Origin: Thiobacillus sp. SCUT-2
GTDB lineage: Bacteria > Pseudomonadota > Gammaproteobacteria > Burkholderiales > Thiobacillaceae
DNA length: 64,000 nt
Reading direction: 5' to 3'
Assembly (NCBI RefSeq): GCF_035621355.1
Contig: NZ_CP141769.1
Span: 558,001-622,000 of the forward strand
Each line of letters starts with the position of its first letter. The stretch's first letter is position 1. This document shows, piece after piece, positions 1 to 64,000 of the stretch. The translations under genes and the position numbers were made by a program. The notes under the pieces were generated by a model. That model was given only the letters and a program-made list of their open reading frames with translations, ran no database searches and was not told the DNA's origin.

Positions 1-1
1 C

Positions 2-253
2 CATCTGATGGACCATGCGGAATTCCGCGGCGGCGAGCACGGCGACAACCTCAGCCTCATCGCGATGACCTGGGGCGAGGCGCGCATGCCGAGCAAGGAT
101 TCGATCTCCACCCTGGCGCTGCCGGACGGCGGCGTCACGACGCAGATCAATGCCCTGCGCCCGTTGCCCGGCACGCCCGCCGTGTCGGACGACGAGATCG
201 AGCGCGCGATCGCCGAGATCCAGCAGGCGATCCAGAAGATCTCCGCCAAGTAG
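2..253 (+). CDS. C-terminal end of a PP2C-type serine/threonine phosphatase (5' end outside window)
   Basis: Reading frame open from the window edge and ending in TAG; only the last 83 residues are visible. The stretch DNLSLIAMTWG resembles the last core strand of PP2C phosphatases, where an Asp of a D-N motif binds the second metal ion. A PP2C gene directly upstream of rph is a common betaproteobacterial arrangement, and this supports the call. After the core comes a hydrophilic helical tail (EIERAIAEIQQAIQKISAK). Family assignment rests on a short fragment plus gene order, so confidence is moderate. Confidence 0.6.
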   Translation, partial: HLMDHAEFRGGEHGDNLSLIAMTWGEARMPSKDSISTLALPDGGVTTQINALRPLPGTPAVSDDEIERAIAEIQQAIQKISAK

Positions 254-328
254 GCGTTCGCGCAGCAACGCGCGCCGGAGCGGCCCGACGCGGTAAAATC
301 CGCATTTTCCCGTTCCCAGCCCGTTGCC

Positions 329-1057
329 ATGTCCGCGATCATCCGACCGAGCGGCCGCGCCGCCGAAGCCCTGCGCCCGCTCACCTTCACCCGCAGGTTC
401 ACCAAGCACGCCGAAGGCTCGGTGCTCGTCGCCATGGGCGACACCCGCGTGCTATGCACGGCGAGCGTCCTCGACAAGCTGCCGCCGCACAAGAAGGGCA
501 GCGGCGAAGGCTGGGTGACGGCCGAGTACGGCATGCTGCCGCGTTCCACGCACACCCGCACCGACCGCGAGGCCGCGCGCGGCAAGCAGTCCGGCCGCAC
601 CCAGGAGATCCAGCGCCTGATCGGACGCAGCCTGCGCGCCGTGGTCGACCTGAAGAAGCTCGGCGAGCGCACGCTCCACATCGACTGCGACGTCCTGCAG
701 GCCGACGGCGGAACGCGCTGCGCGAGCATCTGCGGCGCCTACGTCGCGGTGGCGGACGCGATCGCCGGCCTGATGAAGGACGGCGCGCTGGCCGAGTCGC
801 CGCTGGTCGACAGCATCGCCGCCGTCTCGGTCGGCGTGTACCGGGGCGAACCGGTGCTCGACCTCGACTACGCCGAGGACTCCGACTGCGACACCGACAT
901 GAACGTCGTGATGACCGGGCGCGGCGGGATCGTCGAAGTCCAGGGCACGGCCGAGGGGGCGCCGTTCTCCCGCGCCACGCTCGAGGCGCTGCTCGATCTC
1001 GCCACGGCCGGGATCGAGCAGATCACCGTCAGACAGAACGAGGCGCTCTCGGCATGA
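329..1057 (+). CDS. rph: Ribonuclease PH
   Basis: Phosphorolytic 3'-5' exoribonuclease that trims tRNA 3' ends, releasing nucleoside diphosphates; a cytoplasmic ring-shaped hexamer in the family. The 242 residues match the usual length (about 238). Visible family blocks include the N-terminal [17 protein letters not shown], the substrate-binding [19 protein letters not shown] and the phosphate-site region [21 protein letters not shown]. It is the first gene of a tightly packed rph-rdgB-hemW series; its TGA overlaps the rdgB ATG by 4 bp (ATGA). Confidence 0.97.
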
Positions 1058-1644
1058 AGAAGATCGTCATCGCCTCCGGCAACCCCGGCAAGCTGCGCGA
1101 GATCGCGCGCATCCTCGAGCCGCTCGACATCGCCGCCGCGCCGCAGTCGGACTTCGGCGTGCCGGAATGCCCCGAGCCGCACGTCACCTTCATCGAGAAC
1201 TGCCTCGCGAAGGCGCGCCATGCCAGCGCGCACACCGGGCTGCCGGCGCTCGCCGACGATTCCGGCATCTGCGTCGAGGCGCTGAACGGCGCGCCCGGCG
1301 TGTTCTCGGCACGTTACGCCGGCGAGCCCAAATCGGACGCGCGCAACAACGAAAAGCTGATTGCCGCGCTTGCGGGCCAGCCCAACCGGCGCGCGCACTA
1401 CTACTGCGTCATGGTGCTGGTGCGCTATGCGGACGACCCCGAGCCGCTGATCGCCGAAGGCCGCTGGCACGGCGAAATCATCGATATGCCGCGCGGCACG
1501 AACGGCTTCGGCTACGACCCGTATTTCCTCGTTCCGCAATTCGGCAGGACCGGCGCGGAGCTCGGCGAGGACGAGAAAAATGCCGTGTCGCACCGCGGCC
1601 AGGCCTTGCGCGAACTGGCCGACAAGCTGAAGCGGCTTGGCTGA
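1054..1644 (+). CDS. rdgB: XTP/dITP diphosphatase (non-canonical purine NTP pyrophosphatase)
   Basis: House-cleaning enzyme that hydrolyses ITP, dITP and XTP to the monophosphate plus pyrophosphate, keeping deaminated purines out of nucleic acids. The family signature is complete: N-terminal [49 protein letters not shown], the [11 protein letters not shown] loop and the C-terminal [12 protein letters not shown]. Length is 196 aa (E. coli 197). The ATG was chosen because it overlaps the rph stop by 4 bp and gives the canonical N-terminus; the frame stays open far upstream but that part is antisense-like noise. The stop overlaps the start of hemW. Confidence 0.97.
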
Positions 1645-2812
1645 GTCGGTCGTTCGCGGGCTGGACGGCGGGCCGCGCGTGCCGCCGCCACTGTCGCTTT
1701 ACATCCACCTGCCGTGGTGCGTGCGGAAGTGTCCGTATTGCGACTTCAATTCGCACGCCGCGCAGTCCCTGCCCGAAGCCGCCTACATCGACGCGCTGCT
1801 CGCCGACCTCGAGCGCGCGCTGCCCGACATCTGGGGACGCAAGGTCCACACCGTGTTCTTCGGCGGCGGCACGCCCAGCCTGTTTTCGCCGGACGGCATC
1901 GATCGCATCCTGACCGGGGTGCGTGCGCTGACGCCGCTCGCCCCCGGCGCGGAAATCACGCTCGAGGCCAACCCGGGAACGGTAGAGACCGCGAAGTTCA
2001 AGGGCTTCCGCGCGGCCGGCGTGAACCGCGTGTCGCTCGGCGTCCAGAGCTTCGATGCGCGCCATCTGCAGGCGCTCGGCCGCATTCACGACGCCGCCGA
2101 GGCCGCCCGTGCGGCCGAGCTTGCGGCCACCCATTTCGAGACGTTCAATCTCGACCTGATGTTCGCGCTGCCGGGACAGACGCTCGCCCAGGCCCTGGCC
2201 GACGTCGAGGCGGCGCTCGCCTTCGCTCCGCCCCATCTGTCGGCCTACCATCTCACGCTCGAGCCGAACACGCCGTTCGGCCATACGGCGCCGGCGGGCC
2301 TGCCCGACGAGGATCTTGCGGCCGACATGCAGCTTGCCATCGAGGAACGTCTCGGCGCGGCCGGCCTGCAGCACTACGAGACCTCGGCGTATGCGAGACC
2401 CGGGCATCGCAGCCGGCACAACCTCAACTACTGGCAGTTCGGCGACTACCTCGGCATCGGCGCCGGCGCGCATTCCAAGCTGAGCTTCCACGACCGCATC
2501 GTCCGCGAGATGCGCACGAAGCACCCGCAGCAGTACATGGAGGCCGTGAAGGCAGGCGCGCATGTCGCCGACACGCGCATGCTCACGCGCGGGGATCTGC
2601 CGTTCGAGTTCATGATGAACGCGCTGCGGCTCACCGAAGGCGTGCCGGCCGCGCTGTTCGAAACGCGCACCGGCCTGCCGCTGCCGGCCTGCCGGAGCGC
2701 GCTCGATCGTGCGCGTGCGCAGGGCCTGCTGGAGCCCGACCCGACGCAGCTCAAGCCGACGCGACGCGGCCAGCATTTCCTGAACGACTTGCTGGAGCTT
2801 TTCCTGCCGTAG
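1637..2812 (+). CDS. hemW: HemW-type radical SAM heme chaperone
   Basis: Radical-SAM protein related to coproporphyrinogen dehydrogenase HemN but of the HemW subgroup, known to bind heme and deliver it to membrane targets. The 4Fe-4S motif CxxxCxxC is present in LPWCVRKCPYCDFN, followed by GGGTPSLF and the strand VNRVSLGVQSF. It ends with a winged-helix-like HemW C-terminus (ARAQGLLEPDPTQLKPTRRGQHFLNDLL). Length is 391 aa. The start shown is a TTG overlapping rdgB by 8 bp; an in-frame GTG at 1679 (VPPPLSLYIHLPWC) is an equally credible start and would remove 14 residues. It is the last gene of the rph-rdgB-hemW run. Confidence 0.93.
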   Translation: MAESVVRGLDGGPRVPPPLSLYIHLPWCVRKCPYCDFNSHAAQSLPEAAYIDALLADLERALPDIWGRKVHTVFFGGGTPSLFSPDGIDRILTGVRALTPLAPGAEITLEANPGTVETAKFKGFRAAGVNRVSLGVQSFDARHLQALGRIHDAAEAARAAELAATHFETFNLDLMFALPGQTLAQALADVEAALAFAPPHLSAYHLTLEPNTPFGHTAPAGLPDEDLAADMQLAIEERLGAAGLQHYETSAYARPGHRSRHNLNYWQFGDYLGIGAGAHSKLSFHDRIVREMRTKHPQQYMEAVKAGAHVADTRMLTRGDLPFEFMMNALRLTEGVPAALFETRTGLPLPACRSALDRARAQGLLEPDPTQLKPTRRGQHFLNDLLELFLP

Positions 2813-2931
2813 CCAGTGGGCGTGGCGCATGGCCGCGCTGCGCGCCGGGTTGTTCGGGCGGTGCGGCGCGGGGTATGCTCATGCGCTGCCCAACCCGATC
2901 GCCGCGCGATCGCTTGAATCCGGAGACGACG

Positions 2932-3720
2932 ATGAAGACCGCGCTTGCCCTGTCGCTGCTGCTGTTCACCTCTTCCGCACTTGCCGCCGTCGTCGGCAGG
3001 GACGTCAGCTACAAGGCCGGCGACACCGTCATGAAGGGCTTTCTCGCGTATGACGATGCGGCCAAGGGCAAGCGCGCGGGGGTGCTGGTGGTGCCGGAGT
3101 GGTGGGGCGCCAACGACTACGCGCGCAAGCGGGCCCGCATGCTGGCCGGCGCGGGCTACGTGGCGATGGTCGTCGACATGTACGGCAATGGCCAGACGAC
3201 CGACGACCCGAAGGAAGCCGGCGCGCTGTCCGGCGCGGTCAACAAGGATCCGGTGCTGCGGCTGAGCCGCTTCCAGGCGGCGGAGAAGTTTCTTGCGCAG
3301 CAGCCCAACGTGAAGAAGGGCGAGATGGCGGCGATCGGCTACTGCTTCGGCGGTGGCGTGGTGCTGAACATGGCGCGGGCCGGCGAACCGCTCAAGGCCG
3401 TGATCAGCTATCACGGTATCCTCGCGACCGACCAGCCGGCGAAGCCGGGCGACATCAAGGCCAAGCTGGCGATCTTTCACGGCGAGGCGGATCCCATCGT
3501 GCCGGCCGCCCAGCTCGAGGCGTTCAAGGCCGAGATGGACCACGCCAAGGTCGACTACATGCTGGTGACCTACCCGGGGGCCAAGCATGCCTTCACCAAC
3601 CGCGAGGCCGACAGCTATGCGAACGCGTTCGGCCTGCCGGTCAAATACGACCCGGAGGCCGACAAGGATTCGTGGACCCGCACGCTCGAGTTCCTGCGCG
3701 CGACGCTCGACAATGACTGA
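2932..3720 (+). CDS. Exported dienelactone hydrolase family protein
   Basis: Alpha/beta-hydrolase of the dienelactone hydrolase family, 262 aa. A cleavable signal peptide is evident (MKTALALSLLLFTSSALAA), so the mature enzyme should be periplasmic. The family catalytic triad is visible: Cys in GYCFGG, Asp in HGEADPIVP and His in GAKHAFTN. The natural substrate cannot be told from sequence; many such periplasmic homologues are uncharacterised esterases or lactonases. The ATG at 2932 follows GGAGAC and gives the signal peptide. The stop lies 8 bp inside the start of folE, so the two are probably translationally coupled. Confidence 0.9.
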   Translation: MKTALALSLLLFTSSALAAVVGRDVSYKAGDTVMKGFLAYDDAAKGKRAGVLVVPEWWGANDYARKRARMLAGAGYVAMVVDMYGNGQTTDDPKEAGALSGAVNKDPVLRLSRFQAAEKFLAQQPNVKKGEMAAIGYCFGGGVVLNMARAGEPLKAVISYHGILATDQPAKPGDIKAKLAIFHGEADPIVPAAQLEAFKAEMDHAKVDYMLVTYPGAKHAFTNREADSYANAFGLPVKYDPEADKDSWTRTLEFLRATLDND

Positions 3721-4357
3721 CGCCTGCGACGACGACTGCCACGCGGCGCCGGGCGGCGGCAGCCTAGGCATCCCCCAGGTTGCGGCGTTCGATCCGGCCG
3801 CCTTCGAGCGCGCGGTCAACGACATGCTGGTGGCCTGCGGCGTCGCGCCGGACTCGGTCCATACGGGACGCACGGCGCAGCGCGTGCGCGAGTTGTGGCA
3901 GAAGCGGCTGCTGGGCGGCTATGCGATCTCGCCGGCGGAGGCGCTGGGCGAGGGCTTCGCCGACACGCGCGACGACATGGTCGTGGTGCGCGGCATCGCG
4001 GTGCATGGCGTGTGCCCGCACCATCTGGTGCCGTTCCGCGGCGTGGCGCACGTCGCCTACATTCCCGGCGGGCGCCTGCACGGCTTCGGCCGCATCGCGC
4101 GCATGGTCGACGCGATCGGCCATCGCTTCACCTACCAGGAATGGATGACGCGCGACATCGCCGAGGCGCTGGTGACGCATGGCCACGCGCGGGGCGCCGC
4201 CTGCATCGTCGAGGCCGAGCAGCTGTGCCTGCTCCTGGGCGAAGACCGGCGCGGCGACGAGCGGGTCGTCACCCAGGCATTCAGCGGCAGCTTCCGCGAC
4301 AGCGACCAGCAGCGCAACGAGTTCCTGCGCGCCGTCGCACAGCACGCGTTGCGCTGA
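3713..4357 (+). CDS. folE: GTP cyclohydrolase I
   Basis: Converts GTP to 7,8-dihydroneopterin triphosphate, the first step of folate (and pterin) synthesis. The zinc and active-site blocks are present: CPHHLVPF supplies the first Cys and His, and EAEQLCLLLG supplies the second Cys. The segments HVAYIPGGRLHGFGRIARMVD and QEWMTRDIAEAL are typical of FolE, not of the FolE2 type. Length is 214 aa, with an N-terminal extension of about 20 residues containing CDDDCH that precedes the usual helical region. It overlaps the dienelactone hydrolase gene by 8 bp, an unusual partner for folE. Confidence 0.92.
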   Translation: MTDACDDDCHAAPGGGSLGIPQVAAFDPAAFERAVNDMLVACGVAPDSVHTGRTAQRVRELWQKRLLGGYAISPAEALGEGFADTRDDMVVVRGIAVHGVCPHHLVPFRGVAHVAYIPGGRLHGFGRIARMVDAIGHRFTYQEWMTRDIAEALVTHGHARGAACIVEAEQLCLLLGEDRRGDERVVTQAFSGSFRDSDQQRNEFLRAVAQHALR

Positions 4358-4411
4358 ACGGCGGTTCGACCGGGGCGCGGCAAGCGCGGCGATGGGTGAA
4401 ACAATGAGGCC

Positions 4412-4439
4412 TTGACACATACCAACCGGTATGTATGAT
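4412..4439 (+). promoter_or_regulatory. Sigma-70 type promoter of the TetR gene
   Basis: Perfect -35 TTGACA (4412-4417), a 16-bp spacer and -10 TATGAT (4434-4439). Transcription should begin about 7 nt after the -10 box, that is at or next to the ATG at 4447, which predicts a leaderless or nearly leaderless mRNA. The upstream in-frame ATG at 4435 lies inside the -10 box and so cannot be the start used from this promoter. Confidence 0.8.
4417..4434. promoter_or_regulatory. TetR-family operator (7-4-7 palindrome) inside the promoter
   Basis: Perfect inverted repeat ACATACC-AACC-GGTATGT filling the spacer between the -35 and -10 boxes and touching both. A repressor bound here would block RNA polymerase directly. 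Its position immediately before a TetR gene is the classical arrangement for autorepression; the ligand is unknown. Confidence 0.8.
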
Positions 4440-4446
4440 TGATCGC

Positions 4447-5055
4447 ATGAGCACCAGCCCCAAGGCCCCCGATCTGACCCGGCAAAAACTGCTGGAAGCC
4501 GCGTTTGCCGAGATTCACCGCAACGGCTTCCAGTCGGCCTCGCTGACGCAGATCCTGGCGGACACCGGGCTCACCAAAGGCGCGCTCTACCACCACTTCC
4601 CGGACAAGCGAGCGCTTGGCTTGTCGGTCATAGAGGAGGTGATCCGCCCCCGCCTGGCTGCGATGATGTTCGCGCCGCTGGCGGACACCCACGCGCCCCT
4701 GGCCGCGCTGCAGGCGCTGCTGGCGGACAAGGCGGCCGAGGACGATCCGATGGTGGTGACGCTGGGCTGCCCGCTGAACAACCTGATGCAGGAGATGAGT
4801 CCGGTCGACGAAGGCTTCCGGCTGCGGCTGAACGGCGTGTTTGAAGCGTGGGTCGGCGTGGTGGCGGCGGCGCTGGCGCGCGGCAGGACGGCGGGCGAGG
4901 TGCGCAGCGACGTCGATCCGGACGCCACCGCCTTCTTCATCGTCTCGGCGCTCGAAGGCTGCGTCGGGATGAGCAAGAACACGCAATCGGTCGCGGCGTA
5001 TCGCGGTTGCCTGGCGCAGCTCGGCGGCTTTCTGGACACCCTGAGGGCGTCATGA
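4447..5055 (+). CDS. TetR/AcrR-family transcriptional repressor
   Basis: 202-residue regulator. The N-terminal TetR DNA-binding domain is clear: TRQKLLEAAFAEIHRNGF, then LTQILADTGLTKGALYHHFPDKRALG (helix-turn-helix, about residues 27-55). The C-terminal ligand domain contains CPLNNLMQEMSPVDEGFR, a block seen in TetR proteins linked to electrophile and aldehyde response. It probably represses itself and the three downstream genes (glyoxalase-like, methyltransferase-like, CMD family) through the palindrome in its own promoter. Start at 4447 (MSTSPK) chosen because the alternative ATG 12 bp upstream overlaps the -10 box. Confidence 0.9.
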   Translation: MSTSPKAPDLTRQKLLEAAFAEIHRNGFQSASLTQILADTGLTKGALYHHFPDKRALGLSVIEEVIRPRLAAMMFAPLADTHAPLAALQALLADKAAEDDPMVVTLGCPLNNLMQEMSPVDEGFRLRLNGVFEAWVGVVAAALARGRTAGEVRSDVDPDATAFFIVSALEGCVGMSKNTQSVAAYRGCLAQLGGFLDTLRAS

Positions 5056-5071
5056 TCGGAACAGGGGAACG

Positions 5072-5476
5072 ATGATGAGCACACCCATCACCAAGGGCAC
5101 GCACCATGTCGGCCTGACCGTATCGACGCTGGAGGAAAGCGCCGCCTTCTTCACTTCCCTGCTGGGCTGGCAGGAAGTGAGGAGGAGGGAAGACTATCCG
5201 GCCATCTTCGTCAGCGATGGGACCACGATGGTGACGCTCTGGGCAACCAAGGAAGCGCCATCCGTTCCATTCGACAAGAACCGCAACGTTGGCTTGCACC
5301 ATGTCGCCTTTCACGTAAGCGACGAAGCCGACTTGGATGCACTCCACCGGCGGCTCGCAGCCAGCGGGGCGAAAATCGAATTCGGGCCGGAACGGGTGGG
5401 CCAGGGCCCTGCCAAACATCTGATGTGCTACGAGCCGAGCGGGATTCGGGTCGAGTTCATATGGCCCGGCCATTAG
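5072..5476 (+). CDS. VOC-family (glyoxalase/bleomycin-resistance-like) protein
   Basis: 134-residue single-module vicinal-oxygen-chelate protein, made of two beta-alpha-beta-beta-beta units. THHVGLTVSTLEESAAFFTSLLGW opens the first unit (His as a likely metal ligand) and LHHVAFHVSDEADLDALHRRL the second, with a Glu in YEPSGIRVEFIWPGH at the end. This metal-site pattern resembles glyoxalases and extradiol enzymes. The substrate is unknown. It lies 16 bp after the TetR gene behind the ribosome site AGGGGAA, so is almost certainly in the TetR operon. Start could be either of two adjacent ATGs. Confidence 0.88.
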   Translation: MMSTPITKGTHHVGLTVSTLEESAAFFTSLLGWQEVRRREDYPAIFVSDGTTMVTLWATKEAPSVPFDKNRNVGLHHVAFHVSDEADLDALHRRLAASGAKIEFGPERVGQGPAKHLMCYEPSGIRVEFIWPGH

Positions 5477-5504
5477 GCGGCTGCGGCTCCCGGAGAAGGA
5501 AAGC

Positions 5505-5975
5505 ATGAAAGACGAATCGCGCCGTCCCCGCACGCTGATCCTGCCGCCGGCGCCCTACGCGGCGGCGGTGGTGGGCGGCTGGTGGCTGGACCGGAACGAA
5601 TGGGCGCTCCCTCTGGATGCGGGGGCAGCGACGCGTCCGCTGGCCTGGCTTCTGCTGGCCATCGGACTGGTGCTGTTCGTCTGGACGCTGTGGACCTTTG
5701 CGCGCCACCGGACCACGGTCAACCCCTACAGCGGCGCATCCACGCTCTGCACGCGCGGCCCGTTCCGCTTCAGCCGCAATCCGATCTACCTCGGCGACTG
5801 GTTCCTGCTCGCCGGCGTGTCGCTGCTGCTGCACACGTTCTGGCCCCTCGCGTTCGCCCCCCTGATCTGGCTCACGATTCGCTTCGGCGTGATCCGGCAC
5901 GAAGAAGCGCATCTCGAAGCGAAATTCGGCGACGCCTACCGCGCCTACAGGGCCCGTGTCAGGCGTTGGATATAA
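5505..5975 (+). CDS. Isoprenylcysteine carboxyl methyltransferase-family membrane protein
   Basis: 156-residue integral membrane protein with about four hydrophobic segments. It carries the ICMT/PEMT family signature in its second half: GPFRFSRNPIYLGD and the C-terminal HEEAHLEAKFGDAYRAYRARVRRW (SAM-binding region). Bacterial members methylate unknown small or lipid substrates, often thiols or amines. Third gene of the TetR operon, 28 bp after the VOC gene with GGAGAAGG upstream. Confidence 0.88.
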   Translation: MKDESRRPRTLILPPAPYAAAVVGGWWLDRNEWALPLDAGAATRPLAWLLLAIGLVLFVWTLWTFARHRTTVNPYSGASTLCTRGPFRFSRNPIYLGDWFLLAGVSLLLHTFWPLAFAPLIWLTIRFGVIRHEEAHLEAKFGDAYRAYRARVRRWI

Positions 5976-5993
5976 CCGCATCAGGAGTCCGTC

Positions 5994-6527
5994 ATGAGCA
6001 TTTTGCAGACCGTCACGCCCGAAGCCGCGACCGACGAAGTCGCCGAAATCTACGCCCAGATCCGGAATGCGTGGGGACACGTGCCGACCGCGATCCAGGT
6101 GTTCAGCGCCAACCCGTTCCTGCTCCGCCACCAGTGGGAGTACTACGGCAGCATCATGCAGCACCCCCGCCTGTCGCTGCCGCTGACGGCCTCCATCCGC
6201 ATGCTGGTCTCGCAGGCCGGCCAGTGCGACTACTGCATCGACATGAACGCCGGCATGCTGATCAACGCCGCCGGCTGGACGCCGGAGCAGGTGGCGGCGA
6301 CGCGCGCCGATTACCATGCCAGCCCGTTGACCGCGGCCGAGAAGGTGCTGCTCGGCCTGGTGTTGAAGATGACGCGCGATTCGGGCAGCGTCACGCACGC
6401 CGATCTCCAGGCCGCGCGCGACGCCGGCTGGTCGGACGCCGACATACTCGATGCCGTGAACCATGGCGCCCGCATGGTCGCGGGCGACATCGTCATCAAC
6501 GGCTTCAAGGTCGAACGCGACTTCTGA
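5994..6527 (+). CDS. Carboxymuconolactone decarboxylase (AhpD-like) family protein
   Basis: 177-residue all-helical CMD-domain protein. The redox pair CDYC sits at the start of the family motif, but the His that usually follows in AhpD (CxxCxxxH) is replaced: the sequence reads CDYCIDMN. Peroxidase partner activity is therefore uncertain. The RMLVSQAGQCDYC and LLGLVLKMTRD blocks are typical. It is 18 bp after the methyltransferase gene and likely the last or next-to-last gene of the TetR operon. Context suggests a role in handling reactive electrophiles or peroxides. Confidence 0.85.
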   Translation: MSILQTVTPEAATDEVAEIYAQIRNAWGHVPTAIQVFSANPFLLRHQWEYYGSIMQHPRLSLPLTASIRMLVSQAGQCDYCIDMNAGMLINAAGWTPEQVAATRADYHASPLTAAEKVLLGLVLKMTRDSGSVTHADLQAARDAGWSDADILDAVNHGARMVAGDIVINGFKVERDF

Positions 6528-6602
6528 GCGGGGCGGGCCTACAGTCCACCCCTGGGATGGCCGTTAACGTCGTGTACGGACAATGTCATCGGGAGCCCCG
6601 CC

Positions 6603-6956
6603 ATGAACATTACGCTGCACGACAAATCGCTCGACGTCCGGCTGAGCGCCGCCGCGCAAAAGGCGCTCGCCCGGCGCGACCGGCCGCTCGTTGCCGAGAT
6701 GGAGCTGCTGTTCTCCTGCCTGCTGCGCAAGCGGGTTCACTTCGGCGACGCGATGCACGAGTCGACGCCGGTGAACGACCGCCTCTCGGTGCGTTTCCGG
6801 CCCATCATGACGCGCCGCTGCAGCGTCGCGGAAGGCGGCGCGACGCCGCCGTCCGAGGGCTTCCCGCTCGAAAATCCGCGGCCCTACGTGCCCAACTGGC
6901 TGACGATCGACTTCCGCCGCGGCGAGTGGGTCGGCGAGTTCGGCTACGCCGACTGA
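6603..6956 (+). CDS. Conserved hypothetical protein, 117 aa
   Basis: I do not recognise a named family. The protein starts MNITLHDKSLDVRLSAAAQKAL, holds one Cys in a hydrophobic stretch (ELLFSCLLRKRVHF) and another in MTRRCSVAEGG, and ends in a beta-rich segment with two Trp residues. It has no signal peptide or membrane segment and looks cytoplasmic. It is 75 bp after the CMD gene, so may be read through from the TetR operon or have its own promoter. It converges on the tatD-family gene with only a 6-bp gap. Confidence 0.75.
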   Translation: MNITLHDKSLDVRLSAAAQKALARRDRPLVAEMELLFSCLLRKRVHFGDAMHESTPVNDRLSVRFRPIMTRRCSVAEGGATPPSEGFPLENPRPYVPNWLTIDFRRGEWVGEFGYAD

Positions 6957-6962
6957 GCTGTC

Positions 6963-7784
6963 CTAGCCGAGCCGCAGCAGTTCGCGCGCGTTGCGGGTGG
7001 TGGCCTGCGCCACGGCGTCGACGTCGATCCCGCGCAGCTCGGCCAGCGTCTGCGCGATGCGCGGCAGTTCGCCCGGCGCGTTGCGGCCGCGCCCGATCCA
7101 GACCGGCGGGATATCCGGGCTGTCGGTCTCGAGCACGATGGCCTCGAGCGGCAGGTCGACCGCCAGCCGCCGCAGGTTGTTGGCACGCGGCCAGGTGAAG
7201 GCGCCGCCGAATCCCAGCTTGAATCCCAGCTTGATGAAGGCGTCCGCCTGCTGCGGGCTGCCGTTGAAGGCATGCGCGATGCCGCCGCGTACGCCGATTC
7301 TGCGCAGATGCTTGAGCAGCTCGTCGTTGGCGCGGCGGCAATGCAGCAGCACCGGCAGATCGTGATCGCGCGCGATCTTCAGCTGTTCGACCAGAAAGTA
7401 TTCCTGGGTGGCCGGATCGAGGTCGCGCACGAACAGGTCGAGGCCGATTTCGCCGACCGCCACCGGGCGCTGCGCCGTGATCTGTGCACGCAGATCGGCC
7501 AGGTGTTCGGGGCGGTGAACGTGGATGTACATCGGGTGCAGCCCCCAGGCGGGGACGCAGCCAGGGTAGCGCGCGCAGGTGGCGGCAACCGCCGCGAAAT
7601 TGGCGCGGCTGACCGCGGGGATGATCTCGACGCCGACGCCGGCGGCGACGGCGCGCGCGTACGCGTCGTCGCGGTCGGCGTCGAATTCCGCCGCATCGAG
7701 ATGGCAGTGGGTGTCGATGAAAAACGGCACCCCGGAAGGTGCCGTTTGTCGCGCATCTGTCACGTTTTCCCTCTCCCCAACCAT
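6963..7784 (-). CDS. TatD-family metal-dependent hydrolase (DNase)
   Basis: TIM-barrel metallohydrolase, 273 aa, of the TatD/YcfH/YjjV group (3'-5' DNase activity in characterised members). Metal ligands are visible: FIDTHCHLD (first HxH), Glu in AVGEIGLDLF, His in VLLHCRRA, His in GIAHAFNG and Asp in LETDSPDIPP. The N-terminal 20 residues before the barrel are longer than usual, so a later start is possible, although no stronger initiation site is obvious. It is convergent with the hypothetical gene at 6603-6956. Confidence 0.92.
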   Translation of the reverse strand: MVGERENVTDARQTAPSGVPFFIDTHCHLDAAEFDADRDDAYARAVAAGVGVEIIPAVSRANFAAVAATCARYPGCVPAWGLHPMYIHVHRPEHLADLRAQITAQRPVAVGEIGLDLFVRDLDPATQEYFLVEQLKIARDHDLPVLLHCRRANDELLKHLRRIGVRGGIAHAFNGSPQQADAFIKLGFKLGFGGAFTWPRANNLRRLAVDLPLEAIVLETDSPDIPPVWIGRGRNAPGELPRIAQTLAELRGIDVDAVAQATTRNARELLRLG

Positions 7785-7810
7785 CCGCGGCTCGCGGGGA
7801 GGGGGGCGAA
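7764..7810. repeat. Imperfect GC-rich inverted repeat between TatD-family and BAX-inhibitor-like genes
   Basis: CCCTCTCCCC facing GGGGAGGGGG around a short spacer containing CCGCGGCTCGCG. This resembles the small dispersed palindromes common between bacterial genes. There is no T-run after it on the minus strand, so I do not call it a terminator. Confidence 0.4.
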
Positions 7811-7827
7811 GGCTGAGCCCACGGCGA

Positions 7828-8493
7828 TCAATCGTTGCTGGCCAGGCCCAGGAGCTGCAGCAGGCTGGTGAAGAGGTTGAAGATCGCGACGAACAGCGTC
7901 ACCGTCGCCATGATGTAGTTGGTCTCGCCGCCGTGGATGATGTTGCTGGTCTCGAACAGGATCAGGCCGGACATCAGCAGCACGAACATGGCGGAGACGG
8001 CCAGCGACAGGCCCGGCATATGGAAGAAGATCGCGGCCAGGCCGGCAAGGAAGGCGACCAGGATGCCGACCGTGAGGAAGCCGCCCATGAAGCTGAAGTC
8101 CTTGCGCGTCGTCATGACGTAGGCCGACAGCGCGAGGAAGACCAGGGCGGTGCCGCCCATCGCCATCATCACGACCTGGCCGCCGTTCGGCAGCGCGAGG
8201 TAGGCGTTGACGATGGGGCCGAGCGTATAGCCCATGAAGCCGGTGAGGCCGAAGACGAAGGCGATGCCGAGGCCGCTGTTGCGGAACCTGGTGGTCAGGA
8301 ACAGCAGGCCGTAGTAGCCGACCAGCGTGAGGATGATGCCGGGATGCGGCAGGCCCAGCGCCATTGCCGCACCGGCGGTGAGCGCCGCGAATGCCAGCGT
8401 CATCGCCAGCAGCATGTAGGTGTTGCGAACGACCTTGCTGGTCGACAGGGCCGCAGAGGCACTGCGGCCAAAGGTGGTGACGTCCTGGTTCAT
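7828..8493 (-). CDS. BAX-inhibitor-1/YccA-like membrane protein
   Basis: 221-residue protein with seven hydrophobic segments starting after a short polar N-terminus (MNQDVTTFGRSASAALSTSKVVRNTYML). This is the typical layout of bacterial YccA/YbhL proteins of the BI-1 family. Known members form pH-sensitive calcium leak channels or interact with FtsH; the role here is inferred only from family. The C-terminus IFNLFTSLLQLLGL is the conserved last helix. It is read away from the antiporter genes behind it, with an 89-bp gap and a ribosome site (GGAGGA). Confidence 0.93.
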   Translation of the reverse strand: MNQDVTTFGRSASAALSTSKVVRNTYMLLAMTLAFAALTAGAAMALGLPHPGIILTLVGYYGLLFLTTRFRNSGLGIAFVFGLTGFMGYTLGPIVNAYLALPNGGQVVMMAMGGTALVFLALSAYVMTTRKDFSFMGGFLTVGILVAFLAGLAAIFFHMPGLSLAVSAMFVLLMSGLILFETSNIIHGGETNYIMATVTLFVAIFNLFTSLLQLLGLASND

Positions 8494-8582
8494 GAATCCT
8501 CCGGAAAACGAATCGGATACTGCAATGGAACGATTCTAGCCCAGCAAGTTCCGCTGCGGGCAATCCTGCGGCCGGACCGCGC

Positions 8583-9746
8583 CTACCTGGCGGGCAGCAC
8601 GTCCGGATGCCAGCCCAGCACCAGGTAAAGCGTTGCGAATCCCAGCACGTAGGCGACCGGCACGTGCCAGCCTTCGCGCAGCCACGTCAGGGTGTTCTTC
8701 GCCTCCGGGTACAGGTTCGACATCGCCACGCCCGCGCTGGAGCCGAACCAGATCATCGAGCCGCCGAAGCCGACTGCGAAGGCCAGCATCCCCCAGTCGT
8801 AGCCGCCCTGGTACAGCGCCAGCGCGGTGAGCGGGATGTTGTCGAATACCGCGGAGACGAAGCCGAGCCCGAAGGCCGTGTGCGCCGAGGGCGGGGGCAG
8901 CTCCTTCACCGGCATCAGGCTGGCGGACAGTACCAGCGCGACCAGGAACAGCGCCCCCTTCGCCGACTTGCTCACCTCGCCCCACGGCGTCGGGCGGATG
9001 AGGCCGCCCAGGATGATCGCGGCCCACACGCCGGCGGCGGGAAAGTCGAGCCCGACATTGGCGGCAATCGCACCGCCGATGATGAGCGCGACGATCGCCA
9101 GGTGCCCCCAGTCGAGGCGCAGGTGGGCGGGCGGATTCTTGGTGACCGGATGGTAACGCTGCTGTGCCTTGGCGGCGATGATGCCGGAAAAGATCACGGC
9201 GACGGTGGAGGCGATGAAGGCGTCGGCCACGTGGATCGCCTGCACGCCTCCGATCCACATCATGGTCGTGGTGGTGTCGCCCACCACCGAGCCCGCGCCG
9301 CCCGCGTTGCTGGCCGCGACGATCGCCGCCATGTAGCCGACGCTGATCTTGTGCTTGTACACGTGTCCGGCCACCACGCCGCCGATGATGGCCGCCGCGA
9401 TGTTGTCGAGGAAGGTCGAGATCGCTGCCACCATGACCAGCAACACGAAGCCGCCCTTCCAGTCGTCGGGGAGCAGACGCGGCAGCCAGTCCGGCAGCTT
9501 CGACAACTCGAAGTGCCGCGCCAGGATGGCAAAGCCGAGCAACAGGCCCAGCAGGTTCAGCACCAGCCGTTCTTCGTGCAGGAAGTGGGCGATCAGGTCC
9601 ATGTCCTGCGCCACCAGCGCCTTGTAGAGCGTGATCGCGATGAGACCGGCCACGGCAACCTCGAGGTTGCGCCGGTGGAAGATCGCGACCCCGAGCAGGG
9701 TGCAGGCGAACAGGAAGAATTCGACGGGAATGTTCAGCAGCGGCAT
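8583..9746 (-). CDS. ArsB/NhaD-type ion transporter (probable Na+/H+ antiporter)
   Basis: 387-residue protein with about 11 membrane segments of the ion-transporter superfamily. Signature blocks: FLDNIAAAIIGGVVAGH, then SNAGGAGSVVGDTTTTMMWIGG, and repeated in the second half as VFDNIPLTALAL and SSAGVAMSN. The SNxGG..GD.TT.MMW pattern is typical of NhaD. Ion specificity (Na+ or Li+ against H+) is inferred. It lies only 6 bp downstream of a CPA2 antiporter gene on the same strand, so the two probably form an operon, with the sucrose osmolyte operon divergent from it. Confidence 0.88.
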   Translation of the reverse strand: MPLLNIPVEFFLFACTLLGVAIFHRRNLEVAVAGLIAITLYKALVAQDMDLIAHFLHEERLVLNLLGLLLGFAILARHFELSKLPDWLPRLLPDDWKGGFVLLVMVAAISTFLDNIAAAIIGGVVAGHVYKHKISVGYMAAIVAASNAGGAGSVVGDTTTTMMWIGGVQAIHVADAFIASTVAVIFSGIIAAKAQQRYHPVTKNPPAHLRLDWGHLAIVALIIGGAIAANVGLDFPAAGVWAAIILGGLIRPTPWGEVSKSAKGALFLVALVLSASLMPVKELPPPSAHTAFGLGFVSAVFDNIPLTALALYQGGYDWGMLAFAVGFGGSMIWFGSSAGVAMSNLYPEAKNTLTWLREGWHVPVAYVLGFATLYLVLGWHPDVLPAR

Positions 9747-9752
9747 GATGGT

Positions 9753-10979
9753 TCAGGTACGGGCGGGGCGGGAATAATAAGCCTTCAGCAGGAAGGGCGG
9801 CGCGATCGTCGTGAGCGCGATGACGATCAGCAGTGCGGCGTAGGTTTCGGCGTCGAGGATGCCCTGGCTCAAGCCGAGCTGCGCGAAGATCAGGCCGACC
9901 TCGCCGCGCGGGATCATCGACAGGCCGATCGCCATCTGGCGGAAGCGGCTTTCGCGGATGAAGAAGCCGGCAGCCAGCTTGCCGAGGAAAGCGACCGCGA
10001 TCAGCGCGCCGCCCAGCTGCCAGACGCGCGGTGATCCCCAGTCGACGGTGTTGAGGTTGAGGGAGACGCCGACCATCACGAAGAACAGCGGCGCGAAGGT
10101 ATGAATCAGCGGGCGCATCTGCTCTTCGAGCCGGTGCGCCAGCTGCGGGCTGGGTGCGAACCAGCGATCGAGCGCGGGCAGGCCAAGCCGGTGCATGAGG
10201 TTGAAGCGGAAGTGCTGCGACAGCGCGATGCCCGCGGCGAAGCCGCCCATGATCAGCGGCGCGCCCACGGCATGCGCCAGCCACGAGAACAGCAGGATCA
10301 GCGCCAGTGCCATCGTGATGAGGAGGCCGGGCGTGACTGCCCGCCGGTCGTAATGGTCGATGATGCCGCCCGCCAGCTTGGCGACCAGCGGCGAGAGCAG
10401 CATGAACAGCACGATGTAGAGCGCGACCGTGCCGGTGGCGGCGAGCGAGACCTCCTGCTGCACCGCGAACTGGTAGAGGAAGGCCAGCGCGAGCACGCCG
10501 AGGATGTCGTCGAGCACCGCGGCACCGATGACGATCTGCGCCTCGTCCTCATGGCGCTTGCCGATGTCGTCGAGGACGCGCACGGTGATGCCGATGCTGG
10601 TCGCGGTGAGCGTGCCGCCGATGAACAGCGCGACGAGGTTGTCGAGGCCGAAGCCCCAGCGGCAGACCGCGTAGCCCAGCACGAAGGGCAGAACGAAGCC
10701 GACCACCGCCACCACGACGGGCTTGATGCCGGACCGCGCGAGGCGGAACAGGTCGGTGTCCATGCCGACCTCGAACAGCAGCAGGATGATGCCGATCTCC
10801 GCCAGCAGCTTCATCGTGGCATCCGGCGTGACCCAGCCCAGAAGCGACGGGCCCACCAGCAGGCCGGCCAGCAGTTCGCCGATCACCGAGGGAATGCCGT
10901 GGCGCCCCGCGAACTCGGAAAACAGCCGGGCGGCGATGAGGATGATGGCCAGGTAGAGAAAGAATTGGTGGAGTTCCAT
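9753..10979 (-). CDS. CPA2-family cation:proton antiporter (membrane domain only)
   Basis: 408-residue Na+/H+-exchanger-type protein with about 12-13 membrane segments. Visible features: GIPSVIGELLAGLLVGPSLLG near the N-terminus, LLLFEVGMDTDL, the ion-binding double Asp in AAVLDDILGVLAL, and IPRGEVGLIFAQLGL. It has no C-terminal TrkA/RCK domain, unlike KefB or KefC. It is the first gene of a two-gene antiporter operon and diverges from the fructokinase gene across a 218-bp intergenic region. Confidence 0.9.
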   Translation of the reverse strand: MELHQFFLYLAIILIAARLFSEFAGRHGIPSVIGELLAGLLVGPSLLGWVTPDATMKLLAEIGIILLLFEVGMDTDLFRLARSGIKPVVVAVVGFVLPFVLGYAVCRWGFGLDNLVALFIGGTLTATSIGITVRVLDDIGKRHEDEAQIVIGAAVLDDILGVLALAFLYQFAVQQEVSLAATGTVALYIVLFMLLSPLVAKLAGGIIDHYDRRAVTPGLLITMALALILLFSWLAHAVGAPLIMGGFAAGIALSQHFRFNLMHRLGLPALDRWFAPSPQLAHRLEEQMRPLIHTFAPLFFVMVGVSLNLNTVDWGSPRVWQLGGALIAVAFLGKLAAGFFIRESRFRQMAIGLSMIPRGEVGLIFAQLGLSQGILDAETYAALLIVIALTTIAPPFLLKAYYSRPART

Positions 10980-11197
10980 GCACGGTCCTGAGTGGTCGAA
11001 AGGGCGGTGAGCCTGCCAGGCGGTCGCGCCCGCAGCCCATCTTAACGCGCCGCGTGCCCGCCCCGCGGTGCTTGCGCAGGCGATTAGTTTTGTGCAAACA
11101 TAGTATCACTTCGGTTCGGCCACATGGGATGGCCTGCGTCATGGCGGGCGGCGAAGTTGTCGCCAATTCGTATTGTGCAAATCGTTATTGAGGAAAA
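10980..11197. promoter_or_regulatory. Divergent control region between antiporter and sucrose operons
   Basis: 218 bp, richer in A+T than the flanking genes. It contains two direct copies of TGTGCAAA (11091-11098 and 11174-11181), the second directly before the fructokinase ribosome site AGGA. I cannot assign -35 and -10 boxes with confidence. The repeated octamer is a candidate regulator site. Confidence 0.45.
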
Positions 11198-12184
11198 TTG
11201 CACCCGGTGATGAAGATTTCAGGCGAGGCGATCCCGGCCGTCGCCGCCGGCGACGCTGCCGCGGTGGATACGCAGACGGTCGTCGTGTTCGGCGAGACGC
11301 TGGTCGATCAGTTTCGCGACCGCAACGTGCTGGGCGGCGCGCCGTTCAACGTGGCCTGCCATCTGCAGGCGCTCGGCGCCCATCCCGTGCTGGTCACACG
11401 GACCGGCAAGGACCCGCTCGGCGAGCAGCTGCTGCAGGCGATGAGCCTGCGCGGGCTCGACCTGCGCGGCGTGCAGACCGATCCGGTGCGCCCGACCGGC
11501 CGCGTGCGCGTGACCGAGACCGGGAGCGGCCATGCCTTCGACATCCTGTCCGAACAGGCCTACGACCATATCCATGCAAGCCTGGCGCGCCTCGTGACGC
11601 TGTCCGTGCATCCGCACCTGGTGTACTTCGGGACGCTGTCGCAGCGCGGTGCCTCGCGCCGCGCGCTGCGCGAGCTGCTCGGCGTGGCGCAGGCGCCGGT
11701 CTTCCTCGACGCCAATCTGCGCGACCCGTGGGTGGACGACGAGGTGCTGCGCCGCTCGCTGCAGCAGGCCGACGTGGTCAAGCTCAACGAGGGCGAACTG
11801 ACCCGCGTCGCCGAGACGTTCTCGCTCGCGGGGCGGACGCTGGAGGCCCGCGCCGGCCGTATGCTGGAGGCATTCGGCCTTCAGCGCCTGGTGATCACGT
11901 GCGGCGCCGAGGGCGCCTGGACGCTGGATGCCGCGGGGCGCTTCCAGTCGGTGGCAGGCAAGCCGCTGGCGGAGGTGGTCGACACGGTCGGCGCCGGCGA
12001 CGGCTTCGCCGCGGTGTTCATGCTGGGCATGCTCCGCCGCTGGCCCTTGACCACGATCCTGGCGCGCGCAGACGCTTTTGCCCGAGCGGTGTGCCGGATC
12101 CGCGGCGCCGTGCCCGATTCGCCGGATTTCTACCTGCCCTTCGTGCGCGGCTGGCAACTGGAGCCGGAGGTGGCGCGTGCGTGA
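11198..12184 (+). CDS. PfkB-family fructokinase
   Basis: Phosphorylates fructose to fructose-6-phosphate, supplying sucrose-phosphate synthase and recycling fructose freed by sucrose synthase. PfkB signatures: NVLGGAPFNVACHLQALGAHP near the N-terminus and the catalytic DTVGAGDGFAAVFMLGML near the C-terminus (catalytic Asp in GAGD). Length is 328 aa. The start is uncertain: TTG at 11198 is only 3 nt from AGGA, and an ATG at 11210 is an alternative. First gene of a frk-sps-sus-mscS operon; its stop overlaps the next GTG start by 8 bp. Substrate assignment relies on the operon. Confidence 0.88.
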   Translation: MHPVMKISGEAIPAVAAGDAAAVDTQTVVVFGETLVDQFRDRNVLGGAPFNVACHLQALGAHPVLVTRTGKDPLGEQLLQAMSLRGLDLRGVQTDPVRPTGRVRVTETGSGHAFDILSEQAYDHIHASLARLVTLSVHPHLVYFGTLSQRGASRRALRELLGVAQAPVFLDANLRDPWVDDEVLRRSLQQADVVKLNEGELTRVAETFSLAGRTLEARAGRMLEAFGLQRLVITCGAEGAWTLDAAGRFQSVAGKPLAEVVDTVGAGDGFAAVFMLGMLRRWPLTTILARADAFARAVCRIRGAVPDSPDFYLPFVRGWQLEPEVARA

Positions 12185-14339
12185 CCTTCGGATCCTGATG
12201 CTCAGCCTCCACGGGCTCATGCGCGGCCGCGACCTCGAGCTGGGACGCGACGCCGATACCGGCGGCCAGACGCTCTACGTCGTCGAGCTGGCGAAAGCAC
12301 TGGGGCGCCACGCGCGCGTGGAGCAGGTCGACGTGATCACGCGCCTGGTCGACGACCCGGCGGTCTCGCCGGACTACGCGGCGGCGGTCGAACCGCTCGG
12401 CGAGCGCGCGCGCCTGCTACGCCTGCCGTGCGGGCCGCGCCGCTATCTCCGCAAGGAGAGCCTGTGGAACCACCTCGACCAGCTCGTCGACCGCATCCTC
12501 GGCCATCTGCGCCAGCAGCCGCGCCTGCCAGACGTCATCCACAGCCACTATGCCGACGCCGGCTATGTCGGCGTCCAGTTGTCGCAACTGCTCGGCATTC
12601 CCCTCGTGCACACCGGCCATTCGCTCGGCCGCTGCAAGCGCCAGCGCCTGCTCGACCATGGCCGCAAGGCCGCCGCGATCGAACGCCAGTTCAATTTCGC
12701 GCGCCGCATCGCCGCCGAGGAAGAAGTCCTCGCCCATGCCGCCCTCGTCGTCACGAGCACGGCCCAGGAAAGCAGCGAGCAATACGGGCTCTACGAGAAC
12801 CACCAGCCGGCGCGCACGGTCGTCATCGCGCCGGGAACCGACACCTCCCGCTTCGCGCCGCCTGGGCGGGCGCCGATTCCACCGCACGTTCCCGCGCTCG
12901 TCGACCGCTTCTTCACGCAGCCGAAGAAGCCGCTCATCCTCGCGATCTGCCGGCCTGAGGTGCGCAAGAACCTGCGTCGCCTGATCGCCGCCTTCGGCAC
13001 TTCGCCCGCGCTGCGCGAACGCGCCAACCTCGCCATCGTCGCCGGCATGCGCGACGACATCCGCGGCCTGGAAGCCGCGCAGGCGGACGTGCTGACCGAC
13101 CTGCTGCTCGACATCGACCAGCACGACCTGTGGGGCAGCGTGGCGCTGCCCAAGCAGCACCAACCCGACGACATTCCCGCGCTTTACCGCCTGGCGGCGC
13201 AGCGGCGGGGCGTCTTCGTCAACGCTGCGCTGACCGAGCCGTTCGGCCTCACGCTCATCGAGGCGGCGGCCAGCGGCCTGCCGGTGGTGGCGACGCACGA
13301 CGGCGGGCCGCGCGACATCCTCGCGCACTGCGACAATGGCGTGCTGGTCGATCCGCTCGATCCCGCGGACATCGCCCGCGGCCTGCTTGCACTCGTCTCC
13401 GACGGGCAGGCCTGGCAGCGCCACGCGCGGCGCGGACTCGCCGGCGTCGTGCGCCACTACACGTGGGATGCGCACGTCGACAAGTACCTGGCGGCGGTCG
13501 ACCGGGTCGTGCACCGGACGCGCAAGCATGTGCGGCGCGAGCGCGCGGCACAACGCCGGGTGGCGGTGTCGATGCCCTACGTCGAGCGCATGCTGGTGAG
13601 CGACATCGACAACACCCTGATCGGGGATCGTGGCGGACTTGCCGCGCTGGTTCGTGCGCTCCGTGTACGGCCGCGCAGCTGCGGCTTCGCCGTCGCCACC
13701 GGGCGCCATCTGGCGAGTGCAGTGCAGGTGCTGCAGCAGGCGCGCGTCCCGCTGCCGGATGTCCTGATCACGGCGGTCGGCAGCGAGATCCATTACGGCC
13801 CCGAGCTGCGGCCGGACAGCGGCTGGCGCCGCCATATCCAGCACCTGTGGCGGCGCGATGCGCTGGCCGCGCTCTTCGACGACGTGCCCGGGCTCACCTT
13901 GCAGTCCGCCGACCAACAGAGCGCGTTCAAGCTCAGCTTCCACGTCGACCGCGAAGCCGCGCCGAGCCTGAGCGAACTCAAGGCACGGCTGCGCGGCGCC
14001 AAACTGCGCGCCAATCTCATCTTTTCCCACGATGCCTATCTCGACGTCCTGCCGCTGCGCGCGTCGAAGGGGCAGGCCATCCGCTATCTGGCGTACAAAT
14101 GGAACCTGCCGCTGCGCGCGTTCCTGGTGGCCGGCGACTCGGGCAATGACCTCGAAATGCTGGTCGGCGACACGCTGGCCGTGGTCGTGTCCAACCACAG
14201 CGCGGAGCTCGACGCGCTGCGCGGCGTGGAGCAGGTCTATTTCGCGGGTGCGCCGTGCGCGTCGGGCATCCTCGAGGGCATGGCGCACTATGGATTCGCA
14301 TGGCAACCGGACGATGCCCTGCGGCAGGAGGCGGCATGA
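12177..14339 (+). CDS. sps: Sucrose-phosphate synthase fused to a sucrose-phosphate phosphatase-like domain
   Basis: Two-domain protein of 720 aa. Residues 1 to about 460 form a GT-B glycosyltransferase (GT4) with [34 protein letters not shown] and the E-x7-E motif in [25 protein letters not shown]. It transfers glucose from UDP- or ADP-glucose to fructose-6-phosphate. Residues from about 470 form a HAD phosphatase domain with an intact motif I (SDIDNTLIG), a Lys in RASKGQAI and [10 protein letters not shown], so it may also remove the phosphate to give sucrose. No separate phosphatase gene is present. The GTG start overlaps fructokinase; the ATG of sucrose synthase overlaps the stop by 4 bp. 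Confidence 0.92.
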
Positions 14340-16723
14340 TCGACGCCCTGAAGGCCTGGACGGCCGACCACCGCGATCCGGTCGATGCCTATCTGCGGCG
14401 CTGCTTTGCCGCGGGGCGGTCCTTGCTCCTGCAGAGCGACCTGCGCCAGGCCTTCGACGCGCTGGCGGCGGAATCGCCCGCCCCGCTCGCGGGGACGCCC
14501 CTCGCCAAGGCCGTCGGCTTGTTCCAGGAGGGCGTGCTGCAGCCCCCGTGGGCCTACTTCGCGCTGCGCGAACGCGCCGGCCGCTGGGGCTACCTGCGCA
14601 TGCACCAGGAGCAGCTGCTGCCCGATCGGGTGACGGTGAGCGAGTTTCTCCGTTTCAAGGAACAGCTGGTGCGGCCGGCCGACGAATTCGACCGTGCCCT
14701 GGAGATCGATTTCGAGCCGTTCGGCCGTCACGTGCCGCGGCTGCAGGAAGTGCGCTCGATCGGGCAAGGCGTGCTGCACCTGAACCGCCATCTGGCGAGC
14801 GCGATGTTCACGCGTCCCGAGACCGGACACGCGAAGCTGCTCAACTTCCTGCGCATGCACACGATCGACGGCCAGCAGCTGATGCTGGCGCCCCACATCG
14901 GCGAGGTGCCGATGCTGCGCGAGGCCCTGCGCGATGCCCTGCGGCACCTCGACACGCTCGACTCCGATACGCCGTGGACCGACTGCGCGCCGGCGCTCGG
15001 CAGCCTGGGGTTCGAGCCGGGCTGGGGCGACAGCGCGGCGCGCGTGGCCGAGACCATGGGGCTGCTGGTCGACATCCTGGAGGCGCCCGCGCCGACCGTG
15101 CTGGAGACCTTCCTCGCGCGCATCCCCATGATCTCGCGGCTGCTGATCGTGTCGCCGCATGGCTACTTCGGTCAGGACAACGTTCTGGGCCGCCCCGATA
15201 CCGGCGGGCAGGTGGTCTACATCCTCGATCAGGTACGCGCGCTGGAGCAGGAGATGCGTGCGCGCATGGCGGCCCAGGGTGTCGCCGTCGAGCCGCGCAT
15301 CGTGGTGGTGACGCGGCTGATTCCCGAAGCGGACGGCACCACCTGCAACCAGCCGCTGGAGAAGATCCAGGGAACCGACCATGCGTGGATCGTGCGCGTG
15401 CCCTTTCACCAGGCCAATGGCGAAATCGTCCGGCACTGGATTTCGCGCTTCGAGATCTGGCCCTACCTCGAGGATTTCGCCGCCGCCGTCGAGCGCGAGG
15501 CGCTGGCCCGCCTGGGCGGCCGTCCCGACCTCATCATCGGCAACTATTCGGACGGCAACCTGGTGGCGAGCCTGCTGTCGGCGCGCCTCGGCGTGACGCA
15601 GTGCAACATCGCGCACGCGCTGGAGCAGACGAAATATCTGCACTCGGCCCTGTACTGGGAGGCCAACGACGCCAGCTACCACTTCGCCTGCCAGTACACG
15701 GCGGACCTCATCGGCATGAACCACGCCGATTTCATCATCACCAGCACCTATCAGGAGATCGCCGGCACCGCCGACGGGGTCGGCCAGTACGAGAGCTACC
15801 GTGCGTTCACGCTGCCGGGACTGTATCGCGTCGTCCACGGCATCGACGTTTTCGATCCCAAGTTCAACATCGTCTCGCCCGGCGCCGACGCGGCGATCTA
15901 TTTCCCCTACATGCAGACGGAGCGCCGCCTGCACTCCCTGATGCCGGAAATCGAGCGCCTGCTCTACGCGCGCGACCCGGGGGTCGCACATCGCGGGTGT
16001 TTCGAAGATCCGCACAAGCCGCTGATTTTTTCCATGGCGCGACTCGACCGCATCAAGAACCTGTCGGGCCTGACCGAATGGTTCGGTGCCTCCCCGCGCC
16101 TTGCCGAGGCGGCCAATCTGGTGGTGATCGGCGGCCACGTCGACGCCGCGGTGTCCGGTGACGACGAGGAAAAGGCCGAGGCGGCACGCATGCACGAGCT
16201 GATGACGCACCATCGCCTGGATGGGCGCATGCGCTGGCTGGGGGTGCGTCTCGACAAGAACCTGGCCGGCGAACTCTACCGGCACGTCGCCGACCGCCGC
16301 GGCGTTTTCGTCCAGCCTGCCCTGTTCGAGGCCTTCGGCCTCACCGTCATCGAGGCGATGGCATCCGGCCTGCCCGTTTTCGCGACGCGCTACGGCGGGC
16401 CCCTGGAAATCATCGAGCATGGCAAGTCCGGGTTTCACATCGACCCGAACGACGGCGCGGCGGCGGCCGATGCCATCCTGGCCTTCCTGCAGCGCTGCGA
16501 GGCCGACCCGGCCGTCTGGAACCGCATCTCGGAGGGCGCGCTCGCACGCGTGGCGGCGCGCTACACCTGGCAGCTCTACGCCGAGCGCATGATGACCCTG
16601 TCGCGCATCTACGGCTTCTGGAAATTCGTCAGCAACCTCGAGCGCGAGGAGGCGGGACGCTATCTCGAGCTGTTCCATCACCTGCAGTTCCGCCCGCTGG
16701 CGATGGCCGTGGGCGCGCGCTGA
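14336..16723 (+). CDS. sus: Sucrose synthase
   Basis: Reversible enzyme: sucrose plus NDP gives NDP-glucose plus fructose. Length of 795 aa matches proteobacterial and plant-type sucrose synthases. The N-terminal regulatory region (about residues 1-260) is followed by a GT-B core with [46 protein letters not shown] and the E-x7-E motif in [26 protein letters not shown]. The start ATG overlaps the sucrose-phosphate synthase stop. With the synthase and fructokinase it makes a complete sucrose turnover cycle. The mscS gene follows after 10 bp. Confidence 0.95.
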
Positions 16724-16733
16724 AGGGAGCCCG

Positions 16734-17630
16734 ATGCGCTATCTCGACATCCTGAAGCCCTATCTCGGGGAGAGCCTCGATGCGGTGACGACGGCGCTGC
16801 ACGTGCTCGTCATTCTGGCACTGACCTGGTTCGCCCTGATCGTGGCGCGCCGGGCAATCGCGCGCCTGCGGCGCCGCCTCGAGCGCGACCTCGACGATCC
16901 CGAGCGGATCAAGCGCCTCGATACGCTCGGCCGTGTCTTCCGCTACGTGGCCACGGTGGCGATCACGCTCGTCGGCGGCATGCTGGTGCTGTCGGAGATC
17001 GGCATCTCGATCGCGCCCATCCTCGCCACCGCCGGGGTGCTGGGCATCGCGGTCGGGTTCGGCGCGCAAAGCCTGGTCAAGGACTATTTCAACGGGCTGT
17101 TCCTGCTGCTGGAGGACCAGGTGCGCCAGGGCGACGTGGTGGAGGTCGCCGGCAAGGGCGGCCTGGTCGAGGAAATGACGCTGCGCTACATCCGGCTGCG
17201 CGATTACGAGGGCAGCGTGCACTACGTCCCGAACGGCACCATCACCGGCGTCACCAACCGCAGCCGCGCCTTCGCCTTTGCGGTGATCGACGTCGGCGTC
17301 GCCTACCGCGAGGATGTCGACGAGGTCTTCGCCGTGATGCGCGAGGTGGCGGCCGAGTTGCGCGCCGATCCGGAACTGGCCGCCAAGATCGTCGACGACC
17401 TCGAGATCGCCGGCATCGAGCAGCTCGGCGAGTCGGCCGTCGTGATCCGTTGCCGCTTCAAGGTGATGCCGCTGGAGCAGTGGGGCGTGCGCCGCGCCTA
17501 TCTGCATCGGCTGAAGAAGGCCTTCGATGTCGCAGGGATCGAGATTCCTTTCCCGCACCTCACCGTCTATCCGGGCCAGAACAAGGACGGCAGCGCACCG
17601 CCGCTGCGGCTCCTGCAGAAGACGGCGTAG
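16734..17630 (+). CDS. MscS-family mechanosensitive ion channel
   Basis: 298 residues with about four hydrophobic segments. The pore helix and beta domain are typical of MscS: GVLGIAVGFGAQSLVKDYFNGLFLLLEDQVRQGD, then VPNGTITGVTNRSR and the C-terminal IPFPHLTVY. Such channels open on hypo-osmotic shock to release small solutes. It is 10 bp after the sucrose synthase gene with AAGGGAG before the ATG, so it is co-transcribed with sucrose metabolism, which suggests it vents sucrose when the outside becomes dilute. That role is inferred from position. Confidence 0.93.
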   Translation: MRYLDILKPYLGESLDAVTTALHVLVILALTWFALIVARRAIARLRRRLERDLDDPERIKRLDTLGRVFRYVATVAITLVGGMLVLSEIGISIAPILATAGVLGIAVGFGAQSLVKDYFNGLFLLLEDQVRQGDVVEVAGKGGLVEEMTLRYIRLRDYEGSVHYVPNGTITGVTNRSRAFAFAVIDVGVAYREDVDEVFAVMREVAAELRADPELAAKIVDDLEIAGIEQLGESAVVIRCRFKVMPLEQWGVRRAYLHRLKKAFDVAGIEIPFPHLTVYPGQNKDGSAPPLRLLQKTA

Positions 17631-17670
17631 GCCGCGAACGGACGCAGGCAGCGGCCGGACCGGCGGTTCC

Positions 17671-18567
17671 TCAGCCCGGATGGCCGGCGATGAGCACGTC
17701 GCTCGAAGAGTGCGCCAGTACGTGCTTGGTGACGCTGCCGAGCAGAAGCTCCTCCATCACCGACTGGCCATGCTTGCCCATCGCGATCAGGTCGGCGTCC
17801 ACGGTCTGCTCGTGCTCGATGATGCGCAAGGTGGCGGCGCCATGGACGAACTCGCGGCTCAGCCGGTTGCCCGGCACGTCGAGCGTGCGGACGAAGGCGT
17901 CCATCTCGGCCATCGCCGCCTCGCGCGCCTGGATGCGGTACGCGTGGATCCTGTCTTCGTCCATGCCGGCGAGGCGGAGGGTGGATTCGAGTTCCACTTC
18001 GAACACGTTCAGCAGCACGATGTCGGCGCCGGGGAACCAGGCGTGAGCGGTCCTGACCGCACGGGCGGCGTGCACCGAGAAGTCGACCGGGGCGAGGATG
18101 CGCCGGTAGGGCGCCTGCGGCCGCTGCTTCACCGCGAGCAGCGGCCGGCGGGACTTGCGCAGCACCCGCTCGGTGGTCGAGCCGAGCAGCAGCTCGCGGA
18201 CAAAATGGGCGCCGCGGGCGCCCATCACCAGCAGATCGGCGTCACGCGCATCGGCCAGCTCGGCGAGGGCCGTCAGCGCCGAGCCTTGCAACAATTCCGT
18301 GTCGATGCGGCCGCCGCAGCGCAGCGCGAGATGGGCGGCCAGCTCGGCGAGATTCCGCTCCGCCTGGGCGAGCAGGTCGGCCTCCAACCCGCCGGCCTCG
18401 GCGGGCAGCAGCCGGCGCAGCGTGTCGAGCGCCGAGCCGCTCATCACGTGCGCGAGCGTCAGGCGTGATTCGGGGCGGGCGTCGGCGATCAGTGCCGCGC
18501 GTTCCAGCGCGTGCCGCGCAGGGGCGGAAAAATCGGTGGCGGCGAGCAGCGCGCGGGTCTGGATCAT
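17671..18567 (-). CDS. Tandem universal stress protein (two USP domains)
   Basis: 298-residue fusion of two UspA domains (about residues 5-140 and 150-297). Each domain shows a nucleotide-binding loop of the G-x2-G-x9-GS kind: GARGAHFVRELLLGSTTERVL in the first and GKHGQSVMEELLLGSVTKHVL in the second. Both therefore look ATP-binding. Cytoplasmic stress factor; it resembles UspE-type tandem proteins. It is convergent with the mscS gene, and the K+/H+ antiporter gene lies upstream on the same strand with a 173-bp gap. Confidence 0.92.
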   Translation of the reverse strand: MIQTRALLAATDFSAPARHALERAALIADARPESRLTLAHVMSGSALDTLRRLLPAEAGGLEADLLAQAERNLAELAAHLALRCGGRIDTELLQGSALTALAELADARDADLLVMGARGAHFVRELLLGSTTERVLRKSRRPLLAVKQRPQAPYRRILAPVDFSVHAARAVRTAHAWFPGADIVLLNVFEVELESTLRLAGMDEDRIHAYRIQAREAAMAEMDAFVRTLDVPGNRLSREFVHGAATLRIIEHEQTVDADLIAMGKHGQSVMEELLLGSVTKHVLAHSSSDVLIAGHPG

Positions 18568-18740
18568 GGCGACTCCTTGGCGGGATCGAATCGGATGGAG
18601 GCGACGCAGCCCTTCGGCGTCGGCGAGGTGCGCGATCGTCGGGAGCGGGCGAGATCCGCAATGGGCTCATGCATCGCGCGGGGTCGGTTCGGCTCGGCTT
18701 CCATTCTAGGGCAGTCGGTGCGGGTGCCTGCGGCACGCCT

Positions 18741-20477
18741 TCACGGCTCGGCGTCGAGATGGGTCGGGATGCGCAGCCCGACCTGGGTGATCCGCCCCTC
18801 GACGACTGCCCGCACGACGAACTCCAGCCTGCCCAGGCGGACGCGGTCGCCCGCGACGGGCTGGCGGCGCAACTTCGTGGCCAGGAATGACTCCAGCGTC
18901 AGCCCGGCGACATCCCGCGGCAGAGGCAGGTCGTACTGCGCCGCGACCGCCTCCAGCTGCGCATCGCCGCGCAGCACGAAATCGCCGTAGAACTGGCGCT
19001 TGTCGAGGTAGGCGGGCGCTGCGGGCGTCACCAGCAGGTCGCCCAGCGCTGCGCTGTCCGCCTGCCGCGCGAGCACGTACAGCACGTCGCCCGCTGCCAG
19101 CCGGCCCGCGGATTCCGGTGCCAGGGCCTCGCCATTCCTCAAGACGGCCACCGGGCGGGCGGTGCCGGGCAGGTGGAGTGCGCATGCGTCCTGCCCGACC
19201 AGCGGGGCGTGTTCCGTGAGCCGATAGCCGAAGAAGGCCCGTCCGGCTGCATCGCTTGCCGCGAGGTCGTGTCGCTCGGTGGGCTCGGGAGCGGGGGGGA
19301 CCTGGAGGCGCAGGACGCGGGCCAGCACGGGGATGGTCCAGCCCTGCACGGTCAGCGAGATCAGCACGACGAAGAAGGCAACGTCGAGGATCAGCGCCGC
19401 CTCCGGGATGCCGGCCAGCAGCGGGAACAGGGACAGGATGATCGGCACCGCGCCGCGCAGCCCGACCCAGGAAATGAACGCCTGCTCCTGCCGCGGAAAG
19501 TGGAACGGCAGCAGACATAGCCAGACTGCGAACGGGCGCGCGACGAACATCAGGACCAGCGCGATGGCGAGCGCCGCCGGCGCGTGCTGGACCAGGTCGC
19601 TCGGGGTGGCGAGCAGGCCCAGCATCAGGAACATGGTGATCTGCGCCAGCCAGGCGAGTCCGTCGTGCACCTGCAGGATGTTGCCCGATTCGCGCGGGCC
19701 GCGATTGCCGACCACCACGCCTGCGAGATAGATCGCGAGGAAGCCGCTGCCGCCGAGCACGGTGGTGAGGCTGTAGAGCAGAAGCCCGCCGGCCAGGATC
19801 AGCATCGGGTACATGCCGCGCTCCAGCGGCAGCCGGTTCGTCAGCCATACCAGCAGCCTGCCTCCGCCCAGGCCCGCCAGGAGGCCGAGGCCCATCTGGC
19901 GGACCAGCAGCACCAGCGTGGCCCAGCCCGGGGCGGCACTGCCGGCCAGGATCAGCTCGATCAAGGCGATGGTCAGCAGTGCCGCCATCGGGTCGTTGCT
20001 GCCGGATTCGATTTCGAGCGTCGCGGCCACCCGCTCCTTCAGGGCCAGCCCCTTGGCGTGGAGCAGGGCGAACACCGCCGCCGCATCGGTCGAGCCGACG
20101 ACCGCGCCGACCAGCATGCCTTCCAGCCAGCCGAAGTCGAGCACCCAGGCGGCGAACAGGCCGGTGACGACGCAGGTGATGACGACCCCGAGGGTGGCGA
20201 GCACCGCCGCCGGCCTGAGGCTCGTGCGGAAACTCTCGGCACGGGTGTTGAGGCCGCCGGCAAGCAGGATGATGGCGAGCGCCACGCTGCCGACGGTGTA
20301 GGCGATGCCGCTGTCGTCGAAGTGGATGCCCCCTGGACCGTCCTCGCCGGCCAGCATGCCGACCGCAAGGAAGACCAGCAGCAGGGGCATGCCGATGCGG
20401 TAGGACAACGCGCTGGCGAGGATGGCCAGCAGCAGCAGCACGGCACCCGCGAGCACAAATTGGTTGATGGCATCCAT
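18741..20477 (-). CDS. cvrA: Potassium/proton antiporter of the NhaP2/CvrA type
   Basis: 578 aa, the same length as E. coli NhaP2 (CvrA). The CPA1 membrane part (about residues 1-390, 12-13 helices) contains the ion-binding region VVGSTDAAAVFALL followed by LEIESGSNDPMAALL and, near its end, WVGLRGAVPIILSLFPLL. The cytoplasmic part has a TrkA-C-like domain (about 410-490) and a CorC/HlyC-type transporter-associated domain at the end. Known members expel K+ in exchange for H+. The start at 20477 gives the canonical N-terminus MDAINQFVLAGAVLLL; the frame runs 69 nt further upstream without support. Confidence 0.93.
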   Translation of the reverse strand: MDAINQFVLAGAVLLLLAILASALSYRIGMPLLLVFLAVGMLAGEDGPGGIHFDDSGIAYTVGSVALAIILLAGGLNTRAESFRTSLRPAAVLATLGVVITCVVTGLFAAWVLDFGWLEGMLVGAVVGSTDAAAVFALLHAKGLALKERVAATLEIESGSNDPMAALLTIALIELILAGSAAPGWATLVLLVRQMGLGLLAGLGGGRLLVWLTNRLPLERGMYPMLILAGGLLLYSLTTVLGGSGFLAIYLAGVVVGNRGPRESGNILQVHDGLAWLAQITMFLMLGLLATPSDLVQHAPAALAIALVLMFVARPFAVWLCLLPFHFPRQEQAFISWVGLRGAVPIILSLFPLLAGIPEAALILDVAFFVVLISLTVQGWTIPVLARVLRLQVPPAPEPTERHDLAASDAAGRAFFGYRLTEHAPLVGQDACALHLPGTARPVAVLRNGEALAPESAGRLAAGDVLYVLARQADSAALGDLLVTPAAPAYLDKRQFYGDFVLRGDAQLEAVAAQYDLPLPRDVAGLTLESFLATKLRRQPVAGDRVRLGRLEFVVRAVVEGRITQVGLRIPTHLDAEP

Positions 20478-20661
20478 GGGGCGGCACGGTATCGCACGAC
20501 GATAGTCTGCCCTCATGATACGCTGTGCTTGCGACCGCCTCGCCATGCTGCGCCGTCAACGGACCGTCGCGGGAGGCTCGGCACAGCCGGTACCGGACGT
20601 CATGGCGTGCACAGGATTCGTGGCGAGGTGCCGCCGGAATCGAGGCTGCAGAAAACGCGCT

Positions 20662-21678
20662 ATGCAGAACATCGCACTCATCTGGATCTCGTTGCTCGTC
20701 TGCCTCGCCGTGATCGGCGTCGCGGGCGTGCAGCTCTCGCGCTATGGCGACATCATCGCCGAGAAAAGCGGCATGAGCCGCGGCTGGGTCGGGCTGGTCC
20801 TGCTCGCCACGGTCACGTCGCTGCCGGAACTGGTCACCGGCCTGTCGTCGGTGACGATTGCCGGCGTTCCCGACATCGCGGTGGGCGATGTCATGGGCAG
20901 TTGCGTGTTCAACCTGCTCATCATCGTGGTCCTCGACGTCCTGTACCGCAAGGAGTCCGTCTACACGCGCGCCCGGCAGGGCAACGTGCTGTCGGCCGGC
21001 TACGGCATCGCACTGATCGGCTTCGCCGGCTTCAACCTGCTGCTGTATCGCGCCGGAACGGTCCCGTCCTTCGGCCACGTGGGCCTCTACACGCCGGTCA
21101 TCCTGCTTCTGTACGTGCTGGCCATGCGTTCGCTGTATCGCTACGAGCAGGCGCAGATCAGCGAATACGTCGAAGACCGCGTCGAGCGTCATCCGGACGT
21201 CTCGCTGCAGCAGGCCGTGCAGGGCTATGCGCTGGCCTCCGTCGTGGTGGTGGGGGCCGGCGTATGGTTGCCTTTCATCGCACGGGATCTGGCAGAGGCC
21301 ATGGCCTGGGGGCAGAGCTTCGTCGGCACCCTGTTCGTCGCCGCGGTGACCTCCGCACCCGAAGTCGTGGTCACGGTCGCCGCCCTGCGCATGGGGGCGG
21401 TCGACCTGGCCATCGGCAATCTCTTCGGCAGCAACCTGTTCAACATCGTCATCCTGGCGCTCGACGATCTCGCCTATCTGCCGGGCCCGCTGTTCGCGCA
21501 CGTGTCCATCACCCACGCCACCTCGGCCTTCTCGGCCATGATGATGAGCGGGCTGGCGGTGGTCGGGCTGGTGCTGCGGCCGCAATCGCGCGTGTTCCGC
21601 ACGGTGAGCTGGATCAGCCTGCTGCTCCTCGTGGTCTACCTGCTCAATGCACTCTTCCTCTACCTTCATGGCCACTGA
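20662..21678 (+). CDS. Calcium/sodium:proton exchanger of the CaCA superfamily
   Basis: 338-residue membrane protein made of two inverted halves, each with a CaCA alpha-repeat: ATVTSLPELVTG with GDVMGSCVFN in the first, and AAVTSAPEVVVTV with GNLFGSNLFN in the second. The Glu residues in these repeats bind Ca2+ in known exchangers. Resembles the YrbG type. The ATG at 20662 was chosen over an earlier in-frame start because the 49 preceding residues are polar and Arg-rich and unlike the family. Its last 11 bp overlap the Ca2+-ATPase gene, pointing to a joint calcium-export operon. Confidence 0.9.
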   Translation: MQNIALIWISLLVCLAVIGVAGVQLSRYGDIIAEKSGMSRGWVGLVLLATVTSLPELVTGLSSVTIAGVPDIAVGDVMGSCVFNLLIIVVLDVLYRKESVYTRARQGNVLSAGYGIALIGFAGFNLLLYRAGTVPSFGHVGLYTPVILLLYVLAMRSLYRYEQAQISEYVEDRVERHPDVSLQQAVQGYALASVVVVGAGVWLPFIARDLAEAMAWGQSFVGTLFVAAVTSAPEVVVTVAALRMGAVDLAIGNLFGSNLFNIVILALDDLAYLPGPLFAHVSITHATSAFSAMMMSGLAVVGLVLRPQSRVFRTVSWISLLLLVVYLLNALFLYLHGH

Positions 21679-24301
21679 ACTTCGAGCGCCGCCCCGTTGG
21701 CACACCCTCGACGGCGCGGCGGCCGCTGCGCGCCTCGACACCGACCTGAAGGCCGGCCTCACGGCCGGGGCGGCCGCAGGGCGCCTGGCGCACGGCGGCC
21801 CCAACGTGCTGCAGGAGGCGGGGCTGCGCAATCCGCTGCTCATGCTGGCGTCGCAGTTCACCGATTTCATGATCCTGGTGCTGATCGGCGCCGCGGTCAT
21901 CGCCGGGATCATCGGCGAGCCGCAGGACACGATCGCCATCGTGGTCATCGTGTTTCTCAATGGCGTGATCGGTTTCGTGCAGGAATACCGCGCCGAGCGC
22001 GCGATGGCGGCGCTGAAGAAGATGGCGAGTCCGCAGGCGCGCGTGATCCGCGACGGCCAGCCGGCGCTCGTCGACGCGCGCGAACTGGTGCCGGGCGATC
22101 TCGTCGAAGTGGAGGCCGGCAACATCCTGCCGGCCGACCTGCGGCTCACCGAACTCGCAGCCTTCAAGGTCGACGAGTCGGCGCTGACCGGCGAGTCGCA
22201 GCCGGTCGAAAAACGGCTGGCAAGCCTGCACGACGCCGATCTGCCGCTCGGCGACCGCCTCAATCTCGGCTACAAGGGTACGGTCGCGACCTACGGCCGC
22301 GCACGCGGCCTGGTGGTCGCAACGGGCATGCAGACGGAGCTCGGGAAGATCGCCACGCTGCTGGCGGGCGAAGCCGGCAAGACCCCCCTGCAGAAGCGGC
22401 TGGCGCGCTTCGGCCAACATCTGGCGCTGGCGGTGCTGGCGATCTGCGCGATCGTCTTCGTCGCCGGCTGGCTGCGTGGCGAGCCTGCGCTGGCCATGCT
22501 GCTCACCGCGGTGAGCCTGGCAGTCGCCGCGATTCCCGAGGCGCTGCCCGCGGTGGTGACGATCTCGCTCGCGCTCGGCGCGGCGCGCATGGTGAAGCAA
22601 CAGGCGCTGATCCGCCGCCTGCCGGCGGTGGAGACGCTCGGCTCGGTGACCTATATCTGCTCCGACAAGACCGGGACGCTGACGCAGAATCGCATGCAGG
22701 TCGACTGCGTGGAGGCCGGCGGCGAGACCCGCGCCACGCTGTCGGACATCGACAGCGCACCGTGGTGCGACCTCGGGCTGGCGATGGTCCTGTGCAACGA
22801 TGCGGCGACTGACGCCGACGGCAGGCTGACGGGCGACCCCACCGAGACGGCGCTGCTGGCCGCCGCGGGCGCGGCCGGTCTCGACGAAGCCGGCGTGCGG
22901 ACGGCCTGGCCCCGGCTGGCGGAACTGCCCTTCGATTCGGGACGTGCGCGCATGAGCACGCTGCATCGCGACGCCGGCGGCGTGCTGATGCTGGTGAAAG
23001 GCGCGCCCGAGGGCATGCTCGCGCGCTGCGTCGATCGCCTGACGGCCGGTGGTGTCGGGCCGCTCGATCCGGCGGCGGTGCATGCGGAGGCGGAGCGGCT
23101 TGCCGCGCAGGGGCTGCGCGTGCTCGCCTTCGCCCTGAAGCGCCTGCCGGCGGCCCCGGACATCATGGACGCCGAGTCGCTGGAATCGGACCTGACCTTC
23201 ATCGGCCTCGCGGGCCTCATCGACCCGCCGCGGCCGGAGGCGGCCGCGGCCGTCGCCGCCTGCAAGGCCGCCGGCATCGTCCCGGTCATGATCACCGGCG
23301 ACCATCCCGCCACGGCACGGGCCGTGGCCCATCGGCTCGGCATCATCGAGGACGGCGGCAGGGTGCTCGCCGGCGGCAGGCTCGCGCGCCTGTCGCTGGA
23401 GGAGTTCGAGCGCGAAGTCGAGTCGGTGCGCGTGTATGCGCGCATCAATCCGGAGCAGAAGATCAAGATCGTGCGGGCGCTGCAGGACCGGGGCGAGTTC
23501 GTCGCCATGACGGGTGACGGCGTCAACGACGCCCCCGCGCTGAAGATGGCCGACATCGGCGTCGCGATGGGCAAGGGGGGCACCGACGTCGCGCGCGAGG
23601 CGGCGGCGATGACGCTGCTCGACGACAACTTCGCAACCATCGTCACGGCGGTGCGCGAGGGGCGGCGCATCTTCGACAACGTCCGCAAGTTCGTCAAATA
23701 CACCATGACGAGCAACTCGGGCGAGATCTGGACCATCTTCCTCGCGCCCTTCATGGGGCTGCCGATTCCGCTCTTGCCGATCCACATCCTGTGGATCAAT
23801 CTCGTTACCGACGGCTTGCCGGGGCTTGCACTCGCGCGCGAACGGGCCGAGCGCGACGTCATGCAGCGCCCGCCGCGTCCGCCCGCGGAGAGCATCTTCG
23901 CGCACGGCATGTGGCAGCACATCCTGTGGGTGGGCCTCCTGATGGGCGGCGTGTCGCTGCTGACGCAGGCCTGGGCGATCCATGCCGGGTCGGCACACTG
24001 GCAGAGCATGGTGTTCACGGTGCTGACGCTTTCGCAGCTCGGACACGTGCTGGCGATCCGCTCCGAGCGGGAGTCGCTGTTCAGCCTGGGGATGCTGTCG
24101 AACCCGCTGCTGCTCGCCGCCCTGCTGCTGACCTTTGTCCTGCAGATGGCGGTGCTCTACGTGCCCTGGCTCAACCCGATCTTCAGGACCGCACCCTTGA
24201 GCCTGGGCGAGCTGGCGGCGTGCCTGGCGCTGTCATCGGTGGTGTTTGCCGGGGTCGAGGTCGAGAAGGCCCTGGTGCGGCGCGGCTGGCTGTATCGCTA
24301 G
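21668..24301 (+). CDS. Calcium-transporting P-type (P2A) ATPase
   Basis: 877-residue P-type ATPase. In order: actuator motif DESALTGESQPVEK, the M4 ion-site segment IPEALPAVVTISLALGAARM, phosphorylation motif SDKTGTLTQNRMQ, nucleotide-domain KGAPEGML, hinge MTGDGVNDAPALKMAD, and the M5-M6 region with LPIHILWINLVTDGLPGLALA. The PEALP motif and NLVTDGLP are typical of Ca2+ pumps and not of heavy-metal pumps, and there is no N-terminal metal-binding domain. It overlaps the CaCA exchanger gene by 11 bp, so both probably export calcium together. Confidence 0.93.
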   Translation: MATELRAPPRWHTLDGAAAAARLDTDLKAGLTAGAAAGRLAHGGPNVLQEAGLRNPLLMLASQFTDFMILVLIGAAVIAGIIGEPQDTIAIVVIVFLNGVIGFVQEYRAERAMAALKKMASPQARVIRDGQPALVDARELVPGDLVEVEAGNILPADLRLTELAAFKVDESALTGESQPVEKRLASLHDADLPLGDRLNLGYKGTVATYGRARGLVVATGMQTELGKIATLLAGEAGKTPLQKRLARFGQHLALAVLAICAIVFVAGWLRGEPALAMLLTAVSLAVAAIPEALPAVVTISLALGAARMVKQQALIRRLPAVETLGSVTYICSDKTGTLTQNRMQVDCVEAGGETRATLSDIDSAPWCDLGLAMVLCNDAATDADGRLTGDPTETALLAAAGAAGLDEAGVRTAWPRLAELPFDSGRARMSTLHRDAGGVLMLVKGAPEGMLARCVDRLTAGGVGPLDPAAVHAEAERLAAQGLRVLAFALKRLPAAPDIMDAESLESDLTFIGLAGLIDPPRPEAAAAVAACKAAGIVPVMITGDHPATARAVAHRLGIIEDGGRVLAGGRLARLSLEEFEREVESVRVYARINPEQKIKIVRALQDRGEFVAMTGDGVNDAPALKMADIGVAMGKGGTDVAREAAAMTLLDDNFATIVTAVREGRRIFDNVRKFVKYTMTSNSGEIWTIFLAPFMGLPIPLLPIHILWINLVTDGLPGLALARERAERDVMQRPPRPPAESIFAHGMWQHILWVGLLMGGVSLLTQAWAIHAGSAHWQSMVFTVLTLSQLGHVLAIRSERESLFSLGMLSNPLLLAALLLTFVLQMAVLYVPWLNPIFRTAPLSLGELAACLALSSVVFAGVEVEKALVRRGWLYR

Positions 24302-24310
24302 GGGCCGTCG

Positions 24311-24784
24311 TCACAGCTCCGACAGCGGCTTTTGCGCGTAGCGGGTGTTCACCGCGCCCATGTGCGCGATCAGCGTGGCCAGGTCCTGATTGAGGCGGGC
24401 GAGGGCGTCGTCCGGCAGCTGCCCGAGCGCATGCGTCAGGATGCCGGTCAGCGGCTGCGGAGCCTTCTCCAGCGCCTGTTCGCCGGCCGGCGTGAGATAC
24501 AGGCGCACCACCCGCTGGTCGGTGCTGTTGCGTTCGCGCCGGACCAGTCCCGACTTCTCGATCTTGTCGAGCAGGTTGCTGGCGGTCGACGCGTGGATGG
24601 AGAGGGCCTGCGCCAGCTCGGACACGCGCAAGCCGGGCGTCTGCCGCAGCGCCGCCATCGCCCAGATCTGTGCGCCGCTGACGCCGCAGGCCTTCTCCAC
24701 CGCCTGGAAGTGCTGGCGCACGGCGCCGAAAATCACCCGGAACTGGCGCAGGGCTTCGGCGGCGGCAGGCGCATTCGCGCTCAA
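24311..24784 (-). CDS. MarR-family transcriptional regulator
   Basis: 157-residue winged-helix regulator. The helix-turn-helix is LRVSELAQALSIHASTASNLLDKIEKSGLV and the wing is RRERNSTDQRVVRLYLTPAGEQAL. The N-terminus is Ala-rich. No target is obvious: it lies 45 bp downstream of glnE on the same strand and converges on the Ca2+-ATPase gene. The gap upstream of it contains ACATGATGTTGG and, nearer glnE, GATCATGACATGTTG, which share ACATGTTG/ATGATGTTG-like sequence and could be its own binding site. Confidence 0.9.
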   Translation of the reverse strand: MSANAPAAAEALRQFRVIFGAVRQHFQAVEKACGVSGAQIWAMAALRQTPGLRVSELAQALSIHASTASNLLDKIEKSGLVRRERNSTDQRVVRLYLTPAGEQALEKAPQPLTGILTHALGQLPDDALARLNQDLATLIAHMGAVNTRYAQKPLSEL

Positions 24785-24829
24785 GATGCGATCTCCGGAC
24801 GGGCAAAAGACATGATGTTGGCAGGCATT

Positions 24830-27523
24830 TCAGGCGGTGGAGATCATGACATGTTGCCATAGCGCCCGCACCGCGCGCCGCACGGCGTCGAGGCCTTGCG
24901 CCGGCACGCGCGCGAATTCCGCACCGGACAGCTTGACCGCGTGCTGGCGACGGCGCAGCTCGCGGTAGGCGTCGGCCGCGTCGCGCGCGACGTCGGGCGG
25001 CAGCAAACGGGCTTCGCGGGCACGCTGCAGCAGGGCGATGTTGCCGACGTTGTCGGCCAGTTCCGGGTGCGCGCGGGCGTGCATCAGCACCAGGTACTGC
25101 ACGCAGAACTCGACGTCGACGATGCCGCCGCGGTCGTGCTTGAGGTCGAACAGGTCGGTGTCGTTGACGTGGCCGGCGTGCATCTTCTCGCGCATCGCCA
25201 GCACCTCGCCGCGCAGCGTGGCGGCGTCGCGCGCCATGCCGAGCACTTCGCGGCGCAGCGCCTCGAAGGTGTCGCCGATCGCGGCGTCGCCGCAGACGAA
25301 GCGGGCGCGGGTCAACGCCTGGTGCTCCCACACCCAGGCGTGATTCAGCTGGTAGTCGCGGAAGGCGTCGGTCGAGCTGACCAGCAGGCCAGAGGCGCCA
25401 TCGGGGCGCAGCCGCAGGTCCGTCTCGTAGAGGATGCCGGCGGGCGTCAGCGTGCCGAGCCAGGTATTGATGCGCTGGGCGAGGCGCGCGTAGACCTCCT
25501 GGGCCTGGGGCGCCTCGTCCTCGTACAGGAAGACCAGGTCGAGATCGGAGGCGTAGCCGAGTTCCTTGCCGCCGAGCTTGCCGTAGCCGATGACGGCGAA
25601 GCGCGGCACGTCGCGGTGACGCGTCTTCAACCCGGCCCAGCAGCGCGCCAGGGTCTCCGCCAGCAGCGTGTCGGCGAGGTAGGACAGGTGATCGGACAGC
25701 CGCTCGAGCGTCAGCCGGCCCGCCACATCCTGCGCCAGCAGGCGCAGCGTCTGCACCTGCTTGAAGCGGCGCAGCGTGTCCATCTGTGCCTCGGTGTCGC
25801 CGGCGTGCGCGTCGAGGTCGTCGCGCAGCTGGGTCGCCAGCTGCGCCCAGTCGGGCTCGCTCATCAGGTGCTGCGGCGCGATCAGCTCGTCGAGCAGTTG
25901 CGGCTGCAGGGCCAGCAATTGCGCGGCCCACGGGCTCGCTGACAGCAGGCGCACCAGCTGGCGCAGCGCCGCCGGATACTCGGCGAGCAGCGCGAGATAC
26001 GTGGCGCGCCGCGAGATCGACTGGATCAGCGCGGCGAAGCGCTCCAGCGTCGCCAGCGGATCGGGCTGGCTGCCGATCACTTCGAGCGCCGGCGGCAGCA
26101 GCGCGTTGAGGCGCAGCTGCGTCGATTCGGACAGCCGCGCGGTGCCGCTCCGGAGCGCGTCGAGCGTCGTCTGCACCTGCGCCGGGTCGTCGTAGCCTGC
26201 GTTCTCCAGCAGGGCCCGGGCGGTGGCCGCGTCCGCGGTGCCGCAGCAGACGGCGGCGAGCGGATGGCTCATCTGGTCGGTCTGCGGCGCGGCGAAGACC
26301 TGCTCGAAGTGCCGCGTGACCCGGTTCCGGTGGCGGTCGAGGCGCTCGAGCAACACGGCGTAGTCGGCGCAGCCCATCGCGTCGGCGAGCATCGCCTGAG
26401 ATTCGGCATCCTCCGGCAGGAGCTGGGTCTGCGCGTCGTCGAGATACTGGATGCGGTGCTCCAGCCGGCGCAGGAAATCGTAGGCGGCGGCGAGCTCGTC
26501 CCTGGCATCGGCGGTCAGCAGCGCCTGGCGGACCAGTTCGGTGAGCACCGCCAGCGTCGGCCGCTGCTGCAGCGCCGCGACCTGGCCGCCGCGGATCAGC
26601 TGGAACACCTGCGCGGTGAACTCGATCTCGCGGATGCCGCCCGGCCCCAGCTTGACGTTGTGGGCCATCTCGCGGCGCGCGACCTCGCGGCGGATCTGCA
26701 CGTGGAGATCGCGGATCGCGGCGAAGGCGCCGAAGTCGAGGTACTTGCGGAACACGAACGGCCGCACGATGCCGGCGAGTTCGTCGTGGCGCGCGCCGGT
26801 GAGCGGGCGCGCCTTGATCCATGCGTAGCGCTCCCACGGCCGGCCCTGCGCGACGAGGTAGTCCTCGAGCATGTCGAAGCCCATCGCCAGCGGCCCGGAA
26901 TCGCCCCACGGGCGCAGCCGCAGGTCGACGCGGAACACGTAGCCGTCGGCGGTGTTCTCGTTCAGCGCGGCGGCGAGCTTGCGGCCGAGGCGGATGAAGA
27001 ACTCATGGTTGCTGAGCGCGCGCACCGACGCAGTGGGGTCGTCGGCGCGGGTCTCGCCCTCCTCGGGGTAGAGGTAGATGAGGTCGATGTCCGACGAGAC
27101 GTTGAGTTCGCCGCCGCCGAGCTTGCCCATGCCGACCACGATCAGGTGCTGCGGCCGGCCGTCGGCGTCGCGCGGCTCGCCGTGGCGCGCGGCAAGCTGC
27201 GCGTGATGGAAATCGAGCGCAGTAGCGATGCACACCTCGGCGAGCGTGCTCCAGGTGGCGACGACCTCGGCAAGATCGGCGCTGCCGGCGAGGTCGCGCG
27301 CCGTGGTGACGAGCCAGACCTGCTGGCGCAGCTGCCGCAGGCGGCGGTGCAGCGTGTCCTCGTCGGGGCAGGGCGTTTCGGCAAGGAAGGCTTCCATGTC
27401 CGTGCGGTCGAACGGACGGTCGAGCCGGTCTGCCAGCATGCCCGCCAGCTGCGGCTGCGCGGCCAGCAGGCGGCGGCCGTAGCGGGAGCAGCGGTCGAGC
27501 CGCTCGAATGCTGGATTGCTCAT
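24830..27523 (-). CDS. glnE: Bifunctional glutamine synthetase adenylyltransferase/adenylyl-removing enzyme
   Basis: Switches glutamine synthetase off by adenylylation and on by phosphorolytic removal of AMP, under PII control, so sets nitrogen assimilation. 897 aa (E. coli 946). The two nucleotidyltransferase active sites are visible: [20 protein letters not shown] in the N-terminal removing half and [20 protein letters not shown] in the C-terminal transferase half, each followed by helical regulatory regions. The start [10 protein letters not shown] lies 52 bp from the divergent acs gene, so their promoters must overlap. Confidence 0.96.
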
Positions 27524-27575
27524 GGCATGGATTAGAATTCAGGCTTACGCAACACTCTATCAGTGGAGAGACTGT

Positions 27576-29543
27576 ATGGCATCCATCGAGTCGATTCTGA
27601 CCGAAACCCGTGTATTCCCGCCTGCAGACGCCTTCGCCAGGCAGGCCAACGTGTCCGGAATGGACGGGTACGAGGCGCTGTGCCGCCAGGCCGAATCCGA
27701 TTACGAGGGCTTCTGGGCCAATCTCGCGCGCCAGCACATCGACTGGAAAAAGCCCTTCACCCGCACGCTCGACGAAAGCGGTGCGCCGTTCTACAAGTGG
27801 TTCGACGACGGCGAGCTGAACGTCTCCTACAACTGCCTCGACCGCCATCTGGCAAGCAAGGGCGACAAGACCGCGCTGATCTTCGAGGCCGACGACGGCA
27901 GCGTCACCCAGGTGACCTACAAGGAACTGCACGCGCGCGTGTGCCAGTTCGCCAACGGCCTGAAGTCGCTCGGCGTCGAGCAGGGCGACCGCGTGATCGT
28001 CTACATGCCGATGAGCATCGAGGCGGTGGTGGCGATGCAGGCGTGCGCGCGCATCGGCGCGATCCATTCGGTGGTGTTCGGCGGCTTCTCCGCCAAGAGC
28101 CTGTTCGAGCGCATCGAGGACGCCCGCGCCAAGGTGATCGTCACCGCCGACGAGTCGCTGCGCGGCGGCAAGGCGGTGCCGCTCAAGCACGCGGTGGACG
28201 AGGCGCTGGCGATGGGTGATACCTCGTGCGTCGAGCGCGTCGTCGTCTACCGCCGCTCGGGCGGCGACATCGCCTGGGGTGGCCGCGACCTCTGGTGGCA
28301 CGAACTCGCGCAGACCCAGGCCGAGACCTGCGAGCCGGTGTGGGTGAGCGCCGAGCATCCGCTCTTCATCCTCTACACCTCGGGTTCGACCGGCAAGCCC
28401 AAGGGCGTGCAGCACTCGACCGGGGGCTATCTGCTCGGTGCGATGCTGTCGATGCTGTGGGTGTTCGACGCCAAGCCCGATTCCGATGTCTACTGGTGCA
28501 CGGCCGACGTCGGCTGGATCACCGGCCACACCTACGTGGCCTACGGCCCGCTCTCGCTCGGCATGACCGAGGTCATCTTCGAGGGCATCCCGACCTTCCC
28601 GCACGCCGGCCGCTTCTGGGAGACCGTCGCCAAGCACAAGGTCACCACGTTCTACACGGCGCCGACCGCGATCCGCAGCCTGATCAAGCTCGGCTCCGAC
28701 CTGCCGGCGCAGTACGACCTCTCCTCGCTGCGCCTGCTGGGCACGGTGGGCGAGCCGATCAACCCCGAGGCCTGGATGTGGTACCAGCAGGTCATCGGCG
28801 GCGGTCGCTGCCCGGTGGTCGACACCTGGTGGCAGACCGAGACCGGTTCCCACATGATCGCGCCGCTTCCAGGCGCGGTACCGACCAAGCCCGGCTCCTG
28901 CACCCTGCCGCTGCCCGGCATCATGGCGGCGATCACCGACGAGCACGGCGGGCCGGTGGAAAAGGGGCACGGCGGTTTTCTCGTCATCCAGCGCCCCTTC
29001 CCGTCGCAGCTGCGCACGCTGTGGGGCGATCCCGACCGCTTCAGGAAGACCTACTTCCCCGAGGAGCTCGGCGGCAAGACCTACCTCGCGGGCGACTCCG
29101 CGCACCGCGACGACGACGGCTATTTCTGGATCATGGGGCGCATCGACGACGTGCTGAACGTGTCCGGCCACCGCCTGGGCACGATGGAGATCGAGTCCGC
29201 GCTGGTCGCCAACCCGCGCGTCGCCGAGGCCGCCGTGGTAGGGCGTCCGCACGAGATCAAGGGCGAGGCTGTGGTGGCCTACGTGGTGCTGAAGGGCACG
29301 CGGCCGGTGGGCGAGGAGGCGAAGAAGATCGTCGCCGAACTGCGCGACTGGGTCGGCAAGGAAATCGGACCGATTGCCAAGCCCGACGAGATCCGCTTCG
29401 GCGACAACCTGCCGAAGACGCGCTCCGGCAAGATCATGCGCCGCCTGCTGCGCGCGATCGCCAAGGGCGAGGAGATCACCCAGGACGTCTCCACGCTGGA
29501 GAATCCGGCGATCCTCGACCAGCTCAAGGAAGCCGTGAAATAA
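27576..29543 (+). CDS. acs: Acetyl-CoA synthetase (AMP-forming)
   Basis: Activates acetate to acetyl-CoA through acetyl-AMP. 655 aa, the usual length. Family motifs: P-loop [31 protein letters not shown], the hinge and core [20 protein letters not shown], and the C-terminal [11 protein letters not shown], whose Lys is the residue acetylated for inactivation in known enzymes. Start chosen at 27576, 9 nt after GGAGAG, giving [14 protein letters not shown]; the frame is open further upstream without a ribosome site. A strong terminator follows. Confidence 0.97.
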
Positions 29544-29555
29544 CCCTTGCCGCGA

Positions 29556-29583
29556 CGGGGCCGGCGCGGCCCCGTTTCTCGTT
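29556..29583 (+). terminator. Rho-independent terminator of acs
   Basis: Perfect 7-bp stem CGGGGCC/GGCCCCG with a 5-nt loop (29556-29574), followed by TTTCTCGTT. It starts 12 bp after the acs stop codon. Confidence 0.8.
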
Positions 29584-29627
29584 AGAATATTCAGAGTTGT
29601 TCATCCGGTTTGTCTTGAAAGGAAATC

Positions 29628-30017
29628 ATGTCCCATTACCATGCCGTCGTCTGGCTCGACCACAACGAAGCCCGTGTCATGCACATCAGCCCCGACGACG
29701 TCGAGAGGTCGGTGGTGCATCCGCTCAACCCGCCGCGCCACCTGCAGCGCAAGCGCGGCTCGGTGAGCGGCAGCCGCCAGCCCGAGGACCAGCACTACTA
29801 CCACGAGATCGTCGAGTCGCTCGCCGGGGCGCAGGAAGTCCTGATCGTCGGCCCCGGCCATGCCAAGCTGGAGCTGATCAAGCACATCCATGCCCATGAC
29901 CAGCAGATCGTCGACCGCGTGGTGGGCGTCGAGACCGTCGACCATCCCGGTGACGGCCAGCTGGTTGCCTACGCGCGCAAGTACTTCGTCGCCAAGGACC
30001 GCATGCTGCCGCAGTGA
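29628..30017 (+). CDS. Conserved protein of the 'translational machinery protein' type, 129 aa
   Basis: Small soluble protein beginning MSHYHAVVWLDHNEARVMH, with a middle segment HYYHEIVESLAGAQEVLIVGPGHAKLELIKHIH and an end VDHPGDGQLVAYARKYF. This layout matches a conserved bacterial family often labelled 'translational machinery protein' because of a distant likeness to a release-factor eRF1 domain. No direct function is established that I can name. It has its own ribosome site (AAAGGAAATC) and is bracketed by two terminators, so is probably monocistronic. Confidence 0.8.
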   Translation: MSHYHAVVWLDHNEARVMHISPDDVERSVVHPLNPPRHLQRKRGSVSGSRQPEDQHYYHEIVESLAGAQEVLIVGPGHAKLELIKHIHAHDQQIVDRVVGVETVDHPGDGQLVAYARKYFVAKDRMLPQ

Positions 30018-30048
30018 GGCGGGCGCGCCATGCGCGAGCGACGCGAAG

Positions 30049-30072
30049 GGCGCCCTGCGGGGCGCCTTTTTT
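30049..30072 (+). terminator. Rho-independent terminator after the 129-aa gene
   Basis: Stem GGCGCC/GGCGCC with a 6-nt loop, followed by six T residues, 31 bp after the stop codon at 30017. Confidence 0.88.
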
Positions 30073-30123
30073 GTCGGCGCTGCCGGCACCGGCCACGATG
30101 ACTGGGCGCGGCTGCGGCCGCGC

Positions 30124-30140
30124 GTCGGTTTCCTTTACAT
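30124..30140 (+). promoter_or_regulatory. Candidate upstream activator motif of PEP-CTERM gene (copy 1)
   Basis: GTCGGTTTCCTTTACAT. The same 17-mer with one change (GTCGGTTTTCTTTACAT) lies upstream of the other PEP-CTERM gene in this window, on its coding strand. It is 75 bp before the -24/-12 promoter, a normal position for a sigma-54 activator site. A PrsR-type activator, linked to PEP-CTERM genes in other betaproteobacteria, is the obvious candidate binder (inference). Confidence 0.7.
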
Positions 30141-30215
30141 ATCAGCGGCGGCCGATGGGGCATCCGGCTGCGTCGACTGATTTTGAATCAATGGGATAGC
30201 GCCTCTTCCCGAAAC

Positions 30216-30231
30216 TGGCACGTCTGATGCT
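30216..30231 (+). promoter_or_regulatory. Sigma-54 (-24/-12) promoter of PEP-CTERM gene
   Basis: TGGCACGTCTGATGCT fits the consensus TGGCACG-N4-TTGCW with one mismatch and has the required GG-N10-GC spacing. It ends 58 bp before the ATG. Confidence 0.8.
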
Positions 30232-30289
30232 TGTGCCATTTGCAGCCGTATGACCCGCTTGCTGTGCACACAACGACGAGGAGGCTTCA

Positions 30290-30964
30290 ATGGGTATTCG
30301 TATTTCGCGGCTGGCGGCCGCACTGATGGTCTTGTCCTGGACGGGCGTGGCCGCGGCCGCAAGCCCCGTTTATTCGGGCTCATACGTGGACATGTACCTG
30401 AAGTCCAATACCTTTCCGGCCAACCTGAACGAGCAGATGGTCTTTCTGGATGCCGGGACGTCATCCTCGATCACCGGCCATGTCGGCTCGCAGACGGGCA
30501 CGACGCTCGTCACGTTTTCCTCGACAAGCGACACGCTGATCGCCTCCAACGGTTTCGCAACGATCAGTGCGCAGGACGGTTTCCTGAACGACATCACGAT
30601 CACCGCGCCCGGCTACTGGTTCGACGACCTGATCTTCAGCGTGAATCTGTCGCCGAATGCCAACAGCGACCTGTCCGTCACGGCCAAGGACAAGACGGCG
30701 GGTAGCAATACCTTCACCAATTGGGCAACGCAGCAGGACTGGGTCAACGGAGAGAATCGCATCCTCGTGCTCTCCACCGGCGGCAATCTGATGCAGTCGG
30801 TGACGATCACTTCGCAGCTCGGCTTTCAGTCCCTGGGCGGGCTGGATTCGCTGAAGCAGACCGAGATTTCGGGCGTGACTCCCGTGCCGGAACCGGGATC
30901 CTGGGCCATGCTCCTCGCCGGCCTGGGCGTGGTCGGATTGGCCGCACGCCGCAAGCTGGCCTGA
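30290..30964 (+). CDS. PEP-CTERM sorting-domain protein, 224 aa
   Basis: Exported surface protein. An N-terminal signal peptide (MGIRISRLAAALMVLSWTGVAAAA) is followed by a beta-rich, Ser/Thr/Asn-rich body with no Cys. The protein ends in the PEP-CTERM tripartite tail: VPEPGSWAML, a hydrophobic helix (LLAGLGVVGLAA) and a basic RRK end. Such tails are recognised by exosortase, which processes the protein for the cell surface or exopolysaccharide matrix. No exosortase is in this window. Strong ribosome site GAGGAGG before the ATG; controlled by a sigma-54 promoter and upstream motif. Confidence 0.93.
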   Translation: MGIRISRLAAALMVLSWTGVAAAASPVYSGSYVDMYLKSNTFPANLNEQMVFLDAGTSSSITGHVGSQTGTTLVTFSSTSDTLIASNGFATISAQDGFLNDITITAPGYWFDDLIFSVNLSPNANSDLSVTAKDKTAGSNTFTNWATQQDWVNGENRILVLSTGGNLMQSVTITSQLGFQSLGGLDSLKQTEISGVTPVPEPGSWAMLLAGLGVVGLAARRKLA

Positions 30965-30986
30965 TCGGGTCGAGCGTCTCGGAAAG

Positions 30987-31011
30987 AGCGCCGCATTGCC
31001 GGCGCTTTTTT
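30987..31011. terminator. Terminator between PEP-CTERM gene and convergent FMN reductase gene
   Basis: Stem AGCGCCG/CGGCGCT with a 6-nt loop followed by a T-run on the plus strand. On the minus strand the same stem is followed by CTTTCC, so it may work weakly both ways. It overlaps the stop codon of the minus-strand gene. Confidence 0.82.
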
Positions 31012-31591
31012 ATTTGGCGGCCGCGGACAGCATTTGCGCGGTGTTGACCAGTTCCAGTACGAGGTCGTGCAGCCGCGCCGGCGCCTTCAGCATCGGCACG
31101 CCGTCGGCATCGTCGAACGCCTGGTCGGCATGCGGCAGCGAAAACTGGCCCGGCAGCACCAGCACGCCCAGCGTGTTCAGCACCTGGCGCAGGTGCGGCA
31201 GCATGCGCATGCCGCCGAACTGGCCGGGCGAGGCCGCAAGCAGGGCGGCGACCTTGTTCTGATAGGGCACCAGGCCCGACTCGCCCTGCCATTCGCGCGA
31301 CACCCAGTCGAGCGTGTTCTTCAGCAGCGGCGGGATCGAGCTGTTGTATTCGGGGCTGGCGATCAGCAGGGCGTCATGTGCCTTGAACAGCGCCTTCAGG
31401 CGCTGGGCGTTGGCGGGTAGGCCGTCGCGCGCCTCGAGGTCCTCATCCATCAGCGGCAACGGGTAATCCGCCAGATCGATCAGCGTGACCTCGCCGCCCG
31501 CGGCGCGGGCGGCATGGGTGGCGACCCGGATCAGCTTGCGGTTCCAGGAATCGCGGCGGGTGCTGCCGGCAAAGGCGAGAATCTTGGGCAT
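31010..31591 (-). CDS. NADPH-dependent FMN reductase family protein
   Basis: 193-residue flavodoxin-fold oxidoreductase. The FMN-phosphate loop is AGSTRRDSWNRKL near the N-terminus and the flavin-ring loop is SPEYNSSIPPLLKNTLDWVSR. Resembles chromate/azo/quinone reductases (ChrR, YieF, ArsH group). The start at 31591 gives MPKILAFAGSTR; the longer upstream frame is Arg/Ser-rich and unlikely. A pirin gene lies 55 bp upstream on the same strand, so the two could be co-transcribed as a quinone or flavonoid redox pair. Confidence 0.9.
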   Translation of the reverse strand: MPKILAFAGSTRRDSWNRKLIRVATHAARAAGGEVTLIDLADYPLPLMDEDLEARDGLPANAQRLKALFKAHDALLIASPEYNSSIPPLLKNTLDWVSREWQGESGLVPYQNKVAALLAASPGQFGGMRMLPHLRQVLNTLGVLVLPGQFSLPHADQAFDDADGVPMLKAPARLHDLVLELVNTAQMLSAAAK

Positions 31592-31646
31592 GGCGTGTCC
31601 CTGCGTCGAACAAGGGGCGGATTGTAGCCGCTGTACACGGCGCGTT

Positions 31647-32345
31647 TCAGGGCAGGTCGAAGCCGAGTACCTCGCTCGGCTCGAGCGCCTCGATCTCGAG
31701 CGCCGATTCGAAGCGGATCGCCGCGGCATCGCCCGCTTCCAGCGGGTAGCCCCTGAGCCTGATCCGCCCTGTCGCGACGTGCAGCCAGGCGCGTCGCCCC
31801 GGCGCCAGGTTCAGCACGACGCGGTCGCCTGCGGCGAGCCGGCCCGCATGGATGGCGGCGTCCTGGTGGATCGTCACCGAACCGTCGCGTCCGTCGTTCG
31901 ATGCGACGAGCCGCAGCCGGCCTTGCAGGCTCTCGGGCGGGAAGGCGATCTGTTCGTAACCCGGCTCGAGGCCGTAGGCGTCCGGTTCGATCCAGATCTG
32001 CAGGAGGTGCACCGGTTCGCTGGAGGAGGCGTTGTACTCGCTGTGCGCGATGCCGTGCCCGGCACGCATGCGCTGCACTTCGCCCGGGCGGATCACGCCG
32101 CCGTTGCCGAGCGAGTCCTTGTGCTCGAGCGCGCCCGCGAGCACCCAGGTGACGATCTCCATGTCCTGGTGGCTGTGCGTGGGGAAGCCCGCACCGGGCG
32201 CGATGCGGTCGTCGTTGATCACCCGCAGCGGGCCGAAGCCCATCCACGCGGGGTCGCGGTAGCCGGCGAACGAGAAGGTGTGGAAGCTGTCGAGCCAGCC
32301 GTGGTTGGCGTGGCCGCGTTCGGACGATTTGCGTACGGTAAGCAT
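31647..32345 (-). CDS. Pirin family protein (bicupin; possible quercetin dioxygenase)
   Basis: 232-residue bicupin. The N-terminal pirin block is complete with its metal ligands: HTFSFAGYRDPAWMGFGPLRVINDDRI, then FPTHSHQDMEIVTWVLAGALEHKDS (His-x-His and Glu) and MRAGHGIAHSEYN. Resembles E. coli YhhW, which acts on quercetin in vitro. The natural role is unknown. It is divergent from a LysR gene across 111 bp, the usual layout of a LysR regulator and its target. Confidence 0.92.
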   Translation of the reverse strand: MLTVRKSSERGHANHGWLDSFHTFSFAGYRDPAWMGFGPLRVINDDRIAPGAGFPTHSHQDMEIVTWVLAGALEHKDSLGNGGVIRPGEVQRMRAGHGIAHSEYNASSSEPVHLLQIWIEPDAYGLEPGYEQIAFPPESLQGRLRLVASNDGRDGSVTIHQDAAIHAGRLAAGDRVVLNLAPGRRAWLHVATGRIRLRGYPLEAGDAAAIRFESALEIEALEPSEVLGFDLP

Positions 32346-32426
32346 CAGGAATTCCTCCGTGACAGGGCTGGTCGTTCAGCGATGACGTGACTATAGGCGT
32401 GGCATCTGCCGGGCGAAACGGGCAGA

Positions 32427-32456
32427 ATTCGATCAAGTCATTCGATTTTTCCGAAT
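32427..32456. promoter_or_regulatory. Candidate LysR binding site between pirin and lysR genes
   Basis: Direct repeats of ATTCGAT (32427-32433 and 32440-32446), and a dyad ATTCG-N7-CGAAT (32440-32456) that contains the T-N11-A pattern of LysR boxes and abuts the lysR start codon. Bound protein would block its own gene. Confidence 0.6.
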
Positions 32457-33362
32457 ATGCCGCTGACCCTCGAGGCCCTTGCGATCCTGGACGCCGTCGA
32501 CCGCAAGGGCTCGTTTGCCCGCGCCGCCGAGGCGCTCGGCCGTGCGCCATCTTCGCTGACGTATGCGGTGCAGCAGATCGAGGCCGACCTCGACGTCCTG
32601 CTGTTCGACCGCTCCGGACACCGTGCGCGCTTCACCCCGGCCGGGCGGCTGCTGCTCGAGGAGGGCAGGACCTTGCTCGGCGCGGCCGCGGCGCTGGAAA
32701 ACCGGACGCGGCAGGCCGCCGGGGGCTGGGAAGCGCAGTTCACGCTGGCGCTGGAGGGCATCCTGCCGGTGGCGCCGGTGCTGCCGCTGATCGAGGCGTT
32801 CTACCGGCTCGGGCGCACAACCGAGATCAGGCTGCGCCACGAGGTGCTGGCGGGCAGCTGGGACGCGGTGGCCTCGGGTTGCGCCGATCTGGCCGTTGCC
32901 GGCGGCGGCGCACCGGCCGGGGCGGGGCTGCGCACCCGCCTGCTGGGCCGCGTCGAGTTCGTGTTCTGCGTCGCCCCGCAGCACCCGCTGGCGCGCGCGA
33001 AGCAGCCGCTGACCCCGGCCGACGTCGCGGCGCACCGCGTGGTGGTGATCGCCGATACCGCGCGCAACCTGCCCCTCCGCAGCGCCGGCTGGCTGCAGCA
33101 GCAGCCGCGTCTCACGGTGGCCGATCTGCCGGGCAAGCTGGCGGCGCAGCAGGCCGGGCTGGGGATCGGCTCGTTGCCGCGCTGGCTGGCCGAGCGTGAG
33201 GTGGCGGCGGGCCGTCTGGTGCGCTGCGAGTGGGCCGGCGGCAACCCGCGCGAAACGCTGCACCTGGTCTGGCGCAGCGGCGAGACGGGGCGGGCGCTGC
33301 AGTGGTTCACCCAAGCGCTCGCGCGGCGCGGGGTATTCGCAGGGGTGCTGGATGGCGAATGA
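32457..33362 (+). CDS. LysR-family transcriptional regulator
   Basis: 301 residues. N-terminal winged helix: LEALAILDAVDRKGSFARAAEALGRAPSSLTYAVQQIEADLDVLLFDRSGHRARFT, then the LysR substrate-binding domain (about residues 90-300). No Shine-Dalgarno sequence precedes the ATG because the spot is taken by the candidate operator. Probable regulator of the divergent pirin gene and perhaps the FMN reductase. Its last 11 bp overlap the start of the Hsp15 gene. Confidence 0.9.
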   Translation: MPLTLEALAILDAVDRKGSFARAAEALGRAPSSLTYAVQQIEADLDVLLFDRSGHRARFTPAGRLLLEEGRTLLGAAAALENRTRQAAGGWEAQFTLALEGILPVAPVLPLIEAFYRLGRTTEIRLRHEVLAGSWDAVASGCADLAVAGGGAPAGAGLRTRLLGRVEFVFCVAPQHPLARAKQPLTPADVAAHRVVVIADTARNLPLRSAGWLQQQPRLTVADLPGKLAAQQAGLGIGSLPRWLAEREVAAGRLVRCEWAGGNPRETLHLVWRSGETGRALQWFTQALARRGVFAGVLDGE

Positions 33363-33744
33363 GCCGCTCGAGCGCATGCGCCTCGACAAATGGCTGTGGG
33401 CGGCGCGCTTCTTCAAGACGCGCAGCCACGCCACGCAGGCCATCGAGCACGGGCGCGTGAAGCTGAACGGCGAGCGCGTCAAGCCGGCGCGCGACGTCAA
33501 GCCCGGCGACCGGCTCGAAATCCGTGTCGGCGACGCCGACTGGACGCTCACGGTCCGGGCGCTGGCCATGCAACGCGGCCCGGCGCCCGTCGCCCAGGGG
33601 CTCTACGAGGAAGACTCGGCCGGTCGCGCGCGTCGTGAGCAGCAGGCGCTCGAGCGCAAGCTTGCCGCCAGCCCGGCGGCGGCAATCAAGGGCCGGCCCA
33701 CCAAGCGCGATCGCCGTCGGATTCATCGCTTCACCGGCGACTGA
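33352..33744 (+). CDS. hslR: Heat-shock protein 15 (S4-domain RNA-binding protein)
   Basis: 130 residues (E. coli Hsp15 is 133). The S4 RNA-binding domain is at the N-terminus: MRLDKWLWAARFFKTRSHA, then IEHGRVKLNGERVKPARDVKPGD. A basic C-terminal tail follows (IKGRPTKRDRRRIHRF). The characterised protein rescues stalled 50S subunits carrying peptidyl-tRNA after heat shock. Start ATG at 33352 overlaps the lysR end by 11 bp. Confidence 0.93.
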   Translation: MANEPLERMRLDKWLWAARFFKTRSHATQAIEHGRVKLNGERVKPARDVKPGDRLEIRVGDADWTLTVRALAMQRGPAPVAQGLYEEDSAGRARREQQALERKLAASPAAAIKGRPTKRDRRRIHRFTGD

Positions 33745-33824
33745 GACGCCGAATTTCCCGCATGTCGGCTGCCGCAAAGTGCGGCGGAACGCATAGAATC
33801 AGCGGCTTCGAGTTCTGCAAGCCT

Positions 33825-36800
33825 ATGACCCTGTCCCCCGCCTCGATCCGCCTCCTGCGCCGCGTGCTGCGTGGGCTTGCCGTGCTCGCGGCCCTCGCGG
33901 CGGCCGGCTTTGCGGCAGCGGTCGCGGCGATGTTCTTCTGGGTGCTGCCGAACGTTTCCACGCATCGCGATACGGTCGCCGATCTGATGTCGCGCGCGCT
34001 CGGCCAGCGGGTGACGCTGGAGGCCGTGTCGGGGGTGTGGCAGCAGGCGCGACCGGAGTTCCGCCTGCGCGGCGTGCGCCTGTACGACCAGGCGGGCCGC
34101 CCCGCGCTCTACCTGCCCGACCTCGAGGCCGCTTTCTCGTGGCGCTCGCTGCTCTTTCTCGAGCCGCGCTTCACCCGCATCGAGCTGCGCGGACTGACCC
34201 TCGGCGTGCGCCGCGCGCGCGACGGACACCTCTACGTGGGCGGCATTCCCGTCAACCCCGCCGCGCCCGATAGCGGTTTCTCGAGCTGGCTGCTGCGGCA
34301 GGGCCAGGTGCACGCGGGAGGCGCCGCCCTGACGTGGGTCGACGAGGGGCGCGGCGCACCGCCGCTCACGCTCACGGCGGTCGATTTCACCCTCGTCAAC
34401 GTGCGCCGCGCGCATCGGCTGGAAGTGCATGCGATCCCGCCGGCGAGCGTCGCGCGGCCGCTCAAGGTCGTCGCCAAGCTGCGTGCGCGCAGGGTGGACG
34501 ACACCCGGACCTGGAACGGAACCGTCGAGGCGACCGTGGCGGGCGTGTCCTTCCCGCGCCTCGCCGCATGGGTGGCGCTGCCCTATCAGCCGCGGCAGGG
34601 ATGGGGCGCGCTGAACATGCAGTTCGACGTGGCACGCGGCAGGCTGTCCGCGGTCACGGCGAGCATCGACCTGCGCGACGTCGAAACCGTGCTTGGCGAA
34701 GGCCTGCCGCCGCTCCGGCTGGCGCAGGCCCGGGGGCAGGCGCGGTGGCAGCGCGGCCCCGAGGGCCAGCGCGTGACGTTCGAGAACCTGCGGATGGCGC
34801 GGCCGGGCGCGGCCCTCGGCGAGCCGTTCGACGCCGGCCTGCTGTGGGGCGGCGCAGCGCGCGAAATCACCGCGCAGGCATTCAGCCTGGGCGGCTGGCA
34901 GTGGCTGTTGCCGAGCCTGCCGATGGACGCCGCACTGCGTGCACGTCTGCAGACGCTGCAGCCGCAGGGGCGCTTCGACCTGCTGCGCTTCCGCTGGACC
35001 GGCGACGAGCCCGGACTGGACAACTTCAGCGTCGTTGCGCGCTTCAGCGGCGTCGGCGTGAGCGCCGTCGGCCCCCGGCCCGGCGTGTCGAACCTGAGCG
35101 GCCGCATCGAAGGCGACACGCGCGCCGGCAGCTTCGAGATCGATTCGCAGAAGCTGACGCTGACCCTGCCCGAGCTGTTCCGCGAACCGACGCTCGCGCT
35201 CGATAGCATGCATGCGCGCGGCAGCTGGACGAGGACGGACCGCGGCCATCGGGTGACGCTCGCGGAACTGGCCTTCGCCAACGCCGACGCGGCCGGCACG
35301 GCCAAGGGCTTCTATGAACGGATTCCGGGGGCGCGCGGCGTGATCGACCTGGGGGCGCGTCTCACCCGTGCCGACGGCATGGCCGTCTACCGCTACCTGC
35401 CGAAGACCGTCGGCGACCCGACCGTGGAGTGGGTGCGCCGCGCCGTGCTGGCCGGACATTCGGACGACGTGCAGCTGACGCTGAAGGGCGATCTTGCCGC
35501 ATTCCCGTTCGACCACGGGGAGGGCCTGTTCCGCGTCGAGGCGCACATCCGCGACGGCGTGCTCGACTACGTGCCGGGCTGGCCGCGCATCGACGGCATC
35601 GCGGCGCGGCTGCTCTTCCAGGGGCGGACCATGGAGGTGACGTCGGAGCAGGCGCGCATCTACGACACCGCGCTGTCGTCGGTAAAGGTGGCGATTCCGG
35701 ACCTGCTGCATCACGACGAGCAGCTGCTGGTCGACGGCCAGGCTGCCGGCCCGCTCCAGGATTTCATCCGGTTCGCCAATGCCAGTCCGGTTCATGCCCG
35801 GCTGCGCGGCTTCACCGTCGGCCTGGAGGGCAGCGGCCCGGCGAAGCTCGCGCTCAGCCTGCGCGTGCCGCTGCGTCGCAGCCACGACACGACCGTCGCC
35901 GGCCGGCTGTCGCTTCAGGGAGACGCCCTGCAGTCCCCGGCGCTGCCGCGGCTCGAGCAGGTGCGGGGCGACGTCGACTTCACCGGAACCAGCCTGGCGG
36001 CGACCAACCTCGCCGCGCAATTCCTCGGCGGCCCGCTGCGTCTGGACGCCGCCACGCGCGGCGGGCGCGTCCAGGTGCTGGCGCAGGGACGCGCGACCGC
36101 GGCGGGCCTGGGCGGCTGGCTCGGTGACGCATGGAAGTCGCGCCTGTCGGGGCAGACGGCATGGCGCGGCCAGATCGATCTCGATCCGGCGGGCGATCGT
36201 CTGCGCGTCGAGTCCGATCTGGTCGGCTTGGCCAGTGGCCTGCCGGCGCCGCTCGCCAAGCCCGCTGCGCAGCCGCTGCCGCTGTTGGTCACGCGGCAGC
36301 CGCAGGGCGACGGTGTGCTGAGCGAAGTGCGCGTGGGCCGGATCGTCGATGCGGTCTGGCGCAGCACGGCAGATGGTCGCCTGGGCCGCGGTGAAATCCG
36401 CTTCGGTGGCGTGGCCGCGCTGCCCGCCGAACCCGGCTTGCGGCTGGCGGGCAGCGGACAGGGACTGGACCTGTCGGGCTGGATGGGCTTGCTGCCGGAA
36501 GGCGGGGGCGAAGGCGGCCTGCCGGTGGCGTCGATCGATCTCGGCTTCGACGCGTTCGACCTGATGGGGCGGCGCTACCAGGGCATACGCCTGACGGGGC
36601 GCAGCCGTGGCGGCATCCTGCGCACCCAGGTGAGCGGGCGCGGCGTGAACGGGACCCTGACGTATCGTCCGGCCGGCGAGCAGCCTGCCCGGGTGTCGGC
36701 GCAGTTCAGGGAACTGACGATCCCGCCCAGGCTGGCGGCGTCCGGCACCGAGCCCGGACCCAGCCTGAAGGCGTCCGACTTCCCGATGCTCGACGTCACC

Positions 36801-37613
36801 GTCGATGATTTCCGTCTGCAGGATCATGCCCTCGGGCGCCTCGAAGCCGTGGCGCACGGCGCCCCCCAGGGGCTCGTCATCGACAGCCTCCAGCTGACGC
36901 ATCCGGACAGCGTGTTCCGCATGAGCGGCCTGTGGCGAGAGGGCGGGATCGGCGAAACCCGCGCCGACATCAGCCTCGACGTTCTCGATGCCGGTCGCAT
37001 GCTGGCGCGCTTCGGCTACCCCGACACGCTCAGGCGCGGCACGGCCGAAATCCGCGGCAATGCCGCGTGGGAGGGATCGCCCGCCGATTTCGCCCTGGCG
37101 ACCCTGGCGGGCCAGGTCGATTTCAGGGCGAAGGGCGGCCAGTTCCTCAAGCTCGATCCGGGCGCCGGCAAGCTGCTCGGCGTGCTGAGCCTGCAATCGC
37201 TGCCGCGCCGGTTGAACTTCGATTTCCGTGATATCTTCAATCAGGGCTATGCCTTCGACGACATCGGCGCGACGCTGCGCATCGCGCGCGGCGTGGTCTA
37301 CAGCGACGACTTCCGGATGCGCGGGCCGGCGGCGAAGGTGAACATGTCGGGGCTGGCCGACCTCAACCAGGAAACCGTGCAGCTGCGGGTCAAGGTGATC
37401 CCGAAGTTGTCCGAAAGCGTCGCCGTGGCCGGCGCGCTCCTGGGAGGACCGCTGGCCGGCGTGGGTGCGCTGGCGGCACAGAAGCTGTTGCGCGACCCGT
37501 TCGAGGAGGTCATCAGCCAGGAATACATGGTGACCGGTTCGTGGCAAAGCCCCGATGTGACGCGCTTGCCGAAGACGAAGGCCCCCGCGGACAATCCCGT
37601 GACCGAACCTTGA
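33825..37613 (+). CDS. yhdP: YhdP-family AsmA-like protein (DUF3971)
   Basis: 1262 residues, among the largest proteins here. One N-terminal membrane helix (about residues 12-40, LRGLAVLAALAAAGFAAAVAAMFFWVL) anchors a very long periplasmic beta-rich region with repeated AsmA-like features. It ends in the typical YhdP/AsmA-like C-terminus (VNMSGLADLNQETVQLRVKVIPKLSES... then ITSQEY-like ISQEYMVTGSWQSPDV). YhdP, TamB and YdbH share the task of moving phospholipids from inner to outer membrane in E. coli. Start at 33825 chosen because it immediately precedes the membrane helix. Followed by nitrilase and tldD, a conserved betaproteobacterial order. Confidence 0.93.
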   Translation: MTLSPASIRLLRRVLRGLAVLAALAAAGFAAAVAAMFFWVLPNVSTHRDTVADLMSRALGQRVTLEAVSGVWQQARPEFRLRGVRLYDQAGRPALYLPDLEAAFSWRSLLFLEPRFTRIELRGLTLGVRRARDGHLYVGGIPVNPAAPDSGFSSWLLRQGQVHAGGAALTWVDEGRGAPPLTLTAVDFTLVNVRRAHRLEVHAIPPASVARPLKVVAKLRARRVDDTRTWNGTVEATVAGVSFPRLAAWVALPYQPRQGWGALNMQFDVARGRLSAVTASIDLRDVETVLGEGLPPLRLAQARGQARWQRGPEGQRVTFENLRMARPGAALGEPFDAGLLWGGAAREITAQAFSLGGWQWLLPSLPMDAALRARLQTLQPQGRFDLLRFRWTGDEPGLDNFSVVARFSGVGVSAVGPRPGVSNLSGRIEGDTRAGSFEIDSQKLTLTLPELFREPTLALDSMHARGSWTRTDRGHRVTLAELAFANADAAGTAKGFYERIPGARGVIDLGARLTRADGMAVYRYLPKTVGDPTVEWVRRAVLAGHSDDVQLTLKGDLAAFPFDHGEGLFRVEAHIRDGVLDYVPGWPRIDGIAARLLFQGRTMEVTSEQARIYDTALSSVKVAIPDLLHHDEQLLVDGQAAGPLQDFIRFANASPVHARLRGFTVGLEGSGPAKLALSLRVPLRRSHDTTVAGRLSLQGDALQSPALPRLEQVRGDVDFTGTSLAATNLAAQFLGGPLRLDAATRGGRVQVLAQGRATAAGLGGWLGDAWKSRLSGQTAWRGQIDLDPAGDRLRVESDLVGLASGLPAPLAKPAAQPLPLLVTRQPQGDGVLSEVRVGRIVDAVWRSTADGRLGRGEIRFGGVAALPAEPGLRLAGSGQGLDLSGWMGLLPEGGGEGGLPVASIDLGFDAFDLMGRRYQGIRLTGRSRGGILRTQVSGRGVNGTLTYRPAGEQPARVSAQFRELTIPPRLAASGTEPGPSLKASDFPMLDVTVDDFRLQDHALGRLEAVAHGAPQGLVIDSLQLTHPDSVFRMSGLWREGGIGETRADISLDVLDAGRMLARFGYPDTLRRGTAEIRGNAAWEGSPADFALATLAGQVDFRAKGGQFLKLDPGAGKLLGVLSLQSLPRRLNFDFRDIFNQGYAFDDIGATLRIARGVVYSDDFRMRGPAAKVNMSGLADLNQETVQLRVKVIPKLSESVAVAGALLGGPLAGVGALAAQKLLRDPFEEVISQEYMVTGSWQSPDVTRLPKTKAPADNPVTEP

Positions 37614-37628
37614 TCGTGGAACTTGTAG

Positions 37629-38570
37629 ATGACGACGAAGAAACCCGCTAAGACCACCGTGGCACGCTCCAAGGGCGCGCAAGTGAAGAAACCGGCACCG
37701 CAGGCGGGCACCGTGCGGGTGGCGGCGATCCAGATGGCCTCCGGACCGAACGTGTCCGCGAACCTGGCGGAGACCGAGCGCCTGATCGAACTGGCCGTCG
37801 AAGGCGGCGCGCGTCTCGTGGTGCTGCCGGAATTCTTCTGCATCATGGGCATGAAGGACGCCGACGTGGTGAAGGCGCGCGAGGCCGAGGGCGACGGACC
37901 GATCCAGAGCTTCCTGTCGCGCATCGCGAAGAAGCACAAGATCTGGCTGATAGGCGGCTCGGTCCCGCTGCAGGCGGACGTCGCCAACAAGGTGCGCAAC
38001 AGCTGCCTGGTGTACGACGAACGCGGCAAGCAGGTGGCGCGCTACGACAAGATCCACCTGTTCGGCCTCGACCTCGGCAACGAGCGCTACCAGGAATCCA
38101 GCCTGATCGAGCCGGGCGACAAAGTGGTCGTCGTCAACAGCCCGTTCGGCCGCATCGGCCTGTCGATCTGCTACGACCTGCGCTTCCCCGAGCTCTACCG
38201 CGCGATGCCCGACGTCGACATCATCGTGGTACCGTCGGCGTTCACCGCGACCACCGGGCGCGCGCACTTCGAGACGCTGATCCGCGCACGCGCGATCGAG
38301 AACCTCGCCTACGTCGTCGCGCCGGCGCAGGGCGGCTACCACCTGTCGGGCCGCGAGACCCACGGCGACAGCATGATCGTCGACCCTTGGGGGGTGGTGC
38401 TCGACCGCCTGCCGCGCGGTTCCGGCGTCGTCATCGCCAACATCAACCCGGCCTACCAGGCGAGCCTCAGGAAGAGCCTGCCCGCGCTGCAGCACCGCTT
38501 CATCCCCTGCCAGCAGATCGCGGTCGACGTGCTCGAGCGCCGCACCGCGGCGAAGCGCGAAGCCAAGTAA
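37629..38570 (+). CDS. Carbon-nitrogen hydrolase (Nit1-type, probable deaminated-glutathione amidase)
   Basis: 313 residues. The Glu-Lys-Cys triad of the nitrilase superfamily is visible: Glu in VLPEFFCIMG, Lys in YDKIHLFGLDLG and Cys in SICYDLRFPELYRAM. The sequence pattern is that of bacterial Nit1/YbeM, which hydrolyses deaminated glutathione. An N-terminal tail of about 27 residues rich in Lys, Pro and Ala precedes the enzyme domain (VRVAAIQMASGPN) and is not part of the family; an internal start could remove it. It is 15 bp after yhdP and 3 bp before tldD. Confidence 0.92.
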   Translation: MTTKKPAKTTVARSKGAQVKKPAPQAGTVRVAAIQMASGPNVSANLAETERLIELAVEGGARLVVLPEFFCIMGMKDADVVKAREAEGDGPIQSFLSRIAKKHKIWLIGGSVPLQADVANKVRNSCLVYDERGKQVARYDKIHLFGLDLGNERYQESSLIEPGDKVVVVNSPFGRIGLSICYDLRFPELYRAMPDVDIIVVPSAFTATTGRAHFETLIRARAIENLAYVVAPAQGGYHLSGRETHGDSMIVDPWGVVLDRLPRGSGVVIANINPAYQASLRKSLPALQHRFIPCQQIAVDVLERRTAAKREAK

Positions 38571-38573
38571 GGA

Positions 38574-40052
38574 ATGCCCATGAATCCCACCGACGCCTTC
38601 GTCCCCATCCAGACCGCCGAGCAGCTGTTCCGCTCGGCCGAGTCGACGCTGCTGACGCCGAACGGGCTCGACGCCGACAAGCTTGCGCCGGTATTCAGCC
38701 GCCTGCTGACCCATGACGTCGACTACGCCGACCTGTATTTCCAGTATTCGCGTTCCGAAGGCTGGAGCCTCGAGGAGGGCCAGGTCAAGTCGGGCAGCTT
38801 CAACATCGACCAGGGCGTCGGCGTGCGCGCGATCTCGGGCGAGAAGACCGCGTTCGCGTATTCCGACGACATCAGCCTCGACGCGCTCGGCGCCGCCGCC
38901 GACGCCACCCGCGCGATCGCCCGCGCCGGCCAGCAGCGCCAGGCGGCCATCGCGACGCGCGGCGAAGGCCGCCTGCTGTACAACGGCGTCGATCCGCTCG
39001 CGAGCCTCGACGACCCCGCCAAGGTCGCGCTGCTCGAGCGCCTGGAGAAGAAGGCGCGCGCGATGGATCCGCGCGTTATCCAGGTGATGGCGAGCCTCGC
39101 TTCCGAATATGAAGTCATCTTCGTCGCGCGCTCCGACGGGCATCTGGCGGCCGACGTGCGTCCGCTGGTGCGCCTGTCGCTGCAGGTCATCGCCGAGCAG
39201 AACGGCCGCCGCGAGCAGGGCTCGGGCGGCGGCGGCGGCCGCTTCGACTACGGCTACTTCACCGACGACATCCTCGAGAAGTACGCGCGCCAGGCCGTGC
39301 ACCAGGCCCTCGTCAACCTCGACGCACGCCCCGCGCCCGCCGGCACCATGACCGTCGTCCTCGGCTCCGGCTGGCCCGGCATCCTGCTGCACGAAGCGAT
39401 CGGCCACGGCCTCGAGGGCGACTTCAACCGCAAGGGCAGCTCGGCCTTCTCCGGCCGCATCGGCGAACGCGTCGCCGCGCCCGGCGTCACCGTGATCGAC
39501 GACGGCACCATCCCGCTGCGCCGCGGCTCGCTCAACGTCGACGACGAAGGCAACCCCACCCAGCGCACCGTGCTGATCGAGGACGGCATCCTCACCGGCT
39601 ACATGCAGGACATGATGAACGCGCGCCTGATGGGCATGAAACCCACCGGCAACGCCCGCCGCGAGTCCTACGCGCACCTGACCATGCCGCGCATGACGAA
39701 CACCCTCATGCTCGGCGGCGACAAGCCCCCGCACGAGATCATCGCCTCGGTGAAGAACGGCCTCTACGCCGTCAACTTCGGCGGCGGCCAGGTCGACATC
39801 ACCAGCGGCAAGTTCGTCTTCTCCGCCGCCGAGGCCTACATGATCGAAGACGGCAAGATCACCTACCCGGTGAAAGGCGCGACGCTCATCGGTAACGGCC
39901 CCGACGCGCTCACGCGCGTCTCCATGATCGGCAACGACATGGAGATGGATTCCGGTGTCGGCACCTGCGGCAAGGAGGGGCAGAGCGTGCCGGTGGGCGT
40001 GGGGCAGCCGACGCTGAGGATCGACGGGTTGACGGTGGGCGGGACGGCTTGA
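38574..40052 (+). CDS. tldD: Metalloprotease subunit TldD
   Basis: 492 residues (E. coli 481). The zinc motif HExxxH is in [15 protein letters not shown] and the third ligand is expected in the C-terminal [21 protein letters not shown] region, which is well conserved. TldD works with TldE/PmbA on modified peptides (microcin maturation, CcdA turnover) in E. coli; the partner gene is not in the window. The first codon could be either ATG at 38574 or ATG at 38580. It is the last gene of the yhdP-nitrilase-tldD group. Confidence 0.95.
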
Positions 40053-40101
40053 CCCAGAGACGGCTCGCAAAGCATATTCCGCCGGCCAGTTGCCCGCTGA
40101 G

Positions 40102-40929
40102 ATGATAAAGAAGCTCGTTATCTACGGCGTAATAGCTTTCGCCGTATATCAAGGCGCGAGTTTGTACACGACATATACCTTGGCTGAAAAGGTTTCAGTC
40201 TGTGGGGCGCGCTATGGAGTGCCGCAGGAAATTGATAAGTCTAAGTTGACGCGCGACGACTTCTTGGCAAGCGCTAAGTCATGGCGTTGCGTAAAGCGAG
40301 ATCAGAACTTCCTGGAGGCATTGTTTTTCAAGGTGCCCGATACATGGACCAATCCTCCGAGACCCTATGTTGATCCGCCCTTCAGCCCAGAGGAGTTGGC
40401 TGATAATTTCGTGGTTGATAAGGAAATCCGGAAGGATCTGCAACTGCTGGCAAACGCCTACGATGATGAACACGGACGATTGATGGAGCTCATGGGGTTA
40501 GCGACTGAGAGCAGCGGCAGGAAGCTCGATAAACAAACGATTGATCGAAAATATGGCAAGGTCTCAGAAGGATTCAGGTCTGTCGCAGCAAGGTTTTCTG
40601 GAGTTCGTCTTCAAACGCGTCAGGTGAACGCATTGAACGGAGAAATCGTCGCCTCTCTGAAACAGATCGCCTCGGATGGTGAAGAAATCAGATCGCTGCT
40701 GATTTCCGTTAACAGCGACATCGAGCAGAGTGAGTCCATCTTGGCGATGCCAAAGAGTGCCATTGCTGATAACAGAGTGAAGTTGCTGCAAATTCAAGAT
40801 CGCCTAACGCTTGCTGAGGCGAGGGTAAAGACGATGCTCGTGGAGCTGGATAAAGATCGAGACAATGCGATGCAGGCCATCGACGCGTTGGACACGCTTG
40901 CTCGGAAGCATGGCGTCAGTCTGAAATAA
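40102..40929 (+). CDS. Orphan membrane-anchored coiled-coil protein, 275 aa, low GC
   Basis: I recognise no family. A single hydrophobic segment at the N-terminus (MIKKLVIYGVIAFAVYQGASLY) suggests a membrane anchor with the rest outside or in the cytoplasm. Residues from about 110 to the end look helical and coiled-coil prone (KQIASDGEEIRSLLISVNSDIEQSESIL, then LQIQDRLTLAEARVKTMLVELDKDRDNAM). Two Cys lie in the first 70 residues. Base composition is clearly lower in GC than every neighbour, with codons such as ata, tta and aga that are rare around it, pointing to recent acquisition. A TTG 12 bp upstream is an alternative start. Confidence 0.7.
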   Translation: MIKKLVIYGVIAFAVYQGASLYTTYTLAEKVSVCGARYGVPQEIDKSKLTRDDFLASAKSWRCVKRDQNFLEALFFKVPDTWTNPPRPYVDPPFSPEELADNFVVDKEIRKDLQLLANAYDDEHGRLMELMGLATESSGRKLDKQTIDRKYGKVSEGFRSVAARFSGVRLQTRQVNALNGEIVASLKQIASDGEEIRSLLISVNSDIEQSESILAMPKSAIADNRVKLLQIQDRLTLAEARVKTMLVELDKDRDNAMQAIDALDTLARKHGVSLK

Positions 40930-41417
40930 TCAAGCCCGCGTAGGGCGCAATAATAAAAAGACATTGGGTCGGATATGTGTCACAACACAGGCCCCAAAAA
41001 CATCCAGTCATTACCGTCCTGGTTTTGACTTTTCTCCCCTTGCAGCCCCGCCGAAAACCGGGCCTGCCGGGCGGATCAGCGGCGAAGGTGTTTGAGCCCC
41101 GCCCTCAAAAAAACCAATTAAAAACAGCAAGGCGGGGCGAGTTCTTCGCCGCCCATCCGGCAGGCTCGATTTTCGGGAATTCGGGGCTGTCGGGGTCGCC
41201 TTCTTTTGGTTCCTTTTCTTGGCGGGACAAGAAAAGGAACTAGCTGCCGGGCTACCCCCGGCCAACGGGCGGTGGTCCTGCGAACATATTGGCTACAGCG
41301 AACAGGCCCTTCGACAAGCTCAGGGCGAACGGTGCGGAGGGTAGTGGGCTGCCTGGATTGCAGCGGAGTGCGAGCGCAGACTGGATTGCTTCGCTGCACT
41401 CGCAATGACGGGCCATC
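40930..41417. repeat. Gene-free 488-bp spacer filled with dispersed-repeat palindromes
   Basis: I see no gene. In order: an inverted repeat GCCCCGCC/GGCGGGGC (41096-41103 with 41131-41138) around an A-rich loop; a perfect 13-bp inverted repeat GTTCCTTTTCTTG/CAAGAAAAGGAAC (41209-41240); a hairpin GCCGGG/CCCGGC just after it; GCCCTTCGACAAGCTCAGGGC (41306-41326), a palindrome widespread in proteobacterial genomes; and an ATTGCTTCGCTGCACTCGCAATG block (41385-41408), another very common dispersed repeat. The translated forms of these repeats give spurious peptides. Confidence 0.75.
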
Positions 41418-44400
41418 TCAGACCAGCGTCTCCAGCGGCCTCGGCTCCCCGATCAGGTACCCCTGCACGCAATCCACGCCCATCTCCGTCAGTTTGGCGA
41501 GCGTCTCCCCGTCCTCGACGAAGCCCGCCACGGTCTTGATGCCGAGGAAGCTGCCGGTCTCGAGGATCGAGCGCACCAGCGCCTCGTCGATCATGCTGGT
41601 GCCGAGTTCGCGCACGAGCGCGCGGTCGATCTTCAGGTAGTCGAGCTTCATGCTCTTCAGGCGCGTGTAGGAGCTGGTGCCGGCGCCGAATTCGTCGAGC
41701 GTGAAACGGCAGCCGTGGCGCTGCAGCTGGCGCATGAAGAGCTGGGTCTGGGCGTGGCCCCCGACGGCGTCGGCCTCGCTGATCTCGAAGATGAGCTTGT
41801 CGCCGGGGAGGTCGCCGCGCGCGAGATCGGCAAGCAGCAGTTTCAGGAACAGCGGATTGGTGACCGACTGGCCGGAGAGGTTGATCGCGAAGCCGCCCAG
41901 CGTGGCGACGCGCTCGGGGTGCGCGCGCATCCAGTGCAGCACGCTTTTCACCACCCAGCGGTCGATCTCGGTGACGCGTTGCAGGCGTTCGGCGACGGCG
42001 ATCAGGTCTCGGGTTGCAATGCTGGCCTCGCCCTGGGTCACGGGATGCAGCAGCACTTCGTGGTAGAGCGCCGTGCGCGCGGCATCGGCTGCGGCGACGA
42101 CGGGCTGGCAGTTCAGGCTGAGCTGGTTGTGCGCGAGGATGTCCGTGAGCCGGTGCGCCCATTCGGCCAGCGCCAGCACGCCGCCGGCATCGGCCTCGCT
42201 GCCGTAGACGACGACCCGCGCGCCGGATTCGCGCGCGCCCGCGCAGGCGGCGTTGGCGTTGTCGTAGTATGCCTCCGGCGTGAGGCAGTCGCGGGTCCAC
42301 ATGAGGCCTGCGGCCGCGTCGACGCGGTAGCGGATGCCGTTGATCTCCTGCGGCTGGCCGGCGATGGCGCGCAGCAGCGCGTCGGCCTGGGCTTCCGCCG
42401 ACGCCTGGCCAGCCGCCTCGATCCAGAATGCGATGCCGGATTCGCCGGCACGGGCGAGCAGGGCGTCGGGCGGCAGCAGCGCGGGCAGGATCTGCGCGTA
42501 CTCGCGCAGGATCGGCGTGCGGATCTCGGCGCCGACGGCTTCGCCGGCGGGCGTCGTGATGTCGAGCTGGACCACGCCGACGGCGTAGCCGCCGTCGGCG
42601 GCCTGGCTCCGCAGCCAGGCGCGGCGGATGGCGCGGAAGAAGCTCTTGCGGTTGGCGAGTCCGGTGGCGGGGTCGTGCGAGGACTGCCAGACCAGGTCGC
42701 GCTGCATCTTCTGGATCATCGCGCTGTAGGAGCGATCCATCAGCGGCAGCTCGAGGTCTTCGGCCCAGTGTGCGTCGCCGCTCTCCAGTGACTGCAGCAG
42801 GTCGGTGCGCTTGAGGTCGAGCTTCTTGATGCCGCGGTAGTTGGCGAACACGTAGACCGGTGGCTGGTCGCCGATCCAGATCAGATTGAGCGGCGTGTCG
42901 AACGATTTGAATTGCAGCCAGTCGCCGACGCGCAGGCGTTCGGCGAGGGTGTCCTGCGTCTCGGTCAACGGTTCGGTGGCGGCATCGGTCAGCCGGGCGG
43001 CGACCGGGGTGCGCGGGTGCTGCGACTTGTCCTCGTCGAACAGCACGCTGGCGAGCTGGTCGACGATGCGGTCCTGCGCGAACTTGTCGGCGCAGACGTG
43101 GGTGAGCGCCTGGTCGATGCGCTGCAGCAGGGTCTGGATTTCGGCGGTGGTCGCGCCGGCGTGCTCGGGGTCGAGCCACACGCAGAGCTGCTCGAGCACG
43201 CGCCAGGCCTCGCGCGCCTCGTCGCTGTCGCTGCCGTGGCGAATTTCGGCCATCAGCAGCACGTTGCGCCAGCCGCCGTTCAACAGCTCGATCACCGCAT
43301 TGGGGATCGGGCGCTCGTCGAGCCGCGCCAGCAGTTCGCGCAGAATGCGCTGCTTGGCGACCTCGGCGCGCTGGCGGCCTTCGCACATCTCCTGCAGGCG
43401 GAAGATGCGCGCGGCGCGCTCGTTGAGCAGCGGCTTGACCACGCGCTCGAGCTGGGTGCGCGCTTCCTCGAACACCCCCGGGTTCCTGTCGGCCTCGGCG
43501 TTGATGCGGTCGGTCCAGCGGTTCATCAGCCGCAGCAGGCGCTGGTCGGCGATCTTGCCGTCGTCGCCCGCCACCATGCTGATGCGGTCGAGCGTGTTCA
43601 AGACCTTGTGCGCAGGGTGGGCGGGCGAGCTGAGGAAGGCCGGGTCGGCCATCGCGAGCTTGATGAGGCTCGCCTCGAGCTGCTGGAAGAACGGCCGCAT
43701 GCCGTCGCTGATCGACTTCTCCGCGTGCATGGTGTCGAACAGTGCACCGAACATGTCGACCGAATGCTGCATTTCCACCGTGACGGCCGGCGGCAGTGCG
43801 CCGGCGGCGGCCAGGCGCTGCAGCACCGGCGAGTGGGCGACGCCGGGCGTGTATCCCCCGTCGGGGCGGATGCCGCCCGGCGCGCCGGCGGGCATGGCGG
43901 CGCCAGGCGTGGCCTCACCGGGTAAGCCGCCCCCCCAGGCGGGCGTGCCGCTGCCGCCGGGCGCGAGGGAACGGCCGCCCTCGCCGGCGGCGACGGAAGC
44001 GGACGCCTGCCCGCTTGCCGGCTGGCCACGGAAGAAATCCATCAGGGAACCGGCGAGCCGGCTCAGGGTGCCCTGCGGGGGGGCGGAGGGAGGCACGGAG
44101 GCGGTCGCTTCCACGGCCGCGGGGTGAACACTGCCGGGGGTGCTGCGCTCGGGCGTCACCACCGGCCGATACTTCGCCGCTTCGGCCTCGGACACCGGCA
44201 GCAGGGCCAGCAATTCGGCATAGAGCGGCGCCAGCTGCTCGGCCAGCACGTCGCGCAGGGTGGCGTAGGCCACCTGCCGCGCCTTCGCCAGCACGGGCAC
44301 GTCCTGCAGCGCGCCACGGTAGGCGTGGCCGATGACGGCGGGGCCGAACGGGTTGTTGCTGTGGTCGCAGGCAAAGCCGAACAGCTGGCCGATGCGCGGC

Positions 44401-45176
44401 TCGATGTCGGCCAGTTGCTCGCGGAAGTGCTCCTCCAGCCTGTTGGCTTCCGACGAGGTGGCGAGCCAGTCCTCGAAGTCGAGCTCGTCCACCAGCGCGA
44501 GATCGCCGGACGTGTCGCGCGTCGCCTGCGTCTGCACCGGCCGTGCCTGCTTCAGCGCATCGAGCACCGCCTGCACGAAACGGGTCTGCACCGCCGGTGC
44601 GTGATGGGCGAACTCATGCACGGCGTTCAGCAGTCCGCTGTGCTCCGCGATGCCGGCAGCATGCAGGGCGGCGGCGTTCAGCCGCTCCGTGAGTTGGCGC
44701 ATCACCTGGTCGTGCACCTGCAGCAGGGATTCGCTGAGCAGGGTCGTGCTGGCCTCGCGCAGGTGCGGGTACGCGGTCGACGCCGGCAGCGCCGCGAGCT
44801 TCTGCCGGTGGCCGGCCATGCGCAGGCGCTGCAGCGCACGGAGTGCCTCGGTCGGCTGCTGGGTGAACGCGACGCCAACCCCGAGCGGGCTCAGTCGCTT
44901 GAGCTGGGCGGGCACCCGGAAGGTCTCGGCGGCGCTGATCGAAACCGGGGTGAAGACGATCTCCACTGCGGCGTTGTCGCGCCTGGCAAGCGCCGTGATC
45001 GCCGCCTCCGGGTTGGTGAACTTGAGGAACAGGCCGCCCAGGCAGAAATCGCGGATCTCGCAGGCGATCTCGGTGTATCCCGGCTGGGTGATGATGGCTG
45101 GCTGCGAGACCTGGAAGCGCCTGTCGCGGCGCAGGTCCGGTCCGGCGTGTTGGGCGTCTGTCGCATTAGCCGTCAT
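41418..45176 (-). CDS. PilZ-DUF1631-degenerate GGDEF-EAL multidomain protein
   Basis: About 1252 residues. In order: a PilZ-like domain (residues about 15-105, RRDRRFQVSQPAII and DFCLGGLFLKF), a long helical DUF1631 region (about 130-780) with a Pro/Gly-rich stretch near 420-470, a GGDEF domain (SHDPATGLANRKSFFRAIRR) whose signature reads AGESG, and an EAL domain. In the EAL part the first Glu (HEVLLHP), INLSG, FEISE and LKID are kept, but the double Asp is DE (LDEFGAG) and the AEGVE motif is AGFVE. It is probably a c-di-GMP sensor and not an enzyme. A GTG at 45182, better spaced from GGGAG, is an alternative start. Confidence 0.85.
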   Translation of the reverse strand: MTANATDAQHAGPDLRRDRRFQVSQPAIITQPGYTEIACEIRDFCLGGLFLKFTNPEAAITALARRDNAAVEIVFTPVSISAAETFRVPAQLKRLSPLGVGVAFTQQPTEALRALQRLRMAGHRQKLAALPASTAYPHLREASTTLLSESLLQVHDQVMRQLTERLNAAALHAAGIAEHSGLLNAVHEFAHHAPAVQTRFVQAVLDALKQARPVQTQATRDTSGDLALVDELDFEDWLATSSEANRLEEHFREQLADIEPRIGQLFGFACDHSNNPFGPAVIGHAYRGALQDVPVLAKARQVAYATLRDVLAEQLAPLYAELLALLPVSEAEAAKYRPVVTPERSTPGSVHPAAVEATASVPPSAPPQGTLSRLAGSLMDFFRGQPASGQASASVAAGEGGRSLAPGGSGTPAWGGGLPGEATPGAAMPAGAPGGIRPDGGYTPGVAHSPVLQRLAAAGALPPAVTVEMQHSVDMFGALFDTMHAEKSISDGMRPFFQQLEASLIKLAMADPAFLSSPAHPAHKVLNTLDRISMVAGDDGKIADQRLLRLMNRWTDRINAEADRNPGVFEEARTQLERVVKPLLNERAARIFRLQEMCEGRQRAEVAKQRILRELLARLDERPIPNAVIELLNGGWRNVLLMAEIRHGSDSDEAREAWRVLEQLCVWLDPEHAGATTAEIQTLLQRIDQALTHVCADKFAQDRIVDQLASVLFDEDKSQHPRTPVAARLTDAATEPLTETQDTLAERLRVGDWLQFKSFDTPLNLIWIGDQPPVYVFANYRGIKKLDLKRTDLLQSLESGDAHWAEDLELPLMDRSYSAMIQKMQRDLVWQSSHDPATGLANRKSFFRAIRRAWLRSQAADGGYAVGVVQLDITTPAGEAVGAEIRTPILREYAQILPALLPPDALLARAGESGIAFWIEAAGQASAEAQADALLRAIAGQPQEINGIRYRVDAAAGLMWTRDCLTPEAYYDNANAACAGARESGARVVVYGSEADAGGVLALAEWAHRLTDILAHNQLSLNCQPVVAAADAARTALYHEVLLHPVTQGEASIATRDLIAVAERLQRVTEIDRWVVKSVLHWMRAHPERVATLGGFAINLSGQSVTNPLFLKLLLADLARGDLPGDKLIFEISEADAVGGHAQTQLFMRQLQRHGCRFTLDEFGAGTSSYTRLKSMKLDYLKIDRALVRELGTSMIDEALVRSILETGSFLGIKTVAGFVEDGETLAKLTEMGVDCVQGYLIGEPRPLETLV

Positions 45177-45229
45177 TTCCACACTTGAGCTCCCTGGTTG
45201 TTCTGGTCTGGCCGATCCCCGCCGTGCGC

Positions 45230-45259
45230 TTGGCGGGGCCTGCCCGAATTTGGTAGACT
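45230..45259 (+). promoter_or_regulatory. Candidate promoter of the aroG leader
   Basis: TTGGCG (45230-45235), 18-bp spacer, TAGACT (45254-45259). Modest match to sigma-70 boxes. It would place the transcription start at about the first base of the leader-peptide ATG. Confidence 0.45.
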
Positions 45260-45266
45260 GCCATGC

Positions 45267-45335
45267 ATGATTCGTGCCGCAAAGTTCTTTTTTAGCCGCT
45301 TTTATCCCACGCCGCAGGCGGTCGGGAGGCGCTGA
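45267..45335 (+). CDS. Phe/Tyr-rich leader peptide of aroG (22 aa)
   Basis: Short frame ATG to TGA whose peptide contains FFFSRFY: four Phe and one Tyr within seven residues, and a stop codon 25 bp before a strong terminator. This is the pattern of attenuation leader peptides such as PheL, and the gene that follows makes DAHP, the first intermediate of Phe, Tyr and Trp. No clear Shine-Dalgarno sequence. Too short to be scored by length; called because of residue content and position. Confidence 0.75.
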   Translation: MIRAAKFFFSRFYPTPQAVGRR

Positions 45336-45374
45336 GACGAACAGCATGCCCTTCACGAAACCGCCAGCATGCTG
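45328..45374 (+). promoter_or_regulatory. Alternative RNA pairings of the aroG attenuator
   Basis: GCTG (45331-45334) can pair with CAGC (45342-45345) as a protector hairpin. CAGCATGC (45342-45349) can pair with GCATGCTG (45367-45374), which would open the terminator. These are the 1:2 and 2:3 pairings expected of a translational attenuator. Confidence 0.6.
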
Positions 45375-45385
45375 GCGGTTTTTTT
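45361..45385 (+). terminator. Attenuator terminator upstream of aroG
   Basis: Perfect palindrome CCGCCAGCATGCTGGCGG (45361-45378) directly followed by seven T residues. It lies between the leader peptide and aroG, 47 bp before the aroG start, with no other gene upstream on this strand that would need terminating there. Confidence 0.9.
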
Positions 45386-45432
45386 CGTTATGAGCCGCCG
45401 CTGGAGTCCAACGCAAACAACCGGAGTCTGAG

Positions 45433-46509
45433 ATGACCGCCACCCGAACCGACGACACCCGCATCGAGCAGAGCGGCGAACTGCTTGCCCCCATGCAGAT
45501 CATGCGCGAACTGCGCGCCAGCGAGGCGGTGCACGCGCACGTGGCGCAGGCGCGCAGCGCCATCCACGATGTCCTGCGCGGTGCCGACGACCGCATGTTC
45601 ATCGTCGTCGGGCCGTGCTCGATCCACGACCCGGCGGCCGCGCTCGACTATGCGCGCCGGCTGAAGCCGCTGGCCGACGAGCTGGCACGCGATCTCATCG
45701 TCGTGATGCGCGTGTACTTCGAGAAGCCGCGCACGACGGTGGGCTGGAAGGGCCTGATCAACGACCCGCACCTCGACGAGAGCTTCGACATCAACGAGGG
45801 CCTGCGGCTCGCGCGTAAATTATTGTTGGAGACCAACGAGATCGGCCTGCCGTGCGCGACCGAGTTCCTCGACCTGATCTCGCCGCAGTACATCGCCGAC
45901 CTGGTGAGCTGGGGCGCGATCGGCGCACGCACGACGGAATCGCAGTCGCATCGCCAGCTGGCCTCCGGCCTGTCGTGCCCGGTGGGGTTCAAGAACGGCA
46001 CCGACGGCAGCCTGAGGATCGCGGTCGACGCGATCAAGGCCGCGGCCGCGCGCCACCACTTCATCTCGATCACCAAGTCGGGCCACGTCGGCGTGTTCAG
46101 CACCTCGGGCAACGAGGACACCCACGTCATCCTGCGCGGCGGCAAGGCGCCCAACTACGATGCCGCGAGCGTGAATCTCGCGTGCGGCGAGCTGGCCGCG
46201 GCGGGCTTGCGCCAGCAGCTGATGATCGACTTCTCGCACGCGAACTCGAGCAAGCAGTACCAGCGCCAGCTCGACGTCGGCGCTGACGTCGCCGCGCAGG
46301 TGGCGGGCGGCGACACCCGCATCATCGGCGCCATGATCGAAAGTCACATCAACCCGGGGCGCCAGGATATGGTGGCCGGGCAGCCGCTGGAATATGCCAA
46401 GTCGATCACCGACGCCTGCATCGGCTGGGACGACACCGTGCCGCTCCTCAGGCTGCTGGCCGACGCGGTGAAAAAACGCCGCCTTACCGCGCCGGCGGAT
46501 GAGGAATAA
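45433..46509 (+). CDS. aroG: 3-deoxy-7-phosphoheptulonate (DAHP) synthase, class I
   Basis: Condenses phosphoenolpyruvate with erythrose-4-phosphate, the first committed step of the shikimate pathway. 358 aa, matching AroF/AroG/AroH enzymes. Key blocks: IVVGPCSIHDP, MRVYFEKPRTTVGWKGLINDP, ARTTESQSHRQLASGLSCPVGFKNGT, and HANSSKQYQRQ with the metal-binding region near IIGAMIESHI. Which amino acid inhibits the enzyme cannot be read with certainty, so the AroG name is for the family. The preceding leader peptide and terminator suggest control by Phe/Tyr tRNA charging. The 4.5S RNA gene follows. Confidence 0.95.
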   Translation: MTATRTDDTRIEQSGELLAPMQIMRELRASEAVHAHVAQARSAIHDVLRGADDRMFIVVGPCSIHDPAAALDYARRLKPLADELARDLIVVMRVYFEKPRTTVGWKGLINDPHLDESFDINEGLRLARKLLLETNEIGLPCATEFLDLISPQYIADLVSWGAIGARTTESQSHRQLASGLSCPVGFKNGTDGSLRIAVDAIKAAAARHHFISITKSGHVGVFSTSGNEDTHVILRGGKAPNYDAASVNLACGELAAAGLRQQLMIDFSHANSSKQYQRQLDVGADVAAQVAGGDTRIIGAMIESHINPGRQDMVAGQPLEYAKSITDACIGWDDTVPLLRLLADAVKKRRLTAPADEE

Positions 46510-46523
46510 GCGCGCTTCCGGAG

Positions 46524-46529
46524 TAAAAT
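46524..46529 (+). promoter_or_regulatory. -10 box of the 4.5S RNA gene
   Basis: TAAAAT located 6 bp before the expected RNA 5' end. I see no good -35 box at the right distance. Confidence 0.5.
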
Positions 46530-46535
46530 GCTCGC

Positions 46536-46630
46536 GGCGGGCCTCCCCGCATGGCTAAGTCGTGAATCGGGTCAGGTCCGGAAGGAAGCAGCCCCAGCGA
46601 CCGACGCCAGTGCCGGGGTTCTGGCTCGCC
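46536..46630 (+). ncRNA. ffs: 4.5S signal recognition particle RNA
   Basis: RNA partner of Ffh in co-translational membrane targeting. The conserved domain IV core is GGTCAGGTCCGGAAGGAAGC (46570-46589), followed by AGCCCCAGCGACC and the matching strand GCCAGTGCCGGGG. The ends pair over 8 bp, GGCGGGCC (46536-46543) with GGCTCGCC (46623-46630), defining a 95-nt molecule. The usual place just upstream of dnaX supports the call. Confidence 0.95.
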
Positions 46631-46753
46631 ATTCCTGGCTGCATTCGGACGGGCTGTGTTGGATCAGATCGGGCGTTGTCGCGCCTTGCCGTACTGATCT
46701 GTACTGTCTGCGGCGCTCCGCCTTGCCTCCGTCCGAATGCAGCCAGGAATGGC
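46628..46753. repeat. 126-bp element with perfect 25-bp terminal inverted repeats next to ffs
   Basis: Left arm 46628-46652 and right arm 46729-46753 are exact reverse complements (each holds CATTCCTGGCTGCATTCGGA). The 76-bp centre contains a further small inverted pair (CAGATC and GATCTG). The left arm starts in the last 3 nt of ffs. I see no transposase gene and no convincing target duplication. It could be a non-autonomous mobile element or a structured terminator. Confidence 0.8.
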
Positions 46754-46773
46754 CATAGCCAACGACATCACCC

Positions 46774-48495
46774 ATGACTGACCTCTTCGGCGATTCCGCT
46801 ACCCCCACCGTTGCGCTGGCGCGCAAGTGGCGGCCGCGCGCGTTCGCCGACCTCAAGGGGCAGGAGCATGTGGTGCAGGCGCTCTCCAACGCACTCACCC
46901 AGGGCCGGCTCCACCACGCCTATCTGCTCACCGGCACGCGCGGCGTCGGCAAGACCACGCTGGCGCGCATCCTGGCCAAGTGCCTCAACTGCGAGACCGG
47001 CGTCACCGCGACGCCGTGCGGCACCTGCTCGGCCTGCACCCAGATCGACGCCGGCCGTTTCGTCGACCTGCTCGAGCTCGACGCGGCGTCGAACACCGGC
47101 GTCGACAACATGCGCGAGGTGCTCGACAACGCGCAGTACGCGCCGACCGTGGGCCGCTACAAGGTCTACATCATCGACGAAGTGCACATGCTGTCGAAGC
47201 CGGCGTTCAATTCCATGCTGAAGACGCTGGAAGAGCCGCCCGCGCACGTCAAGTTCATCCTTGCCACCACCGATCCGCAGAAGATTCCGGTGACGGTGCT
47301 CTCGCGCTGCCTGCAGTTCAACCTCAAGCCGATGCCCCCCGCGCTGGTGGCGCAGCATCTGGGCGAGGTGCTCGCGCAGGAGCATGTCGACGCCGAGCCG
47401 GCGGCGCTGAACCTGCTGGCGCGCGCCGCCGCCGGCAGCATGCGCGACGCGCTGTCGCTCACCGACCAGGCGATCGCCTACGGCGGCGGGCGCGTCGAGG
47501 CCGCCGGCGTCGAGGCCATGCTCGGCGCGGTGCGGCGTGACTACCTGTTCGACCTGCTCGACGCGCTGGCGGCGCGCGACGGCGACGCGCTGCTCGCGCA
47601 GGCGCGCGCGCTCGCGGAACGCGGCATCGCATTCGACGCGGCGCTGCAGGATCTCGGCAACCTGCTCACCCAGCTTGCGCTGTTGCTGCATGCGCCGGGC
47701 GCACAGGAAGCGGGACTCGATGCCGAGCGCATGCACGCCGCCGCCGCGCGGCTCGACCCCGAGACGGTTCAGCTCTTCTACCAGATCGCGCTGAACGGCC
47801 GCCGCGATCTGCCCTATGCGCCGGACGAGTTCTCCGGCTTCGCGATGACGCTGCTGCGCATGCTGGCGTTCGCGCCGGATGGCGCGGAAGCGGTGCGGCC
47901 GACGCCGGCCCGCGCCACGCCGGCCGCGCCAGGCGTGCCGCCGCCCACGGTCGCGAGCCCGGCCGCCGCCGCGACTGTGGCGCCGTCGACCGTCGACCCC
48001 GGCACGGCGCCGCCGGCGGCAGTCGCGACGCCCGCGGCACCGGCCGAGGCCCGCTACGATGCGCCGCAGGTGCCTGCCCGACTCGCGAGCGAGCCGGCGC
48101 CGGATGGCGACTGGGACTGGCTGGCCGTGGTGTCAGGGCTGCGCCTCGGCGGCATGGCGAAGATGCTCGCCGACCATTGCGAACTCGTGTCGCAGGCGGG
48201 GGGCACGGTGACGCTGCGCGTCGGCGAGGCACACCGGCACTTGCTCGATCGCGCCTACCAGGACCGGCTCGTCGGGGCCCTGCGCGACAGGTATGGCGCG
48301 GCGCTTCAGGTTACGTTCGAGGTGGGGCAGGCGGCGGAGCAGACGCCCCAGCAGGTGCGCACGCGCGTCAAGGCGGCGCGTCAGGCCGAGGCCGTGGCGG
48401 CGATCGAGGCGGATCCTTTCGTGCGTGAGCTGGTCGACCAGTTTGGCGGCCAGATCGACGCGACGTCCATACAGCCATTAGGAGAATCGACATGA
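46774..48495 (+). CDS. dnaX: DNA polymerase III subunit tau (gamma/tau)
   Basis: Clamp-loader ATPase that also links polymerase cores. 573 aa. AAA+ motifs: Walker [10 protein letters not shown], zinc cluster C-x8-C-x2-C-x2-C in [16 protein letters not shown], Walker B IIDEVHML and sensor [17 protein letters not shown] Pro/Ala-rich linker (about residues 370-430) leads to the C-terminal tau domains. I find no A-rich slippery heptamer in the linker, so a short gamma form by E. coli-type frameshifting is unlikely. The ybaB ATG overlaps the stop by 4 bp. Confidence 0.97.
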
Positions 48496-48818
48496 TCAAG
48501 GGCGGCATCGGCAACATGATGAAGCAGGTCCAGCAGGTGCAGGAGAACATGGCCAAGATGCAGGCCAAGCTGGCCGAACTGGAGATCGAGGGGCAGAGTG
48601 GCGCCGGCATGGTCAAGGTCGTGATGACCTGCAAGTACGACGTGCGTCGCGTCACCATCGACCCGAGCCTGATGTCCGACGACAAGGAAATGCTCGAGGA
48701 TCTGGTTGCCGCGGCGATGAACGACGCCGTGCGCAAGGTGGAATCCACGGTGCAGGAGAAGATGGCCGGCGTCACCGCCGGCCTGCCGATCCCGCCGGGG
48801 ATGAAGCTGCCGTTCTGA
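48492..48818 (+). CDS. ybaB: YbaB/EbfC-family nucleoid-associated protein
   Basis: 108-residue DNA-binding dimer-type protein. The N-terminus ([30 protein letters not shown]) is a long amphipathic helix; the central [17 protein letters not shown] and [15 protein letters not shown] are the conserved family body. Starts inside the dnaX stop (ATGA) and is followed by recR after 18 bp, the standard dnaX-ybaB-recR operon. Confidence 0.95.
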
Positions 48819-48836
48819 CCGGGTCGAGGCAGCGAC

Positions 48837-50854
<2,018 letters not shown>

Positions 50855-50865
50855 GCGGAGGCTCC

Positions 50866-51708
50866 ATGTCCGAACACGCACTCGACGTCGGCCTCGCCGA
50901 CTTCACCCAGAACGTCCTCGAAGAATCGAAGCGCCGCCCGGTGGTGGTCGATTTCTGGGCGCCGTGGTGCGGCCCCTGCAAATCGCTGAAGCCGATCCTG
51001 GAGAAGCTCGCGGCCGAATACGGCGGCAAGTTCCTGCTGGCCAAGATCAATTCCGACGACAACCAGGAGCTCGCGGCGCGCCATGGGGTGCGCGGCATTC
51101 CCAGCGTCAAGGCGTTCGTGGACGGCCAGATGGTCGACGAGTTTTCCGGCGCGCTGCCGGAAGGCGAGGTTCGGGCCTTTCTCGATCGCCTCATTCCCAG
51201 CCCGGCCGACGAACTGCGCGCGCAGGCGGCGGATGCGCGCATGGCGGGCGATCTGTCGGGCGCCTTGCGGCTGCTCGCCGAGGCGTCGAAGCTCGATCCG
51301 CATGACGTCGGCGTGCGCCTCGACGCCGCCGAGATCATGCTCGACCTCAACGAGACGGGTGAGGCGGAGCGCCTGATCGCCAGCGTGCCTGCCGACGCCG
51401 ATCCGCGCGCGGCGCAGCTGAAGGCGCGGCTGCAGTTCGCCGGCGCCGCGGGCGCGGACGATGCGGCGCTGCGCGCGCGCGTGGCCGCGAACGAGAACGA
51501 CCTCGACGCGCGCCTGTCACTCGCCAACCTGCTGATTGCCGCCGGCCGGTACGAGCCGGGCATGGAGCAACTGCTGGAAATCGTGCGGCGCGACCGCAGC
51601 TTCGGCGACGACGTCGGCCGCAAGACCCTGCTGTCGGTGTTCAACCTGCTCGGCGGCGGCGAGCTCGTGAGCCGCTACCGGCGCATGCTGGCGAGTGCGC
51701 TGAACTAG
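50866..51708 (+). CDS. ybbN: Thioredoxin-TPR protein of the YbbN/CnoX type
   Basis: 280 residues: an N-terminal thioredoxin domain (about 1-110) with active site WCGPC in VVVDFWAPWCGPCKSLKP, then a TPR-like helical region. YbbN/CnoX in E. coli is a chaperone-holdase for GroEL and DnaK and has lost the first Cys (SxxC). Here both Cys are present, so it is likely redox-active as well. It is 11 bp after purB with a ribosome site GCGGAGG, and is convergent with greB. Confidence 0.92.
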   Translation: MSEHALDVGLADFTQNVLEESKRRPVVVDFWAPWCGPCKSLKPILEKLAAEYGGKFLLAKINSDDNQELAARHGVRGIPSVKAFVDGQMVDEFSGALPEGEVRAFLDRLIPSPADELRAQAADARMAGDLSGALRLLAEASKLDPHDVGVRLDAAEIMLDLNETGEAERLIASVPADADPRAAQLKARLQFAGAAGADDAALRARVAANENDLDARLSLANLLIAAGRYEPGMEQLLEIVRRDRSFGDDVGRKTLLSVFNLLGGGELVSRYRRMLASALN

Positions 51709-51714
51709 TCCGGC

Positions 51715-52275
51715 TCAGTCGAGCGGCACGTAGCGCACCTCGACGATCTCCACCTCGCGCCGGCCTTCCGGTGTCTGCACGCTGACGCTGTCGCCTTCGC
51801 GCGCCTTCAGCAGCGCCCGCGCCATCGGCGAAATCCACGCGATGCGGCCGCGCCCGGCATCGGCCTCGTCGATGCCGACGATGGCATAGGTCGCCTCCTT
51901 GCCGTCGGCATCCGCAACGGTGACGGTCGCGCCGAAGAACACCTGGTCGGTCTCCTCGCGCGTCGCCGGGTCGACGACCTCGGCGTGCTCGAGGCGCTTG
52001 GAGAGGAAGCGGATGCGCCGGTCGACCTCGCGCAGGCGCTTCTTGCCGTAGATGTAGTCGCCGTTTTCCGAGCGGTCGCCGTTGCTTGCGGCCCAGGCGA
52101 TGGTTTCGACCAGCTTCGGCCGCTCGACCTTCCACAGCTGGTTGAATTCGGCGTCGAGCCGCGCGTAGCCGGCTGGCGTCATGTAGTTCTTCGAGCCGGC
52201 GGGCAACGCGGGCGCGGCGACGTCCTCGTCGTCGGCCTCGGGGGCATCGGATTCCTTGACGAATGCCTTGTTCAT
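51715..52275 (-). CDS. greB: Transcription elongation factor GreB
   Basis: Rescues backtracked RNA polymerase by stimulating transcript cleavage. 186 aa with an acidic N-terminal extension of about 28 residues (ESDAPEADDEDVAAPALP) before the coiled coil. The catalytic tip is intact: Asp and Glu in NGDRSENGDYIYGKKRLREVDRR, which is the GreB form and not GreA. C-terminal FKBP-like domain follows. The ATG overlaps the stop of the small membrane-protein gene by 4 bp. Confidence 0.94.
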   Translation of the reverse strand: MNKAFVKESDAPEADDEDVAAPALPAGSKNYMTPAGYARLDAEFNQLWKVERPKLVETIAWAASNGDRSENGDYIYGKKRLREVDRRIRFLSKRLEHAEVVDPATREETDQVFFGATVTVADADGKEATYAIVGIDEADAGRGRIAWISPMARALLKAREGDSVSVQTPEGRREVEIVEVRYVPLD

Positions 52276-52472
52276 CGGCCAAACAGGTGGGCAAGCAGGG
52301 TGAGAAGCAGCGACATCAGGATGACGCTGGTGAAGGGGAAGTAGAATGTGCCGCGCGCACGCTTCACCCGCACGTCGCCCGGCAGTCGTCCGAGGCCGAG
52401 GCGTTCCAGCCAGGGCGTCAGCAGGCCGAGCACCAGCAGCGCTGCAACCAGTGTGAGCAACCATTTCAGCAT
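52272..52472 (-). CDS. DUF2905 small membrane protein, 66 aa
   Basis: Two hydrophobic segments (LLTLVAALLVLGLLTPWL and SVILMSLLLTLLAHLF) separated by GRLPGDVRVKRARGTFYFPF, the mark of the DUF2905 family. Function unknown. Starts 16 bp from the divergent tcdA gene and overlaps greB by 4 bp, so greB depends on this promoter. Confidence 0.9.
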   Translation of the reverse strand: MLKWLLTLVAALLVLGLLTPWLERLGLGRLPGDVRVKRARGTFYFPFTSVILMSLLLTLLAHLFGR

Positions 52473-52488
52473 GAGGAAATTTTAACCG

Positions 52489-53214
52489 ATGGACGCCCTG
52501 CCGCAGTTCGAACGCACCCGCATCCTGCTCGATGCCGACGAACAGATGCGCCTCGCCGGCGCGCACGTGCTGGTGGCGGGGCTCGGCGGCGTCGGCTCGT
52601 ATTGCGCCGAGGCGCTCGCGCGCGCGGGGGTCGGGCGGCTGACCCTCATCGATCACGACGTGGTCGCGGTATCGAACATCAACCGTCAGCTGCCTGCGCT
52701 GCTGTCCACGGTGGGGCAGCCGAAAGCCGAGCTGATGGCGGCGCGGATCCGTGACATCAATCCGTCGTGCGAGCTCAACGTGATCCGCGAATTCCTGATT
52801 CCGGAGACCGTCGCCGACATCGTTCCGGCCGACGTCGACTTCGTCATCGACTGCATCGATTCGCTGAACTGCAAGGTCGCGCTCGTCGCCAGCAGCGTCG
52901 AACGCGGCTTGCGGGTCGCCTCCAGCATGGGCGCGGGCAACAAGCTCGACCCGACCCGCATCCGCATCGCCGACATTTCGAAGACGGAGATGTGCCCACT
53001 CGCGTCGGTCATGCGCAAACGGCTCCGGAAGCGCGGCATTCCGAAAGGCGTACTCACGGTGTTTTCCGACGAGCCCGGGCGCACGCCGCTGCCGCCGCAA
53101 CCGGTCGAGGGGCGCGGCCGCGACCGCGCCGTCAACGGCACCATCAGCTACATGCCGCCGCTGTTCGGACTGATGCTGGCGGGCGCGGTGGTGCAGCGGC
53201 TGATCGCCGCCTGA
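52489..53214 (+). CDS. tcdA: tRNA threonylcarbamoyladenosine dehydratase (TcdA/CsdL)
   Basis: E1-like ThiF/MoeB-fold enzyme that cyclises t6A to ct6A at tRNA position 37 using ATP. 241 aa. Nucleotide loop GLGGVGSYCAEALARAGVG, then DHDVVAVSNINRQ and the central VDFVIDCIDSLNCKV. The C-terminus is some 25 residues shorter than in E. coli. The pattern distinguishes it from MoeB and ThiF, which carry a Cys4 zinc site that is absent here. Confidence 0.9.
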   Translation: MDALPQFERTRILLDADEQMRLAGAHVLVAGLGGVGSYCAEALARAGVGRLTLIDHDVVAVSNINRQLPALLSTVGQPKAELMAARIRDINPSCELNVIREFLIPETVADIVPADVDFVIDCIDSLNCKVALVASSVERGLRVASSMGAGNKLDPTRIRIADISKTEMCPLASVMRKRLRKRGIPKGVLTVFSDEPGRTPLPPQPVEGRGRDRAVNGTISYMPPLFGLMLAGAVVQRLIAA

Positions 53215-53223
53215 ACGGCGGGC

Positions 53224-53250
53224 GAGAAAAACGCCGGACGGGCCGGCGTT
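53224..53250 (-). terminator. Terminator of the second PEP-CTERM gene
   Basis: Stem AACGCCGG/CCGGCGTT with a 5-nt loop; on the minus strand it is followed by a T-run (TTTTTCTC). It lies 25 bp after the PEP-CTERM stop and 15 bp after the convergent tcdA stop. Confidence 0.85.
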
Positions 53251-53274
53251 CTGCAAGGCGCGACGAAATTCGCC

Positions 53275-54102
53275 TCAGATGGATTCGGACTGAACTTTCC
53301 GGCGGGCGCGCAGGGCGACCAGGCCCACGCCCACGAGCAGCATGGCCCAGGTCTCAGGCTCGGGTACGGCGGTGACCTGGTTCGTCATGGAGATGTTCAG
53401 CGTATAGGCGCCGCCCGCCAGGCTGCCCGTGGTGGCGGCGAAGCTGCCCGCGGAGGGGTTGTACGTCACGCCCGAGGCGATCCCGAAATTCAGGTTGTGG
53501 CTGTCGCTCGTTTCCGTCCCTCCCGTGATCCCCGAGCCGGTCACCCCGTCGGGCGCCCAACTGAACACCTGATGCCCCAATGCATCGCTGATCGCGATGG
53601 TCATGGTGGTAAAGGCGTTTCCGGCGCCTGCGACCTGCATATAAGGAAGCGCATTGAAGGCAAATGAAACGGTGCCCGGCGCAGACAGCAGGAAGCTGGC
53701 GACCATGCTGTTCGAGCCCGATGCGAACCCCGCCGGCCCGGCCGATATTTCGCCGATGCTTGAAGCGGATCCCGTGCCGGCCAGCACGTTGCCGCTTCCG
53801 ATCAGTGCGTCGCCGTAGGCGTAGTCGCTGCCCGAACCGTGGGCGGCGAAGCTGTTGTTGAACGCGCTGCAAAATGTGCCGACGCATGCGGCAGGTGCGT
53901 CATTTGTGCCGAAGTTCGTATCCGACAGGACCCCTTGGGCCGCGACACTGGTGGAAAAGGTGAAAGGACTCAGGGTGCCCGGGCCGCTAAACGTCAGGCC
54001 GAAGTTGCTGATCGTGTTGTAGGAAACGGCGTAGGTACTCGCCTGCGCAGGGGCATTTGCGAGTGCAAGGACGGCGGCCAGGGCCAAGGCGTGCAGTTTC
54101 AC
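53275..54102 (-). CDS. PEP-CTERM sorting-domain protein, 275 aa
   Basis: Exported surface protein. Signal peptide MKLHALALAAVLALANAPAQA, a Gly/Ser/Thr/Ala-rich beta-type body with one Cys pair close together (AACVGTFCSAF), and the PEP-CTERM tail: VPEPETWAML, hydrophobic LLVGVGLVALRA, basic RRK. Expected to be handled by an exosortase encoded elsewhere. GTG start with a strong ribosome site (GGAGGAG, 7 nt upstream). Its body shows no clear similarity to the PEP-CTERM protein at 30290-30964, yet both have the same promoter layout. Confidence 0.93.
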   Translation of the reverse strand: MKLHALALAAVLALANAPAQASTYAVSYNTISNFGLTFSGPGTLSPFTFSTSVAAQGVLSDTNFGTNDAPAACVGTFCSAFNNSFAAHGSGSDYAYGDALIGSGNVLAGTGSASSIGEISAGPAGFASGSNSMVASFLLSAPGTVSFAFNALPYMQVAGAGNAFTTMTIAISDALGHQVFSWAPDGVTGSGITGGTETSDSHNLNFGIASGVTYNPSAGSFAATTGSLAGGAYTLNISMTNQVTAVPEPETWAMLLVGVGLVALRARRKVQSESI

Positions 54103-54163
54103 GTGCTGTCTCCTCCAGAGAGATATCGCTGGTCAATATTTGCTAATTATTCTAAATAGCCTC

Positions 54164-54179
54164 AGCAAGTTTCATGCCA
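54164..54179 (-). promoter_or_regulatory. Sigma-54 (-24/-12) promoter of second PEP-CTERM gene
   Basis: On the minus strand TGGCATGAAACTTGCT, one mismatch from TGGCACG-N4-TTGCW with the GG-N10-GC spacing intact. It ends 61 bp before the GTG start, almost the same distance as in the first PEP-CTERM gene. Confidence 0.85.
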
Positions 54180-54417
54180 TTTTTGGTATGCCATTGTTTC
54201 TTAAGGAAATATTCGTCTTCTGCCGGATGGGGATGTAAAGAAAACCGACAAGCCTGATCCGGCTTGAATGGCTAGCCGCGTTCGCCCGATCGGGGTGCGG
54301 GGTGCCGTCTCAAATGCGTCGTCGCTGCGGTCCGCGCCGACGTCGGCGATGCCTTGCGGGGCGGCGCGAAACGTCGTCCATTCCCGCGGGCGCTGGTTGA
54401 GGCGCCCGTCGCCGCCC
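54180..54417. other. Intergenic region between PEP-CTERM gene and LON-domain gene
   Basis: With 54103-54179 this makes a 315-bp stretch with no gene. The PEP-CTERM-proximal half is A+T-rich and holds the activator motif and a small hairpin CAAGCC/GGCTTG (54249-54266). The LON-proximal half is GC-rich and holds a 7-bp stem CGGGCGC/GCGCCCG (54387-54408) without a T-run, a possible weak terminator for the minus-strand LON-domain gene. Confidence 0.6.
54233..54249 (-). promoter_or_regulatory. Candidate upstream activator motif of PEP-CTERM gene (copy 2)
   Basis: Minus strand GTCGGTTTTCTTTACAT, 16 of 17 identical to copy 1 at 30124-30140. Here it is preceded by T, making TGT-N11-ACA, an imperfect dyad. 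It is 53 bp before the -24/-12 promoter, 22 bp (about two helical turns) closer than copy 1. Confidence 0.75.
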
Positions 54418-54999
54418 TCAGTTGATCTGCTTGCGGATGAAGCCCGCGAGGATGTGCAGGCGGGTCACGCTGTCGTTCATTTCCAGCAGGTTCTGCTTGG
54501 TCGAGAGCTTGAGCGGCAATACCTCGGAGAGCCGGTAGCCCACCCACGCTGCGTCGTCGAACGCGTGCGGCTCGGGAAAGCGCGCCGCGCCGTGTTCGTC
54601 GACGATGTGCCGCAGGATCTCGACGACGAGTGCAAGGTCGGACGGCACGGCCACTGCCGCCTCCGCGCTCACGGCGTCCACCTCGCCGATCAGCAGGCCG
54701 CTCGGTTCGCTGCGGAGATGGCGGATGACGAAGCGTTCCTGCGCCTCGGTGTCGATATGCAGGATGCCGGTCTCCGGCATGTCCCATTCGGTGATGCGCA
54801 CCCGGGTACCCACCATGTAGGGCAGCGCCGGGGAGCCGGTTTCGCTGCCTTCGCGAATGGCGCAGATGCCGAAGGGTGCATCGTCGGCGATGGCCTGCTT
54901 CACCATCTCGAGGTAGCGCTGCTCGAAGATCCGCAGCGGCAGGCGCCCGCCGGGGAACACGACGGTGTTGAGCGGGAACAGTGGAAGCGTCGTGCTCAC
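54418..54999 (-). CDS. LON substrate-binding-domain protein (no protease domain)
   Basis: 193 residues consisting only of the N-terminal LON domain: [29 protein letters not shown] at the start, then [14 protein letters not shown] and [16 protein letters not shown]. There is no ATPase or Ser-Lys protease domain, so it resembles stand-alone YcaC-like LON-domain proteins of unknown function. GTG start overlaps the ubiX stop by 4 bp (GTGA), so the two are translationally coupled. Confidence 0.9.
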
Positions 55000-55613
55000 C
55001 GATTCTCGCCCCAGCGCTCCGTCAGCGCGTGCTGGATGCCCAGCTGGTCGAGGATGCGCGCGACGATGAAATCGACCATGTCCTCGACCGACTGCGGCCG
55101 GTGGTAGAAGCCGGGATTGGCGGGCAGGATGACCGCGTTCATCCGCGACAGCGCGAGCATGTTCTCCAGATGCAACGTGGAGAACGGAGCTTCGCGCGGG
55201 ACGAGGATGAGCTTGCGCTGCTCCTTCAGCATCACGTCGGCGGCGCGCTCGATCAGGTTGTCGGACAGGCCGTGCGCGATGGCGGCGACGGTGCCCATCG
55301 AGCACGGGCAGATCACCATCGCGTCGGCGGGGTTGGAGCCGGAGGCGACCGGGGCGTTCCAGTCCTCGCGGCCGAATACGCGAAGCTGGCCGTCGCCTGC
55401 GTTCAGCGCTTCGGACAGTTGGTTTTCGAGATCACCGGCGCGCGCGGGCAGCGCCACACCGAGCTCCTGCTTGGCGACGATGTGGGCGGCCTGCGAGACC
55501 AGCAGATAGACATTCAGGTCGGCCGCCAGCAGGCATTCGAGGAGACGCAGGCCGTAGGCCATGCCGGATGCGCCGGAAAGCGCGAGGGTGACGGTATTGA
55601 GGGGAGCATGCAT
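54996..55613 (-). CDS. ubiX: Flavin prenyltransferase UbiX
   Basis: Makes the prenylated FMN cofactor used by the decarboxylase UbiD in ubiquinone synthesis. 205 aa. FMN-binding N-terminus [19 protein letters not shown], then [28 protein letters not shown] and the prenyl-site region [19 protein letters not shown], which is highly diagnostic. Start chosen for the canonical N-terminus. Coupled to the LON-domain gene downstream; the Gx transporter gene upstream is 89 bp away. Confidence 0.96.
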
Positions 55614-55702
55614 GGCACGGATTGTCGCCCGGATGCCGCCAATAATCCACTGCGGAGTGCGGCCGGACGCGGCCAGCGCGCACGTTTTCGCCGTGCGTCG
55701 GC

Positions 55703-56266
55703 CTACCCGTCGCGGGCGCCTGTCGCGATGCCGGACAGCTCCGCTGCGTCGTTCCCGGGCGCGGCGAGCATGCGTGCCACGAGCAGGCCGTTGACCGTGC
55801 CGAAGACGAGGGCGGCGGCAGCGAATACCGGCATCAGCTTGATCAGCGCGGCGGCGGGCAGCAGCCACGCACCGACCAGCGCGAGCTGGCCGCCGATATG
55901 GCCGAAGGCGGCCAGCACCGACAGGCTGACGGGGCCGAAATGGCGGGTCGGCAGATGGCGCGCCAGCGCCAGCACCGACAGGCTCGCCAGCGCGCCGCAG
56001 AGCGACAGCCAGAACCCCGGTGCGAACAGGCTGCCGAGCAGCAGTCCGCCCGCGAGCACACGCAGTCCGGACACCCACGCGGCCGCCCGCCAGCCGTGCT
56101 GGAGCAGCACCAGCAGGATGACGATGTTGGCGAGCCCCGGCTTCACGCCCGGAATCGGGCTCGGCAGTGCGGCCTCGGCGAGCGTCAGGCCGATCGCGAG
56201 CGCCGCCAGCCGCGCGATGCGGCGGTCGTCGTCGGTGATCGGCAGGTCAATAGCCGAGCGTGTCAT
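55703..56266 (-). CDS. Gx transporter family membrane protein
   Basis: 187 residues with about five hydrophobic helices. The N-terminal [25 protein letters not shown] carries the conserved PGVKLGLAN-type block of the family once labelled heptaprenyl diphosphate synthase component I. Its substrate is unknown; the family resembles S-components of vitamin importers. The start at 56266 overlaps the NusG-II gene by 20 bp, and the two genes occur together in many bacteria. Confidence 0.85.
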
Positions 56267-56612
56267 AGGCGACGGCGCGGCCGCGGATTTCGAGGCTGAC
56301 CTGGTTGGGCAGGCAGAGGGCCGCCTGGCCGGCCTGCGTGAGCCAGCCCTGCTTGACGCAGAGCTGGCGGGGCGAGGGGTCGCGTGCGATGCGTGCGCGA
56401 CCCGGCCTGATCTCGATCTCGGTGGTGCCGAGCGGGCCCTGGACGGCATAGGTCCGGGCGCGCGTCAGCGACGCCGTCTCGATGACCTTGCCGGCCGCGC
56501 GGATGACGACGGTGTCGCCGTGCGCGCCGCCCCAGCCCCACACCGCCAGCGTGACGACGACGCCGGCGCCGGCCAGCAGCACGCCCACGTCGCCGGCACG
56601 CAGGTCCATCAT
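56247..56612 (-). CDS. NusG domain II-containing membrane-anchored protein
   Basis: 121 residues. One N-terminal hydrophobic helix ([19 protein letters not shown]), then a small beta domain of the NusG-II type with [22 protein letters not shown] and two Cys in the terminal half (RQLCVKQGW and [13 protein letters not shown]). The Cys pair and surrounding Trp-Leu are characteristic. Usually found with the Gx transporter gene, as here; function unknown. Either of two adjacent ATGs may start it; it overlaps the rapZ stop by 4 bp. Confidence 0.85.
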
Positions 56613-57445
56613 GACAGCTCGCGGTGCCGAACCAGCACCTGTTCGCGTTCGCGGAAGGCCGCCGCCAGCGTCTCCGCGAAATAGACGCTGCGGTGCTGGC
56701 CGCCGGTGCAGCCGATCGCGACCGTCAGGTAGGCGCGATGGTCGCGGATGAAGCACGGCAGCCAGTTTTCGACGAAGCCGCGGATATCCGCCAGCAGCGC
56801 CATCGCGTTGGGGCTGGCCTCGATGTAGTCCTTCACCGGCTGGTCGCGCCCGGTGAGCGGGCGCAGCTCGGCGACGTAGTGCGGATTCGGCAGGCAGCGC
56901 ACGTCGAACACCAGATCGGCGTCGAGCGGAATGCCGTGCTTGAAGCCGAACGACTCGAACAGCAGCGTGATGCGCGAGCGATCGAGGCCGATCAGGTCCT
57001 TGATCCACAGGCGCAGCGCCGACGCGGACAGGTCGCTGGTGTCGATGCGGTGGCCCAGCGAGGCGATGTCGGCGAGGGTTTCGCGCTCGAGCTGGATGGC
57101 CTCCTGCAGCGAGACGGTATCGCTCGACAGCGGGTGGCGTCGGCGCGTTTCGGAAAAGCGCTGGACCAGCGTCAGCGTCTTGGCCTCGAGGAAGATGACC
57201 CGCAGGTCGGCGCCTTGCGCACGGAGGGTGTCGACGATCTGCGGCAGCTGGCTGAAACTCGCACCGCTGCGCGCATCGATCGCGATGGCGAGGCGATCGT
57301 GCCCTTCGTGCCGCAGATGGTCGACCAGCGGCTGCAGCATCGCCAGCGGCAGGTTGTCGACGCAGTAATAACCGACGTCCTCGAGCACCGCGATCGCGAT
57401 GCTCTTGCCCGACCCCGACAGGCCCGAAACCAGGACGATCTGCAT
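56609..57445 (-). CDS. rapZ: RNase adapter protein RapZ
   Basis: 278 residues. P-loop [28 protein letters not shown] at the N-terminus and the C-terminal region with [13 protein letters not shown], both diagnostic. In E. coli it binds GlcN6P and directs RNase E to the small RNA GlmZ, controlling cell-wall precursor supply. In betaproteobacteria without GlmZ the RNA target is unclear. It starts directly before the hprK stop (no gap). Confidence 0.95.
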
Positions 57446-58399
57446 TCAATCCCCCCCGTCGATGGCGGCCTGCTGGCGCTTGATGAACTGCTCGACCGGA
57501 TTGATGCCGCGGCTCTTCAGGATGTGGTTGCGCACGGCGACCTCGACCAGCACCGCGAGGTTGCGGCCGGCCGCAACGGGAATCCGCACCTTGGGGATGG
57601 CGACGCCGAGGATGTTCTCCGTCGACGCCACCATGTCGAGCCGATTGAGACCGACTTCCCCGATCTCCTGCGGATGCACCAGCTCGACGATCAGCTTGAG
57701 GTTCTTCTGCCGCTTCACGGCCGTCTCGCCGAACAGGAAGCGGATGTTGAGGATGCCGAGGCCGCGGACCTCGAGAAAGTCGCGCAGCAGCGTTGGACAG
57801 TTGCCCTCCAGCGTTTCCGGCGCGACATGCTTGAGTTCGACGACGTCGTCGGCCACCAGCCGGTGGCCGCGGGTGATGAGCTCGAGGGCCAGTTCGCTCT
57901 TGCCGACGCCGGCGTCGCCCTTGACCAGCACGCCCTGCCCCAGCACCTCGAGGAAGACGCCGTGCTGCGAGGTGGTTTCGGCGAGGCGCTGCGTCAGGTA
58001 ATGGCCCAGGAAGGACATCAGGATCGGGCTGGCGAGGGACGACGTGAAGAGGGGCGTGCCGGTGCGCTCGGCCGCTTCGCGCAGCGGCGGCGGCACCGCC
58101 TCGCCGTTCGAAACGACGATGGCCGCAAGATCGTTCGAGAACAGGTGGTCGATGGCCTCCTGCAGGCCCGTCGCGGAGAGACCGCGCAGGTAGTCCATCT
58201 CGGCGCAGCCGAGCACCTGCACCCGGTTGGGATGGACGAAATTCAGGTGGCCGATGAGGGCGAGCGTGGGCTTCTGGATGGTTTCCGACGACAGCGTGCG
58301 ACCGCCGCCGGTGCGGCCGGCGAGCCATTGCAGGCCGACCTGTTCCGCCATGTCGCGGAACAGCGTCTCGACCGACACGTGGCTCAGCAGTTCGTCCAT
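57446..58399 (-). CDS. hprK: HPr kinase/phosphorylase
   Basis: Phosphorylates or dephosphorylates HPr at Ser46. 317 aa. Walker A VKGDAGVGKSELALELITRGHRLVADDVVELK is followed by the HprK signature EVRGLGILNIRFLFGETAVK. In proteobacteria this enzyme belongs to a regulatory PTS with no sugar transport; ptsN is the next gene upstream. HPr and enzyme I genes are not in the window. Confidence 0.96.
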   Translation of the reverse strand: MDELLSHVSVETLFRDMAEQVGLQWLAGRTGGGRTLSSETIQKPTLALIGHLNFVHPNRVQVLGCAEMDYLRGLSATGLQEAIDHLFSNDLAAIVVSNGEAVPPPLREAAERTGTPLFTSSLASPILMSFLGHYLTQRLAETTSQHGVFLEVLGQGVLVKGDAGVGKSELALELITRGHRLVADDVVELKHVAPETLEGNCPTLLRDFLEVRGLGILNIRFLFGETAVKRQKNLKLIVELVHPQEIGEVGLNRLDMVASTENILGVAIPKVRIPVAAGRNLAVLVEVAVRNHILKSRGINPVEQFIKRQQAAIDGGD

Positions 58400-58415
58400 G
58401 CGCCGGCCCGTGCGC

Positions 58416-58871
58416 TCAACTCGACCAGGAATCGAGCAGCGTCAGCAACGCCGAGGGGCTGTCCGCGTCCAGCATTCGGGCGCGCATTCCCGCGTCGCCG
58501 AACAAGTGGGCGAGTTCGCCGAGGATCTGCAGGTGCTGTTCGTTGGCATCCTTGGGAACCAGCAGGATGAAGCAGAGCGTCACCGGCTGGTTGTCCGGGG
58601 CATCGAATTCGAGCGGCGTCTTGAGCCGGTAGAAGGCGCCGCATGCGTCCTTCAGGCCCTTGATGCGCCCGTGCGGGATCGCGATGCCGTGGCCGAGCGC
58701 GGTCGATCCGAGGCGTTCGCGTTCGAAGAGGCTGGTGAAGATGTCGGCGGCCTTGAGGCCGCGGGTCTGGGCGAACAGGTCCGCCGCGTGTTCGAACAGC
58801 TTCTTCTTGCTGGTGAAGCTGATATCCAGCAAGGTCGTGTCGGGAGCGATGAGAGGGGCGATTAGGTTCAT
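58416..58871 (-). CDS. ptsN: Nitrogen-PTS enzyme IIA (EIIA-Ntr)
   Basis: 151 residues. The phosphorylated His lies in LGHGIAIPHGRIKGL, followed by FYRLKTPLEFDAPD and VTLCFILLVPKDANEQHLQIL, which is typical of EIIA-Ntr. Phosphorylation status controls K+ transport and sensor kinases in other bacteria. Sits between hprK (16 bp) and hpf (93 bp). TATAAT on the minus strand at 58913-58918 could be a -10 box for this gene, but I see no matching -35 box. Confidence 0.95.
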   Translation of the reverse strand: MNLIAPLIAPDTTLLDISFTSKKKLFEHAADLFAQTRGLKAADIFTSLFERERLGSTALGHGIAIPHGRIKGLKDACGAFYRLKTPLEFDAPDNQPVTLCFILLVPKDANEQHLQILGELAHLFGDAGMRARMLDADSPSALLTLLDSWSS

Positions 58872-58920
58872 GCCTGTGCGCGGCCGGGGAAGGGGGAGTC
58901 CGGCTGCTGCGGATTATACG

Positions 58921-58947
58921 CCCGAAGGCCGGCGAGGGGCCTTCGGG
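58921..58947. terminator. Strong hairpin between hpf and ptsN
   Basis: Perfect 10-bp stem CCCGAAGGCC/GGCCTTCGGG with a 7-nt loop. No T-run follows on the minus strand, so it may be an RNA processing or pausing structure and not a full terminator. Confidence 0.5.
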
Positions 58948-58964
58948 GGCCGGGTGCGCGGCCG

Positions 58965-59300
58965 TCAGGCGGGCGTTTCCGAGGGCCGATGCTTCAGCCC
59001 GCCGCCCTCCTGATGGACGTCGGAGGTCTTCTCCTTGTGCCGGACGATCTGGCGATCCAGCTTGTCGGCGAGCAGATCGATCGCGGCATACATGTTGCCG
59101 TCCTCGCTGTGGGCATGAAAGTCATGCCCTTTGACGTGCAGGTTGGCTTCGACCCTGTGCACCAGCTTTTCCACCTGCATGATCACGCTGACATTGATGA
59201 CGTGGTCGAAGTGGCGCTTGACACGGTCAAGCTTGTCGGCCACGTACCCGCGGATGGCCGGGGTCACGTCCAGATGATGGCCGGAAATCGTCAAATTCAT
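58965..59300 (-). CDS. hpf: Ribosome hibernation-promoting factor (short HPF/YhbH)
   Basis: 111 residues with only the N-terminal RaiA/HPF domain: MNLTISGHHLDVTPAIRGYVADKLDRVKRHFDHVIN, then HAHSEDGNMYAAIDLLADKLDRQIVRHKEK. Binds the 30S A/P sites in stationary phase. It is downstream of rpoN, as in most proteobacteria. Confidence 0.95.
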   Translation of the reverse strand: MNLTISGHHLDVTPAIRGYVADKLDRVKRHFDHVINVSVIMQVEKLVHRVEANLHVKGHDFHAHSEDGNMYAAIDLLADKLDRQIVRHKEKTSDVHQEGGGLKHRPSETPA

Positions 59301-59456
59301 AGCGCCTCCTTGGTCTGCATGGAAGAACCGGAAGGCGATCCACGATCGGGCTTCCGGGGGCGATCGAACACGCCCGATTTGATTGTGGGACGAAAGCGCG
59401 GTGCGTTCAAGCGCATTCCCGGCAGCCGGACGCGACGGCCGGAAACGCCAGCCGGA

Positions 59457-60896
59457 TCACAGCGCCCGGCGCATGTTGGCGGGCGGAATCTGCAGCGACT
59501 CGCGGTATTTGGCGACCGTGCGGCGCGCCACCACGATGCCCTGCTGCCCGAGCACCTCGGCGAGCTGGCCGTCGGACAGCGGCTTCCTGGCATTCTCGGC
59601 CGCAACCAGCTGCTTGATCAGGGCGCGGATGGCCGTCGACGAACAGGCGCCGCCACTGTCGGTGGCGACGTGGCTGCCGAAGAAATATTTCAGTTCGTAC
59701 AGGCCGCGCGGCGTCATCATGTATTTCTGCGTGGTGACGCGGGAGATGGTCGACTCGTGCAAGTCGACGGCTTCGGCGATTTCGCGCAGCACCAGCGGGC
59801 GCATCGCGACCTCGCCGTGCTCGAAGAACTGCTTCTGGCGGTCGACGATGGCCTGGGAGACGCGCAGGATCGTGTCGAAGCGCTGCTGCACGTTCTTGAT
59901 CAGCCAGCGCGCCTCCTGCAGCTGGCTGGCAAGCTGGCTGCCGCCGGCTTCACGGTGGCGGGCCAGGATGTCGGCATAGACGCGATTGACGCGCAGCTTG
60001 GGCATGGCGTCGGCGTTGAGGCTGGCGATCCACATGCCCTTGACCTTGCGCACGTAGACATCGGGGATGACGTAGTGCGTCTCGTCGCGCCCGAAGGCCG
60101 TGCCGGGCCGCGGGTTGAGCGACAGGATCAGCGCGCGCGCGGTGCGCAGGGTGGCGTCGTCGATGCCGAGCATCTTCTTCAGCTTCCCCACGTCGCGGGC
60201 CGCGAGCAGATCCAGGTAATGCGTCGTCAGCCGCATCGCCGCGTCGCGCGCCGGCGTGTCCGCGGGCAGGGCGCGCAGCTGGAGCGTCAGGCACTCGGCC
60301 AGGCTGCGCGCGCCGACGCCGGTCGGGTCCATGTTCTGCAGGTGCTTGAGCGCCGTCTCGAGTTCCTCGGGTTCGAGGTCCTCGATCTCGCCCGTGAGGC
60401 TGGCGGCGATGTCCTCCAGCGGCTGGGTCAGGAAGCCCGCCTCGTCCAGGTCGTCGATCAGCGCGGCGACCAGGGTGCGGTCGCGCAGCGTGAGCGGGCT
60501 GACGATCAGCTGGTTGAACAGGTGCTCGCGGAGGGTCGCGCCGGAGATGGCGCCGTGGGCGAAATCGCTGTCTTCCTCGTCGCCGCTCGCGGCGCTGTAG
60601 TCGTTCCAGTCGGCCTCGTCGAGGGCCGTGGAGGGCTCGCCTTCCGGATGGTCGGGCTGGGCCGCCTCCGTCGTGCCCTGACCTTCGGCCTCGCCCGCAG
60701 CGGCGCCCGCCTCGTCCGGCGTCGCATAGGCGGACTCATCCTCGTCCTCGCGCTCGAGGAGGGGATTGTCCTGCAGCATCTGCTCGAGTTCCTGGTTGAG
60801 TTCCAGCGTCGACAGCTGCAGCAGTCGGATCGACTGCTGCAGCTGGGGCGTCAGCGTGAGATGTTGCCCAAGCTTGAGTTGAAGACTGTGTTTCAT
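59457..60896 (-). CDS. rpoN: RNA polymerase sigma-54 factor
   Basis: 479 residues. Gln/Leu-rich region I (MKHSLQLKLGQHLTLTPQLQQSIRLLQLS), an acidic region II (about 60-125), the core-binding region and the C-terminal RpoN box ARRTVAKYRESLQIP that reads the -24 element. Requires enhancer-binding activators. Relevant inside this window because both PEP-CTERM genes carry good -24/-12 promoters. It follows lptB after 72 bp. Confidence 0.98.
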   Translation of the reverse strand: MKHSLQLKLGQHLTLTPQLQQSIRLLQLSTLELNQELEQMLQDNPLLEREDEDESAYATPDEAGAAAGEAEGQGTTEAAQPDHPEGEPSTALDEADWNDYSAASGDEEDSDFAHGAISGATLREHLFNQLIVSPLTLRDRTLVAALIDDLDEAGFLTQPLEDIAASLTGEIEDLEPEELETALKHLQNMDPTGVGARSLAECLTLQLRALPADTPARDAAMRLTTHYLDLLAARDVGKLKKMLGIDDATLRTARALILSLNPRPGTAFGRDETHYVIPDVYVRKVKGMWIASLNADAMPKLRVNRVYADILARHREAGGSQLASQLQEARWLIKNVQQRFDTILRVSQAIVDRQKQFFEHGEVAMRPLVLREIAEAVDLHESTISRVTTQKYMMTPRGLYELKYFFGSHVATDSGGACSSTAIRALIKQLVAAENARKPLSDGQLAEVLGQQGIVVARRTVAKYRESLQIPPANMRRAL

Positions 60897-60968
60897 GAAA
60901 CTTGACTACGGCAAGAAGCATGCCGACTTGAGCCAAGTTTAGCGCGATTCGATTTCCGGGGGGCGGAA

Positions 60969-61691
60969 TCAGAGGCGGAAATTTTCGCCGAGGTACACCC
61001 TGCGGGCGTTGTCGTCCTGAATGATCACCTCGGGCGTCCCCGCGATCAGCACCCGACCTTCGCTGATGATGTAGGCACGGTTGCAGATGCCGAGCGTTTC
61101 GCGCACGTTGTGGTCGGTGATCAGCACGCCGATGTCGCGCTCGACGAGGAAATGCACGAGCTTCTGGATGTCGAGGACGGCGATCGGGTCGACGCCGGCA
61201 AACGGTTCGTCGAGCAGGATGAAGCGCGGGTTGATCGCCAGCGCGCGCGCGATTTCCACGCGCCGGCGCTCGCCGCCGGAGAGGCTGACGGCGGAGGCCT
61301 CGCGCAGGTGGGCGATATGCAGGTCCTCCAGCAGGTTCTCGAGATGCTCCTCGCGTTCGGCCTTGCCGTAGGGCTTCAGTTCGAGAATGGCGCGGATGTT
61401 TTCCTCCACCGTCATCTTGCGGAAGATCGACGGCTCCTGCGGCAGGTAGGAGAGGCCCAGCCGGGCGCGCTGATGGATCGGCATGTGGGTGAGGTCGTGC
61501 GAATCCATCTGGACCGTGCCGCCGTCGGCCGCGACCAGTCCGACCACCATGTAGAAGCAGGTGGTCTTGCCGGCACCGTTGGGCCCGAGCAGGCCGACGA
61601 CCTCGCCGCTCTTGACCTCGAACGACACGTCGTGGACGACGGTGCGCTTGCCGTACGTCTTGCGCAGGCCCTGGGCGATGATCTCGCTCAT
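60969..61691 (-). CDS. lptB: LPS export ABC transporter ATPase LptB
   Basis: Powers extraction of lipopolysaccharide from the inner membrane with LptF, LptG and LptC. 240 aa. Walker [20 protein letters not shown], signature [17 protein letters not shown], Walker [17 protein letters not shown] and the switch His in [10 protein letters not shown]. Start overlaps the lptA stop by 4 bp. Confidence 0.97.
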
Positions 61692-62224
61692 GGCTTCGCG
61701 GGCGGCTGGGGCGCAGTACGCGGCTTCGGACGGATGACGGCGCGCACCCGTCCGCTCGGCGTCTTCGCGCCGGGCTGGCCGACGACCTTGTAGAACTCGG
61801 TGTTGGCGTTGTACGAAATCTGGGCACCGCGCAGTTCGTCGCCGCCGCGCCGCAGCATGGCCTGCCCGATCAGTTCGAGCTGGCTGGTTGCGCCGTCATA
61901 GTCGATGCGGTCGGCGAAGCCCTCGATGTATTCGTCGCGGCCGTCCATCTTCTGGCGGAATGCCACCGGACGGCCGGTGGCGCTAACCTTGTCGAGTCCG
62001 TCCGCGGTCTGGGTCACCTGCACCCGGTCGGCGCGCAGCAGCATCGTCCCCTGGCTCAACACCACGTTGCCCTGGTAGACGCTGACCTTGTGGATGTCGT
62101 CGAGGGTGACGGTGTCGGCCTCGAGGTTCACCGGCTTGTCGCGGTCGGCCTTCTCGGCATGGGCGGCACTCGCCATCAGGCCGGCGAACAGGGCCGCGCA
62201 GAGGCGTGTTCTGGATCGTTTCAT
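61688..62224 (-). CDS. lptA: LPS periplasmic bridge protein LptA
   Basis: 178 residues. Signal peptide ([17 protein letters not shown]) followed by the OstA domain: [41 protein letters not shown]. The C-terminal tail is basic and Pro-rich. Forms the periplasmic filament between LptC and LptD. 3 bp after lptC and overlapping lptB. Confidence 0.94.
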
Positions 62225-62227
62225 GGG

Positions 62228-62800
62228 TCAGCCTTTCCCGGAAATGTAGCGGGCATGCACCCGCCCTGTCAGTCTGAGGACGCGTTGCCTGGCGTCGTAT
62301 GCCATCGCGCTCGCGCGCAGATCGAGCGTGTCGTCGTGAATCTCGACCGGCCCGGGCGAGCGCAGCTCATCGCGGTCGGGATAAACGAGCAGCCGCGCCG
62401 AGCGCAGCGTCATGCGCGACTGCCCGGGGCGGGCGGCACGCTCCACCTGCACGTCGCCGCGCAGCTCGACCTCGTTGCCGTCCGGCGATACGGTCGCCTC
62501 GCGGGACACCGCGGTGACGTCGCCCGACTGTTCATCCAGCTGGACGAAGCGCGGCGATTCCAGCTCGGTGCGCTTGCTGTTTGCGTAATGGCGCAGCCGT
62601 TTGGCCGACAGGCGATAGTGCGGCTTGCCGGTCGCGTCGGTGCGCATGGCGTCGAAATTCTCCATGATGCCCTCGGGATCGCTGCGAGTCGGTGCATTGC
62701 CGTTGCCCGGCGTCTCCACCAGGCGGTCGATCCAGAAGCTCAGGATGCCCAGCAGCAGCAGGATGGCCAGCGGCAGCCACAGCGTTCCGCGCGAGATCAT
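62228..62800 (-). CDS. lptC: LPS export protein LptC
   Basis: 190 residues: one N-terminal membrane helix (LWLPLAILLLLGILSFWI) and a periplasmic LptC/OstA-like domain (KPHYRLSAKRLRHYANSKRTELESP, then AVSREATVSPDGNEVELRGDVQVER). Docks LptA to the inner-membrane LptBFG complex. It is 46 bp after kdsC. Confidence 0.93.
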   Translation of the reverse strand: MISRGTLWLPLAILLLLGILSFWIDRLVETPGNGNAPTRSDPEGIMENFDAMRTDATGKPHYRLSAKRLRHYANSKRTELESPRFVQLDEQSGDVTAVSREATVSPDGNEVELRGDVQVERAARPGQSRMTLRSARLLVYPDRDELRSPGPVEIHDDTLDLRASAMAYDARQRVLRLTGRVHARYISGKG

Positions 62801-62846
62801 GCCGTCCCCGGCCGGGGCGCAGCTGCTGCGCGTCGTGTGCGACCGG

Positions 62847-63377
62847 TCATTTCAGATACGGCGCCAGCGCCGCGTCGAGCGTCCCCTGCGCGCGCATCAG
62901 GAACTCGCAGGCTTCGCGCACCGCACCGCGGCCGGCTTCGCGCGTCGTCGTGTAATGGCTGTAGGCCTTGACCAGGTCGGGTGCGGCCGGCACCGTGATG
63001 GCCAGGCCTGCGCGCCGCATGACCGGGAGGTCGACCACGTCGTCGCCCATGTAGGCGGTGGCTTCGCAGCCGATCTTCAGGTCGCGGCACAGCGACTCGT
63101 AGACGGCCAGCTTGTCGTGCGCGCCCTGGTGGACGATTTCGATACCGAGGTTCTTCGCGCGGTGTTCGACGACGCGCGAGCTGCGTCCGGTGATGATGGC
63201 AAGTTCGACGCCGCTGCCCTTGAGCATCTTGAGGCCGTGGCCGTCCAGCGAGTTGAAGCCCTTGTATTCCTGGCCGTCGTCGGCGAGGAACAGCGTGCCG
63301 TCGGTCATGACGCCGTCGACGTCGAAGGCGATCAGCTTGATTTTTCGCGCGCGCGCGAGGAGGTCGGCTGTCATCAC
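62847..63377 (-). CDS. kdsC: 3-deoxy-D-manno-octulosonate 8-phosphate phosphatase
   Basis: HAD-family phosphatase that releases Kdo for LPS core synthesis. 176 aa. Motif I IAFDVDGVMTDGTLF, motif II IITGRSS, Lys in GAHDKLAVYE and motif IV YMGDDVVDLPVM are all intact; it has no cap domain, as usual for KdsC. ATG overlaps the kdsD stop by 4 bp. Confidence 0.96.
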   Translation of the reverse strand: MMTADLLARARKIKLIAFDVDGVMTDGTLFLADDGQEYKGFNSLDGHGLKMLKGSGVELAIITGRSSRVVEHRAKNLGIEIVHQGAHDKLAVYESLCRDLKIGCEATAYMGDDVVDLPVMRRAGLAITVPAAPDLVKAYSHYTTTREAGRGAVREACEFLMRAQGTLDAALAPYLK

Positions 63378-64000
63378 ACCACTCCCGCTTTCAGCAGGTC
63401 GTGCATGTTGAGCGCGCCGACCAGCAGCTTGTTTTCGTCGACCACCAGCAGGCCGTTGATCTTGAGGCTTTCCATTTTTTCCACCGCCGCGACGGCGAGC
63501 TCGTCCGCGCGGATCGTCTTCGGGTTTCGGGTCATGAGGTCGGCGATCTTCGACTGCTGCAGATCGAGCGGGCGCTCCAGCGCGCGCCGCAGGTCGCCGT
63601 CGGTGAAGAGGCCTGCCACCTTTCCGGCGGCGTCGACCACGGCGGTCATGCCGAGGCCCTTCTGCGTCATTTCGAACAGCGCGGCCTTGAGCGTCGCGTC
63701 GAGGCCGACCTGGGGCAGCGCGTCGCCGCCGTGCATGACGTCGCGCACGTGAATGAGCAGGCGGCGGCCGAGGCTGCCGCCCGGATGGGTGCGCGCGAAG
63801 TCGTCGGCCGAGAAGCCGCGGGCGTCGAGCAGCGCCACGGCGAGCGCGTCGCCCAGCGCGAGCGCGGCGGTGGTGCTTGCCGTGGGGGCCAGGTTGAGCG
63901 GGCAGGCTTCCTTGTCGACGCCGGCATTCAGATGGACGTCGGCCTCGCGCGCCATGGTCGAATTCGCGTTGCCGGTCATTGCGACGAGCTTGGCGCCGCG
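63374..64000 (-). CDS. kdsD: Arabinose-5-phosphate isomerase (N-terminus outside window)
   Basis: Converts ribulose-5-phosphate to arabinose-5-phosphate for Kdo synthesis. The visible 208 residues start inside the SIS domain (AKLVAMTGNANSTMAREADVHLNAGVDKEACPLNLAPTASTTAALALGDALA) and contain the conserved ARTHPGGSLGRRLL segment. Two CBS domains follow (about VMHGGDALPQVGLDATLK and MTRNPKTIRADELAVAA). The first part of the SIS domain is cut off by the window end. First visible gene of the kdsD-kdsC-lptCAB-rpoN series. Confidence 0.96.
   Translation of the reverse strand, partial: RGAKLVAMTGNANSTMAREADVHLNAGVDKEACPLNLAPTASTTAALALGDALAVALLDARGFSADDFARTHPGGSLGRRLLIHVRDVMHGGDALPQVGLDATLKAALFEMTQKGLGMTAVVDAAGKVAGLFTDGDLRRALERPLDLQQSKIADLMTRNPKTIRADELAVAAVEKMESLKINGLLVVDENKLLVGALNMHDLLKAGVV

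Follow-up and report, generated by a model that had tools for sequence, protein, structure and literature searches.

The E. coli pheA-type leader consists of a Phe-rich leader peptide, a clamp, an antiterminator and a terminator. This general plan is also predicted for the leader described here, which precedes another gene and scores 15 bits against the Rfam family RF01859 (Phe_leader; gathering score 55, E 6.8), so that it does not qualify as a member of that family. For DAHP synthase genes, the aroR-aroF attenuator of C. glutamicum was reportedly described by Neshat in 2014, and the E. coli aroF-tyrA paper behind a listing for Shewanella is said to be that of Camakaris (1980).

According to the available parts of two sources, the C. 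glutamicum aroF attenuator has a Phe-Tyr-Phe leader, is induced under Phe limitation and is not Tyr-responsive (PMC11802643, PMC4046766); this DAHP-synthase attenuator had been overlooked in an earlier, sequence-only reading of the DNA analysed here. Our locus is similar in having an F/Y leader peptide before a DAHP synthase, a likeness of description, whereas C. glutamicum is an actinobacterium and its aroR-aroF is given in those parts as lacking a Tyr response. In Acholeplasma, the uORFC-13-1 motif before aroF, known from 24 unique sequences, is a predicted uORF with Phe codons followed by a terminator (PMC8632094, in part); it shares the Phe-codon frame and the terminator before a DAHP synthase with our locus, and differs in its host and in the RBS described for it. 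In a table of Shewanella predictions (PMC2659441), aroF is listed as 'Attenuator sensing tyr-tRNA' on the basis of the E. coli aroF-tyrA paper; here too an attenuator is proposed for a DAHP synthase, a resemblance in what the table describes. S. meliloti trpL is a leaderless attenuator on record with a reported role in trans (PMC7298713, sections available); it is similar in the leaderless form, which is predicted for our locus, but it senses Trp, precedes trpE(G) and comes from an alphaproteobacterium. No mention of a betaproteobacterial aroG leader was found in the passages seen, and phrases such as 'aroG leader' and 'aroG attenuator' occur in none of the papers of the library searched, from which most subscription papers are absent.

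The window, by which we mean the whole 64-kb stretch of DNA analysed, very probably contains a ribosome-mediated Phe/Tyr transcription attenuator of aroG, as judged from sequence comparison and folding models. The sequence-only reading had also proposed a Phe/Tyr attenuator before aroG; sequence, conservation and folding agree with it on the kind of element, but not on the wiring. The gene itself (45433-46509, + strand) encodes a type I DAHP synthase (TIGR00034, 533 bits against a cut-off of 173), and the best named relative of its product is AroG of Thiobacillus sp. 65-29 (92% identical). The host genome has 3.0 Mb in a single contig. A search of it gave one AroG-type match and no type II DAHP synthase, and the second type I family match is KDO-8-phosphate synthase, which leaves aroG as the one DAHP synthase identified there. 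Within the genus, a second aroG-like gene, about 63–64% identical to the query, was seen in three genomes (G013, G046 and G047), and one genome (G037) has two aroG copies, both at 92%.

The leader peptide frame claimed earlier is indeed in the letters. It runs over 22 codons on the + strand, from the ATG at 45267 to the TGA at 45333-45335, reads MIRAAKFFFSRFYPTPQAVGRR*, and contains codons for end products of the pathway, namely the sensor codons Phe at 45285-45293 and Phe-Tyr at 45300-45305. The same-genus set comprises 56 genomes including the window, 51 of them with an aroG match; 50 loci were read upstream of aroG (48 distinct, window included), and codons were counted in 47, with L124 left out, a leader in which three bases are missing. 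The earlier claim had been made to depend on conservation of the frame and its Phe codons, and this is borne out: the leader motif is upstream of aroG in all 50 loci, the window included, and the F/Y residues are kept. In the 47 loci, Phe occupies the three positions at 45285-45293 in 35, 41 and 46 cases, respectively, while Phe at 45300 and Tyr at 45303 are each kept in 46. The second and third Phe codons switch between TTT and TTC with the residue preserved, and TTT at 45300 and TAT at 45303 show scarcely any variation. On the 3' side of the sensor, the codons CCC, GCG, GTC, GGG, AGG and TGA are invariant in 47 of 47 loci, which is what an RNA-level constraint on this stretch would predict. 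One same-genus locus (L096) has an extra T in the leader T run, which shifts the frame and truncates the leader.

The sequence-only reading had missed a further property of the leader, its predicted leaderless start, which is added by the present analysis. A predicted -35 element, TTGGCG (45230-45235, + strand; exact in 32 of 48 loci), is followed after an 18-nt spacer (the same in 47 of 48 genus loci) by a predicted extended -10 element, TGG then TAGACT (45251-45259, hexamer at 45254-45259), and the pattern TGnTARACT is found in all 48. The -10 element ends 7 nt before the leader ATG in 42 and 6 nt before it in 6 of the 48 distinct loci, no SD-like 4-mer precedes the ATG in any of them, and conservation drops off farther upstream of the promoter. 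Together, the spacing, the missing SD-like 4-mer and the conservation pattern indicate that the transcript probably has its 5' end at about 45266-45267, on the leader AUG or one nucleotide upstream. In a wider comparison, TANNNT stands 6–9 nt before the ATG in 46 of 46 genus leaders, 19 of 22 from the rest of the family, 14 of 43 from other families of the order and 3 of the 27 from named loci, and the leaderless form is predicted to be a trait of Thiobacillus's family and of part of the order. Such a series would offer a natural test of the coupling between RNA polymerase and a ribosome that loads at the extreme 5' end.

Between the leader frame and aroG there is an intrinsic terminator (45359-45385, + strand), a perfect 9-bp stem of AACCGCCAG (45359-45367) and CUGGCGGUU (45372-45380) with a CAUG loop and a T7 tract at 45379-45385. 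Its fold has a z-score of -4.45, and none of 200 shuffles was equally good. The stem length and T tract had been recognized before, with the start placed at 45361, 2 nt off. The upstream neighbour, a DUF1631-GGDEF-EAL protein gene (41418-45176; PilZ, DUF1631, GGDEF and EAL matches), lies on the strand opposite to aroG, so the terminator is not needed by any upstream gene. It might be merely a constitutive terminator, or the end of a small-RNA gene, with aroG transcribed from its own promoter downstream. Either way, the terminated transcript should measure about 119 nt, and the 47 nt between the T tract and aroG count in favour of this explanation. However, a simple promoter scan of 44800-46800 was empty, a scan that also missed the proposed leader promoter, and conservation amounts to 0.48 bits per column in the 30 nt 3' of the terminator versus 2.00 in its 5' arm (48 loci), while the leader promoter is conserved. 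Moreover, such an explanation would not lead one to expect a Phe/Tyr frame that keeps a nearly constant distance from a conserved GGCGG core, and we regard a constitutive terminator or small-RNA gene as quite improbable.

This core, GGCGG(T), forms segment 2 (45317-45322, + strand); its codons GCG GTC are identical in 47 of 47 genus loci, and GGCGG or GGTGG is present in 140 of the 145 leaders compared. In the folding calculations, the antiterminator (+ strand) has an outer helix that pairs GGCGG with CCGCC (45317-45321 : 45361-45365) and inner helices up to 45334 : 45342, and the segment 45315-45371 reaches -22.6 kcal/mol (z -2.87; equalled by 3 of 200 shuffles). The proposed protecting hairpin, or clamp, which would sequester segment 2, spans 45284-45342 on the same strand and is lost in the calculation when a ribosome sits on the F/Y codons; the stretch 45283-45342 gives -22.3 kcal/mol (z -2.13; equalled by 7 of 200 shuffles). 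Two longer stretches, 45267-45345 and 45267-45371, have no folding advantage over shuffled sequence (z -0.25 and -0.63). Two pairings suggested earlier have other fates. The complementarity of CAGCATGC and GCATGCTG, put forward as the antiterminator, is present in the letters but occurs in the window alone among the 48 distinct same-genus loci, and was rejected. The GCTG/CAGC pair is kept (CTGA...CAG tip in 45 of 48), but the folds place it at the antiterminator's tip and not in the protecting hairpin, for which the longer clamp is proposed.

The dependence of these folds on ribosome position was calculated by folding the transcript just before segment 4 emerges, with the ribosome footprint held single-stranded. 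The mean probability of the GGCGGT:ACCGCC pairing over 48 loci is 0.88 with the ribosome on either the third or the fourth Phe, 0.87 on Tyr and 0.00 on the stop codon. Without a ribosome it is 0.39, and the clamp would then hold segment 2 only in part. The antiterminator exceeds a probability of 0.5 in 48 of 48 loci at each of the three sensor positions, in none at the stop codon and in 18 without a ribosome. For the full-length RNA at equilibrium, the terminator is favoured in every state (mean probability at least 0.94), so the switch must be kinetic. In a looser codon-by-codon scan of 46 genus leaders, in which segment 3 paired with anything upstream was counted, the means are 0.61–0.67 at the F/Y codons, fall to 0.49 at the Pro that follows and to 0.19 at Thr, and stand at 0.37 for the stop codon. 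The four codons before the Phe run give 0.62–0.65, nearly equal to the F/Y values; a stall before the run is thus about the same as a stall on it, and the calculation limits the sensor on its downstream side only. In 27 leaders taken from other lineages, the drop past the last F/Y codon was judged by eye: 16 show it clearly, 4 are mixed, and in 7 it comes late or is missing. The value at the stop codon is at least 0.5 in 12 of the 27. By calculation, then, an antiterminator would exclude the terminator depending on ribosome position, clearly in the genus (48 of 48) and less clearly in other lineages.

Covariation was examined in the 140 leaders with the core, whose rows are related to each other and include a few duplicates. 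The terminator pair adjoining the core is A-T in 122, G-C in 12, T-A in 2, G-T in 1 and unpaired in 3, and these compensatory changes across lineages give the terminator good support. At the same place beside the core, the antiterminator pair is T-A in 55, T-G in 6, C-G in 5, A-T in 2 and unpaired in 72, and on the other side of the core T-A in 80 and unpaired in 60. The core itself was the anchor; outside it, the support that covariation lends to the antiterminator is weak. The covariation of stems that the sequence-only reading had called for is therefore seen in the terminator, whereas segment 2:3 shows little compensatory change, a likely reason being that segment 3 has to be complementary to both segment 2 and segment 4.

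On these grounds the switch would work as follows. RNA polymerase would begin on the leader AUG or one nucleotide upstream, and a ribosome would load on the 5'-terminal AUG and then trail the polymerase. When charged tRNA-Phe or tRNA-Tyr is scarce, the ribosome is expected to stall in vivo at F-F-F..F-Y (45285-45305) and to open the clamp, GGCGG (45317) could pair with CCGCC (45361) as antiterminator, the terminator would presumably come too late in this kinetic order, and aroG would be transcribed. When both charged tRNAs are ample, the ribosome would reach the UGA at 45333 and cover segment 2, so that the terminator forms and transcription ends before aroG. Otherwise, without a stall, the clamp hairpin 45284-45342 would hold GGCGG. 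The size of the response to Phe and Tyr is something we infer.

TnaC, a nascent-peptide arrest switch, provides the model for another explanation, in which the conserved C-terminus PTPxAVGRR would stall the ribosome on free Phe or Tyr. This C-terminus is almost invariant within the genus, but so are the synonymous sites in AVGR, so the constraint points to the RNA. In other lineages the C-terminus differs (PLADREG, SNSNPKAVE), and in 11 of the 140 leaders (L217 and L233 among them being one place) the core begins at a different codon position, so it is not the end of the peptide that is conserved. In all 140 leaders having the GGCGG core, 11–24 nt separate the core from the last F/Y codon preceding it, counted from the first base of that codon. 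Peptide arrest is very unlikely on this evidence.

Library searches gave no name to the leader. No Rfam family reaches its gathering score there, and the best rows (E up to 10) are all below it, for example Hrs13 with 16.9 bits against a gathering score of 52 (E 0.094), so none was accepted. Rfam scans of 11 and of 8 other loci also left the leader unmatched. Three leader peptides gave no row in Pfam, and the three queried in NCBIfam gave IlvX at E 0.21, under its cut-off. The leader family is thus named in none of Rfam, Pfam and NCBIfam as searched. T-boxes precede DAHP-synthase genes in Firmicutes, and a tRNA-binding T-box, or a riboswitch that works without translation, might be considered here for that reason. 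But the Rfam result over the leader contains no such family at gathering score, and the leader frame with its conserved sense codons would be left without explanation, which makes this the case of an almost negligible probability.

The ribosome-mediated attenuator also stands out from chance. A mechanical rule (ATG frame of 12–32 codons, at least 5 F/Y in 7, then a perfect terminator stem) matches a single place on both strands of the window, the aroG leader, and nothing in 20 Markov copies. In 80 named loci (545 kb), chosen by AroG similarity, 24 have matches, all of which fall within 450 nt before aroG, though the rule is strict and misses further leaders visible by eye. In many of these 80 loci, listed by eye, no such leader was seen, as in Enterobacterales, Vibrionaceae, Methylotenera and several Rhodocyclaceae. 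In L040 (Candidatus Burkholderia humilis, a leaf-nodule symbiont), the leader frame is shifted and overruns the terminator, possibly a decaying attenuator.

A covariance model built from 43 leaders matches 110 of 117 family genomes, full length in at least 52 of 56 same-genus and at least 52 of 61 other family genomes. Among the matches listed, four same-genus genomes (G032, G036, G049 and G051) have none, and the aroG match is absent there too. With stricter filters, which lose weak matches, 150 of 399 genomes in an even sample of the order match, part of them at the terminator only, and 9 of 369 in a class sample at E 1e-5, among them the genome of the window itself and two others from its order. 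Of the eight other class matches, six precede aroG; the remaining two, L235 and L236, are weak, do not precede it and look like chance. All 66 stronger matches examined (23 from the family, 43 from other families of the order) are upstream of aroG. The maximum number of F/Y in 8 codons at these 66 loci is at least 4 in 60, 3 in L189, L197, L198, L201 and L202, and 1 in L199. Three of them (L198, L199 and L201), from one genus of the family, have few F/Y codons and yet the GGCGG core and a terminator, for which decay or a change of sensor is possible.

Some leaders also have Trp codons in the sensor block: 5 of the 46 from the genus, none of the 23 from the rest of the family, 13 of the 27 from named loci, 19 of the 44 from the order and 3 of the 4 from the class. 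All of these leaders were selected by F/Y content and not by Trp. This suggests that many leaders outside the family may read all three aromatic amino acids. A broader proposal, to which we give slightly less than even credence, is that across much of the betaproteobacterial order one attenuator family, partly leaderless, gates DAHP synthase and integrates the charging of aromatic tRNAs, which in Thiobacillus would be those for Phe and Tyr and in many other lineages those for Trp as well. If so, the supply of all three end products would set the entry into the shikimate pathway, and the control of the first enzyme of the aromatic pathway would be explained in a large bacterial group. The differing sets of Phe, Tyr and Trp codons would form a natural series for asking how one attenuator weighs several tRNAs. 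There is also a slim chance, by analogy with what the available part of the S. meliloti trpL report describes, that the terminated leader RNA or its peptide acts in trans.

Downstream of aroG, a small bacterial SRP RNA gene (46536-46633, + strand; Rfam RF00169, 76.6 bits) lies between aroG and dnaX, and an SRP RNA gene is likewise found 3' of aroG in L005. Between this gene and dnaX there is a perfect 25-bp inverted repeat (46628-46652 / 46729-46753) with arms 76 nt apart. The own genome contains no second copy of it, and some relatives show arms of a similar kind close to aroG.
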